DNA of 44,451 bases from Bdellovibrio sp. (GTDB lineage: Bacteria; Bdellovibrionota; Bdellovibrionia; Bdellovibrionales; Bdellovibrionaceae), in the NCBI GenBank assembly GCA_014376935.1, contig JACMQO010000162.1, forward strand, positions 1 through 44,451, read 5' to 3'. The notes beneath the pieces were generated by a model that worked only from the letters and a program-made list of their open reading frames with translations, had not been told where the DNA came from and ran no database searches. This document shows, in pieces, positions 1-44,451 of the stretch; positions within the stretch are counted from its first letter, which is position 1, and every line of letters starts with the position of its first letter. Made by a program: the position numbers and the translations under genes.

Positions 1-399
1 ACTCGAAAAATATTTGAATACCGTATCGATAAACATGACTTTAAATTACTATGCGCGGGACGTGTCTGGGCCGACGCTGGCGGTTTTTCGCCTACGATTG
101 GAATTATCGGTGCGGTGCTGGGCTTAATTCATGTGATGGGTAACTTAACTGATACTTCAAAATTAGGAACCGGTATTGCCGTTGCCTTTGTAGCAACCGT
201 TTACGGTGTAGGTTTTGCCAACTTAATTTTTATTCCGATCAGCAATAAGATTAAGAAAAATATTTTCGAATTAACACGTTATAAAAAAATGATTCTTGAG
301 GGCGGTTTGTTAGTCAGTTCGGGCTTAACACCCTATTTGATCGAACAAAAATTAACATCTTACATGAATAGTAACGTAAGCGACAATGTCAGAAAATAA
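1..399 (+). CDS. motA: Flagellar motor stator protein MotA (5'-truncated)
   Basis: The reading frame is open from the first base, so the gene starts outside the window; 132 C-terminal residues are present. MotA is the inner-membrane proton channel partner of MotB in the flagellar stator. The segment GGFSPTIGIIGAVLG (about residues 27-41 of the fragment) is the MotA/TolQ/ExbB signature just before and within the third membrane helix, and a fourth helix follows (about residues 58-80), ending in a basic cytoplasmic tail. The internal GTG at 115 is not a real start because the conserved motif lies upstream of it. The stop overlaps motB by 14 bases, which indicates translational coupling. Identity rests on the motif and the MotB neighbour. 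Confidence 0.93.
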   Translation, partial: TRKIFEYRIDKHDFKLLCAGRVWADAGGFSPTIGIIGAVLGLIHVMGNLTDTSKLGTGIAVAFVATVYGVGFANLIFIPISNKIKKNIFELTRYKKMILEGGLLVSSGLTPYLIEQKLTSYMNSNVSDNVRK

Positions 400-1147
400 C
401 GAACACAATCAAAACGAAGAACCAGAAAATCATGATCGGTGGCTTGTTTCTTACGCCGATTTTATTACTCTGTTGTTTGCGTTTTTTGTAGTTATGTATG
501 CAACGTCGAACAATAATCCAGAAAAACAAAAGTCATTCCAAGATACCGTGCGTGTGAATTTAAAACTTTCGGGATCTGGCCCGGGATCTGGCGAAACCCA
601 ACATGATGGGCAGACGACCGAGCCCAACACGATTGATTCGGTCATTAATTTAGAAGGGTTTCCTAAAAATAAGGGTCCTGGCGAAACGCAAGATTATTTA
701 ACTCGGTATTTAGAAAAAAAAGTTAGCGCTGAAGATAAAGATAAGGTGCAGGCTTTGCGCATTGATCCATTGGGCGTTCGTATTGAACTAGCGTCCGGAA
801 AATTCTTTAACCCCGGCGGAACAAAAATTAAAATTGGCTCGTTAAAATTCTTAGATCAAATTGCTGAACTTCTATCACAGTCTGATCGTCGAATCGTCAT
901 CGAAGGGCACACTGATAATCAACCGATTTCTAAAGATGCAACGTATGAATCGAATTGGGAATTAGGGGCATTACGGGCGACAAGTATCGTGCGCTATTTA
1001 CAAAAGTATCACAAAATTGATCCGTCTCGGTTATCGGCCACTTCGTTTGGGGATACAAAGCCCTTAAAAAGCAACGATTCTGAAGAGGGTCGCTCTCAGA
1101 ATCGTCGTATTGAAATCTATTTAGTTTTAGATGATCGCAGTCAGTAA
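386..1147 (+). CDS. motB: Flagellar motor stator protein MotB
   Basis: A 253-residue protein with the MotB layout: a short charged cytoplasmic start, one membrane helix (about 19-42) and a C-terminal OmpA-like peptidoglycan-binding domain (about 150-250). The helix begins WLVSYADFITLL, and Asp25 in YADF matches the proton-accepting aspartate of MotB. The OmpA domain carries IEGHTDNQP and ends with the SQNRRIEI motif that contacts peptidoglycan. The protein anchors the stator to the cell wall. A Gly/Ser/Pro-rich linker (SGSGPGSGE, about 70) is encoded by a short direct DNA repeat near 570-592. The start overlaps the end of motA. The gene lies 4 bases from the convergent gene at 1152. Confidence 0.95.
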   Translation: MSENNEHNQNEEPENHDRWLVSYADFITLLFAFFVVMYATSNNNPEKQKSFQDTVRVNLKLSGSGPGSGETQHDGQTTEPNTIDSVINLEGFPKNKGPGETQDYLTRYLEKKVSAEDKDKVQALRIDPLGVRIELASGKFFNPGGTKIKIGSLKFLDQIAELLSQSDRRIVIEGHTDNQPISKDATYESNWELGALRATSIVRYLQKYHKIDPSRLSATSFGDTKPLKSNDSEEGRSQNRRIEIYLVLDDRSQ

Positions 1148-1151
1148 CTGA

Positions 1152-1661
1152 TTAGCAAGGAAACTTTTCTAAAGTAATCTCTTTGTCACCTTTGTAGCCT
1201 AAAGTTTTTGAAGCCGCTTTCAAAGCCTCTTCAACTGACTTTCCATTTTCAACTTCTTTAGCTAATTCAGTTCTGAACTGAACTTGCTTTTCGCCAGCAC
1301 CAGACTCTGCTAAATTAGCAATAGCAACAGCCTCTTTAGCTGTTCGTACGCCGGCAGACGTTTCGCCAATAAATTTTAAAGTTGCGGTGTCTTTTTTTGC
1401 CGTGGCTTTGTAAACCGTCATAAGTAGATCAGCATCGCCTTGAAGTAGTGCTTTTTTGATATTCAAAGATAAGCCTTTTACACTACCGGCATCTGCAGCC
1501 ATTTCAGCGATTTTTCCTAAGTATTTTTCTTTAGATTCTGTTTCTTTTGAAGCCATAATTTCTTTTGCTTTTTCGCGTGTAAGCTCGCGCTCAACTTTCG
1601 CAGTTCCGGCAAATGAGAATTGTGAGAATACCAATAAAGCTAAAATTAATGTGCGTTTCAT
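1152..1661 (-). CDS. Secreted helical protein of unknown function
   Basis: A 169-residue protein not recognised as a known family. It opens with a clear Sec signal peptide (MKRTLILALLVFSQFSFAG, cleavage after about residue 18). The rest is predicted largely helical, rich in Ala, Lys and Glu, with a single Cys at the extreme C-terminus (EKFPC). AGGAG lies 8 bases before the ATG on the minus strand and supports this start. The gene is convergent with motB, 4 bases away, and sits upstream of no obvious partner. The likely location is the periplasm. No catalytic motif is visible, so no function is proposed. Confidence 0.75.
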   Translation of the reverse strand: MKRTLILALLVFSQFSFAGTAKVERELTREKAKEIMASKETESKEKYLGKIAEMAADAGSVKGLSLNIKKALLQGDADLLMTVYKATAKKDTATLKFIGETSAGVRTAKEAVAIANLAESGAGEKQVQFRTELAKEVENGKSVEEALKAASKTLGYKGDKEITLEKFPC

Positions 1662-1793
1662 TATGAGACTCCTGTTAAAAATGGTTTCAGTAACTTTATT
1701 TTCAATTTAAATGCCTTGTTAAAACCGCTATATTCGTCTTGGGCTGTCGTTTAATACGACGCTGACGTTTTTTGCGCCACCCGGGCCAATTAA

Positions 1794-4700
1794 CTACCGG
1801 GCCGGGCTACTGCGTTTTGCTTTGTTTAATTCGTCTTGAGAAAACTTTTTAAGTTCATCTTTTGTAAAAGTTAAACCGCGTCTCATTAAAATCTTCATAC
1901 GAACAAATTTAGAAATGCTATCTTCAATATTTCTAAGTCCTGCTGCTGAAGCCGCGACGATAGCTTGTTCTAAATTAGGCGTCTCAATTTTAACGTCTTC
2001 AAAAATACTCTTCTTTGGTTCATTGGCAGAATTATCGTCATCGCCAGGTAAAACAAAGTCAGTCGAGTTTTCTTTTTCAGAATTATGGCGCTTCAAACCA
2101 ACGCTGACTTCTAATTCGCTGACGGCTGATTCGTAACGTTCTTTAATTTTTGCGTAACGTTTAAAATCTAATTGTCGTTTTTCAATCGCCATTTTGTCGC
2201 TTGAACTTGCTCGTGATTGTTCTTCTTCTAAAACTTGATCCGATTTCATTTGATCTTCATAATTTAAGCGTTCTACGCTTCTAGCGGCTTCAGAAAGTAA
2301 ATCGTTAAGCGCTGCTGTAATGTTAGCGTACTCTGGCGCAGTTAATTGTTTCAAATATTGACTTGGTTTTCCGATCGCAATTTTTTTAGCTTCTAAAAGA
2401 ATGCTCGTGTCACCTTTAGCCGGAAGAATGAATTTTTGTTTTGTGCGTACAATATTAATGGTTTGTAAGTAAAATTCTTTTTCGAAAACAAACGATTCAG
2501 ACAAGCTGCTACCAAGTAGGTTGTCTCCAGCGGGGTTGAACTGAGTCAATCGATCCACGAGGTTTGTGTAAGAATCTTTTTTGTGCGCGAACATATTGCC
2601 TTCAGCGACACGAACGATGCTTGCGTATTTATCGTCCCATTCTTTTAATTTTTGGGGAACATTGATCATTACGTTCGCGCTCCACCAGTTGGAAAAGTCG
2701 ATTAATCCTTCTTTGTTGCGGAAGTCGCCCATCACATCAGCGCGCAAGTTTTTAACGATATAATCAGTTACATTGGTAAACTTCGTGGCTGTTTTCGAAT
2801 CAGTTAAAGCTTGCGTATAGAATATTGGTGAAGTCGCACTACCACCGTTCTGAGCACAGAATTCTTTAGGAGTATTTCGAACGATTGATGGAGCCAAAAA
2901 GTCTGGAGCCATTGGGATTAATCCACCGATCGCCGTGTTCTCTTTGATGTATCCTGCGCTTGGTCCACAGACCATAGCATGAGTTAAATATTCACCGGCA
3001 TCCAATAAGTTTAATTTTAAATGGCCATCAACCAAATCGAAATCTGCATTTTCAGCCTGGGCTTTGTTTTCAAGTAAGAAAGCTGCATTAAAGCCTTCAC
3101 CTTGATTCAGCTTGGGATTCGGAGTTCCGATTAATGACGTCAGATGTTTTCCGAATTTTCTAAATTCGACATCGTTATTGTATAAAGATTTTGTATAGAC
3201 AGACATGAATTCTTTCAAAGCTTCGCCTTGAACCTTAGGGTTGCCATTGATTAACGATGTTAAAGTTTTTTCTGCTAATTCACGTTGTAGTTTAGGAATG
3301 TGAAACGACTTGATGACTTGATCGTCTTGCAATTTTTTAGCAACGATCGCTAAGAAGGCCGACTGTCTTTTTTCAGTATCGATCGGCGATGCTAAAAAGG
3401 CATTCGCCTCAGGCATGTTAGATCCTTCAAGTGGAATATACAGCGTTCCAAATAAAGGTAAGGTTTTGTAAGGATAAAGAGTCGTATTGTTAAAAGCCGT
3501 TTTTTCTAATTTTTTTGGATCTTTTTCAGGTAGATTCACTCGGTACGCCACGTTTGAAGTCGTAAAAAGATTTTGCAAATACACTTTGTAGAAGCTTTCG
3601 CTCAGTTGCATTTGATTCATCATACGTAATGTCATACTCATCCAACCTTGTAAGTCGGCTTCAGCATCTGAGTTTAAGTGATCTCTCCAAGCTTGTAATT
3701 GGCTGGTGAAATTTTTAATTTCATTCGGAAAATTAGTTTGAAATTTATCAAAACTAAAAACACCTTCAGCCGTGCGTTTATCAGGGCGGGCAGATGGATC
3801 AAACATTTCTCTTAAGCTTGTTATTTTTTCTAAATCCCAGCCGTATTTTCCGCCAACTTCAAAATTAGCATCTAATCCATAACGATCAAAATATTTAAAA
3901 ACGATCGGGCGGAAGAAGTTGTTTGTGGCGCGGGTAATTGTGTTATTTAGTAAATGATCGACGCCCACGAACCCAAAAAACTGAACTAATTTACCAACAA
4001 TGGTGAATCCTTTAATCGCCCAGCCAGAAGGTGTTCCCGCTAATGCGACGTTGACGAAAAGCATTTGAAAACCAGCTTTTGTTCCTAAAGCCGTAATGCC
4101 TTTCATAATTTGTTCAGCCGAAACGGTAACCGCTTTACTAGCGCCCATCTGGGCCAGTTCGGTCGCTGACTGCACCAACATCAAAGATACGATTTGCGGA
4201 ACGTACTTTTGACTCATGTTTTTTGCAGTCCAAAGTTCATTGGCTTTGTTACAAAGTTCATCGGACTGTTGTTGTTTTTCTTTATTTGCGTAATCTTCCA
4301 TGACCGATTTGTGTTTCGGAAACCAACTATCGGTGCATGACTTAATACTGTGGCCAATGTCGCCAACAACAGACGAAGCCAACGAACCAGCCGCCATCGC
4401 TTGATAAGATAAACGGCGCATCGCTAACGCTTTTGCTTCGGGTGATAAGCCACTTGTTCTAAAATTCATATAGAAACCGTTGGCGACCATGAAAGAATAG
4501 AATGAGAAAGTCGCAACAGGGTCTGTTAAATTCATCACTTGGTCTTCAAAGACCATTGGGTTTCCGCCGGCCTTTTCCCACATGCTGATGTAGTTCACGG
4601 CGCCAGTAGCGATAAAGAATCCTAGTGTATCAACTGGAAGTTTGATCAACGAATGTTTTAAAACGCCACGCGATTTTGCTAAAGCTTGTTCTTCTTTCGC

Positions 4701-4913
4701 TAATTTATTTAATTCTAATCTAAATTTTTGAAAGTAATTCGGTTCGGGCATTTTAGATTCAACGTTAAGACGCTTTAAAAGTTGTTCTATAGATTCAACT
4801 TCAACAGCGGCCTTCTGACCCCATTTTCTACCATAAGCAATTTTACGTGCAGAAATAGCCATCGCCTGCGCCGCAAAAACCGTAGTTAATAGAATTAAGA
4901 TAAGATGTTTCAT
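1794..4913 (-). CDS. Very large secreted or envelope protein, unknown function
   Basis: A 1039-residue protein of no family I recognise. It has a signal peptide (MKHLILILLTTVFAAQAMA, cleavage near 19). The N-terminal third holds several hydrophobic stretches (about 88-111, 132-150, 170-185, 235-257 and 280-330) that may be membrane segments. The middle is globular. The C-terminal part is charged and coiled-coil-like (about 860-930, many Glu, Lys and Arg), ending in a Lys/Arg-rich tail. Codons and composition match the neighbours, so there is no sign of recent transfer. GGGAG lies about 10 bases before the ATG. It appears to be transcribed alone: a terminator (5062-5100) precedes it and about 130 non-coding bases follow. 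Cell-envelope location is an inference. Confidence 0.75.
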   Translation of the reverse strand: MKHLILILLTTVFAAQAMAISARKIAYGRKWGQKAAVEVESIEQLLKRLNVESKMPEPNYFQKFRLELNKLAKEEQALAKSRGVLKHSLIKLPVDTLGFFIATGAVNYISMWEKAGGNPMVFEDQVMNLTDPVATFSFYSFMVANGFYMNFRTSGLSPEAKALAMRRLSYQAMAAGSLASSVVGDIGHSIKSCTDSWFPKHKSVMEDYANKEKQQQSDELCNKANELWTAKNMSQKYVPQIVSLMLVQSATELAQMGASKAVTVSAEQIMKGITALGTKAGFQMLFVNVALAGTPSGWAIKGFTIVGKLVQFFGFVGVDHLLNNTITRATNNFFRPIVFKYFDRYGLDANFEVGGKYGWDLEKITSLREMFDPSARPDKRTAEGVFSFDKFQTNFPNEIKNFTSQLQAWRDHLNSDAEADLQGWMSMTLRMMNQMQLSESFYKVYLQNLFTTSNVAYRVNLPEKDPKKLEKTAFNNTTLYPYKTLPLFGTLYIPLEGSNMPEANAFLASPIDTEKRQSAFLAIVAKKLQDDQVIKSFHIPKLQRELAEKTLTSLINGNPKVQGEALKEFMSVYTKSLYNNDVEFRKFGKHLTSLIGTPNPKLNQGEGFNAAFLLENKAQAENADFDLVDGHLKLNLLDAGEYLTHAMVCGPSAGYIKENTAIGGLIPMAPDFLAPSIVRNTPKEFCAQNGGSATSPIFYTQALTDSKTATKFTNVTDYIVKNLRADVMGDFRNKEGLIDFSNWWSANVMINVPQKLKEWDDKYASIVRVAEGNMFAHKKDSYTNLVDRLTQFNPAGDNLLGSSLSESFVFEKEFYLQTINIVRTKQKFILPAKGDTSILLEAKKIAIGKPSQYLKQLTAPEYANITAALNDLLSEAARSVERLNYEDQMKSDQVLEEEQSRASSSDKMAIEKRQLDFKRYAKIKERYESAVSELEVSVGLKRHNSEKENSTDFVLPGDDDNSANEPKKSIFEDVKIETPNLEQAIVAASAAGLRNIEDSISKFVRMKILMRRGLTFTKDELKKFSQDELNKAKRSSPAR

Positions 4914-5061
4914 AATTGAACACTCCCTATATAAGGGGTAACTGCAATAATTTATCCTGTAATAATTAATCAGATGCAGTTAGAGTGTCTCATTTTAAGA
5001 AACGACAATTTTTGCCGACCTGTCTGTTAAACATTGGTAAGGCTTGGCCCGAAGCCGGCAT

Positions 5062-5100
5062 AAAAAATAAAAAAGGCAGTTTTTTAAGGGCTGCCTTTTT
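5062..5100 (-). terminator. Intrinsic terminator after the cyclophilin gene
   Basis: On the minus strand a perfect 10-bp stem (AAAAAGGCAG / CTGCCTTTTT, at 5091-5100 and 5070-5079) encloses an 11-base loop and is followed by a T-rich tract. It lies 28 bases beyond the stop of the cyclophilin gene at 5128 and should end the tol-ppi transcript. Confidence 0.85.
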
Positions 5101-5127
5101 AAGTAAAATTTCGAATTTTCGCTAGAA

Positions 5128-5631
5128 TTAATCGCGAATAATTTTAACGTGTTTTACGATGATTGGTTCTGCCGGTTTGTCGCCTGGTAAAGTGCGAACT
5201 TTTGAAACCGCATCAACGATATCATAACCTTCAACCACTTCACCGAAAACTGTGTGACGGTTATCTAACCAAGGTGTTGGAACAACTGTGATAAAGAATT
5301 GGCTCCCATTTGTGTTAGGGCCAGAATTTGCCATCGATAAAATACCAGGCTTGTTGTGTTTCAAAGACGGAACAAATTCATCCGCAAAACGGTATCCTGG
5401 ATCGCCAGTACCAGTTCCACGTGGGCAACCACCTTGAACCATGAAATCTTTGATCACGCGGTGAAAGTTAAGACCGTCGTAAAATGGACGTTTTACTTTT
5501 TCGCCTTTTGTATCTGTGAATTCTTTCGTACCTTCGGCAAGGCCAACAAAGTTTTCAACAGTTTTAGGAGTCAAATCGTTGAATAGTTTAATTTTAAAGT
5601 TACCGGCTGTAGTTTCAAATAATGCATGCAT
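5128..5631 (-). CDS. ppiB: Cytoplasmic-type peptidyl-prolyl cis-trans isomerase (cyclophilin)
   Basis: A 167-residue single-domain cyclophilin without signal peptide, the usual length of PpiB. It catalyses proline cis-trans isomerisation during folding. Visible motifs are FHRVIKDFMVQGG (about 55-67, holding the catalytic Arg), the Gln/Phe motif NGSQFFIT (about 108) and WLDNRHTVFGEV (about 120-131, with the Trp linked to cyclosporin binding). It lies 20 bases after a second, exported cyclophilin on the same strand, so the two probably share a transcript. Assignment to PpiB rather than another cyclophilin rests on length and lack of export signal. Confidence 0.92.
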   Translation of the reverse strand: MHALFETTAGNFKIKLFNDLTPKTVENFVGLAEGTKEFTDTKGEKVKRPFYDGLNFHRVIKDFMVQGGCPRGTGTGDPGYRFADEFVPSLKHNKPGILSMANSGPNTNGSQFFITVVPTPWLDNRHTVFGEVVEGYDIVDAVSKVRTLPGDKPAEPIIVKHVKIIRD

Positions 5632-5651
5632 AGTTTAGTTCTTTCTAGAAA

Positions 5652-6359
5652 TTATTTTCTGGTGATTGAGTTGATTGTGATTGGTTTGACAGGAACGTCA
5701 GCGTGCGGACCTTTTGTTGTTGTTTCTACGTTTCTAATTTTATCAACAACGTCCATACCTGAAGTCACTTCACCAAAAACGGCGTAACCGAATTGTTGTG
5801 GCGATTGGTAATCAAGCATCGAATTGTTAACAACGTTAATAAAGAATTGCGCCGTCGCTGAATCTTTTTCGTTCATACGAGCCATCGCAATTGTGCCGCG
5901 CTTATTGAATAAACCGTTATCAGCTTCGTTTTTAATGGCCGGGAATTCGGTTGGTTTTTCAGTCATGTCAACTAAGTGACCGCCACCCTGAATCACGAAA
6001 TCTTTCATCACGCGGTGAAAAATCGTTTTATTGTAATGTTTGTTATCAATGTATTTTAAAAAGTTTTCGACCGTGATCGGAGCTTTCTCAGCATTTAACT
6101 TAACGGTGATTTTACCCACTGATGTATCGATAACGATTGTTGTGTCGCCAGATTTTTTTACAGCGTCTTTGGCTTTTTTGTCAGCCTTAGTTTCTTTGGC
6201 GACTTCTTTTTTAGTGGTTTCAACTTTTGCAGTACCAGTTGTACCAGCTGCTTCGGCCGCGTCGGCGCGTGTGTGGAAGCTGAAAGTCATAAGAACAAAT
6301 GCGATTAAATAGATGAATAGAACAACAAGGCGGTTTGGTTTATACGTATGTGTTTTCAT
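5652..6359 (-). CDS. Exported peptidyl-prolyl cis-trans isomerase (cyclophilin)
   Basis: A 235-residue cyclophilin with an N-terminal signal or anchor segment (about residues 10-32, RLVVLFIYLIAFVLMTF, then an Ala-rich cleavage region) and a Lys/Ala/Glu-rich linker (about 38-68). The isomerase domain (about 72-235) holds FHRVMKDFVIQGGG, AQFFINV and YAVFGEV. The Trp of the cyclosporin site is not present in the same context (SMLDYQSPQQFGY), as in PpiA-like periplasmic forms. It probably folds envelope proteins and sits downstream of the tol genes. The start ATG lies inside a perfect 9-bp inverted repeat (6342-6365) and no good Shine-Dalgarno precedes it. Confidence 0.88.
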   Translation of the reverse strand: MKTHTYKPNRLVVLFIYLIAFVLMTFSFHTRADAAEAAGTTGTAKVETTKKEVAKETKADKKAKDAVKKSGDTTIVIDTSVGKITVKLNAEKAPITVENFLKYIDNKHYNKTIFHRVMKDFVIQGGGHLVDMTEKPTEFPAIKNEADNGLFNKRGTIAMARMNEKDSATAQFFINVVNNSMLDYQSPQQFGYAVFGEVTSGMDVVDKIRNVETTTKGPHADVPVKPITINSITRK

Positions 6360-6365
6360 ACGTAT
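6342..6365. promoter_or_regulatory. Inverted repeat covering the start codon of the exported cyclophilin
   Basis: ATACGTATG and CATACGTAT form a perfect 9-bp inverted repeat with a 6-base spacer. In the mRNA the ATG of the cyclophilin is part of the stem's 5' arm, so the hairpin could hide the start codon. It could also be a protein-binding operator. The geometry is seen directly; the role is inferred. Confidence 0.5.
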
Positions 6366-6388
6366 ATGATTAAAGATTCTTTAAGATT

Positions 6389-6408
6389 GGGTCAAGACGT
6401 CTTGACCC
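6389..6408. promoter_or_regulatory. Perfect 20-bp palindrome between tolB and the cyclophilin gene
   Basis: GGGTCAAGACGTCTTGACCC is a perfect palindrome in the 61-base gap after tolB. No T-run follows on the minus strand, so it is a poor intrinsic terminator. An operator for the downstream cyclophilin genes or a transcript-stabilising hairpin are both possible. Confidence 0.5.
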
Positions 6409-6420
6409 GGTGCTTAGTAG

Positions 6421-7803
6421 TTACTCTATATTCTTTGACCATTTGGGCCTATAATAGTTATGAGAATCATTAGTGACACGGCGTTCTTCAGAACCATCAA
6501 TTGTCGAGATATAAACCTGGTTTTTACCCGTACGATTGCTTGTATAAACAACATAACGACTATCCGGAGAAAAGCTTGGATCTTCGTTGTGGGCCCATGT
6601 TCCATTCGCTTTTTTAGCCGTGGTGACGCGTACGATATTTGTTCCATCAGCGTTCATCACAAAAATATCAAAATGTTTTTTCTCGGACTGTCCGGCAAAC
6701 GCAATTTTTTTACCATCTGGCGACCAGCTTGGTGACGAGTTATATTCTCCATCCCAAGTTAAACGTTTTGCATTGGATCCATCACTATCCATTGTATAAA
6801 TCATCGGGCGGCCACCACGTTCAGATGAAAACGCGATTCTTGTGCCTTCAGGATTCAACGAAGGTTCAACGTTAATGGCGCCAGCCGGCCCAGTTGTTAA
6901 ACGCTTTATGATATCACCTGTTAAATTAATTCGGTAAATATCAGCGGCGCCAGAGCCCATCGACATTCCTAAGTAAATCGACTTTCCATCCGGAGAAAAA
7001 GTAGCACCTGAATTAATTCCGGGACGGTACGACGTTAAGGTTCTTTTAGCTGTTGTCATATCGTAAGTGTACAAACTGACGTTGGTCGTCGATCCCGCAC
7101 CTTTACGGATAAAAGTTGTAAAGACCGAATAGATGACTTTCTTTCCATCGGGCGACCAGTTCGGTGATAGCGCACTTGATTTATGGTTACTGATTTTTTC
7201 GATATCGCTGCCATCCCAGTTCATCGTGTAAACCTCTTTAGCTTGTCCGCCAGCGCGGTCGCTGGTTATCACAAGTTTCGACATGTAAGCGCCGCGAACG
7301 CCTGTCAAAGCTTCTAAAATATCATTCGCCATCGTGTGGCCGATTTGTCTAGAGGCCCCCATTGGAGCTTTGTATCTTTTGCCGACGACTAAATCTTTTT
7401 TCTCTACATCGTAAAGAAAGGATTCAACGATCAAATCGGGACCAATAACTGAATAGCCTGTGCGTAAGGCGTATTCCATTCCGGCCGTTTTTAAGGGTTC
7501 AAATTTAAATCCGTTTGATTCTTTACCGGTGGGTTTAATGCTGGTTTTCGAAGGATCTTCTAAAAATCCAGCGTTATCGACGATTTGAAAATATGTTGAA
7601 AGATTTAAATCATCTTTCAAAAGTTTATGAATATCAGCGGTGATCGCGGTGGCAGATCCCGTATTCGAAGATCCTAAATTATTAAAATATGCCAATCCCA
7701 AAACAGTTTTTTTAGCTTTAGCATCGCCAATTTTGATGTAAGAAGTCTGCGCATTCGCGCTTACCGAAATGAATAGCAAGAATGAGATTAAAAACTTGGT
7801 CAC
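6421..7803 (-). CDS. tolB: Tol-Pal system protein TolB
   Basis: A 460-residue periplasmic beta-propeller protein of the Tol-Pal envelope system. A GTG start at 7803 is chosen because AAAGGAG lies 6 bases upstream and it gives a normal signal peptide (FLISFLLFISVSANAQ, cleavage near 19). An upstream start would overlap the preceding gene without gaining a domain. The N-terminal domain (about 20-165) is followed by six-bladed WD40-like PD40 repeats, seen as repeated NWSPDGKK, TFSPDGKS, SWSPDGKK and SFSPDSRY motifs with intervening MNWDGSD, MDSDGSN and MNADGTN turns. It follows tolQ, tolR and tolA on the same strand. The usual next gene, pal, is absent here. Confidence 0.93.
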   Translation of the reverse strand: MTKFLISFLLFISVSANAQTSYIKIGDAKAKKTVLGLAYFNNLGSSNTGSATAITADIHKLLKDDLNLSTYFQIVDNAGFLEDPSKTSIKPTGKESNGFKFEPLKTAGMEYALRTGYSVIGPDLIVESFLYDVEKKDLVVGKRYKAPMGASRQIGHTMANDILEALTGVRGAYMSKLVITSDRAGGQAKEVYTMNWDGSDIEKISNHKSSALSPNWSPDGKKVIYSVFTTFIRKGAGSTTNVSLYTYDMTTAKRTLTSYRPGINSGATFSPDGKSIYLGMSMGSGAADIYRINLTGDIIKRLTTGPAGAINVEPSLNPEGTRIAFSSERGGRPMIYTMDSDGSNAKRLTWDGEYNSSPSWSPDGKKIAFAGQSEKKHFDIFVMNADGTNIVRVTTAKKANGTWAHNEDPSFSPDSRYVVYTSNRTGKNQVYISTIDGSEERRVTNDSHNYYRPKWSKNIE

Positions 7804-7822
7804 AATAAACTCCTTTGAAAAA

Positions 7823-8662
7823 TTACTCTGGAAAACCAATCAAGACGCCGTCACTTTTATATTTTTCTGAAAACTTTTCTGAAAACTTAGGAAATGGTTC
7901 TGCCTGCGTAATCGATTGTAAGCAGTAATCATCGTAAGCCTTAACGCCGCTGCTACTTTCGATCTGTTTTGATAAAATCTTACCGGTACTATCAAACTTA
8001 ACTAAGACGCGTGCTTTGTACGGTTTGTTAATTAACCACTGCGGCAAAGTCCAATATTGTTTGATGTGAGCGTCAAGTGTTTGTAAGTAAGCATCGGATT
8101 GAATTTTATCTAATCCTGTCAGTGAAGTTCCGGCTGAAATCACGCGACCTTTCATGACGGCTGCCACGGCATTTTTTCGCGCTTCTTCTTTTTGCATGTC
8201 TTCTTTAATTTTTTCGATCGCAGACTGCGCCTTTAATTTTTCAAGCGCATTTTTTTGCGTGGCCTTCACTTTTTTTAAATTAATCGCTTCAGTATCAACC
8301 TTAGGCTTCGGAAGTTCTTTTTTAGGAAGAACTACTTTGTCTTTCTTTTCGACCGGTACAGGTTTTTCATTTTTTGGTTCTGGTGTTGGTTCTTCAACAG
8401 GCTTAGGCGGTTCTTTTTCTTTCAGAACTTCTTGAACCTTTGCGGGCAGCTGATTTGAAGTCACCTTATCAGGTAACCCAATCATATCCACGCGAATGGC
8501 TTGCGTAATATCAATTGGGGGTTTCTTAAATAAATTTGTTTTTACCGTGAAAGTGATCACAAGTAAGACGTGCGCAATCACCGAGATCATAATTCCTTGC
8601 TTGAATTTTTTCTCGCGGATTTCTTTGTCTAAATTTTCGATCGGTAACTTTTCGGCTGCCAA
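7823..8662 (-). CDS. tolA: TolA/TonB-like energy-transducing envelope protein
   Basis: A 279-residue protein built like TolA or TonB: a short cytoplasmic start, one membrane anchor (about 22-40, GIMISVIAHVLLVITFTV), a Pro/Lys/Glu-rich periplasmic stretch (about 65-115), a helical segment (about 118-165) and a C-terminal TonB/TolA-type domain (about 180-279) with YLQTLDAHIKQYWTLP and a late PFPKF motif. It would transmit force from the TolQR motor to the outer-membrane side. Position between tolR and tolB argues for TolA rather than TonB. The start is 3 bases after tolR, and the gene ends 19 bases before the tolB start. Confidence 0.85.
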   Translation of the reverse strand: MAAEKLPIENLDKEIREKKFKQGIMISVIAHVLLVITFTVKTNLFKKPPIDITQAIRVDMIGLPDKVTSNQLPAKVQEVLKEKEPPKPVEEPTPEPKNEKPVPVEKKDKVVLPKKELPKPKVDTEAINLKKVKATQKNALEKLKAQSAIEKIKEDMQKEEARKNAVAAVMKGRVISAGTSLTGLDKIQSDAYLQTLDAHIKQYWTLPQWLINKPYKARVLVKFDSTGKILSKQIESSSGVKAYDDYCLQSITQAEPFPKFSEKFSEKYKSDGVLIGFPE

Positions 8663-8665
8663 ATA

Positions 8666-9085
8666 TTAATCCTTAGGTAGGGTAATTAAATTAATATTAA
8701 AAATTCCGGCCGCGCGGGCTTCTGCCATGGCTTCGGCAACGATGCCGTAGTCGACTTTACGGTCGGCTTGAATATAGATCTGTTTATTTTTTCTAGCGTC
8801 AAATATGGCTTTTAATTTATCTTTCATCTGCGTCATGCCAATTCCGATATCGCCGATCTTCATTTGGCCTTTACTATCAATGACTAAAATAAACGGATCT
8901 TCCTTTAAATCGATTCCAGAAGCGGCCGTTTTAGGTAAATTAACTTCTAATCCTTGCTGCATCATAGGTGCCGTGACCATAAAGATAACTAAAAGCACCA
9001 ACATCACATCGATGAAAGGGGTCACGTTGATTTCACTCATGACCATTTTTGATTTGCTGCTAGATTGGTTGGAATTCATTCCCAT
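8666..9085 (-). CDS. tolR: TolR/ExbD biopolymer transport protein
   Basis: A 139-residue protein of the ExbD/TolR family, the usual length. A cytoplasmic N-terminus is followed by INVTPFIDVMLVLLVIFMV, in which the Asp of the single membrane helix (about residue 27) is the proton-carrying residue of the family. The periplasmic domain then starts with the typical GLEVNLPKTA. It pairs with the TolQ-like protein upstream, 2 bases away, to form the proton-driven motor that energises TolA. Order and tight spacing support the Tol rather than the Exb assignment. Confidence 0.92.
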   Translation of the reverse strand: MGMNSNQSSSKSKMVMSEINVTPFIDVMLVLLVIFMVTAPMMQQGLEVNLPKTAASGIDLKEDPFILVIDSKGQMKIGDIGIGMTQMKDKLKAIFDARKNKQIYIQADRKVDYGIVAEAMAEARAAGIFNINLITLPKD

Positions 9086-9087
9086 AA

Positions 9088-9900
9088 CTAACCTTTAAAG
9101 AAATTGCGTTTAACGACGTTTAAAAAATCACCGGTAAAGTTATTCAAATCAATTTCTTCTTTGCGAATGACAGCGATACATTGATTGTAAATAATCACGG
9201 CCGGAATCGCGGCAAATAAACCGATCGCGGTAGCAATCAACGCTTCAGAAATTCCGGGTGCAACCACCGACAAGCTTGCAGAGCCGGTTTGGCCAATTTT
9301 ATGGAATGATCCCATAATACCCCAAACGGTTCCGAATAAACCGATGAATGGACCTGTTGATCCCGTCGAAGCCAAAATTGTTAAGCGTGATTCCATATCA
9401 GACATTTCGTTTTCAATAGTTTTTCTAGCAACGCGTTCTAAATTGTCGATTCCTGATAACTGCGGATTTTCGCCTTCTTTAGAGTGAGCGTTATTTAATA
9501 ACGGAGATTCAGCAATTTTTTTCATTTCTAAATACGCCGCTTTAAAAACGCGCGCGTGTGAACTTAAGGCATGTGTCGTGACCTTTTCGTACATGTCATC
9601 TAGCGAAGTCATTTTCCAAAACAACTGATCAAAAGATGCGTTGGCATGTTTCAAAGCTTTAAACTGTTTGTACTTAGACCAGCCTATGGCCCAGCTTAGA
9701 ATCGAAAGGCTTAATAAAATTAAAAGAACTAACTGAACAACAAAACTAGCTTGAAGCAATGATTCGATCGGACTGGCTCCTGATCCTACGTTGGTCGAGG
9801 TCGGGGGTGGGGCTGCATAGCTAAGTTGTGCTACGATAAGTGCTGAAGCCAATGCCGCTAAATTTTTTGTATTAAAAAGGAAATGTCTTTTGTTTTTCAT
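9088..9900 (-). CDS. tolQ: TolQ/ExbB-type proton channel protein with N-terminal extension
   Basis: A MotA/TolQ/ExbB channel protein, 270 residues from the ATG at 9900; a TTG start at 9936 would add 12 residues but is less likely. The first membrane helix proper lies at about 55-77 (SFVVQLVLLILLSLSILSW). The domain core near 190-245 holds TGPFIGLFGTVWGIMGSF and the fourth helix ALIATAIGLFAAIPAVI. An extra hydrophobic, signal-like segment (about 10-29, LAALASALIVAQLSYA) followed by a Pro/Ser/Thr-rich stretch precedes the first helix, which is unusual for E. coli TolQ but is known from longer ExbB forms. It is the first gene of the tol cluster. Confidence 0.88.
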   Translation of the reverse strand: MKNKRHFLFNTKNLAALASALIVAQLSYAAPPPTSTNVGSGASPIESLLQASFVVQLVLLILLSLSILSWAIGWSKYKQFKALKHANASFDQLFWKMTSLDDMYEKVTTHALSSHARVFKAAYLEMKKIAESPLLNNAHSKEGENPQLSGIDNLERVARKTIENEMSDMESRLTILASTGSTGPFIGLFGTVWGIMGSFHKIGQTGSASLSVVAPGISEALIATAIGLFAAIPAVIIYNQCIAVIRKEEIDLNNFTGDFLNVVKRNFFKG

Positions 9901-9937
9901 GTTTAAAAGCGTAAATCGAAACAAGACGTGCGGCAAG

Positions 9938-11047
9938 GTGAAAACCGTAAACTTTTCATTGTTATTTGGCGTTCTATTTCTTTTAAGTTGTTCTCATCAA
10001 ACACGTGAAAATCAAACGAAAGATGTGATGCGTGAGCCTGCTTCTGCGAGCCCGCCACCGTTACGATTTGAATCATGCTCGGATGGTTCCGGAAGAAATT
10101 ATTTGGAAAATCAGATTTTATCTATGGCACCCGAATATTATCAAAAAGCGCATTACGGTGATTGGAGTTCTAGTATTCCGATGCGTTGTGTGCAGGCCGC
10201 GCAAAGAAATTACGGGGCAGGTTTTGCTTTGTGTAGTGGCCCATCCGCGGCACCAAAGGCGACTAAGATGAAGCCTTGCATGAGTGAGGCTTACACGACA
10301 CTGACCTATAACGCGTATCAAGACGTGATGGACTGTTTTAATTTAGACTCAAAAGATTTCTTTTTGCAGATCATGATTGAAAGTGGTTTTCACGTGAACG
10401 CATTTAATAAAAAAGGAAAAGATTCGGGCATCACACAGTTTACCGGAAACGGCCTTCAGCGTATTGCCGCAAATAATTTGGTCGAGCGCACGCGCACCAT
10501 TTTACTACAAAGTTCACGCCCGTCGTGTCAGCGCATTTCAAGTGTCGTTGGGTCGTTTGATAGCGGAGCATTTGAAGTTAAGAACCGATGTTCGGTGATA
10601 GCGCTGCCACGAAATCCGTACCGGGCGATGTTTTTTAATTATCTACACACGATGCTTGATCAGATTTCGATCGAAGGTATCGTCGATGATATTCCAGAAA
10701 TCAAAAACGTAATGAACGAGAAAATAAAAAGAAATTTAGTTTACTTAGCTTATAACCGCGGCTTAACCGGCGCGCGCAGGTTGCTAGATGGCTACGTCAA
10801 ATCTAGAAAAGCTGTGGGTCACGAAATTGTCAGTGACGATTTAGTTTTGGTAAAAAACTTAACCGATGTAAAACGTGTACTTAGTTCAAGCTCTTGGAAG
10901 CGCGAAAAACTTAAAACTTCTAAAAAAATTCTGAACCTTTCTTTTGCGGAATACGCTGTCATCAACGATACGCCCTATCTATCAGACATGGTTGCTGCCG
11001 ATGAATACACAAAGAAAATTTTAGGCGACGAATGCGGTGGTTTGTAG
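9938..11047 (+). CDS. Lytic-transglycosylase-like lipoprotein
   Basis: A 369-residue protein from the GTG at 9938. This start gives a compact lipoprotein signal peptide (VKTVNFSLLFGVLFLLSC, lipid-modified Cys18). ATG at 9899 is the alternative but adds 13 polar residues before the hydrophobic core and would overlap the divergent tolQ start. The middle contains MIESGFHVNAFNKKGKDSGITQFTG, which resembles the SLT-domain motif with the catalytic Glu of ES, the hallmark of family 1 lytic transglycosylases that cleave peptidoglycan. The further motif AYNRGLTGARRLL (about residue 265) fits the AYNAG motif of the same fold. Cys residues are numerous (about 12). The gene is divergent from tolQ, sharing a promoter region. 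The activity is inferred. Confidence 0.72.
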   Translation: MKTVNFSLLFGVLFLLSCSHQTRENQTKDVMREPASASPPPLRFESCSDGSGRNYLENQILSMAPEYYQKAHYGDWSSSIPMRCVQAAQRNYGAGFALCSGPSAAPKATKMKPCMSEAYTTLTYNAYQDVMDCFNLDSKDFFLQIMIESGFHVNAFNKKGKDSGITQFTGNGLQRIAANNLVERTRTILLQSSRPSCQRISSVVGSFDSGAFEVKNRCSVIALPRNPYRAMFFNYLHTMLDQISIEGIVDDIPEIKNVMNEKIKRNLVYLAYNRGLTGARRLLDGYVKSRKAVGHEIVSDDLVLVKNLTDVKRVLSSSSWKREKLKTSKKILNLSFAEYAVINDTPYLSDMVAADEYTKKILGDECGGL

Positions 11048-11086
11048 CAGTTGCATATTCTATGAAGACAAAGTAATAGTCAGGGC

Positions 11087-11851
11087 ATGAGAATCATACT
11101 AGTTACCATAGGCAGTTTGTTTGTTAGTTTTCTTGTATTCTGGACGATCAAGTTCTGGGGCCGATCTCATGTTTACGTTGATTATCAGCATCCACTTTAC
11201 ACAACGGCGGAAGCATCTAAACTGCCGATAGTTTTTATTAAACCGTCATTTAAAAATTTGGAATCAGCTTTAAAAAACGAACCTAATTTGTATTTAGACG
11301 TTTTATCTACCGAAGACGGTCGCTTAGTTATCGGTAAAAAATATTGGGACGCAAAATTAAAACCAGTTCGTTACGCGAAGTATGAAGATATTAAAAACGA
11401 CGTGATTTTAGTTTCTGACTTGCGTGATTTGCTTCCGCAAAAGAAAATCATTTTCAATATGCTGGAAAATGCTCAAGCTGGTCATATGATTTTTTTCGAT
11501 GATATTAAAAAAGCGGGTATGGAAAAAGGCGAAAATTTTATAGTCACCAGCCCGTACGAGGCGATGGCGAAATCTTTAAAAGATGTGGCGCCGGCTTATT
11601 TATACGGAACAACTCAGCCGGAAATTTTAAAAATCACGGCGATGCGTTCGATGCATTTATTAGAAGCCCTAAATTTACGTGCCGACGTCGTGATTTTTCC
11701 TTTGATGATCAGAAATCAAAAGTTCTATGATCAGGAACTTCTGACTGAAATGGCTAAGCGCTACCGCAGAATCATCATTGGGCCCATCGACGAAAAAGAC
11801 GTGACGGAAGCCAAAGCCTTGAACCCGTTCGGCATCATCATCAACAAATAA
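11087..11851 (+). CDS. Degenerate glycerophosphodiester-phosphodiesterase-like membrane-anchored protein
   Basis: A 254-residue protein with one N-terminal membrane segment (about 3-24) and a single alpha/beta domain. The pattern LYLDVLSTEDGRLVIGKK (about 69-86) looks like the GDPD strand motif normally read as E-L-D-V...T-K-D-G...H-D, and the spacing of later strands (KKIIFNML, NFIVTSP, PAYLYG, ADVVIFP, RIIIGP, FGIIINK) fits a TIM barrel. The catalytic His-Arg at the start of the fold, the metal Glu before LDV and the second His appear to be replaced. It is therefore probably a non-catalytic relative. The family call is tentative and rests on pattern only. It follows the transglycosylase-like gene by 39 bases. 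Confidence 0.5.
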   Translation: MRIILVTIGSLFVSFLVFWTIKFWGRSHVYVDYQHPLYTTAEASKLPIVFIKPSFKNLESALKNEPNLYLDVLSTEDGRLVIGKKYWDAKLKPVRYAKYEDIKNDVILVSDLRDLLPQKKIIFNMLENAQAGHMIFFDDIKKAGMEKGENFIVTSPYEAMAKSLKDVAPAYLYGTTQPEILKITAMRSMHLLEALNLRADVVIFPLMIRNQKFYDQELLTEMAKRYRRIIIGPIDEKDVTEAKALNPFGIIINK

Positions 11852-11907
11852 CCCCTCTTTTGACAATAGACCAAAAAATAGTAATGGGTACTTTTTAATC
11901 TAAAAGT

Positions 11908-11942
11908 TACCAGGTACCTTTTGAGCCAATAGGTACCTGGTA
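11908..11942. repeat. Inverted repeat built on GGTACC
   Basis: TACCAGGTACCT and AGGTACCTGGTA form a perfect 12-bp inverted repeat around an 11-base spacer. The same CTGGTACC string occurs before the T-run at 35587-35600. It sits between the GDPD-like gene and the SUF operon. It lacks a T-run directly after the stem, so it is recorded as a repeat, possibly a weak terminator or a dispersed intergenic element. The rest of this 219-base gap is AT-rich with the SUF promoter at its right end. Confidence 0.6.
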
Positions 11943-12063
11943 CCTTCAATTTTCATTTGCCTTTCATCTACGATTCAGATAATTTTCTTATCAAAATACG
12001 ATTAAATAAAACGTATATAACTTGTCTAAACACAAATTAATGCTAACTTACCGTAAACAGTGG

Positions 12064-12069
12064 TATAAT
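12064..12069 (+). promoter_or_regulatory. Candidate -10 box of the SUF operon
   Basis: A perfect TATAAT ends one base before the annotated ATG of the Rrf2 regulator. No TTGACA-like -35 is visible at 16-18 bases, which could mean activator dependence. Initiation about 7 bases downstream would give an almost leaderless mRNA starting at ATG 12080 or using ATG 12092. No Shine-Dalgarno is visible for any of the three candidates. Confidence 0.5.
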
Positions 12070-12070
12070 C

Positions 12071-12475
12071 ATGAACAAGATGAATAAAAAAATGGAATAC
12101 GCTTTAATGGCTTTAAAGCATATCAGTGGCAAATCAGACCAGGATTTGACCTCGGCCAAAGAAATTTCTGAACAAATGCACATTCCTTTTGAAGTGATGG
12201 CTAAAGTGCTTCAGGCCTTGGCATCGCGCGGTCTATTAAAAGCAGAGTACGGCGCAAGTGGCGGTTATGTGCTAGCCCGTCCGTTAAGCGAAGTTTCGGT
12301 TCATGGTTTGTCCGAGATGTTAGAGGGCCACGTCGCTTTAACAAAATGTTTAGGTAACGACGAACCTTGTGAAATCTCTGGCACCTGCAATATCACTAGT
12401 CCTATTTCAAATTTAAATAAAAAAGTTCAAGAGTTTTATAAATCAGTTTCGTTGAGCGAGGTCCTGCATGTCTGA
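12071..12475 (+). CDS. Rrf2-family iron-sulfur transcriptional regulator of the SUF operon
   Basis: A 134-residue Rrf2/IscR-type regulator. A winged helix-turn-helix (about 8-75) holds [11 protein letters not shown], the recognition region [17 protein letters not shown] and the wing [11 protein letters not shown]. Three cysteines (Cys93, Cys100 and Cys106, in [14 protein letters not shown]) match the Cys triad that binds the [2Fe-2S] cluster in IscR. It probably senses Fe-S status and controls the downstream suf genes, overlapping sufB by 8 bases. The start is uncertain: ATG codons at 12071, 12080 and 12092 are in frame, and the TATAAT at 12064-12069 makes the later ones attractive. Gene names vary (iscR-like or sufR), so none is given. 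Confidence 0.9.
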
Positions 12476-13889
12476 GAATTATGAATACAAATACGGTTTC
12501 ACCACAGACATCGAATCTGAAAACGTCGGCAAGGGCTTAAACGAAAATATCATTCGCATTATCTCGGCAAAAAAGAACGAACCCGAGTGGATGTTGAGCT
12601 ACCGTTTGAAAGCCTACAAACATTGGACAACTTTAACCGAGCCGACGTGGGCCCATGTTTCGTATCCAAAAATTGATTTTCAAGATTTAACGTATTATTC
12701 GGCACCAAAGCCAAAAAAAGAATCCGCAACTTCAATGGACGAGATCGACCCCGAGTTGATCAAAACTTTTGAACGTTTAGGAATTCCGTTGCAAGAGCAA
12801 AAGCGAATTTCGGGTGTTGCGGTTGATGTGGTATTTGACTCGGTCAGTATCGCAACGACTCATCATGCTGAGCTTGATAAAGTTGGCGTTATTTTCTGTT
12901 CAATCTCTGAAGCTATGCAGAAGTATCCGGATCTAGTTAAAAAACACTTAGGTACGATTATTCCGATTACAGATAATTACTACGCGGCTTTAAACGCGGC
13001 CGTATTTTCTGACGGATCTTTCGTGTACATTCCAAAAGGTGTTCGCTGCCCAATGGACTTATCGACTTACTTCCGTATCAACGCGAAAGAAACAGGTCAG
13101 TTCGAAAGAACATTGATCATCGCCGAAGAAGGCAGTTTCGTAAATTACCTTGAAGGTTGTACGGCGCCTCAGCGTGATGAAAATCAACTTCACGCGGCGG
13201 TTGTTGAACTTGTCGCTTTTGATAACGCTGAAATTAAATACTCAACAGTTCAAAACTGGTACTCTGGCGATAAAAACGGTAAGGGCGGAATTTATAATTT
13301 CGTCACCAAGCGTGGTATCTGCAAAGGCGTGAATTCAAAAATCTCTTGGACGCAAGTTGAATCAGGATCTGCTATCACTTGGAAATATCCTTCGGTCATT
13401 CTACAAGGTGATAATTCAGAGGGTGCCTTTTATTCAGTGGCGTTAACTCATGATTACATGCAGGCCGATACCGGAACAAAAATGATCCACATCGGTAAGA
13501 ACACAAAAAGCACGATCATCTCGAAAGGGATTTCGACGGGTCATTCATCAAACGCTTACCGCGGACAAGTTAAAATTATGCCGACGGCTGAAAATGCACG
13601 TAATTATTCGCAATGCGATTCAATGCTTGTGGGTGACAGATCAAGCGCACACACGTTTCCGTACATCGAAGTCAAAAATAAATCTGCAACGCTAGAGCAC
13701 GAAGCAACGACATCGCGTTTATCTGAAGATCAAATTTTTTATCTTCAGTCGCGTGGACTTGATTCAGAAAAAGCGATTTCAATGTTAGTGAATGGTTTCT
13801 GTAAAGACGTATTCAAACAACTTCCGTTAGAGTTTTCTGTCGAAGCCGTGAAGTTAATTGAAATGAAATTAGAAAACTCGGTCGGTTAA
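12468..13889 (+). CDS. sufB: Fe-S cluster scaffold protein SufB
   Basis: A 473-residue SufB, close to the usual 470-495. SufB forms the SufBC2D scaffold on which Fe-S clusters are built. Recognisable stretches include [19 protein letters not shown], the [20 protein letters not shown] region, [12 protein letters not shown] and the C-terminal Cys- and Glu-bearing core with [33 protein letters not shown] and [11 protein letters not shown]. The start overlaps the regulator by 8 bases and sufC follows after 38 bases. Confidence 0.97.
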
Positions 13890-13927
13890 TTTTAAAAATT
13901 ATAGAAACGAATTAAGGAAAATAAAAA

Positions 13928-14677
13928 ATGTTAGAAATTAAAAATTTACACGCTAAAATCGATAATAAAGAAATTCTTAAGGGCTTAAACCTTAAAGTGA
14001 ATGCTGGCGAAACGCATGCGATCATGGGACCCAATGGTTCAGGTAAAAGTACGTTATCAAAGATTTTAGCGGGCCACCCATCGTATGAAGTTACTTCGGG
14101 CGAAATTAAATACGAAATTAACTTTCAAATGCAGAATTTGCTAGAATTAGCTCCGGATGTGCGGGCGAAAGAAGGAATCTTTTTAGCTTTTCAGTACCCA
14201 ATCGAAATTCCAGGGGTAACGAATTTTAATTTTTTACATACTTCTTTTAATTCGGTTCTTCAGCATCAAGGCTCAGAACCTATGAGCGAAGGCGAATTTC
14301 GCGAATTTCTTTATCAAAAAATGAAATTAGTAAACATGCGCCAAGAATACCTTGATCGCGGTGTGAACGTCGGCTTTTCAGGTGGCGAGAAAAAACGAAA
14401 TGAAATTTTACAGATGGCTGTGCTGTCTCCGCGATTAGCTTTGCTGGACGAAACTGATTCTGGTCTTGATATCGATGCTTTAAAAGTTGTGGCTGAAGGC
14501 GTGAATAAATTAAAAACGAAACAAAATGCCGTCGTATTGGTTACACATTACCAACGTTTACTTGATTATATTAAGCCTGACTTTGTTCACGTCTTAGCGA
14601 ATGGCAAGATTATTCAAACAGGTGATGCAAGCTTAGCTCTTGAACTCGAGAAAAAAGGGTACGACTGGTTGATGTAG
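13928..14677 (+). CDS. sufC: Fe-S assembly ATPase SufC
   Basis: A 249-residue ABC-type ATPase, the family's normal size. Walker A is GPNGSGKST (about 34-42), the ABC signature is FSGGEKKRNEI (about 151) and Walker B runs into LLDETDSGLDIDALK with the SufC-type Asp-rich D-loop. The H-loop His lies in VLVTHYQRLL. It drives the SufBCD scaffold with ATP hydrolysis in the cytoplasm. AAGGAAA lies before the start, and the gene is placed between sufB and sufD. Confidence 0.97.
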   Translation: MLEIKNLHAKIDNKEILKGLNLKVNAGETHAIMGPNGSGKSTLSKILAGHPSYEVTSGEIKYEINFQMQNLLELAPDVRAKEGIFLAFQYPIEIPGVTNFNFLHTSFNSVLQHQGSEPMSEGEFREFLYQKMKLVNMRQEYLDRGVNVGFSGGEKKRNEILQMAVLSPRLALLDETDSGLDIDALKVVAEGVNKLKTKQNAVVLVTHYQRLLDYIKPDFVHVLANGKIIQTGDASLALELEKKGYDWLM

Positions 14678-14722
14678 TTTTTAAACGAAAATTACTTTGA
14701 ACCAGCCGACTAAAGGAAACTT

Positions 14723-15931
14723 ATGATTTTAGATTCTAATCTGTTAGAAAATTTAAAAAAATCGATGCCTTCTAAAAAAGAAGAGGCATGGAAGTATACG
14801 TCTTTAACAGAGTTTAAAAATACCGCTTGGCATTTTAAATCAGATATTCAAACGCACTTAACCCATGATCAACTTCACCAGCTGGCGCAGCATTTGCCAT
14901 CTGATTTTCATAACGTTGTTTTCGTTAACGGAGATTTGAATCAAACTTTGTCAGATGATCTTGGTAGTGACTTAGAAATTCAAAAAGTCATTGCAGAAGA
15001 CTTAGTGGTTGCAGAAAATCACGTCGAAGAAAAAGTCATCAAATTTGCCAATGCGTGCCTAAAAGATAAAATCGTTATAAAAATTCCCGAAAATAAAATT
15101 TTCGAGAAACCCTTACATTTGGTTTTTGTTGCGATTGAAAAAGTTCCCTATTTCTTAAGCCAAAAAGTTGAAGTTGAAGTAGGTTCAAGAGCCCATTTAA
15201 GTTTATTGACCCAATCGATTAACATCGACGAGACAACACAAAATGGATTCAATTTAAATTTAAATCTTATCGTGAAAGAGAAAGCCCACGTTAAGTTGAT
15301 TCAAATTCAAAACGAAAACAGTAAATCGTACCATTTCTCGCAAACTGAAATCGACGTTTTGTCAGATGCCGTTGTGATGGCGTTTACGATGACCGTGGGT
15401 GGATTACTATCTAGACATTATATGCATTTAAACTTTGCAGGTCAGCACGCCGACGCGGGTGTTTACGGACTAAATGCTTTAAACACTGATCAGCACGCGG
15501 ATCACTACACTTTCATTCAACATTCAATCGGAGCAAACAACTCAAAACAAGTTTATAAATCTGTTTTGGCCGGGGCCGCTCATAGCGTTTTCCGTGGTCG
15601 CGTTCGTATCGAGCAAGATGCGCAGAAAGCAAATTCTGAACAATTAAATAATAACTTACTTTTAACTCGCGAAGCTCAGGCTGATTCAATTCCGCAATTA
15701 GAAATTTATGCAGATGACGTTAAGGCAGGTCATGGGTCTACGGTTGGTCAGTTAGATAAAGATCAAATATTTTATTTTTTAAGTCGTGGTATCAACCAAT
15801 ATGAAGCCGTTAAGATGCTTTCTTTCGGTTATGCGCAAGAACTTATTTTTCAATTCGAAAATAAATCGATTCAAAACTGGCTTTTAAAGATCATCCACCA
15901 AAAGTTAGATCGAATGGTCAACAATGTTTAA
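14723..15931 (+). CDS. sufD: Fe-S cluster assembly protein SufD
   Basis: A 402-residue SufD, the SufB-like partner in the SufBC2D scaffold. The N-terminus has the helical KKEEAWKYTSLTEF motif. The C-terminal beta-helix carries RVRIEQDAQKANSEQLNNN, ADDVKAGHGSTVGQLDKDQ and FYFLSRGI, which includes the conserved His of SufD. AAAGGAAA lies about 7 bases before the ATG. The stop overlaps the sufS start by 8 bases. Confidence 0.95.
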   Translation: MILDSNLLENLKKSMPSKKEEAWKYTSLTEFKNTAWHFKSDIQTHLTHDQLHQLAQHLPSDFHNVVFVNGDLNQTLSDDLGSDLEIQKVIAEDLVVAENHVEEKVIKFANACLKDKIVIKIPENKIFEKPLHLVFVAIEKVPYFLSQKVEVEVGSRAHLSLLTQSINIDETTQNGFNLNLNLIVKEKAHVKLIQIQNENSKSYHFSQTEIDVLSDAVVMAFTMTVGGLLSRHYMHLNFAGQHADAGVYGLNALNTDQHADHYTFIQHSIGANNSKQVYKSVLAGAAHSVFRGRVRIEQDAQKANSEQLNNNLLLTREAQADSIPQLEIYADDVKAGHGSTVGQLDKDQIFYFLSRGINQYEAVKMLSFGYAQELIFQFENKSIQNWLLKIIHQKLDRMVNNV

Positions 15932-17141
15932 TTCATCTGAAATACGCAGTCAGTTTCCCGCATTAGGCCAAAAAGTAAATGGCCATGACCTTGTGTATTT
16001 AGATAGCGCAGCGACAACATTAAAACCAAATGTGGTGATCGACCGTATTACAAATTTCTATAAATTTGAAACGGCAAATGTTCATCGGGGTGCGCACTAT
16101 TTAAGTGATAAAGGCACCGTTGAATTCGAAAACGGTCGCGAAGCTATTCGTAAATTATTTAACGCGGCATCGACCGAAGAAATTATTTTTACTAAAGGCA
16201 CAACGGAAGGTTTAAATCTTTTAGCGTCTAGCTACGGCGAAACATTTTTAAATGAAGGCGATGAAATCGTCCTGACCGAACTTGAACATCACGCAAACAT
16301 CGTTCCTTGGCAAATTCTAGCTTTAAAAAAGAAGTGCGTTGTTAAATACATCGCGGTGAACGAGACGGGCGAACTAGAAGCATCGTCAATTGATCAAGTC
16401 ATTACGACAAAAACGAAAATAGTTAGTTTTTCGGGTTGTTCAAATATTCTAGGAACAATTACCGATGTGGAAAAGATTGTGGCTAAGGCTAAATCGGTTG
16501 GTGCGATCACAATCCTAGATGCAGCCCAATTAATTTCTCAGAAAAAAATCGATGTTCAAAAGCTAGATGTCGATTTTCTTGTCTTATCTTCGCATAAGTT
16601 ATTTGGCCCTTTTGGCTTTGGTGCTTTGTACGGAAAAAAATCTTTACTTTCTACAATGCCACCGTACCAAACTGGCGGCAGCATGATTTCTTCTGTTGGT
16701 TTTGATAAAACGACATTCAACGATTTGCCCTTTAAGTTTGAAGCGGGAACTCCGCATGTTGAGGGGGCTGTCGGCACGGCGGCTGCTATTCAATTTTTTA
16801 CGAAATTAAATATCGAAGATGTTTTTGCGCACGAACAAAAGTTAATGAATCAGTTAACCGAAGGTTTGTTATCAATTCCTGAAATCAAATTGTTTGGAAC
16901 GGCTAAAAATAAAGCGGCCATCGTCAGTTTTAATCTACAAGGAGCCCATCATTCAGATATCGGTCAGATTTTAGACCAGATGGGTGTGGCCGTTCGCGTA
17001 GGCCATCATTGCACGCAGCCTTTATTAAAAAAGTTCGGTTTAACCGGAACAGTTCGTGCTTCTATTTCTTTATACAATAATGAAACTGACATTGAAAAAA
17101 CGGTTGAAGCCGTTAAAAAAGCAAGAAGGATGTTGTTATGA
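15924..17141 (+). CDS. sufS: Cysteine desulfurase SufS
   Basis: A 405-residue PLP enzyme of the group II cysteine desulfurases, about the normal length. It takes sulfur from L-cysteine and passes it to the scaffold. The PLP lysine lies in SSHKLFGPFGFG (about 226-237), the cofactor-binding His in ELEHHANIVPW (about 116), and the catalytic Cys in RVGHHCTQPLL near 355-360. The early YLDSAATTLKP and VHRGAHYLS motifs also fit. No SufE or SufU acceptor gene is next to it; the neighbour is the Nfu-type protein, whose start overlaps by 4 bases. Confidence 0.96.
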   Translation: MFNSSEIRSQFPALGQKVNGHDLVYLDSAATTLKPNVVIDRITNFYKFETANVHRGAHYLSDKGTVEFENGREAIRKLFNAASTEEIIFTKGTTEGLNLLASSYGETFLNEGDEIVLTELEHHANIVPWQILALKKKCVVKYIAVNETGELEASSIDQVITTKTKIVSFSGCSNILGTITDVEKIVAKAKSVGAITILDAAQLISQKKIDVQKLDVDFLVLSSHKLFGPFGFGALYGKKSLLSTMPPYQTGGSMISSVGFDKTTFNDLPFKFEAGTPHVEGAVGTAAAIQFFTKLNIEDVFAHEQKLMNQLTEGLLSIPEIKLFGTAKNKAAIVSFNLQGAHHSDIGQILDQMGVAVRVGHHCTQPLLKKFGLTGTVRASISLYNNETDIEKTVEAVKKARRMLL

Positions 17142-17698
17142 GTTCCTCTGAAATTTTAATCCGCGTCCAAGCGACTCCAAATCCAAATGCATGGAAATTT
17201 ATTTTGGATCGACCAGTATTAAATGATGGAAAGGCGACTTACTCTTCAATTGAAGAGGCTGAACACAACATTTTATCAAAAGCATTATTTCAAATCGAAG
17301 GCGTTCGCCAAGTGCATTTCTTTCAGAACGTGATCACGGTGACTCATCAATTCGATGCCGATAGCGATCAATTACAACAAGAAGTTTGCGCCGTGATTCA
17401 AACGCGTTTACCAATGCATAATCCGAATCAAACGATTCTGGATGAAAAGAAAATGGCACGTCAAAATTTATCTCCCGAGCTTCAACAGATTGAAGAGATT
17501 CTAGATCGTACGATTCGACCAGGCCTTCAAGGCGATGGCGGCGATATTGAAGTGATCAAATTTGACGAGATGAAAGTTTACGTTTCGTACCAAGGGGCTT
17601 GTGGCACGTGCCCAAGTTCGACGACAGGTACGTTGATGGCCATCGAAGGTATTTTAAAAGATGAATTTAATCCAGCGATCGAAGTTATTCCGCTGTAG
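17138..17698 (+). CDS. nfu: Nfu-type Fe-S carrier protein
   Basis: A 186-residue protein with two domains: an N-terminal Nfu_N domain (about 6-95, beginning IRVQATPNPNAWKFILD) and a C-terminal NifU-like domain (about 112-186) with the cluster-binding motif ACGTCPSS, cysteines 155 and 158. Such proteins carry assembled Fe-S clusters to target enzymes. The stop-start overlap with sufS (ATGA) shows it is the last gene of the SUF operon. It ends 7 bases before the convergent gene at 17706. The N-terminal domain is found in eukaryotic and many bacterial Nfu proteins but not in E. coli NfuA, which has a different one. Confidence 0.92.
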   Translation: MSSSEILIRVQATPNPNAWKFILDRPVLNDGKATYSSIEEAEHNILSKALFQIEGVRQVHFFQNVITVTHQFDADSDQLQQEVCAVIQTRLPMHNPNQTILDEKKMARQNLSPELQQIEEILDRTIRPGLQGDGGDIEVIKFDEMKVYVSYQGACGTCPSSTTGTLMAIEGILKDEFNPAIEVIPL

Positions 17699-17705
17699 TA
17701 AAGAA

Positions 17706-18308
17706 TTAATGAACGACCTTATTGATATCAATAGGGCCTTTTGATTCTGATTTACCCAGTTTGCCATTCACCTTAACTTCGTTGGCTTTAGATCTTTCAT
17801 ATTGCTGAACGACGTACTCGAAAGAATCTTCGGGACGTGAAGAAACTAAAGCTTCACGTTGAAACTTGGCATTTTCAACCTCTCCATTTAAAGAAAAGCT
17901 GATATAACTTTTTTTAACTTTGCTGTAGCCAGTGACTTTTAAAATGAGTTCTTGCGTTTGATTAGCGCCAAATTCGGGTAACACGCCGCTAACTTGGCTG
18001 TTGCCGATCAGCTGCACATCGGCCGGTAAATTCCAGGTGTAAGTTAACCCTGCTGGAATTGGCTTATAGGCCTGCAAACTGATTCTGATCGTCGATACAT
18101 CTGTATCTAGTAATGCGATATCAACATTCTTAATTTTTAAATCGATCAAGGTTTTTGAAAACTGCTCGGCCGCGATTTTAGACATTGTCATAGATGCTAA
18201 ATAGCGATGTGGAGAATTTCTGTTTTTAAAATAATCGACGGTGTTGTAACCAACGACAGCGCCGAACGAAATAGCTAATATTGAATTTAGTATGAATTTG
18301 CGGGACAT
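17706..18308 (-). CDS. Small exported partner protein B of the duplicated metalloprotease cassette
   Basis: A 200-residue protein with one N-terminal membrane or signal segment (about 5-22, FILNSILAISFGAVVGY) and a beta-rich exported domain. It is homologous to the 180-residue product at 20325-20867: both share an immunoglobulin-like beta pattern (a LTYTWNLP-type strand, a Gly-Val/Gln turn, then TGYS/TGFS, an ISFSLNGEVENAKF-type strand) and end with a motif ending SFEYVVQQYE or TFEDIVQNVE. It overlaps the upstream metalloprotease by 22 bases. No known family is recognised. A role as chaperone, inhibitor or substrate adaptor of the protease is speculation based on pairing. Confidence 0.72.
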   Translation of the reverse strand: MSRKFILNSILAISFGAVVGYNTVDYFKNRNSPHRYLASMTMSKIAAEQFSKTLIDLKIKNVDIALLDTDVSTIRISLQAYKPIPAGLTYTWNLPADVQLIGNSQVSGVLPEFGANQTQELILKVTGYSKVKKSYISFSLNGEVENAKFQREALVSSRPEDSFEYVVQQYERSKANEVKVNGKLGKSESKGPIDINKVVH

Positions 18309-20323
18309 AAAGACGCTCCAGATTGATTTGTTATAGTGTACGAGTATTCTGTGGTGCCTAAGACTGTTGTTTTCGCAGCGGTGTAAGCGCGTACATTTAG
18401 TAGATAATTATTGGCGGCAGATAGGCCAGCCAAGCTGATTATTTTAACTCCATTGCCCGCCGTGCGGTCGGCACGAACTATACTACTACTGCTAGAAACT
18501 TTTTGCGAAGCTAGGCAAGCGCCAGTGCCGGACGAAAACGAAGTACAGTCTTCATCATAATTATAACTTTCTCCGTAAAGAATCGCATCTACATCGATCC
18601 CCGTTGTTCCGGCCACGTAGGTTGAAGACACGCGAATCTCAGTTACGCCCGCTAAACTACCCAAAGCCACATAATAAAAATGATTCGAAAACCGTTGGTC
18701 TGATAAAAAGTTTGCGTTTAACCCGCTGTCTTGACGCGGCTGAATTTTTAAAAGGCAGGTCAAACCCGAAACTAATTTAATTCCGTAAGGCACCGCGACT
18801 CTGTTGCTACCAGCATCAACGTAGACCGAATTTGTTTCGCGCTGTTGGGCTTCGTCAGAATTTAAAATTGTATCAATCGCAGCCGGAGTTGAATTTGAAT
18901 ACGCCGCATTTAGACGACTATAAAAGCGAGCCGCGCTTCTAAAGGGATAATCGCTTTTTCCCATTCCAATTCCTGAAGTGTTATTTTCAAAAGCTTTCCA
19001 TATATATGAAAAGGCGGTATTTGCGCAGCCTGAGCAATTATTAGTTATTTTAAATAAGCTTCGAGAAATTGAAGTTTCTCGGAAGAGTCCTTCGCCAGGA
19101 TTCGTCGACGCATCCACTTTATCAAAGTAACGTGTTCCGTAATCAGTCATGATCGACTTGGGATTATTACCTGCCGTGTTCAAATCGATGCGTATATATT
19201 CTTTTCCAGACGATGATCCTGCGTCGGTGTAACCATCAGTATCTAGATAATAAAGCCATCCGCCAGATCCTGTGACTTGGGCTGATAAATCAGGATTGAT
19301 GTTTGCAATATTATTTCTAACTTGATGGGCACCAAAGTAGTTTCCCCATCCTTCAGACCAAGACAAGCGTGGATCGATACGGTAAAGGCCATAATGAGTT
19401 CCGCCTGGAGAATCCATTTTTCCACAGACATCTTCAACGTGATGACCTAGTTCATGAATAATAACGGTATCATCAAAGTGGTCGGTATCTTGAGAAGCCA
19501 CGTTACCTAATCGACCGCCATTAATAAATAATTGGTTGTCTCCTCGAACATAAAATGAAAGCGTTCCTAAAGTACTTGGATTTTGGTCAGGATAAACGTA
19601 CTGAGCCGGGTTAAATCCAGCTTTCCAATAAACATCTAATTTAGGATTTAGGCAGCGCAGATCAGAAGTCGACGTATTTTGCGCTAAGTAGTCGTACGTC
19701 GTTACAATATTATTTAAAATATTAAACGCACCACCATTAATAATCGAAGAATCAGATTCACGTGCGTAAGCGGTTAATGATGTTGAAACAGATCCACCAC
19801 TACCCGCAGAAGCGACGGTGCTTGATAAAATGTAAACCGTGTTGGCGTAAAGATCAGATTTTACCGAGGTATAAACCTTGAATGCTGTTTTGCCGCCGGG
19901 AACAGCGACAGTGTGATTTGTTCTTGATAACACCTGAACGGTGTAGCTGCCGCCCACATTTGGAATTGATAAACTTGATGTTCCATCTAATGCTTTGAGT
20001 GTGCCGGATGAATCGGTTTGTCCGCATTGCACGATGGTTCCCGAGCTATTTAAAACTCGAATTTCAGCGTACTTAATCGGAAGTGCCGTTGATATAGGAG
20101 CTCCCAAAACAATTGAAGTTACCGTTGCGCCTGATGAATTAACGATTAAGCCGCGCTTAAAGAAAAAGGCTGCTCCTGTCACGGTCACCGAAGGTGAATA
20201 CGATGTCGATGTGACACATTCTGCGATTTCGGCAGAAAGAGTAGGGTTGGTATCAATACCGGTCGCTAGCTTTGCGCAACTTGAAAAAATCATTATTAAA
20301 GGAACTATCTTGTAAATTTTCAT
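18287..20323 (-). CDS. Secreted metalloprotease-like lipoprotein B (HExxH)
   Basis: A 678-residue lipoprotein. The ATG at 20323 is preferred over 20356 because it gives a proper lipoprotein signal peptide (MKIYKIVPLIMIFSSC, Cys16) and starts one base after the preceding stop. An N-terminal domain (about 50-165) is like a carboxypeptidase-regulatory beta domain. The protease centre is VIIHELGHHVED (zinc ligands His290 and His294, catalytic Glu291), followed by SWSEGWGN, whose Glu324 could be the third zinc ligand as in gluzincins. The C-terminal half is predicted beta-rich (about 480-678). It is paralogous to the gene at 20858, with identical HExxH-to-Glu spacing. Substrate and exact peptidase family are unknown. 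Confidence 0.75.
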   Translation of the reverse strand: MKIYKIVPLIMIFSSCAKLATGIDTNPTLSAEIAECVTSTSYSPSVTVTGAAFFFKRGLIVNSSGATVTSIVLGAPISTALPIKYAEIRVLNSSGTIVQCGQTDSSGTLKALDGTSSLSIPNVGGSYTVQVLSRTNHTVAVPGGKTAFKVYTSVKSDLYANTVYILSSTVASAGSGGSVSTSLTAYARESDSSIINGGAFNILNNIVTTYDYLAQNTSTSDLRCLNPKLDVYWKAGFNPAQYVYPDQNPSTLGTLSFYVRGDNQLFINGGRLGNVASQDTDHFDDTVIIHELGHHVEDVCGKMDSPGGTHYGLYRIDPRLSWSEGWGNYFGAHQVRNNIANINPDLSAQVTGSGGWLYYLDTDGYTDAGSSSGKEYIRIDLNTAGNNPKSIMTDYGTRYFDKVDASTNPGEGLFRETSISRSLFKITNNCSGCANTAFSYIWKAFENNTSGIGMGKSDYPFRSAARFYSRLNAAYSNSTPAAIDTILNSDEAQQRETNSVYVDAGSNRVAVPYGIKLVSGLTCLLKIQPRQDSGLNANFLSDQRFSNHFYYVALGSLAGVTEIRVSSTYVAGTTGIDVDAILYGESYNYDEDCTSFSSGTGACLASQKVSSSSSIVRADRTAGNGVKIISLAGLSAANNYLLNVRAYTAAKTTVLGTTEYSYTITNQSGASLCPANSY

Positions 20324-20324
20324 G

Positions 20325-20867
20325 CTAATTGTCTTCTTCTTGCGATTTCGCCGCACGAATTTTTTCTACGTTCTGTACGATATCCTCAAAGGTGCTTTCT
20401 TTCTGAGAAGCGATAATGCCGTCAGCAAAAACGCGACGTCCGTTTTTAAAACCCGAGACCTGAAATATAATTTGTCGATTGGCGACCGTGCTAAATCCAG
20501 TGACCGAAATTTCGACGGTGATCGAATGTTTGGCCTTCAGGTTTTTAATTTGGCCGTTCAATTGGCCTTCTTTAATTTGGATGTTTTCGGTTAAAATCCA
20601 TTTGTAATCTAAGTTTTCATCAAAATCGAAAGGCATTGAGATTTGTGTTCTTATTTTTACGACATCTTTATCGTTTTTTGCCACTTCATCTTCTTTAATC
20701 TTGATATTTATAACGCGATCAACGGGGCCGTAGCCCGTAAATTCTGATGTCGGCACGTTGAAGGAAATTGGCTTATTGGCTTCAGCAGTAGGAATAAATA
20801 GGTAACAATATCCTGCACTGGTGAATACAACGAATAATGAGGCTAAGACTAATTTTTTTAAAGACAT
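20325..20867 (-). CDS. Small exported partner protein A of the duplicated metalloprotease cassette
   Basis: A 180-residue protein with a signal peptide (about 5-28, LVLASLFVVFTSAGYCYLF) and a beta-rich domain. It resembles the 200-residue product at 17706-18308 in length, topology and C-terminal ending, so the two are paralogues. It overlaps the end of the upstream metalloprotease by 10 bases and is followed after one base by the second metalloprotease. The C-terminal tail is charged (AAKSQEEDN). Function is unknown and no family was recognised. The coupling to a protease gene, repeated twice, suggests a shared task. Confidence 0.72.
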   Translation of the reverse strand: MSLKKLVLASLFVVFTSAGYCYLFIPTAEANKPISFNVPTSEFTGYGPVDRVINIKIKEDEVAKNDKDVVKIRTQISMPFDFDENLDYKWILTENIQIKEGQLNGQIKNLKAKHSITVEISVTGFSTVANRQIIFQVSGFKNGRRVFADGIIASQKESTFEDIVQNVEKIRAAKSQEEDN

Positions 20868-22948
20868 ATATAATTTCCCGATTGATCTTTAATTTCGTAC
20901 TTGTAGCTTGTCGTCGAAGAAAAGGTTTTGGCAGGTGTGTACGCTCTTATATTTAGTAAATAGCGTTGGGTGTGATCTAGGCTTTGTAAATTGGCTATTT
21001 TTTTAGTTGTAATCGTCGATCCCGGACGGCGATCGTACCTGACAACATCACTAGTAACCGTTCGACTGGGTTGCCAAGTCGTCAAACAATTTCCATTTGA
21101 ATCAGAAGACGAACAACTGTAATCAATATTAAAAACATAATTTTCTTTGAATAATAGTAAGTCAAACTCGGTCGCTGTACCAACTTGCGAACTGAACGTA
21201 ATGTTAATCTCGCTCACGTTCGGCAATAATGATAAGTCTAATGTTAAATACTGATTTGAATAACGTTGGTCTGAATTTGTACCTGCTAGAACAGGGTCGT
21301 CTGATCTTGGTTCAATATATAAATTACCGCTAGCGCACGCCGTGGCGCTGGTACTTGCTAAGTAGGTTCCATATGGCACCCATTTGTTATTTCCACCAGA
21401 TGAATAAGAGCCATCCGAAAATAAATGCAAGGCTTCGGTTTGAGTTTTCGTTAAGTTATCGCCGCTCCATGAACTGCCTAAAATACTTTTTACATTTTCT
21501 AAAACGTCATGCGAACTTTTAAAAGTAAAAGTACTTTTACCAACACCCGTGATTCTATCGATTGATTTCCAAATCGTTTCGAAAGCAACTGGGGATGCTG
21601 CACAAGTTGTTCCGCAGCCGTTTGTTAACTTAAAGAATCCTCTGGAAATGGCGCCTTCGCGAAAATGTCCTTCACCGGGGTAACTTGTACCGCTGACTTT
21701 ATCAAAATAGCTTCCAGTGTAAGTTCCTGTTTGCCAAGTATCAGGATTGCTTCCTGCTTTTTTTAGATCAAACATAAATCCTGTGCCATTGTTAATATTT
21801 AAAACAGAATCTGAAAATCCGATGGTACTGCTAAAGTAAGTCCACGCCGTCGGCAAACCTTGCGCTGTCATTTTCGCGGCGAATTCAGGATTAATTTCGC
21901 CAATAGAATTATACATTACCTGACCAGCTAAAAAATTTGACCAACCTTCTGACCAAGCTAGGCGCGGATCGATCCGCGAAACAAGCGCATGTGTTCCGCC
22001 AGGACTGGTTAATTGTCCGCAGTTATCTTCGATAAAGTGGCCTAACTCATGAATAATAACGTAGTCGTCGAAGTGATCTGTATTTTCAACACTGGTATTT
22101 CCTAAACGGCCACCGCTGATATTTAAGGTCTTATCGCCCGCACCATTATAATAAGAAGTATTGGGTAGGTAACTTGGATCTGCGCTTGGACTTAAATACT
22201 GATAAGGATTAAATCCAGCTTTCCAATAAGTTTCTATTTTATTATTCAAACATGTCGCATCGACCGTGCCGGTATGAGAGCTTAAATATTTATAAGTGGT
22301 GTAGATACTGTTTAAAATATTAAAAGCTCCGCCGGCCATTTCAATATCGTCAGTTTGTCTAGCGTAAGCGATAAGCTCTAGTCCTATTCCATCAATGCCG
22401 TTTGAATAAGATGTTGAAATTAATTTATGAACTTTATTGGTGTACTTATCTTTTTTAATCGAAACGTGTAGCGTCGTTGTTGGCTTCGAGGCGACAACAA
22501 AATCAGTATTTATTCTAGCTAATACTTGCACGATGTAGTTGCCTGCGGTTTTAGGAATTTTTAAATCACCTGCTCCGTCCAGCGCCTTTAAGTTTCCAGA
22601 AGCGTCGGTGACCCCGCACTGAACAATTTGATTGGTTGAATTATAAACGATGACTTCAGCTAAACGAATTGGAAGGGCCGCGGCTAGCGGATCACCTAAG
22701 GTTAAATTTTTAAGTTCGTTAGCACCTAAAGTATTGTTGTACTGAGTGATCGGAACTACGCCGCGTTTAAAAAACTTTGCGGTTCCGGTGACGCTAACAC
22801 TGGTTGCGTAATTATAACTGGTTAAGCATTCGGGTTCTTCTACAGAAGTGGATAAGTATTCGTAATACTGAGAATTCTTGATGCCGGTACAAGCCGACAT
22901 CAGATATAAAAAGGGCAATAAATAGAGTAAGCGAACGATTGGATTCAC
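20858..22948 (-). CDS. Secreted metalloprotease-like lipoprotein A (HExxH)
   Basis: A 696-residue lipoprotein, first gene of the four-gene operon. The GTG start gives MNPIVRLLYLLPFLYLMSAC with lipid-modified Cys20, although no clear Shine-Dalgarno is seen. A beta-type N-terminal domain (about 52-160) leads to the zinc motif VIIHELGHFIED (His300, Glu301, His304) and then AWSEGWSN with Glu334, the same 30-residue spacing as in its paralogue B. Nearby shared strings are DHFDD, SPGGTH and RIDPRL. The C-terminal domain (about 500-696) is beta-rich with a calcium-like acidic patch. It is anchored to the outer or inner membrane by lipid, with protease domain outside the cytoplasm. Substrate unknown. 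Confidence 0.76.
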   Translation of the reverse strand: MNPIVRLLYLLPFLYLMSACTGIKNSQYYEYLSTSVEEPECLTSYNYATSVSVTGTAKFFKRGVVPITQYNNTLGANELKNLTLGDPLAAALPIRLAEVIVYNSTNQIVQCGVTDASGNLKALDGAGDLKIPKTAGNYIVQVLARINTDFVVASKPTTTLHVSIKKDKYTNKVHKLISTSYSNGIDGIGLELIAYARQTDDIEMAGGAFNILNSIYTTYKYLSSHTGTVDATCLNNKIETYWKAGFNPYQYLSPSADPSYLPNTSYYNGAGDKTLNISGGRLGNTSVENTDHFDDYVIIHELGHFIEDNCGQLTSPGGTHALVSRIDPRLAWSEGWSNFLAGQVMYNSIGEINPEFAAKMTAQGLPTAWTYFSSTIGFSDSVLNINNGTGFMFDLKKAGSNPDTWQTGTYTGSYFDKVSGTSYPGEGHFREGAISRGFFKLTNGCGTTCAASPVAFETIWKSIDRITGVGKSTFTFKSSHDVLENVKSILGSSWSGDNLTKTQTEALHLFSDGSYSSGGNNKWVPYGTYLASTSATACASGNLYIEPRSDDPVLAGTNSDQRYSNQYLTLDLSLLPNVSEINITFSSQVGTATEFDLLLFKENYVFNIDYSCSSSDSNGNCLTTWQPSRTVTSDVVRYDRRPGSTITTKKIANLQSLDHTQRYLLNIRAYTPAKTFSSTTSYKYEIKDQSGNYICL

Positions 22949-22982
22949 AAGATACTATTCGGTAATTTAGCTGGGGGGCTAG

Positions 22983-23010
22983 AGTATCAAAATGAGAAAA
23001 CGCGTTACAA
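22983..23010 (-). promoter_or_regulatory. Candidate promoter of the metalloprotease operon
   Basis: On the minus strand TTGTAA (23005-23010) and GATACT (22983-22988) are separated by 16 bases, each matching 4 of 6 consensus positions. They lie 35 bases before the start codon of the first metalloprotease gene. Weak, by eye only. Confidence 0.35.
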
Positions 23011-23044
23011 AAAGTCTAGTATTTAAGAAATAAACAAGACTCGA

Positions 23045-23200
23045 AAAAAATAAAAAAGGCTCGAAGACCACTCTGAAAGATAAACCTCTTGTTTGCAAGG
23101 TGGGTGACTATATAACGACTTTAGGCTTCTTGCTACGAGGCAAGCTTGCACACCATCGTCAGGGACGGCCCCCAATAATATGCTTGTAAGGTTTATTTTC
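23045..23200 (-). ncRNA. ssrS: 6S RNA (SsrS-like)
   Basis: The minus strand here folds and reads like 6S RNA, the RNA that binds the housekeeping RNA polymerase. A closing stem pairs GAAAATAAACCT (23189-23200) with AGGTTTATCTTTC (23075-23087) with one bulge. Between them the core GAAGCCTAAAGTCG (about 23116-23129 on the minus strand) aligns with the E. coli GAAGCCUUAAAACUG region, followed by a TCACCCACCTTG-like segment. Upstream GGTGTGCAAGCTTGC recalls the GGTGAGCATGCTC segment. The 3' end runs into a U-rich tract (about 23044-23057). Assigned from memory of E. coli 6S, not from a covariance search. Ends approximate. The core is shorter than in E. coli. Confidence 0.72.
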
Positions 23201-23201
23201 G

Positions 23202-23516
23202 ATGAGTTTTACGTCCGTCGAACCCTCAAATAAAGAATACCTAACATCTATAAAAAAGTCCATGAATCAGGACTCCAGAAATAAAAATAAATTCCGAAAA
23301 AGTGGCATGTTAACTAAATTAGATTTCTATTTTCCATTTTTAGTATTCTTTTATGGTCTAGTGGTTAGTTTCGTTCTTGAAATTCCCACATTAGTTGCGA
23401 TAGCGCGAAAAGAAATGCCGTCCCATTATGCGAATCTAGTATCTCATCAAAAATTAGCTTGGATCTCTTTATTTTTTGGTGGCTTGTGGTCTCTGCAAAA
23501 CCTGTGGTTTTCTTGA
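23202..23516 (+). CDS. Small membrane protein of unknown function
   Basis: A 104-residue protein with two hydrophobic helices (about 41-64, FYFPFLVFFYGLVVSFVLEI, and about 86-104, LAWISLFFGGLWSLQNLW) and a basic N-terminus. No family is recognised. The annotated ATG at 23202 directly abuts the 5' end of the divergent 6S RNA gene, so the true start may be ATG 23265 or 23307, which keep both helices. It lies 34 bases before xseA on the same strand, and may form part of that transcript. Probably an inner-membrane protein. Retained because the frame has membrane character and matches the local codon use. Confidence 0.55.
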   Translation: MSFTSVEPSNKEYLTSIKKSMNQDSRNKNKFRKSGMLTKLDFYFPFLVFFYGLVVSFVLEIPTLVAIARKEMPSHYANLVSHQKLAWISLFFGGLWSLQNLWFS

Positions 23517-23550
23517 TTGACTTAACTTCTAGGGCTGTTAAGGTCCTTCC

Positions 23551-24945
23551 ATGTCGCAGGACACCTCTGCAAATACACTTGATAATGGCTTAGAAAATCC
23601 GACTCCAAATCGGGATCCTGCCGTTCTTTCTGTTGAACAACTCAATGTTTTTATTCGCCAAACTTTAGAAGGCCAAATTGGTTTGGTTTGGGTCAAAGCA
23701 GAAATTTCTAACTTTAAACCTCACTCGTCAGGGCACTTTTATTTTTCACTGAAAGATTCAAAAGCTCAAGTTTCGGCCATCATGTTTCGTGGTTCGAATT
23801 CGAAACTAAAATTTAAACCACATGACGGTTTAGAAGTGATCGTACGCGGGCGAATTACAGTTTACGAACCGCGCGGAACTTATCAAATTGTTTGCGATAT
23901 GATGGAGCCCGTTGGCGCAGGAGCTTTACAAAAACAATTTGAACAATTGAAACAAAAATTAAGACTAGAAGGTTTATTTGAAGCCTCTAGAAAAAAAATG
24001 CTTCCGGCCTTTCCGAAATCAGTTGCGGTTGTGACCTCTCCGACAGGGGCCGCTATTCAAGATATTTTAAATATTATGAAGCGGCGTGCACCCCATATTT
24101 CGATCACGGTTGTACCCGCGATCGTTCAAGGAGCAGGCGCAGCGCCAAGTTTGTGGGATGCATTTGCCAAAGCACAATTAATTCAACCAGATGTTATAAT
24201 TATCGGTCGTGGCGGCGGTTCGATCGAAGACATGTGGTGTTTTAATGATGAAAAATTAGCGCGTATGATTGCGGCCTGTGAAATCCCGGTGATTTCTGCC
24301 GTTGGACATGAAATTGACTTTACGATTTGTGATTTTGTGGCCGATCTTCGTGCACCGACTCCCTCTGCAGCGGCAGAACTTGTCGCAAAAAACTCAAACG
24401 AAGTCGTGCAAAAAGTAAATCAGCTTGAGCGCTTATTAAAAAATTCTTTTGAGAAAATTTTCAGATTTAAAATGCAAGCCGTGTTCACGGCGACGAAGCG
24501 TTTGGTCGATCCGAAGAAAAAATTGATCGACTACAATATGCGTAACGACGATTTGTTAAATCGTCTCGAGCAAGCCATCAAGGTTTACATCTCACATCAA
24601 AAAAAAGATGTGCAGTTGCTAGAGCGTCGGATGGTCACGCCAGCCCATCTAGTCAAACAATTGCGTGCTCGCATTGAACAAAATAAAATTCGCTTAATTA
24701 CGGCGACTAAAAGTAATTTAAGTGATCGACGTCTGAATTTAAAAAACTACATGAGTTTGTTAGATTCATTTAGTCCGTTAAAAGTTGTTGATCGCGGATT
24801 TTCGATTGCGACTACAAAAAAGAAAAAAGTTATTAAGTCGATCAAGGACGTTACGGTTTCTGATCAAGTGCAAATTCAGGTCAGCGATGGTTATTTGCAA
24901 GCGACCGTGACCGAGATTACTAAAGAAAAACAAGGAGCCTTGTAA
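23551..24945 (+). CDS. xseA: Exodeoxyribonuclease VII large subunit
   Basis: A 464-residue XseA, the normal length. The N-terminal OB-fold (about 25-125) holds WVKAEISNFKPHSSGHFYFSLKD. The catalytic domain (about 150-330) holds VTSPTGAAIQDIL (about 161-173), GRGGGSIEDMWCFNDE (219-234) and ISAVGHEIDFTICDFVADLRAPTPSAAAE (248-276, two pieces of the family core). The coiled-coil C-terminus follows. With XseB it degrades single-stranded DNA to oligonucleotides. It overlaps xseB by one base (TAATG). Confidence 0.96.
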   Translation: MSQDTSANTLDNGLENPTPNRDPAVLSVEQLNVFIRQTLEGQIGLVWVKAEISNFKPHSSGHFYFSLKDSKAQVSAIMFRGSNSKLKFKPHDGLEVIVRGRITVYEPRGTYQIVCDMMEPVGAGALQKQFEQLKQKLRLEGLFEASRKKMLPAFPKSVAVVTSPTGAAIQDILNIMKRRAPHISITVVPAIVQGAGAAPSLWDAFAKAQLIQPDVIIIGRGGGSIEDMWCFNDEKLARMIAACEIPVISAVGHEIDFTICDFVADLRAPTPSAAAELVAKNSNEVVQKVNQLERLLKNSFEKIFRFKMQAVFTATKRLVDPKKKLIDYNMRNDDLLNRLEQAIKVYISHQKKDVQLLERRMVTPAHLVKQLRARIEQNKIRLITATKSNLSDRRLNLKNYMSLLDSFSPLKVVDRGFSIATTKKKKVIKSIKDVTVSDQVQIQVSDGYLQATVTEITKEKQGAL

Positions 24946-25175
24946 TGGATTTTGAAAACAAACTAACACGCCTAGAAGATATCGTACAAAAAATGGAACG
25001 TGGCGATTTAACTTTAGAAGACTCGTTGAAACTTTTTGAAGAAGGCGTCAAATTGTCGCGTGAATGCCAAACGCAATTAACTAAGGCTGAAGCTCAAGTT
25101 AAAAAGCTAATCAGCGTTGATGAATCGGGTAAAGCAATCACTGAACCATTTCACTCTGAAGATTCTGAATCATGA
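24945..25175 (+). CDS. xseB: Exodeoxyribonuclease VII small subunit
   Basis: A 76-residue XseB, typical size, with the family pattern FENKLTRLEDIVQKMERGD then LTLEDSLKLFEEGVKL and a C-terminal helix with AEAQVKKL. It forms the multi-copy helical partner of XseA. Its start overlaps the xseA stop and its stop overlaps the ispA start by 4 bases (ATGA), so xseA, xseB and ispA are translationally coupled, an arrangement common in proteobacteria. Confidence 0.96.
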   Translation: MDFENKLTRLEDIVQKMERGDLTLEDSLKLFEEGVKLSRECQTQLTKAEAQVKKLISVDESGKAITEPFHSEDSES

Positions 25176-26035
25176 CTGATTTTTTAAAAAATGAACGCTC
25201 TCATTTTTTAAGTCAGTTTGAAAATAGCTTAGACCAATACTTAGCAGGTCATTTCGCAAACCCGCAAAAAAAACACAAATTGGTTTTAGAAAGTATGCAG
25301 TACTCTCTAAAATCAAATGGCAAACGCTTTCGGCCTTTGCTTTCGTATTTAGTGTTTTCGTTATGGTCTAAAGATTTCTCGAAAATTAAGTCTTGGTGTT
25401 TGGCATTAGAATTCATTCATACTTATTCATTAATTCATGATGATTTGCCTTGTATGGATAACGATGATTACCGTCGCGGGGTTTTAACGAACCATAAGGT
25501 TTACGGTGATGATGTCGCGTTGCTTGCGGGTGACTCGTTAATCAGTGAAGCCTTTAAGGTGATTGCTGACGACGCTAATTTAAAACCGAATGTTCAGGTT
25601 AAGTTGATTCAGCTACTAGCATCTAAGATTGGACCCGAAGGAATGGTCACCGGGCAAGTTTTGGATATGAAGGTGAATGATAAAATCACCGAAGACGAAC
25701 TTAAATATATTCACATCTTAAAAACAGGTTACTTGATTCAGACAGCCGCCGTTGGTGCCGGGCATATTTTAGAATTAGGCGAAAAAGAAATTTTTTTAAT
25801 TTCTGAATTTGCGTTGAACTTAGGTCTGTCGTTTCAAATCAAAGACGATCTATTAGATCATAATTCAGCCGATCAGGATTTTAAAAGCTACGTTTATATT
25901 CTTGGCCTTGAACGCACGAAAAAAGAATTAGAGCTATACACGGCGAAAACGCTACAGCAATTGAAAGAATTAAAATCGTCAGATGCACAAGCGTTGGTTG
26001 ATTTAATTCAGTACAATGTGGCAAGGACGTCTTAA
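25172..26035 (+). CDS. ispA: Farnesyl/geranyl diphosphate synthase (polyprenyl synthetase)
   Basis: A 287-residue short-chain prenyl diphosphate synthase, near the usual 290-300. The first aspartate-rich motif is HDDLPCMDNDDYRRG (about 88-102), of the bacterial DDxxxxD type that fits a farnesyl synthase, with the KSNGKRFRPLL motif before it and AGDSLISEAF after it. The second aspartate motif is QIKDDLLDH (about 224). It condenses isopentenyl diphosphate into farnesyl diphosphate for quinone and cell-wall lipid carriers. Coupled to xseB by a 4-base overlap and followed after 2 bases by tlyA. Confidence 0.93.
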   Translation: MTDFLKNERSHFLSQFENSLDQYLAGHFANPQKKHKLVLESMQYSLKSNGKRFRPLLSYLVFSLWSKDFSKIKSWCLALEFIHTYSLIHDDLPCMDNDDYRRGVLTNHKVYGDDVALLAGDSLISEAFKVIADDANLKPNVQVKLIQLLASKIGPEGMVTGQVLDMKVNDKITEDELKYIHILKTGYLIQTAAVGAGHILELGEKEIFLISEFALNLGLSFQIKDDLLDHNSADQDFKSYVYILGLERTKKELELYTAKTLQQLKELKSSDAQALVDLIQYNVARTS

Positions 26036-26037
26036 TT

Positions 26038-26805
26038 TTGCGTATCGATTTACTTTTGGTAGAAAAAAAATTGGTAGCCTCAAGAACTCAAGCGCAAGAT
26101 TTAATAACTTCGGGCCATGTCTTTATCAAAAAGAACAATCAAGACGTCGTTATTTTGAAATCAAATCAACAGATTAGCGAAGCCGATCAAGATTCGGTTT
26201 TTATTCAAAAAAATGAAATTCAAAAATACGTTTCACGGGGCGGTCTTAAGTTAGAACGTGCCTTAGCACAGGCTAAGATTGTGGTCGCTGGTCAAGTTGC
26301 ATTAGACATCGGACAATCCACGGGTGGTTTTACCGATTGTTTACTACACCATGATATTAAAAAGGTAGTGGGCATCGACGTAGGTCACGATCAGCTTCAT
26401 GAAAAAGTAAAAGCTAACTTAAAGGTAATTTCTTTTGAAGGTTTACATATTAAAGATTTAGCTGATCACGCAGCTTTTCAAAAATCAGTTCCTAAAGGGG
26501 GATTTGATTTATTAGTCGCTGATGTTTCTTTCATTTCTTTAACAAAAGTTATGCCTTTCGTTAAACAGTACTTAAAGCTAAATGGCGATTTTCTACTTTT
26601 GGTTAAGCCGCAATTTGAATTAACCGCGAATGATTTAGACCGCAATGGTGTCGTAAAAAACCCTAAAAAATATAGTCTGGTTCAGTCCGTCATAGAACAA
26701 GAAGCTAGGCAACAGTTTGGCAATGTCATAGACTATTTTGAGTCTGAAACCCCAGGCAAAGACGGAAATCAGGAGTTCTTTATTTATGGTCAAAAAACAG
26801 TTTAG
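26038..26805 (+). CDS. tlyA: TlyA-family rRNA 2'-O-methyltransferase / hemolysin
   Basis: A 255-residue protein with an N-terminal S4 RNA-binding domain (about 1-60, MRIDLLLVEKKLV) and a C-terminal FtsJ-type methyltransferase domain (about 70-250). The SAM site is DIGQSTGGFTDCLL (about 83-96). The catalytic patch includes ADVSFISLTKVMPFV and LLLVKPQFEL (about 186-195), with the Lys and Asp of FtsJ-like enzymes. TlyA methylates ribosomal RNA. A TTG start at 26038 is supported by AAGGA about 9 bases upstream. It overlaps the next gene by 20 bases. Confidence 0.9.
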   Translation: MRIDLLLVEKKLVASRTQAQDLITSGHVFIKKNNQDVVILKSNQQISEADQDSVFIQKNEIQKYVSRGGLKLERALAQAKIVVAGQVALDIGQSTGGFTDCLLHHDIKKVVGIDVGHDQLHEKVKANLKVISFEGLHIKDLADHAAFQKSVPKGGFDLLVADVSFISLTKVMPFVKQYLKLNGDFLLLVKPQFELTANDLDRNGVVKNPKKYSLVQSVIEQEARQQFGNVIDYFESETPGKDGNQEFFIYGQKTV

Positions 26806-27748
26806 AAATATCAGTTCACTTTTATTTATCGCTGCTGTCATCAGCGGTTGTGCGGTAAAAAATAAAAAAACTCAGACGACGACTTCGAATGGTCCAAAAA
26901 CGACGACCACGATTATTCCACCGTTAGATCAGAAAAATAATTCCGTTGAAACTCCGACGACGATTGAAGCTAGTCCGCAGGATACCACTGAAGCCGAAAA
27001 AAATAAACAACCTGAAACGTCAAATAGCCAAGCTAAAGTATTACCAAAATTTGGAATTATTTTTTCAGGGGGCGGTGCTAAAGCTTGGGCGCACATTGGT
27101 GTATTAAAAGAACTTCAGAAATTGAAATGGCCCGTTAGTTCAGTCGCCGGTTTTGAATGGGGTTCGGCCGTTGCCGCTTTGTATGCGCAAAATTTATCAG
27201 CGAACGAAGTCGAATGGGAAATGTCGAAATTAAAAGAGTTCGACAAGTGGGATCTATTTATTAAAGCGGCTTTTGCAAAAAAATCGACGGCTGATTTAAG
27301 AATTCCGTTTGTGTGCCCGTCATTAAATATTTCAAAGCAAAGCGTGTTTTTATTAAACCGTGGCCAGTTGTCGCAGCTAGTTCCTTTTTGTATTGGATCG
27401 ACAGTTTTAACGAAGCCGATCAATCAATCAATTGCTGTCATGACCGATGTGCCAAGCCTAGCGCAGCATTTACGCGCGACCGGGGCTAACCGAATCATCT
27501 TAGTGAACGTGCTTTCGCAGTCGACTAAACGTTCTTTTGTTAAAGATTACGAATCGGCAGACAACATTTGGTGGGTCGAATCGGCAGCGTTAATGGCTAA
27601 AAAGCCATTAGGCGTAGATGAGGTCATCGATATCAATTTAGATGATTACAATATCAAAGATTTAGATAAGCGTCGCGATATCGCCAACAAGGGTGCAGAA
27701 TTAAGTGCACCAGCTTTACGAAAATTAGCTGAAAAATACGGCCTTTAA
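26786..27748 (+). CDS. Patatin-fold lipoprotein with substituted catalytic residues
   Basis: A 320-residue lipoprotein from ATG 26786, chosen because AGGAG lies 9 bases upstream and it gives MVKKQFRNISSLLFIAAVISGC with Cys22; 26738 would add 16 residues before the signal peptide. A Thr/Asn/Pro-rich linker (about 23-85) leads to the patatin-like fold: the oxyanion loop FSGGGAKAWAHIG (about 93-105) is intact. The nucleophile elbow normally GxSxG reads GFEWG (122-126), with Glu124 where Ser should be. The usual DGG/A acid motif is replaced by MTDVPS (near 220). It is therefore probably catalytically dead. It follows tlyA by overlap. Confidence 0.8.
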   Translation: MVKKQFRNISSLLFIAAVISGCAVKNKKTQTTTSNGPKTTTTIIPPLDQKNNSVETPTTIEASPQDTTEAEKNKQPETSNSQAKVLPKFGIIFSGGGAKAWAHIGVLKELQKLKWPVSSVAGFEWGSAVAALYAQNLSANEVEWEMSKLKEFDKWDLFIKAAFAKKSTADLRIPFVCPSLNISKQSVFLLNRGQLSQLVPFCIGSTVLTKPINQSIAVMTDVPSLAQHLRATGANRIILVNVLSQSTKRSFVKDYESADNIWWVESAALMAKKPLGVDEVIDINLDDYNIKDLDKRRDIANKGAELSAPALRKLAEKYGL

Positions 27749-27794
27749 GGTTAAAATCGAATTTTAAACGTTAAACTGAAAGAGAAATCAGACC

Positions 27795-29114
27795 ATGAGA
27801 AAATCAACTGAAAATGCTGAGATTTTTAAAAAACGCAGAAAAAAAATCATCGAAGGTTTAAATGGCGCGGCCTTGATCGTAGCTTCGCATCCAGAACAAG
27901 TGCGTAACGACGATGTTCACCATGACTACCGCCAAGATTCAAATATGTATTACTTAACTGGCTTTGAAGAACCAGAAAGTATTTTACTTTTACGTCCGGG
28001 TAAAAATCCAGAGTCGGTGATGTTCGTTCGTAAAAAAGACGTTGAGCGCGAAACTTGGAATGGTTTCCGTTTTGGTCCCGAAGGTACGAAGTCTGAATTT
28101 TTAATCGATGCGGTATACGCGATCGAAGATTTTCAAAAAGAAAGTTTAGAACTTCTAAAAGGTTTTGACGAAGTTTATTACCGTCTTTTCAAAAATAAAG
28201 AAGCCGATTTGAAAATCGAAGAACTTTTATTAAATTTAAAAAGAGCTTACGGTCGTTCTGGTTATGGTTTAATGACGGTGAAAGACGCCGATACTTTCTT
28301 AGGTGAATACCGTTTAAAGAAAGACGAAAACGAATTAGAAAATTTAAAACGCGCTTGTCAAATTTCAGCCGAAGCCCATGTGGCAGCCATGAAGTTTACA
28401 AAGCCCGGTGTGAACGAAAGGCAAGTTCAAGCCGTGATGTCGCACCATTTCTACATGAGTGGTTCAGCGCGTGTCGGTTATCCATACATCGTCGCGTCGG
28501 GCAACAATGCGACGACACTTCATTATAACTTCAATGATCAAGAATGCAAAAAAGGTGACTTGCTGTTGATCGATGCGGGTGCGGAATACAATTACTTCTC
28601 GGGCGATATTACGCGGACATTTCCGGTCAGTGGTAAATTCACCGAACCGCAAAGAAAAGTGTACGAAGGTGTTTTAAAAATTCAAAAAGAATTAATCGCG
28701 TATTTAAAACCAGGCGTATTCTTTAAAGATCTACACGAAATGGGTGCAAGCCGCCTAACGGATTTGATGTTAGAGCTTGGTTTAGTTTCAGGTCGTAAAG
28801 ATGACGTGATGAAAGCAAATCAACATCGTAAATACTACCCCCACGGCATCGGCCACTGGTTAGGGATGGATGTTCATGATGCGGGTTTATACGTTATCAA
28901 AGGTGAACCACGCCCAATCGAACCAGGTATGTGTTTTACGATTGAGCCAGGACTTTATATTCCGGCAAATGATATGACAGCTCCACCAGAATTACGTGGC
29001 ATTGGCGTTCGTATCGAAGACAATATCGTGATTACAAATAAAGGTTGTGAAGTTTTAACGTCGGCGGTTCCGAAAGAAATCGACGAAATTGAAAAGTTAA
29101 TGGCCGGAAATTAA
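27795..29114 (+). CDS. pepP: Xaa-Pro aminopeptidase (aminopeptidase P)
   Basis: A 439-residue metallo-aminopeptidase of the M24 family, matching the ~440 residues of PepP. An AMP_N-type N-terminal domain (about 5-140) is followed by the pita-bread fold. Metal ligands are visible as two Asp in LLIDAGAEYNYFSGDITR, His in YYPHGIGHWLGMDVHD, Glu in CFTIEPGLY and Glu in GVRIEDNIVIT. It removes N-terminal residues preceding proline. AAAGAG-like sequence precedes the ATG. It ends 31 bases before the terminator at 29146. Confidence 0.95.
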   Translation: MRKSTENAEIFKKRRKKIIEGLNGAALIVASHPEQVRNDDVHHDYRQDSNMYYLTGFEEPESILLLRPGKNPESVMFVRKKDVERETWNGFRFGPEGTKSEFLIDAVYAIEDFQKESLELLKGFDEVYYRLFKNKEADLKIEELLLNLKRAYGRSGYGLMTVKDADTFLGEYRLKKDENELENLKRACQISAEAHVAAMKFTKPGVNERQVQAVMSHHFYMSGSARVGYPYIVASGNNATTLHYNFNDQECKKGDLLLIDAGAEYNYFSGDITRTFPVSGKFTEPQRKVYEGVLKIQKELIAYLKPGVFFKDLHEMGASRLTDLMLELGLVSGRKDDVMKANQHRKYYPHGIGHWLGMDVHDAGLYVIKGEPRPIEPGMCFTIEPGLYIPANDMTAPPELRGIGVRIEDNIVITNKGCEVLTSAVPKEIDEIEKLMAGN

Positions 29115-29145
29115 CTTTTAAAGTTCTTTAAATTTAAATAATACT

Positions 29146-29182
29146 AAAAACCCACAGTTCGTAAAAGAGTGTGGGTTTTTTT
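29146..29182. terminator. Bidirectional intrinsic terminator between pepP and the HAD operon
   Basis: AAAAACCCACA and TGTGGGTTTTT form a perfect 11-bp stem around a 13-base loop, with seven T on the plus strand and an A-run before it on the other side. It lies between convergent genes and can end both transcripts. Confidence 0.88.
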
Positions 29183-29186
29183 ATAT

Positions 29187-29573
29187 TTATTCTAGGTTAA
29201 TACTTTCTTCTTTTCGTAAGTTACCTGATTTTAAATCGATAAAACGGATCTGCGCGATCAATGGCGCATTTTTATCATTTTCGTCACTAAATAATTGTAT
29301 CGTCACGTAGAAATCAGAAGCCGGGCTTTGCGCTATCTTTAATTTTTTGATCTCTTTGATTTCGACGGCGAATTTATCAGACAGACCGAAGATTTCGACT
29401 CTTTGTGGATCTTCATATTTTAATAAATACTTTTTTAAAGCCAAAGCTTTCGATGAAGAGATGGGCGTTAGGGCTTTTTGGGTATTTAATTGATTTTTGT
29501 AAATAAGAGCGCCACCCGCTAAGACCAAAATAAAAATAATGATCTTAATAAAGCCTTGAATCAATTGGGTCAT
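29187..29573 (-). CDS. Membrane-anchored protein of unknown function
   Basis: A 128-residue protein with one N-terminal membrane helix (about 8-26, FIKIIIFILVLAGGALIY), then a Lys-rich exported or cytosolic domain with alternating beta strands (VEIFGLSDKFAVEI, DFYVTIQLF, PLIAQIRFID). Not recognised as a known family. Its start overlaps the HAD phosphatase stop by 4 bases (ATGA), so both are translated from one transcript. It is the last gene before a bidirectional terminator. No catalytic motif is visible. Confidence 0.6.
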   Translation of the reverse strand: MTQLIQGFIKIIIFILVLAGGALIYKNQLNTQKALTPISSSKALALKKYLLKYEDPQRVEIFGLSDKFAVEIKEIKKLKIAQSPASDFYVTIQLFSDENDKNAPLIAQIRFIDLKSGNLRKEESINLE

Positions 29574-30313
29574 ATAAAGCGGTGCCTCATCCAGTTATTC
29601 TTTTCGGCGACGGCCATTAATTCGCTTTCAGCTTTAAACAATTTATCATCGCGTGACGCCGCACTGACCGCTAAACGCAGATGTGTTGCTGATTCTAAAA
29701 GTTCGATATCGCCACTGCTGTTGCCGCTGGCAAAGAACGGTTTCATATTATTTGTTTTTTGCAACAACGCTTCGACTTTCCCGGCGCGGTAGGTGATTGG
29801 TAAAACAGCTTGATCTGTGACTAAGCCGTTTTCAACTAAAGTTTCTACGCCGATCACGTTTTCATTTGTTAAGCCTAAAGCGCGAGCGCCTGGTTCGACG
29901 GCCCATTTCATAGAAGCGGTAATAATAAATATTGGAACTTCGTTCTGTAACAATAATTCGATTACTTTTTTTTGCTCAGAAAAAATTGGCGGCGGAGCAA
30001 TTTGTTCAAAAGCCTGTTGGCTCCAAGCACGAACCTGCTCTAAGGATTTCCCCTGATTGATTTGGGCTAACCAAGCATAAGCTTCGCGAGGCTCTTTCTT
30101 TTTTAAATTTAAATAGTGTTCAAAAGGCTCAGGTGGCAAAGCGACGCATTTTTCATCAATTTGATATTGAAAAAAATTTTCACCAAGATCTGTGTCCCAC
30201 AATGTGCCATCCGCATCGAATGCGGCATAAAGTTTAACATTGTTAGATTTTAAATCTTTGATCGTTTGAGTTAAGTCAGACCAAAATTGTTCAGGAAATG
30301 GTTTGTAATTCAT
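29570..30313 (-). CDS. HAD-superfamily phosphatase (phosphoserine-phosphatase-like)
   Basis: A 247-residue HAD hydrolase. Motif I is FDADGTLWDTD (about 29-39, two catalytic Asp), motif II is IFIITASMKW (about 131-140, Thr/Ser), the Lys is in GKVEALLQK and motif IV is SGNSSGDIELLES (about 200-212, two acidic residues). A helical cap (about 45-120) sits between I and II, like the SerB/PHOSPHO class. It should dephosphorylate a small metabolite in the cytoplasm. The substrate is not deducible. The gene faces the GNAT gene across a 101-base divergent region with an inverted repeat. Confidence 0.85.
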   Translation of the reverse strand: MNYKPFPEQFWSDLTQTIKDLKSNNVKLYAAFDADGTLWDTDLGENFFQYQIDEKCVALPPEPFEHYLNLKKKEPREAYAWLAQINQGKSLEQVRAWSQQAFEQIAPPPIFSEQKKVIELLLQNEVPIFIITASMKWAVEPGARALGLTNENVIGVETLVENGLVTDQAVLPITYRAGKVEALLQKTNNMKPFFASGNSSGDIELLESATHLRLAVSAASRDDKLFKAESELMAVAEKNNWMRHRFI

Positions 30314-30358
30314 ACCCCGATTTTAGTCGAGGCCGCCAATAATGTCATCATTAGATTC

Positions 30359-30384
30359 AACAAGTTGGTGCGTTCCAGCTTGTT
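30359..30384. promoter_or_regulatory. Inverted repeat in the HAD-GNAT divergent promoter region
   Basis: AACAAGTTGG and CCAGCTTGTT pair over 10 bp with one wobble, around a 6-base spacer. It sits between two divergent starts, 31 bases before the plus-strand ATG, so it could be an operator. By eye only. Confidence 0.4.
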
Positions 30385-30414
30385 ATCAAAGCAAGACTAG
30401 GTTGAAATGAAAAC

Positions 30415-30879
30415 ATGAATATCACGAATGAAGAAGTGACTTACCGAATTGCCCAATTATCTGATGTCGAAGCTGTCTACAATTTCGAAATGAAACAAAA
30501 ATTCGCTGCCGACGACGATGAAATGGAAACGATGATGGCCGTTTGGAGTTCATCATTTCGTAAAGAAGCCTTAGAGCACTATTTTAAATTGGGCTGGAGC
30601 TTTATCGGCTCAAATTCGAAGAATGAAGTTGTTGGTTTTTTTATGGGACAGCCACTTTTATTCTTTGATGCACAAACACAAACTTTATGGATCGAATATG
30701 TCAGCGCTAAGAATTTAACGATCACCACCGAGCTTGTTGATATTGCGTACCGCCTGGCGCGAGAAAAGCATTTTCAACGCGTATTAGTACCAGAAAGTAT
30801 TCAAGGATTAAATTTAGAAAAAGTTTTGCCATTTCAAAAATGGGACCGAACGACATCACTTTTAAAAACAACGAAGTAG
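30415..30879 (+). CDS. GNAT-like acetyltransferase-fold protein
   Basis: A 154-residue protein whose pattern fits a GNAT fold: YRIAQLSDVEAVYNFE at the N-terminus, a central beta strand WSFIGSNSKNEVVGFFMGQPL, an acidic TLWIEYVSAKN strand and a following helix ELVDIAYRLAREKHF, then LLFFDA and a C-terminal beta strand. The pyrophosphate-binding loop Q/R-x-x-G-x-G/A is not clearly present, so activity is uncertain. Substrate unknown. It ends 33 bases before glpD on the same strand and may share its transcript. Confidence 0.6.
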   Translation: MNITNEEVTYRIAQLSDVEAVYNFEMKQKFAADDDEMETMMAVWSSSFRKEALEHYFKLGWSFIGSNSKNEVVGFFMGQPLLFFDAQTQTLWIEYVSAKNLTITTELVDIAYRLAREKHFQRVLVPESIQGLNLEKVLPFQKWDRTTSLLKTTK

Positions 30880-30912
30880 CAGATCAACCGAAAGCAACAG
30901 AGCAGGTTAACA

Positions 30913-32520
30913 GTGAAAGATTTTTCTTTTCAAACACGAGCTGAAAATTTAAAAAGACTTAAAACTGAAAAGTTCGATATTGTCATTATTGGTGGCGGTA
31001 TCACAGGCGCGGGCGTAGCCCGGGATGCGGCGTTACGCGGTCTTAAAGTGGCATTAGTTGAAATGCACGACTACGCGTTCGGCACATCATCTAGATCCAG
31101 TAAACTAATCCACGGCGGAATTCGCTATTTAGAAAATTTTGAATTTCATTTGGTCTTCGAAGCTCTGAACGAAAGAACGAAGCTTTTTCAAATGACGCCC
31201 CATTTAGTACACCCATTGCGATTTATGATTCCAATTTTTGAAGACAGCCGCGTGGGTATGTTTAAAATGGGTTTAGGGATGATGTTATACGATGCTTTAG
31301 CCTTATTCCGTGCCCCTGAAATGCATGAACGATTAAATTCAAAAGCCACTGTCGATCGCATGCCAGTTATCAAAAGTTCTAACCTAGTTGGTTCGTATGT
31401 TTATTCAGACGCATATATGGATGACGATCGTTTGGTGCACGAAACCTTACGCTCAGCCCACGAGGCCGGTGCGGTTTGCGTGAACTACACAAAAGTTATG
31501 AAATCAAAAATGGAAAATGAAAAAGTCGTCGGACTTGAAGTTCTAGATTTAATTTCTAAAGAAAATTTTGTTGTTCAAGCTGACCAGGTGGTTTGTACTG
31601 TGGGCCCATGGTCTGATTTAGTCGGAGAAAAAATGGTTTCTGATTGGAAACGGATTTTACGTCCAACAAAAGGTATACATTTAACATTTCATAAAAATAG
31701 ACTGCCGTTGACAAGCGCCGTTGTTATGGGTGCACAAGAAAGTAATCGCATTGTGTTTGCAATTCCGCGCCACGAAATGATTATCGTCGGCACAACCGAC
31801 ACCGATTTTGAAGGTAATCCCGAATTGGCTTCAGTCACTGCCGAAGATGTAAAATACTTATTAAAAATAACGAATGAATATTTTCCCGGGGCTGAACTCA
31901 CTGCTAAAGACATCTTATCAAGTTACGTCGGAGTTCGTCCTTTAGTTAAAGATGACTCGGCAAACGAAAACAAAACAAGTCGCGAACACACGATCATTTC
32001 AGATCCGCGCGGATTTACCTTCGTCGCAGGCGGAAAATATACGACATACCGATTGATGTCGGAACAAATCGTTGATCTAGTGATTAAGCATTGGCCGTTT
32101 GAAAAGAAATTGAGTTTAAATAAATGCCAAACGACTGAGCCTTTAAATAAATTTACATCACCTGAAGCCTACACAAAAGCTCAAGCCGATGCTGGATCAA
32201 ATGCTGACTTAAAGTGGTTAGCAGATCGTTACGGCGAAGAGGCATTTGAAATCAAAAATAAATTTGGAGCTAACTTATCCGTTTGGCAGCTGGAAGCTTA
32301 CCAAGCTATTCGTAAAACGATGTGTTTAAGTTTAATCGATTTTTACACGCGCCGAGTTCCGTTAGTATTAGCCTATCAAGATCACGGATTGAATTTATTA
32401 GACAGTATCGCTGAAATATTTAAAGCCGAACTGAAATGGTCTGATCAAGAGTTTGAGAATCAAAAGCTAACGCTTGTTAATTACATCGATAGCGAATTAA
32501 GTTGGCGCAAAGATTTCTAG
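30913..32520 (+). CDS. glpD: Aerobic glycerol-3-phosphate dehydrogenase
   Basis: A 535-residue FAD-dependent GlpD, close to the family's usual length. The dinucleotide-binding motif is DIVIIGGGITGAGVARDAAL (about 23-42), followed by SSRSSKLIHGGIRYLENFEF, the FAD/G3P DAO-domain signature. It carries TVGPWSD and a VGVRPLV region, then the C-terminal cap. It oxidises sn-glycerol 3-phosphate to dihydroxyacetone phosphate, passing electrons to the quinone pool at the inner membrane. The start is GTG at 30913 with a weak ribosome site. Its stop overlaps the convergent transposase-like gene by 4 bases. Confidence 0.94.
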   Translation: MKDFSFQTRAENLKRLKTEKFDIVIIGGGITGAGVARDAALRGLKVALVEMHDYAFGTSSRSSKLIHGGIRYLENFEFHLVFEALNERTKLFQMTPHLVHPLRFMIPIFEDSRVGMFKMGLGMMLYDALALFRAPEMHERLNSKATVDRMPVIKSSNLVGSYVYSDAYMDDDRLVHETLRSAHEAGAVCVNYTKVMKSKMENEKVVGLEVLDLISKENFVVQADQVVCTVGPWSDLVGEKMVSDWKRILRPTKGIHLTFHKNRLPLTSAVVMGAQESNRIVFAIPRHEMIIVGTTDTDFEGNPELASVTAEDVKYLLKITNEYFPGAELTAKDILSSYVGVRPLVKDDSANENKTSREHTIISDPRGFTFVAGGKYTTYRLMSEQIVDLVIKHWPFEKKLSLNKCQTTEPLNKFTSPEAYTKAQADAGSNADLKWLADRYGEEAFEIKNKFGANLSVWQLEAYQAIRKTMCLSLIDFYTRRVPLVLAYQDHGLNLLDSIAEIFKAELKWSDQEFENQKLTLVNYIDSELSWRKDF

Positions 32521-33044
32521 AAATAGTTATTTTGCTCTATCAATTTTGATAGTTTGAATTGCACATCCGTATTAAGCCACGTTAAAACATGATACGGATT
32601 TTGGATCAGTTTTAATTTATCTGAAATAAGGCAGTGACCTTGAGAATACCCCAGTAAAAATCTTAAAGAGCTGAATGGGTAGTCTTCAACATTCTGAATG
32701 AGTCCCGCCTGAACGGGATTATTATATATGTACTTATAGGCATTTAAATACTGCGCCACACTTTCGATAGGTTCGCAATCGCTGTTAATTTTTCTTAATC
32801 CATTTAATTTTTCATGCACCGAAACACTAAAAAAGTTCTCATTTTTTGCACGGCTTTCGATTAAAAGATGAAAATGAGTATCCATCATGACTAAAGCCTG
32901 AAGTTCGATATCGTGAACTTTCGCCTGTTGAAATAGTACTTTTTGTAATCGTATCCAATCTAATTCTTTAAAGTATCCAGTAACTTCGAACTCCATGTTC
33001 AAGTGAAAAAAAGTGCTAGATTTTTTAAAATTGCTTGGTCTCAT
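32517..33044 (-). CDS. Orphan Y1/RAYT-like transposase (REP-associated tyrosine transposase family)
   Basis: A 175-residue protein from ATG 33044. The metal-binding HUH motif is MDTHFHLLIES (His-x-His), and the nucleophilic Tyr is expected in NAYKYIYNNPVQAGL, a typical IS200/RAYT pair. These proteins act on single-stranded REP or IS hairpins. No IS200 partner gene, no flanking direct repeat and no obvious REP array are seen, so it looks like a single-copy domesticated form. A TTG at 33062 would extend it by 6 residues. A GC-rich imperfect palindrome lies nearby at 33094-33128. Confidence 0.78.
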   Translation of the reverse strand: MRPSNFKKSSTFFHLNMEFEVTGYFKELDWIRLQKVLFQQAKVHDIELQALVMMDTHFHLLIESRAKNENFFSVSVHEKLNGLRKINSDCEPIESVAQYLNAYKYIYNNPVQAGLIQNVEDYPFSSLRFLLGYSQGHCLISDKLKLIQNPYHVLTWLNTDVQFKLSKLIEQNNYF

Positions 33045-33185
33045 GACGATTGTTAAAAGCAAAGAAGTGCCAAGCTTCAGTTAGAATAAACTGGTCGCAG
33101 ACGGCTAGACCTAGGCCGGGATCCGACTTTGCTTTTTCAAAAAACACACGTCAAACTCTTATAAAACCGTTCCTGAGGAGGAAAC

Positions 33186-33647
33186 ATGAAATTAGTATTA
33201 GTTACTTTGTCTTTATTAGTGAGTTCATTAGCAATGGCGAATGATGCAGGTTGTGGTATCGGTGGCATGCTTATTAAATCAAACACAAAGTTAATGCAGT
33301 TATTTGCTGTAACAACAAATGCCTCTTTCGGATCTCAAACTTTTGGTATCACATTCGGTACTTCAGGTTGTTCAGCAAGCGGTTTAGTAAAAAATGACAA
33401 ACAAATTCAATACTTCGTTGAAGTAAACCAAGAAGAATTAACTCGTGAAATGGCTCAAGGCCGTGGCGAAAAATTAAGTACTTTAGCCGCATTAAATGGT
33501 TGTGCTTCAGATTCACAAATCAATACTTTCAATGCTCAAGCTCAAACGGCATTTAAAACAATCGTGCCTTCTTCAAAAACGACAGCTGTTGACTTTGTAA
33601 ATAACATGAAGTCTGCTTCAGTTGCTGATGCATGCAAAGGTTCATAA
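33186..33647 (+). CDS. DUF3015-family secreted protein
   Basis: A 153-residue exported protein with signal peptide (MKLVLVTLSLLVSSLAMA, cleavage after about 18). GCGIGGMLI, SFGSQTFGITFGTSGC and a late Cys-containing stretch match the DUF3015 family, with cysteines at about 23, 61, 103 and 150. The role of this family is unknown; periplasmic location is expected. A strong ribosome site (GAGGAGGAAAC) precedes the ATG, suggesting high expression. A terminator (33687-33718) follows 39 bases after the stop, inside the next gene's coding start. Confidence 0.88.
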   Translation: MKLVLVTLSLLVSSLAMANDAGCGIGGMLIKSNTKLMQLFAVTTNASFGSQTFGITFGTSGCSASGLVKNDKQIQYFVEVNQEELTREMAQGRGEKLSTLAALNGCASDSQINTFNAQAQTAFKTIVPSSKTTAVDFVNNMKSASVADACKGS

Positions 33648-35523
33648 TTTAGTTTTATTATTTATTTTCACACTGAGTTTTCAGTTAAAAACCCCACACG
33701 CGTGGGGTTTTTCTTTTTCGACCCTTCAGAATCATAAAAATACATATATTCTAAAAGCCAAGACTGAAAAATTATGGGAACAAACCACGTGGGTTCGCTT
33801 AGGTCATTACGAAAAAACGCTATTTGGTTATCAATCTAGTTTTAAGGGTCCACTTTTCATGGATGCTGATGGCGATTCGTCTCCGGAAAAAGAATTACTA
33901 AAAACGTTAGAAGCTTTCTTTTCAGAATCTAAAGATTTAACGATGCGGTACAAACGTCATCCGCAGTGTCAGTTCTTAGCTCGTAGAACATGGTTAACTA
34001 AAAGATTAAATATCGCCAAAGAAGATTTACTACCTTGCGAAGAACGGCAAGCTTGGAAAGCCCAGCTAAATACTCAGTCGATTTCGTTAATTTTTGCGGC
34101 ATCTGATTTAGGAAACCCCTCATCAAGTTACGGACATACATTCTTAAAATTAATTAACCCTGAAAATGCAAAGAACAAAGATCTGATCGATTACGGAATT
34201 AATTATGCGGCCGACGCCAATTCAAGCGAAGGCATTCTGTATGCCGTTAAGGGATTGTTCGGAATGTATGATGGCCGCTTCACGATGCTTCCGTATCATC
34301 AAAAAATTCGCGAATATATTAATTTAGAAGGGCGTGATATTTGGGAATACCCTTTAAATTTTTCTTCGGCCGAAGTTGATTTTTTAGTCGAACACTTGCT
34401 CGAGATGGAGATCGCAAAAGCGCCGTATTGGTTTTTCACGGATAACTGTTCGTACCACATTTTAAAAACTTTAGAAGTCATAAGACCTGAACTTGATTTA
34501 AGTAGCCGATTTACTAAGTTCGTCATTCCGATTGATACCGTTAAAGTTGTGATGCGCGAATCGAACTTAGTTAACGCACGAATTTTTAAGAAGTCGTTAA
34601 AAACCGATTACTTAGAAAGTTATTCGCGCTTGGGATTTCTACAAAAAAAAGCGCTTGAAGATGCAGTTGAAAAATTAGTAATACCTTCAACGTATGAACT
34701 TTCGAAAAAAGAAGAAGCGGAAGTCTACGAAGCGGGAATGAAGTATATGGCGATTCAAGCGTACCGCACGGGGAAAGATTTTGACGATCAAGTTTATAAG
34801 CTTTCATCCGAGCGTGCTGTTCTGGGGCAAATTACGGACGAGCAGAAATTTAATATACAACCTCCCGATGAAAGTCACGATTCGTCAGCGATCTATTTAG
34901 GTAGCGGGCAAATAACTAAGTCAGATAAGAATAATTTGTCGTCATCAAAATATTACTCTTTAAAATTTCGCGCGGCTTTTCACGACTTAGAGCAACCTGA
35001 TTTCGGAACAGTTCATATGAGCCAAACCGAAATGGCTAGTTTCGATTTCAGGTACTTCACCGATATAAAGAAGCTCAGTCTGTACCGATTCACCGTTTTA
35101 GATTTAATCAACGCAAATCCCATCACACAGATCGATAAAAACCTTTCGTGGAAAATCAAAGCGGCCATTCTTGATCAATGGAACCCCGAGATCGAAGGCG
35201 GCGGCGGGATGAGTTTTGATTTCAACGTGGGTGAGTCGGCGCGAGTAAGCTATTTTATCACAGCCCGCACCTGGCAGTCAGACACAGTCATGCATTCGGC
35301 TGTTGGACCTGAAGTTCTATTTATGATCAGACCAATGCAAGATATTGGTTTTTCAACAAGCTTAACTTATTTCGGAGTTTTAAAAGACGAACCATTTTTA
35401 AGATTTAAATCGAAGTTGAACTGGAATGTGGCGCCAAATTATGATCTGCAAGTTGAAGCCGAAAATCTAGTGACAGGTCAGACCGATTTTCAAATGCGCG
35501 CCGTAAAGAATTTTATATTTTAA
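33628..35523 (+). CDS. Lnb-domain (DUF4105) periplasmic protein with C-terminal beta-barrel-like part
   Basis: A 631-residue protein from the ATG at 33628, which overlaps the DUF3015 stop by 20 bases. Signal peptide: MHAKVHNLVLLFIFTLSFQ then LKTPHAWG, cleavage near 27. The DUF4105/Lnb N-terminal periplasmic domain (about 110-270) holds SSSYGHTFLKL and TDNCSYHILKTLE, whose His and Cys could be active-site residues. Relatives include a Bacteroides lipoprotein N-acyltransferase. The C-terminal part (about 400-631) shows alternating strands and ends in Phe, as many outer-membrane beta barrels do. The terminator lies in codons 20-31, so expression may depend on read-through. Function not assigned. 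Confidence 0.8.
   Translation: MHAKVHNLVLLFIFTLSFQLKTPHAWGFSFSTLQNHKNTYILKAKTEKLWEQTTWVRLGHYEKTLFGYQSSFKGPLFMDADGDSSPEKELLKTLEAFFSESKDLTMRYKRHPQCQFLARRTWLTKRLNIAKEDLLPCEERQAWKAQLNTQSISLIFAASDLGNPSSSYGHTFLKLINPENAKNKDLIDYGINYAADANSSEGILYAVKGLFGMYDGRFTMLPYHQKIREYINLEGRDIWEYPLNFSSAEVDFLVEHLLEMEIAKAPYWFFTDNCSYHILKTLEVIRPELDLSSRFTKFVIPIDTVKVVMRESNLVNARIFKKSLKTDYLESYSRLGFLQKKALEDAVEKLVIPSTYELSKKEEAEVYEAGMKYMAIQAYRTGKDFDDQVYKLSSERAVLGQITDEQKFNIQPPDESHDSSAIYLGSGQITKSDKNNLSSSKYYSLKFRAAFHDLEQPDFGTVHMSQTEMASFDFRYFTDIKKLSLYRFTVLDLINANPITQIDKNLSWKIKAAILDQWNPEIEGGGGMSFDFNVGESARVSYFITARTWQSDTVMHSAVGPEVLFMIRPMQDIGFSTSLTYFGVLKDEPFLRFKSKLNWNVAPNYDLQVEAENLVTGQTDFQMRAVKNFIF
33687..33718 (+). terminator. Perfect intrinsic terminator inside the start of the Lnb-domain gene
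   Basis: AAAAACCCCAC and GTGGGGTTTTT form a perfect 11-bp stem with a 4-base loop, followed by CTTTTT. It ends the DUF3015 transcript. It also encodes residues 20-31 of the following gene, in the same frame, so it acts as a coding terminator. Confidence 0.85.
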
Positions 35524-35548
35524 TTTTTTGTTCCAGCGCTGACGGCTA

Positions 35549-35602
35549 AGCTCACTTTCTGTAATGCAACGCATTCCCAAAAGTGAGCTGGTACCTTTTT
35601 TT
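35549..35602 (+). terminator. Intrinsic terminator after the Lnb-domain gene
   Basis: AGCTCACTTT (35549-35558) and AAAGTGAGCT (35580-35589) form a 10-bp perfect stem with a 21-base loop. GGTACC and a run of seven T follow, the last T bases overlapping the sodB stop region. It terminates the plus-strand gene. Confidence 0.75.
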
Positions 35603-36221
35603 AAACCATTGTCTTAGTTAAATCGCGCACTTTTTTAGTCGCAAAGTTTTCAGAAACGAAATTCCAGTTGATGTGTGTCCAGAATGTTTCTAAGTATTTT
35701 TGACGTAAGTTACGGTAATCAACATAGTAAGCGTGTTCCCAAACGTCAGCCACTAGTAATGGAGCTGGGCCGTTGTTCGTGAATGGTACAGCCGCATTTG
35801 AAGTTGATACTAAAGAAAGTTTTCCTGCAGCATCACTGCATAACCAGATCCAACCAGAGCCGAAAGTTTTAACTCCGCCGTCTACGAACTTAGCTTTAAG
35901 TTCATCTAAGCTTCCGAAGTCTTTTTTGATTGCGTCCATTAACGGGCCTGTTGGTTCAGATTTTTCTGAAGCCGGCGCCATGTTGAACCAATAGAAAGTG
36001 TGATTCCAGATTTGGGCAGCGTTGTTAAAAATTCCGCCAGTTGATGACAAAATAATTTCTTCTAAAGACTTACCCTTTAATGAAGGATCAGTTTCGACGA
36101 ATTTGTTTAAGTTGTCGATGTAGGCTTTGTGATGTTTGTCGTAATGAAAAGACATTTGCTCTTCATTTAGAAACGGAGCCAACGCCGTTTTAGCGTATGG
36201 CAATTGTGGTAATTTGAACAT
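35601..36221 (-). CDS. sodB: Iron superoxide dismutase
   Basis: A 206-residue Fe/Mn-family superoxide dismutase from ATG 36221 (AAAGGAG 6 bases upstream; the 36254 start adds no domain). Metal ligands are His26 (SFHYDKHH), His74 (IWNHTFYW), Asp159 and His163 (DVWEHAYYVDYRN). Gln70 in NNAAQ is the iron-type glutamine, so it is called SodB. It removes superoxide in the cytoplasm or periplasm; no signal peptide is present. Its start region is 67 bases from speDE and the gene is likely transcribed alone. Confidence 0.96.
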   Translation of the reverse strand: MFKLPQLPYAKTALAPFLNEEQMSFHYDKHHKAYIDNLNKFVETDPSLKGKSLEEIILSSTGGIFNNAAQIWNHTFYWFNMAPASEKSEPTGPLMDAIKKDFGSLDELKAKFVDGGVKTFGSGWIWLCSDAAGKLSLVSTSNAAVPFTNNGPAPLLVADVWEHAYYVDYRNLRQKYLETFWTHINWNFVSENFATKKVRDLTKTMV

Positions 36222-36287
36222 TTTGGTCTCCTTTGATTTGGTAGTGAAAATCAATTGAGACCAGAATGCCTTACTATTTTCTTAGGG

Positions 36288-37583
36288 TCACTTGTTTAGC
36301 ATTTTTTGAACAAAAGTCGGTAAGCTAAACGCCGCAGTATGTAGATCCTCGTTGTAATAACGAAGGTCTTTAGATGCTACGAAATCGTGCGCTACTTCTT
36401 TTTTAAAGTCTTTAACCGGGTGGTATTGGCCTTTTACAGCCATTTGAAGACTCCACATGCCTGACGGATACGTCGGAGCATGGAAAAGAAGCGTATGAAC
36501 GGAAGACTGACTGAATACACCCTTCAAACATTGATTTAACTCAACAAAAGTATCTGAGTGGAACATTGGCGATTCGCCTTGAGTCACTAATACACCATTT
36601 GTTTTTAAAGCTTTTTTACAGTTTGTGTAGAATTCAGAAGTAAACAAACCTTCGGCAGGTCCTGCTGGGTCTGAACCGTCGACGATAATAACGTCGTATT
36701 GTTCAGGTTTTGATTCAGCGACAAATTTAATTCCGTCACCAATGATTAAATTAACTTTTGGATTTGAAAATTCACGAGCAATTGTTGGTAAGTGCATTTT
36801 GCACGCACGAACAACAGCTTCATCAATTTCAACCATCGTTACTTTTTCTAATCCAGGGTATTTGCAAACTTCGCGGATTGTTCCGCCGTCGCCGCCACCG
36901 ATAACTAAAACATTTTTAGCAGGACCAGAAACAGATTGGAAGGCTAACATCGCAGGATGCGTGATCATTTCGTGATAATGGTATTCATCGCGTTCAGTTG
37001 TCATAACCATGTCGTCGATCGCTAACATCTTACCGTAAGATGTCGAATCTAAAATACGGACGCGTTGGAATTCATTACGTTCGTCGAAAAGAACTTCGCC
37101 CGTGTAACGTAAAGATAAAGCTTGGTTTTCATCTTTATCAGTAAACCAAACGTTACGGTTGATTTTATAACCGTTTTTGTAATCGATTTCTTCAGCGTCA
37201 TTTGGTTTCACTTTTAAAGCGTCACCTTTTTTAATAACGTGAGTTGAACCGCGGTTCATTTCTAATGCTGAGTACGAAGCTTCGAACGCTTTTTTCAAAT
37301 GTTCGAAAGAAACCCAAGGATCTACAGAATCACCGCAAGTGAATAAATCCACTGCTGCGTATCTGTATTCAGGCCATGTGTGAATCGCTAAATGGCTTTC
37401 TTGGATGACTACAACCCCAGAAACTCCGTACGGCGAAAAATGGTGAAACGTTGAATTGATTACTGTGGCTCCGGCGATTTGCGCGGCCTGAACCATCGCA
37501 TTTTCGATTGCCGTCACGTCGTTTAAAACGTCAGCTTTACAATTCATGAACTCTACTAATATGTGTCTTCCAAGGGCTTTCAT
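36288..37583 (-). CDS. speDE: Fused S-adenosylmethionine decarboxylase - spermidine synthase (SpeD-SpeE)
   Basis: A 431-residue fusion. Residues 1 to about 115 are a SpeD/SpeH-type AdoMet decarboxylase, whose self-cleavage makes the pyruvoyl group: [10 protein letters not shown] holds Ser63 and His68, and FTCG holds Cys83, the numbers of the Thermotoga maritima enzyme. Residues about 140-431 are a spermidine synthase with [10 protein letters not shown] (229-238) for decarboxylated AdoMet and [10 protein letters not shown] (301-310, catalytic Asp302 and Asp305). The two steps of spermidine making are thus joined in one polypeptide. A Pro/Gly-poor linker lies about 115-140. The leader has no Shine-Dalgarno and a C-rich tract. 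Confidence 0.95.
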
Positions 37584-37668
37584 AGGCGGTCAAAATAGGG
37601 CCAAAGGGGGTGGGGGGCAACATTTTTTTATTAAAAATGTAAAATAGTTTCCCGTCACATCTAGCGCG

Positions 37669-38598
37669 CTAATTAGACAACTTTATTTCGAAGCAATGAT
37701 GAATTTTTTGATCGTGAAAATCAATAGGGATGCTTTTAGCAGTTATATTCTTAATTTTGAACGTAGACTCTAGTTTTTTCGATAATTTAAAATCACGTTT
37801 ATTATTCGAAAAATACAAAATTCCGTCTGATTTTAGCAAGGGCATAAGGTTTTCGACCAATAAATCTTGGTCACGTTCGACTTCAAAGTTACCGTCCATC
37901 TTTTTAGAATTCGAAAAAGTGGGCGGATCTAGAAAAATTGTATCGAAACTACCTTTAAAATCGGGTCTGTCTTTGGCTACTTTAATGAATTCTAAGACGT
38001 CTTCTTCGAAAAAGAAGTGATCTTTCGGATCAAGCCCATTTTGTTTAAAGTTGTCTTGCGCCCAATCTAAATACTTTCCCGACATGTCGACACTATATGT
38101 AGTATTGCCCGCAAGTGCGGCCACAACAGAAACGCTTCCGGTGTAGCAAAAAAGGTTCAAAAAGCGTTTTGATTTCTTTTCTTTCAGAATTTGGTAGCGC
38201 ATAGGGCGGTGATCTAAGAAAAGACCCGTATCTAGATAATCCCAAAGGTTTACTAAAAACTGTACGCCATTTTCTTTGACGACGATTTTTTTATTCTCAT
38301 TTCCTAATTTTTGATATTGATCTAAACCTTTTTGCTGACGGCGCTGTTTGAATAGAATTTTACTATCATCCGTAATTTGAAATAAAGTTTTTAAAGCGGT
38401 TATTAATAGTGGTAAATGATTTTTCTCGGCATCGATTTGTTGCGACTTATCGTGAATCACGAAAAAATCTTTGTAGCGATCAACGATAAATGGAAATTCA
38501 GGAATGTCTCTATCATATAGACGATAGGCTTCGATTTGGTGTTTTTCGGACCAGGCTTTTAACTTTGCGAAATTTTTCTGAATTCTATTTTCAATCAT
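37669..38598 (-). CDS. rlmK: RlmK-like 23S rRNA m7G methyltransferase (stand-alone domain)
   Basis: A 309-residue SAM methyltransferase from ATG 38598 (GTG 38607 is an alternative). The sequence follows the RlmK half of E. coli RlmL/RlmK: an N-terminal NRIQKNFAKLKAW segment, RQQKGLDQYQKLG, the SAM site LNLFCYTGSVSVVAAL (about 148-163), DLDTGLFLDHRPMR-type motif and the catalytic DPPTFSNSKKM motif (about 226-236). In E. coli RlmK makes m7G2069 in 23S rRNA; RlmL is not present here as a fused domain. The call rests on motifs and length. Confidence 0.85.
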   Translation of the reverse strand: MIENRIQKNFAKLKAWSEKHQIEAYRLYDRDIPEFPFIVDRYKDFFVIHDKSQQIDAEKNHLPLLITALKTLFQITDDSKILFKQRRQQKGLDQYQKLGNENKKIVVKENGVQFLVNLWDYLDTGLFLDHRPMRYQILKEKKSKRFLNLFCYTGSVSVVAALAGNTTYSVDMSGKYLDWAQDNFKQNGLDPKDHFFFEEDVLEFIKVAKDRPDFKGSFDTIFLDPPTFSNSKKMDGNFEVERDQDLLVENLMPLLKSDGILYFSNNKRDFKLSKKLESTFKIKNITAKSIPIDFHDQKIHHCFEIKLSN

Positions 38599-38745
38599 TT
38601 GCGCCACAGTATCTTAAATTTCGCCGTTTTTGTCACTTGAAGTAATTATTACCTGTTAGAAAAATGACAGCTTCTGCGGCACGGGTGATGTGCTAAATGA
38701 TGGGCTGGTCTAAGTTTTATGCTTGAGTGCTAAGTCGGGGGACAC

Positions 38746-40008
38746 ATGCAACGTTATAAACAGCCTATCCTTACCATCTTCGTTATTTTTGCAACGGCCT
38801 ACGTGCTGACGTTATTAGGGTGTGCGCCGGCCAGTGGATCTGATGCGAAGGCAACCCCTGCAACTGAAACTCCGCCATCGACGGCAGTTACCCCCGAGAC
38901 AGGCGATCAAAATAATTCATCATTAGATCTTGTTGAGGTTGATCCGAATCAAATGCGCGAATGTACGACCGATGAATTTAGTAATTTAGTTAGTTTCAGT
39001 AATTCGCTGGATGCAGCTAAAGAAGCGATTCGAATTTCAGACGGTCAAAAGCAAAATGATACGGTTCGCTTAGCATTAGACGCGATGAAAAAGTGCGATC
39101 AAGCCCAGGCTTACCATACGATTAATCCGTGTAAAAAAATGAGACGTACAATTATAGATCCGGATCAAGCTGTTCTTGAAAGTGCTTACGATGGATCACG
39201 AATTCATGTTCGCTGCGCGACGGTCGAAATTTATCTTAATAATTTTGATTTGCGTGATGCGAACGACGCAGGCCAGGCCCCGGGTCGTGATGATTCGGCT
39301 CCGCTGACGACACAACCATTTCCGTTTCCGGGCGAAGGAGACGCGCTACGCGAGTGCTCAAATGAAGAATTTTCGAAATTAAATTTGTGGAGATCAACTT
39401 TAGAATTCGCCAATAGAAATATCGATAAATTGGGCGTACCATCAGCATGGAAGTACGAACCCAATGCGAACGATTCTGCGAAGGCTGCAACTGCGTCTTG
39501 CGAAGCTGAGATAGTTTACCACGAGCAGCAACCGTGTCGCCGTACTATTTCAAACGCTATGACGGGTGAAGATGAAGTAAAAATTTACTCGGGCAGTTCG
39601 CTTCGAAATCAATGCGAAAAAGCTAGAATGTATAATTATGATTTTTCACAACAGGCCACTAGTTTAATCGTTCCGAATGTGCGCTTATTGTTAGATACCC
39701 GAATCATTGCCAATGTTGAAATTGTTCCCGGTTTAAACCCAGAACATTCTGTCGGAAAATGTTCGGTCAGCAACCTGTCGCAAAATTCGGTCATTTACAG
39801 AGGAGAAAAAACGTTGGTCACCGAAGCCCATGTTTATCCAAATCCTGAAGATGAAAATTTTCAAAAATTTGTGTTAGTTACGGCAGAAGGCGTTAAGCTT
39901 GAATGCACTGATTTGGAATACATGTCTTTGAAAACCAGTAAAAATGAAGTTGTTCGGTTATTAAATCAAAAAAACACAATTATGGGCTTAAGTTACGAAC
40001 TAAACTAA
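38746..40008 (+). CDS. Lipoprotein with two internal cysteine-containing repeats
   Basis: A 420-residue lipoprotein, function unknown. The signal peptide holds VLTLLGC with lipid Cys26. A Ser/Thr/Pro-rich linker (about 27-65) follows. Two copies of a domain follow: repeat 1 (70-167, RECTTDEFSNL...) and repeat 2 (200-300, RECSNEEFSKL...). Each has four cysteines at matching places (73, 117, 129, 157 and 204, 252, 264, 290), suggesting disulfides. A final domain (about 305-420) has further Cys. Stop TAA at 40006-40008 is in frame with the ORF that follows at 40048. No family recognised. Probable envelope role. Confidence 0.72.
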   Translation: MQRYKQPILTIFVIFATAYVLTLLGCAPASGSDAKATPATETPPSTAVTPETGDQNNSSLDLVEVDPNQMRECTTDEFSNLVSFSNSLDAAKEAIRISDGQKQNDTVRLALDAMKKCDQAQAYHTINPCKKMRRTIIDPDQAVLESAYDGSRIHVRCATVEIYLNNFDLRDANDAGQAPGRDDSAPLTTQPFPFPGEGDALRECSNEEFSKLNLWRSTLEFANRNIDKLGVPSAWKYEPNANDSAKAATASCEAEIVYHEQQPCRRTISNAMTGEDEVKIYSGSSLRNQCEKARMYNYDFSQQATSLIVPNVRLLLDTRIIANVEIVPGLNPEHSVGKCSVSNLSQNSVIYRGEKTLVTEAHVYPNPEDENFQKFVLVTAEGVKLECTDLEYMSLKTSKNEVVRLLNQKNTIMGLSYELN

Positions 40009-40047
40009 ATCTTAGATCGTTCAGCTTCGGCTGCAACTTCATTTGCC

Positions 40048-40440
40048 ATGCATGTTTACCGCACTGAAACATGCACGACGGCGACGGGTAATTACAAAAT
40101 GGAATACAATGGTAATTATAGTTGGGGTGGTTCATACACTCTGACAAAAACGGATACGGGTGCCGAAATTAAATTGAACGGCAAAGATGAAGGCGGCGAC
40201 CAGCCAGAAAGCAACATGTTTGCAATCGTAAGAGAAAGTATATATTCAGATAAATTAGCACCAGCGGATTGTTCAGAAGACGGAGTCAATTTTGACGAAA
40301 GAGAAACCAAAGCTAGAACGGCCATAAAATTCACTCAGCTGTCAAAAGATGATGGAATGAAAATGGGAATGCGTTCATTAGACACGAACATTTTTAGTTG
40401 CACGACGGTCGTCAGTTCACCGGTAAACTGTTTTGGCTGA
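40048..40440 (+). CDS. Small cysteine-containing protein, possibly a fragment
   Basis: A 130-residue ORF of unknown family in the same frame as the upstream lipoprotein, separated from it only by the stop at 40006 and 13 sense codons. It has four Cys and a beta-rich composition (NYKMEYNGNYSWGGSYTLTK) typical of exported proteins, yet no signal peptide from the ATG at 40048. It could be a mis-started exported gene, a remnant of a longer fusion, or coding by stop read-through. No ribosome site is visible. Convergent with the LysR gene. Confidence 0.45.
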   Translation: MHVYRTETCTTATGNYKMEYNGNYSWGGSYTLTKTDTGAEIKLNGKDEGGDQPESNMFAIVRESIYSDKLAPADCSEDGVNFDERETKARTAIKFTQLSKDDGMKMGMRSLDTNIFSCTTVVSSPVNCFG

Positions 40441-40467
40441 AAAGATATTAGTAAATAGGATTTACGA

Positions 40468-41331
40468 TTAGCTAAGCGCTTTGGTGATGGCCTTAAAATA
40501 TTCGGGCATTTCGTGGCGCGGGTACCAAGCCAACGCAATTTTAAAATCATAAAAATAGTCATCAGCCAGCTGCACAAGCTGGTTTTTTTTTACGTAAGGA
40601 GCGGCGAATTCTTCAGACAGTACTGAATAGCCGACACCTGCCGTGATCATGTAAGTTAAAGCATCTGTATTATTGGCGAAGTGGCGTTCATTACTGACTT
40701 TAGATTTCAATTTGTATTTTTCTAGCAAATGAAAAGTCATTTGGTCTGAAGAATCAAAATCGATGATGGTTTCTTTTTCTAAGATGTCAGAAAGTAAACG
40801 CCTCTTCCATGAGGCAGGACCAAAAAGACGATATCTTTCGGCCCTTAAAATTTTGGAATCCATTTCGCGCGTGACTTGATGGTGTTCAAGAAGCGCTAAG
40901 TGGTAATCACCGCTCTTTAGCTTGTCAGCATTGCTATCAACGTCTGATAAGTCAAATCGAAACCGCAATTTTGGATAATTGGATAGAAGCTGAGTTAAAT
41001 GGGGAATGACCCGAGATCGCAAAATACTTGATGGTCCACAGATGCTAATTTCAATAATGCTGTCTTTTGCTGCCCGCTGAATCTTTGAAAGGGCCATTCC
41101 CTCAATATCTAAAGAACTTTTCACGTAACGGAGTAAGGCTTCGCCTTCAGCCGTTAATTTCATCCCTTTGCGCGACCGAGTAAAAAGCGTTGTCTTCAAT
41201 TGCTTTTCTAAACTGCGGATTCGCTGAGTAACACCCGTTTGGGTCAAACCCAAAATTTTTGAGGCATCTTGGACCGTGCCTTTACGAACTACGGCCCAAA
41301 ACGCTTCTAGGGGGGGACTAAGTAAACTCAT
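40468..41331 (-). CDS. LysR-family transcriptional regulator
   Basis: A 287-residue LTTR. The N-terminal winged helix-turn-helix (about 1-65) contains FWAVVRKGTVQDASKILGLTQ and GVTQRIRSLEKQLKTTLFTRS, the LysR signature. An effector-binding domain (about 88-287) follows, with FDLSDVDSNADKLKSGDYHLALLE in typical position. It is divergent from the secreted-protein and cytochrome genes that start at 41480, and may regulate them. Target and effector unknown. Confidence 0.9.
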   Translation of the reverse strand: MSLLSPPLEAFWAVVRKGTVQDASKILGLTQTGVTQRIRSLEKQLKTTLFTRSRKGMKLTAEGEALLRYVKSSLDIEGMALSKIQRAAKDSIIEISICGPSSILRSRVIPHLTQLLSNYPKLRFRFDLSDVDSNADKLKSGDYHLALLEHHQVTREMDSKILRAERYRLFGPASWKRRLLSDILEKETIIDFDSSDQMTFHLLEKYKLKSKVSNERHFANNTDALTYMITAGVGYSVLSEEFAAPYVKKNQLVQLADDYFYDFKIALAWYPRHEMPEYFKAITKALS

Positions 41332-41479
41332 TTACAATCATAGATACATGTTAATTATGAATTATACAAACACTTTGATTTTACTTAACTTGCACAGCAC
41401 CAGAGTTACCCACAAATTTCCTGTGGAAAACTTTATGGAATTATTTTAGCGCTTCAAAGAAAAGTGCGAAGGAGAGAAA

Positions 41480-41968
41480 ATGAAAAAGAAGATGGTTAGT
41501 TTGTTTGTGTTCGTGATGTTAGTGGCAGGTTTTCAAGCTCGCGCACAAGAAGGCGTTGTGGATAAAGGTGTGTCGGGTGTGGAAAACGTCGATTTCACTT
41601 ATGTTTGCAAAGCGGATGATGAAAACAGTTCGGTCATTTTAAAAGTAAAAGATTTTTCTAACGATAAAAATGTTCTAGTCGGAAATATTTCTGTCGAAAA
41701 CGGAGAATCTTTAGGTTTAAGTTCATCTTATTTGGCAAATGTAGACTTCAAATTATCATTTTTGTATAGCGTAACTACCTATAATTTTTTAGATGAAAAT
41801 AAGAATTATATTGCAGAGTTTAGCATTTCTAAAATGGAGCCAGGAATGACTAGAGGCGTTCATTTCTGTGGACGAGCCGGGTGTGACATGCAGCCGCAAC
41901 CACTTCCCTTAATTAGTAAAGGTCTTTTGAAAATTTATGAAAAAGAAATACCTTTTACTTGCCAGTAA
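41480..41968 (+). CDS. Secreted protein of unknown function next to a cytochrome
   Basis: A 162-residue exported protein. The signal peptide is MKKKMVSLFVFVMLVAGFQARAQ, cleavage near 22. The mature part has beta strands and a CGRAGCDMQPQPLP segment. GAAGGAGAG lies before the ATG. The family is not recognised. Its 3' end overlaps the next gene's start by 32 bases, so it is likely co-translated with the di-haem cytochrome. It faces the LysR gene, a probable regulator. Confidence 0.65.
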   Translation: MKKKMVSLFVFVMLVAGFQARAQEGVVDKGVSGVENVDFTYVCKADDENSSVILKVKDFSNDKNVLVGNISVENGESLGLSSSYLANVDFKLSFLYSVTTYNFLDENKNYIAEFSISKMEPGMTRGVHFCGRAGCDMQPQPLPLISKGLLKIYEKEIPFTCQ

Positions 41969-42698
41969 AGTCGTAATTATTTCTATTTTAGCCAGCGCGG
42001 TTCTAATCCGCCTGGCCTATAAACTTAATTTCGAATCCATTTTTATTCAGTCGTTAGAGTCAAAAACGAAAGAGGGTGGTCCGGTTTTTTATAACGTCTC
42101 TTGGTTTTCATTGGGTGACAAAGATGTTTGGATGATGAATCAAAGTCATCACGGCATTGCTGCTACCGGTAGTGATTTAGATCGGTTGGCGATCATTGTT
42201 GATAAAACAACGTCTCCGAAAAATGTTCGTTTTATGCAGTTAAAACCCGGCCCGCTTGTTTGGTCTGAAGACTTAATCAATCAGCGTGTGCCGTATAAGG
42301 TTTCGTGTTTTATGTGTCATTCAAATGGTCCGCGTGCAATTCGCCCGGACTATGACGGCCTGGTCATGAATTCATTCAGTGAAAAAATGAAGATTGTGCT
42401 TTTAAATTTAAAAATTAAGACTCAAGGGCAAATTGTAGAAAATGAGCAGCACGCACTTGAAGACAAAGATTTGTCGATTCCGTTTCGTCATCGTTCTAAA
42501 ATAGAAAATGATTCGTTGTTAGTTAAGGCATGTACGCGCTGCCACAATGAAACGGGATTATTCGCCAGGGGATTTTTGAAAAGACAAAATTTCTTGGCAA
42601 TTAATTTTATGGTCAGCAGCGGATTTATGCCGCCACCGGGTTTTGATGTCTCGATAGCCGATAAGAAACAGATTGCGAATTTCGTAGCGGGATTTTAG
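41937..42698 (+). CDS. Di-haem c-type cytochrome
   Basis: A 253-residue protein with a single N-terminal hydrophobic segment (about 10-28, ASKVVIISILASAVLIRLAY), an uncleaved anchor or signal. Two haem c sites are seen: CFMCH (124-128) and CTRCH (199-203). Met ligands may be Met225 or Met231 in MVSSGFMPPPG, the usual MPPP-like end of cytochrome c. Residues about 45-115 show no known fold. It should carry electrons in the periplasm. The start overlaps the previous gene by 32 bases. Confidence 0.8.
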   Translation: MKKKYLLLASKVVIISILASAVLIRLAYKLNFESIFIQSLESKTKEGGPVFYNVSWFSLGDKDVWMMNQSHHGIAATGSDLDRLAIIVDKTTSPKNVRFMQLKPGPLVWSEDLINQRVPYKVSCFMCHSNGPRAIRPDYDGLVMNSFSEKMKIVLLNLKIKTQGQIVENEQHALEDKDLSIPFRHRSKIENDSLLVKACTRCHNETGLFARGFLKRQNFLAINFMVSSGFMPPPGFDVSIADKKQIANFVAGF

Positions 42699-42718
42699 TT
42701 CATCAACAAGTTTTTATT

Positions 42719-42758
42719 CTCTGTAAGATGTATGCTGATATGTATACATCTTACAGAG
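42719..42758. repeat. Perfect 15-bp inverted repeat between convergent genes
   Basis: CTCTGTAAGATGTAT (42719-42733) and ATACATCTTACAGAG (42744-42758) pair perfectly over 15 bp around a 10-base loop. It lies between the convergent cytochrome and nitroreductase genes. No T-run follows on the plus strand; a weak TTTTTA follows on the minus side. It may act as a two-way transcript end or as a stability hairpin. Confidence 0.65.
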
Positions 42759-42776
42759 CTATCAAAGTTGTTGAAA

Positions 42777-43427
42777 TTATTTATAGATAACAACGTCTTT
42801 CATATCAAAACGTACTTTTTTAGCGAATTGATATTTGTCATCTTCGGCGCGGTAACCACAAGCAACAGCCGCAACCGTTTTATAACCAGATCCTTCAAGA
42901 CCTAAAATTTTATCATAAGCCGCGGGATCTAAACCTTCCATCGGTAACGTATCAACGGCCATCATGGCAGCTGTCGTTAGTAATGTTCCCATTGCGATGT
43001 AAACTTGGCGTTGCGCCCACCAGTTAATGATTTCAGCGCGCGGGCCTGTTACCAGGTCACCCATCATCATGTTTTTATAACCAAGTAATGTGGCAGGATC
43101 TAACCCACGTGTTTTAGCCGTGTCTTCGATAAAACGTGTGATGTGTTCTTCATCCATTTTTTCTTTGTAGGTTAAAACGACGTAATGAGAAGCGTCTGTG
43201 ACCGGAGTTTGACCCCAAGAGACAGGTAATAATTGTTTTCTAATTTCTGGGTCTTGAACCACAATAAATTTCCAAGGCTGTAAGCCGTATGAAGAGGCTG
43301 ACAAGCGAAGTGATTCGGCTAAAACATTCCAGTCCGATTCGCGAATTTTTTTAGTTGGATCAAATTTTTTACAAGCGTAGCGCCAATTTAATTGTTTATG
43401 GATAACTTCGTTATCGACTGGGTTCAT
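42777..43427 (-). CDS. Nitroreductase-family oxidoreductase
   Basis: A 216-residue FMN-dependent nitroreductase-family protein. The N-terminus holds WRYACKKFDPTKKI with the Arg/Lys of the FMN phosphate site, then LRLSASSYGLQPWKFIVV (about 40-57, the typical SSxNxQPW motif with Ser, Gly and Gln), and AMGTLLTTAAMMAVDTLPMEG. The length matches NfsB-like proteins. It reduces quinones or nitro compounds with NAD(P)H in the cytoplasm. The C-terminal GYRAEDDKYQ contains the usual Arg. It is transcribed on the minus strand, 42777 being convergent to the cytochrome gene. Confidence 0.9.
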   Translation of the reverse strand: MNPVDNEVIHKQLNWRYACKKFDPTKKIRESDWNVLAESLRLSASSYGLQPWKFIVVQDPEIRKQLLPVSWGQTPVTDASHYVVLTYKEKMDEEHITRFIEDTAKTRGLDPATLLGYKNMMMGDLVTGPRAEIINWWAQRQVYIAMGTLLTTAAMMAVDTLPMEGLDPAAYDKILGLEGSGYKTVAAVACGYRAEDDKYQFAKKVRFDMKDVVIYK

Positions 43428-43465
43428 GTAAACTCCTTATAAGTTTGTTAAAAGACGTTTTTTGT

Positions 43466-43497
43466 AAAAAAAAAGGAGATGAAAGTCATCTCCTTTT
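43466..43497 (-). terminator. Intrinsic terminator after the fibronectin-III protein gene
   Basis: AAAAGGAGATGA and TCATCTCCTTTT form a perfect 12-bp stem with a 3-base loop, followed on the minus strand by nine T. It lies 33 bases beyond the stop at 43530 and before the nitroreductase start, so the two genes are likely separate units. Confidence 0.88.
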
Positions 43498-43529
43498 GTA
43501 ACAATCACTGTTTCAGTATCGTATTTTGA

Positions 43530-44108
43530 CTATTTTGTGTCAAATGCCGAACTTACAAATAATGATTTTGTATACATTGATTCATTTTCTGCGTTCACCG
43601 AAGCGACTCTCCAGAAGTAGCGTTTGCCGGCTTCTAAATTAGCGAGGTCGTATGAAGTTCCAGCAACGTTTAATTCATTAGCTACTAGCCATTTGAAATT
43701 AGGATCAGTCGCAACTTGAACATGGTACGTTGTTGCATGAGGTCCCGCAGACCATTGCAATTTAGCCGTTGTTCCGGAAACTTTATCTAAAAATTTAGGG
43801 GCTACAAGTTTTGCAACTTCTGGGCGTTGAACGTGCGTTGGATCTTTTTGTTTTTCTGGAAATAACGAATTCATCTTCGTTGATAATTCATTGTGACCAC
43901 CACCGTGCGCTTGACCACCGTGTTCAGGTGTTCCGTGGCTGGCTCCGTGTGATTCGCCTTTGCTTTGTTCTCCGTGGGCAGCGCAATTTTCAGTTTTGTC
44001 TGGAGTACAAACTTCTGGCGCGGGGGCTTTGTTTGTTTCGGCCGCGATCGACTTCGCAGATAAACCGATGGCTAAAATAAATACAACAAATGCTACGAAT
44101 GGCTTCAT
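43530..44108 (-). CDS. His-rich, fibronectin-III-type secreted protein
   Basis: A 192-residue exported protein from ATG 44108 (AAGGAG about 7 bases upstream; ATG 44126 adds only 6 residues). The signal peptide is MKPFVAFVVFILAIGLSAKSIAA. A Gly/His/Ser-rich stretch follows (about 42-72, many GxHG-type units, about 9 His), which could bind metal. The C-terminal domain (about 100-190) is fibronectin type III, with AKLQWSAGPHATTYHVQVATDPNF and YFWRVASVN. Surface or periplasmic binding is likely. No partner gene is in view. Confidence 0.78.
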   Translation of the reverse strand: MKPFVAFVVFILAIGLSAKSIAAETNKAPAPEVCTPDKTENCAAHGEQSKGESHGASHGTPEHGGQAHGGGHNELSTKMNSLFPEKQKDPTHVQRPEVAKLVAPKFLDKVSGTTAKLQWSAGPHATTYHVQVATDPNFKWLVANELNVAGTSYDLANLEAGKRYFWRVASVNAENESMYTKSLFVSSAFDTK

Positions 44109-44184
44109 AAAAGCTCCTTTATTCAATAAGTTATCAAATTAAATCTAGTCTTCGAAATTATCAAGGACAGTTCTTGAAGAAGTG

Positions 44185-44213
44185 TTGTGAAATCTTAAAA
44201 CTCTTGCTACATG
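44185..44213 (+). promoter_or_regulatory. Candidate promoter of rnpB
   Basis: TTGTGA (44185-44190) and TACATG (44208-44213) are 17 bases apart and would give a transcript starting near 44220, where the RNase P RNA begins. The -10 matches only about 3 of 6 consensus positions, so confidence is low. Confidence 0.3.
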
Positions 44214-44219
44214 TTTTGG

Positions 44220-44451
44220 CAGGGTTTTACGGGTAATCGCCGCCAAGGTTTTAAAGCGCTGTTTTCGGATAGCGCCTACGAATTTCGGGGGAGGAAAGTC
44301 CGAGCTTCATAGAGCAGCACATGGGGTAACGCCCCTCGGCCGTAAGGTTAGGAACAGTGAAACAGAAAGAATGTCCGCGGCTTTGAGCCTGATTTCGGGA
44401 ACGGGAGATTTCAGGGGAGCCGGCGGAGTGAAAACAGTCAAACTCTGTGCG
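44220..44451 (+). ncRNA. rnpB: RNase P RNA, 5' part (truncated by window end)
   Basis: The catalytic RNA of RNase P, which matures tRNA 5' ends. The class A signature GGAGGAAAGTCCGAGCTTC (about 44291-44309) with the following AGAGCAGCAC corresponds to the E. coli GGAGGAAAGUCCGGGCUCC region of the CR I core. GGTAACGCCCC and AGTGAAACAGAAAG-like segments further on match later conserved stretches. The 5' stem region starts near 44220, and the 3' half lies beyond the window. Identity is highly secure; the exact 5' end is estimated. Confidence 0.95.

Follow-up and report, generated by a model that had tools for sequence, protein, structure and literature searches.

We interpret two adjacent gene pairs from a Bdellovibrio sp. 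as paralogous versions of an exported metalloprotease in two parts, the protease itself and a small partner protein that acts on it in the periplasm. On the sequence comparisons and predicted structures described below, we put the probability of this reading at about 0.65. The analysed stretch of DNA (44,451 nucleotides, referred to as the window) lies on contig 100 in a draft genome of 3.27 Mb. The initial annotation had described four overlapping or abutting minus-strand genes in the order protease, partner, protease, partner, and the list of open reading frames bears this out, with four minus-strand ORFs filling positions 17706-22948:

20858-22948, minus strand: pair 1 protease, 696 aa; predicted lipoprotein (Cys20) with a TTR/CarboxypepD_reg-like domain at about residues 86-150, a gluzincin core (H300, E301, H304 and E334) and a PPC-like C-terminal beta domain; based on the ORF, an alignment of 35 relatives and the domain matches of relatives.
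20325-20867, minus strand: pair 1 partner, 180 aa; predicted exported beta-sandwich (Ig/adaptin-ear-like) with a hydrophobic N-terminal helix at residues 3-23; based on the ORF, the predicted structure and Foldseek.
18287-20323, minus strand: pair 2 protease; paralogue of the pair 1 protease, with motifs and domain order as in pair 1.
17706-18308, minus strand: pair 2 partner, 200 aa; paralogue of the pair 1 partner.

In both pairs the start of the partner gene overlaps the end of the protease gene, by 10 bp in pair 1 and by 22 bp in pair 2. The longest ORF of the pair 2 protease begins with a GTG at 20356, inside partner 1. An ATG at 20323, one base past the partner 1 stop, opens a normal lipoprotein signal (MKIYKIVPLIMIFSSC), and because of this clean signal and its position after the stop codon the ATG is the likelier start, so that the pair 2 protease is probably a protein of 678 aa. 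The two proteases are identical at 295 of 673 positions (44%, E 1e-162). Both carry HELGH, DHFDD, SPGGTH, RIDPRL, SEGW and the lipobox Cys, in agreement with the common strings and lipobox reported before, and the equal motif spacing was likewise recovered, the Glu standing 30 positions past the last His of HELGH (29 residues between). The two partners share 35 of 122 residues (29%, E 2e-14), which is far beyond chance, and on this alignment they appear weakly but clearly related; the proposal of a duplicated pair would have suffered had the partners been unrelated to each other. Each window partner has an N-terminal hydrophobic segment that lacks a lipobox. A search of the source genome found no third copy of the pair.

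The association of the two genes extends far beyond the window. In a single-sequence search the protease was detected in 117/141 genomes of the order, and it is present in 111 of the 130 genomes of the class with a completeness of at least 80%. The partner was found in 112/141 genomes of the order and nearly always adjoins the protease. An overlap of 10-29 bp is seen in 54 of 58 pairs, compared with 69 of 439 other same-strand neighbours that were called with the same naive starts as the pairs. We also tallied by hand those fetched loci of the class that show the protease gene end and the downstream sequence. The partner was recognised by its profile at about 65 of them; the rest comprise two fusions, three f7 paralogues with a diverged partner, four loci with a small exported downstream ORF that is not recognisable as partner by profile, and one locus (L079) without a partner. 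The partner match in G090 (L085) was circular, its sequence being part of the alignment, and was counted as unrecognised. L079 (1341-2876) is a second protease copy in G127 that has neither HExxH nor a partner gene and is apparently a decayed copy. The paralogues at L073, L075 and L077, which look solitary, were considered as counter-examples and rejected, as each has a diverged partner. Frequent solitary homologues had been named as grounds for giving up the proposal, and homologues of the protease hardly ever lack a partner gene.

Throughout most of the order the pair lies beside sufS/nifU, with xseA (family f1) or ftsE/ctpA (other families) on the other flank. Since the pair is thus mostly found at one conserved locus, its adjacency within the order does not amount to many independent observations, and this single syntenic location is what one would expect if the genes were mere neighbours in an old operon, without any functional contact. 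We nevertheless regard such a coincidence as very unlikely: the two proteins were fused and the fusion was kept while about half of the residues changed, both genes were lost together, they were retained together in other classes, and they were duplicated jointly with both partners kept. The fusion occurs in two genomes of 1.2-1.3 Mb from one genus (G095, locus L089; G096, locus L131), in which the partner domain, minus its membrane segment, continues the frame of the protease at the C-terminus and no partner gene follows downstream. It was detected with a partner profile built without protease sequences. Identity between the two fused proteins is 52% over the protease portion and 44% over the partner portion; because they differ at about 48% and 56% of positions, an assembly error can be dismissed and the fusion has persisted for a long time.

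Joint loss is seen in five genomes of a Bdellovibrio-like genus, g4 (G014, G017, G019, G024 and G026), which have neither the protease nor the partner; in the nifU-xseA interval of these genomes neither gene was found. A 196-aa ORF in this interval was considered as a flipped partner and rejected, its match reaching 8.4% at most. An unrelated small exported Lys/Ala-rich protein is encoded between nifU and xseA in pair-less Bdellovibrio (L183 1159-1749, L184 1130-1720, L186 1056-1673).

In each of two trees, one with 62 proteases and one with 62 partners, a single change separates pair 1 from pair 2 with full support, and in both trees the pair 1 and pair 2 sets fall inside one genus clade. A single joint duplication at the base of the genus, before its radiation, would explain both trees; where exactly the duplication is rooted is less certain, because the protease tree places pair 1 inside pair 2. 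Both copies are kept in all genus members that could be read, and the pair is single elsewhere. All catalytic residues are conserved in both copies of the aligned genus members, and the two copies probably cleave different substrates or serve under different conditions. The initial annotation had concluded from the duplication that each protease depends on a partner of its own. Joint duplication and the retention of the own partner stand, but duplication alone is no proof of such a need; the stronger evidence comes from the fusion and the co-loss. Overall, protease and partner very probably work as a unit, and an obligate two-part envelope protease is a well supported interpretation of these patterns.

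Diverged pairs are present in further classes of the phylum as well. In family f26, from another class or order, a small exported protein is encoded -29 to +38 bp after a diverged protease, and the profile of these small proteins matched the partner profile with 91.9% probability. Unrelated single window proteins used as controls reached 2.2% or less, a contrast that is somewhat favourable as single sequences were set against a profile-based test. The partners of the f7 paralogues matched the f26 profile with 98.2%, and the small proteins downstream of f12 proteases scored 95.2% against f26 and 86.1% against the class partner. At one f26 locus, another small exported ORF (L125 6063-6644) overlaps the partner gene at its end. 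Protease homologues were also found on two Burkholderiales plasmids (L198 2098-3852, NC_010553.1; L199 2158-4370, CP099603.1), where they are annotated as hypothetical protein. On the Comamonadaceae plasmid, a 176-aa gene overlaps the end of the homologue by 4 bp and weakly matches the f26 partner (35.6%). The homologue on the Burkholderia plasmid is without an ORF of this kind, and its catalytic Glu motif is lost (SDSGN in place of SEGWGN). Catalytic residues are decayed in both partner-less copies seen, namely HExxH in the second copy of G127 and the Glu motif on the Burkholderia plasmid. That the pairs represent an old and so far undescribed family of exported metalloproteases in two parts, with an obligate separate Ig-like subunit, spread over several Bdellovibrionota classes and possibly beyond, is a proposition for which we see the odds as evenly balanced.

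Neither protein family had been recognised in the initial annotation, and the window proteases and partners indeed remain below every Pfam and NCBIfam cut-off. A sequence search of the PDB gave no family membership for the window proteins, the Pfam scan gave no match of them to M36 (PF02128), a search of IMG/VR returned no relatives, and the only match in a single-sequence contig scan was a genus member. In the alignment of 35 protease relatives, the lipobox Cys20 is invariant (35/35), so that the protease has the signal ending in a lipobox Cys that marks bacterial lipoproteins, and further invariant positions are H300, E301, H304, G317, G318, H320, D327, R329 and E334. The consensus reads DTDHFDxSVIxHEYGHFLED...SPGGxH...IDPRLAWSEGWANFF. 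Of 92 family proteins, 91 contain HExxH, with an equally spaced Glu in essentially all 91; the regular expression overlooked five proteins that plainly carry it. In one-by-one scans of the 35 relatives, 24 contain a CarboxypepD_reg domain (best E 1e-8), four a PPC domain (best E 7.5e-7) and three a weak match to fungalysin M36 (E up to 0.1). The family profile aligned co-linearly with the fungalysin 7qfy_A at HExxH, at EGW and along a later segment, although with an E-value of 0.55. When the Pfam M36 model was run over 60 genomes, it found the family loci in G073, G076, G078, G080 and G087 with E-values of 7e-5 to 1e-3; all five matches are below the cut-off, and the model also picked other proteins.

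The protease shares with the fungalysins (M36, clan MA(E)) the HExxH with a downstream Glu within an EGW motif and the co-linear core match to 7qfy_A, but does not reach the Pfam gathering cut-off of M36. Unlike the fungalysins, the family consists of lipoproteins with TTR-like and PPC-like domains, has 29 residues between the last His and the Glu with an invariant GGxH motif among them, and is accompanied by a separate gene for an Ig-like partner. It also differs in that an FTP/PepSY propeptide was absent among the matches of the window proteins to E 1 and among the 25 families listed out of 28 matched by the 35 relatives. We read the protease as having a gluzincin-type core that is probably nearest to M36, outside M36 itself. 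The predicted structure places helices at residues 294-309 and 328-346 around the motifs, but this model, made from a four-row alignment, is unreliable (mean pLDDT 41.8) and too poor for a fold search.

Partner 1 of the window is predicted to form a beta-sandwich with a core pLDDT of about 80-88, and its nearest Foldseek matches in the PDB are adaptin ear domains (E 2e-4), with modest TM scores of about 0.4 (query) and 0.55 (target). Among 33 partner relatives, seven gave weak domain matches to PKD_6 and five to bMG10. W90 is nearly invariant in the partner family. The partner thus has an Ig-like beta-sandwich at the level of the fold only: its core resembles adaptin ear, PKD-like and alpha-2-macroglobulin bMG10 Ig-fold domains without sequence membership in any of them. 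A lipobox closes the hydrophobic segment in several of the genus's pair 1 partners and in L085, L090, L115 and L116, and partners of families f26 and f12 sometimes have an ordinary cleavable signal, as judged by eye.

Newly made fungalysins carry an N-terminal FTP/PepSY propeptide, which folds the enzyme and restrains it. Given this known function and the fact that no such propeptide was found here, we propose that the partner takes the place of the propeptide, most likely as a dedicated folding/holding and anchoring subunit that would act in trans, or in cis when fused. In the proposed mechanism, the large subunit would be a Sec-exported, lipid-anchored zinc protease of the gluzincin type, with TTR-like and PPC-like domains flanking the core. 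The small subunit would be an Ig-like beta-sandwich that is likewise exported by Sec and is anchored usually by its hydrophobic N-terminal segment, in some lineages by a lipid. Its translation would be coupled to that of the protease gene end, and it would bind the putatively active protease and act on it in the periplasm.

The main rival reading takes the partner for an inhibitor or immunity protein that silences the protease until it reaches the cell surface or its target. Serralysins and their Inh proteins (I38) provide the precedent, an exported metalloprotease encoded beside a small exported beta-rich protein, and the window pairs resemble them in this arrangement; co-expression through the gene overlap and co-loss would fit an inhibitor as well. 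However, the permanent fusion in G095 and G096 and the frequent membrane anchor are less easily reconciled with a dissociable inhibitor, and none of the 33 partners matched Inh/I38 or another Pfam inhibitor family. The likeness to serralysin/Inh is further limited in that many partners are anchored in the membrane and those of one genus are fused to their protease, and in that the domain scans of the protease gave no RTX repeats. We thus consider an inhibitor unlikely and prefer the folding, holding and anchoring subunit.

A link to predation, which the initial annotation had raised, is not supported by the distribution. A weapon for prey attachment, entry or envelope digestion would agree with the near-universal presence of the pair in a predator-rich class and with its duplication in a genus that, as we assign the taxon, contains the epibiotic predator P. 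exovorus. On the other hand, the pair is absent from three complete genomes that we take as Bdellovibrio KM01, ZAP7 and SKB1291214, strains listed among obligate predators (PMC11656739); if the strains are rightly identified, the pair is dispensable for predation in them. It is also present in many lineages that are not known to prey, including those with 1.2 Mb genomes, and its locus (suf/nifU with xseA or ftsE/ctpA) is a housekeeping one. A predatory function is accordingly improbable in our view.

In the genome that we take as B. bacteriovorus HD100, the pair is located at about 177.9-180.4 kb. Counting between the published tags for Fe-S assembly (Bd0187/Bd0188; PMC2797640) and xseA (Bd0197; PMC3593177), it should correspond to about Bd0193/Bd0194, and the Bdellovibrio paper texts searched make no mention of Bd0189 to Bd0196. 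If the two-part reading is true, a dedicated second subunit belongs to a widespread envelope protease that HD100 possesses but that the papers searched neither name nor study, and any assay would need both proteins expressed together. It would offer a testable target in a group with a large, mostly unassigned set of proteases, and an unusual, propeptide-free control of a fungalysin-like enzyme. The natural fusion should ease structure determination.

Elsewhere in the window, by eye only, an apparent tolQ-tolR-tolA-tolB-like envelope gene cluster lies at 6421-9936 (minus strand), and a 181-aa ORF at 32517-33062 (minus strand) resembles a REP-associated (Y1-type) transposase.
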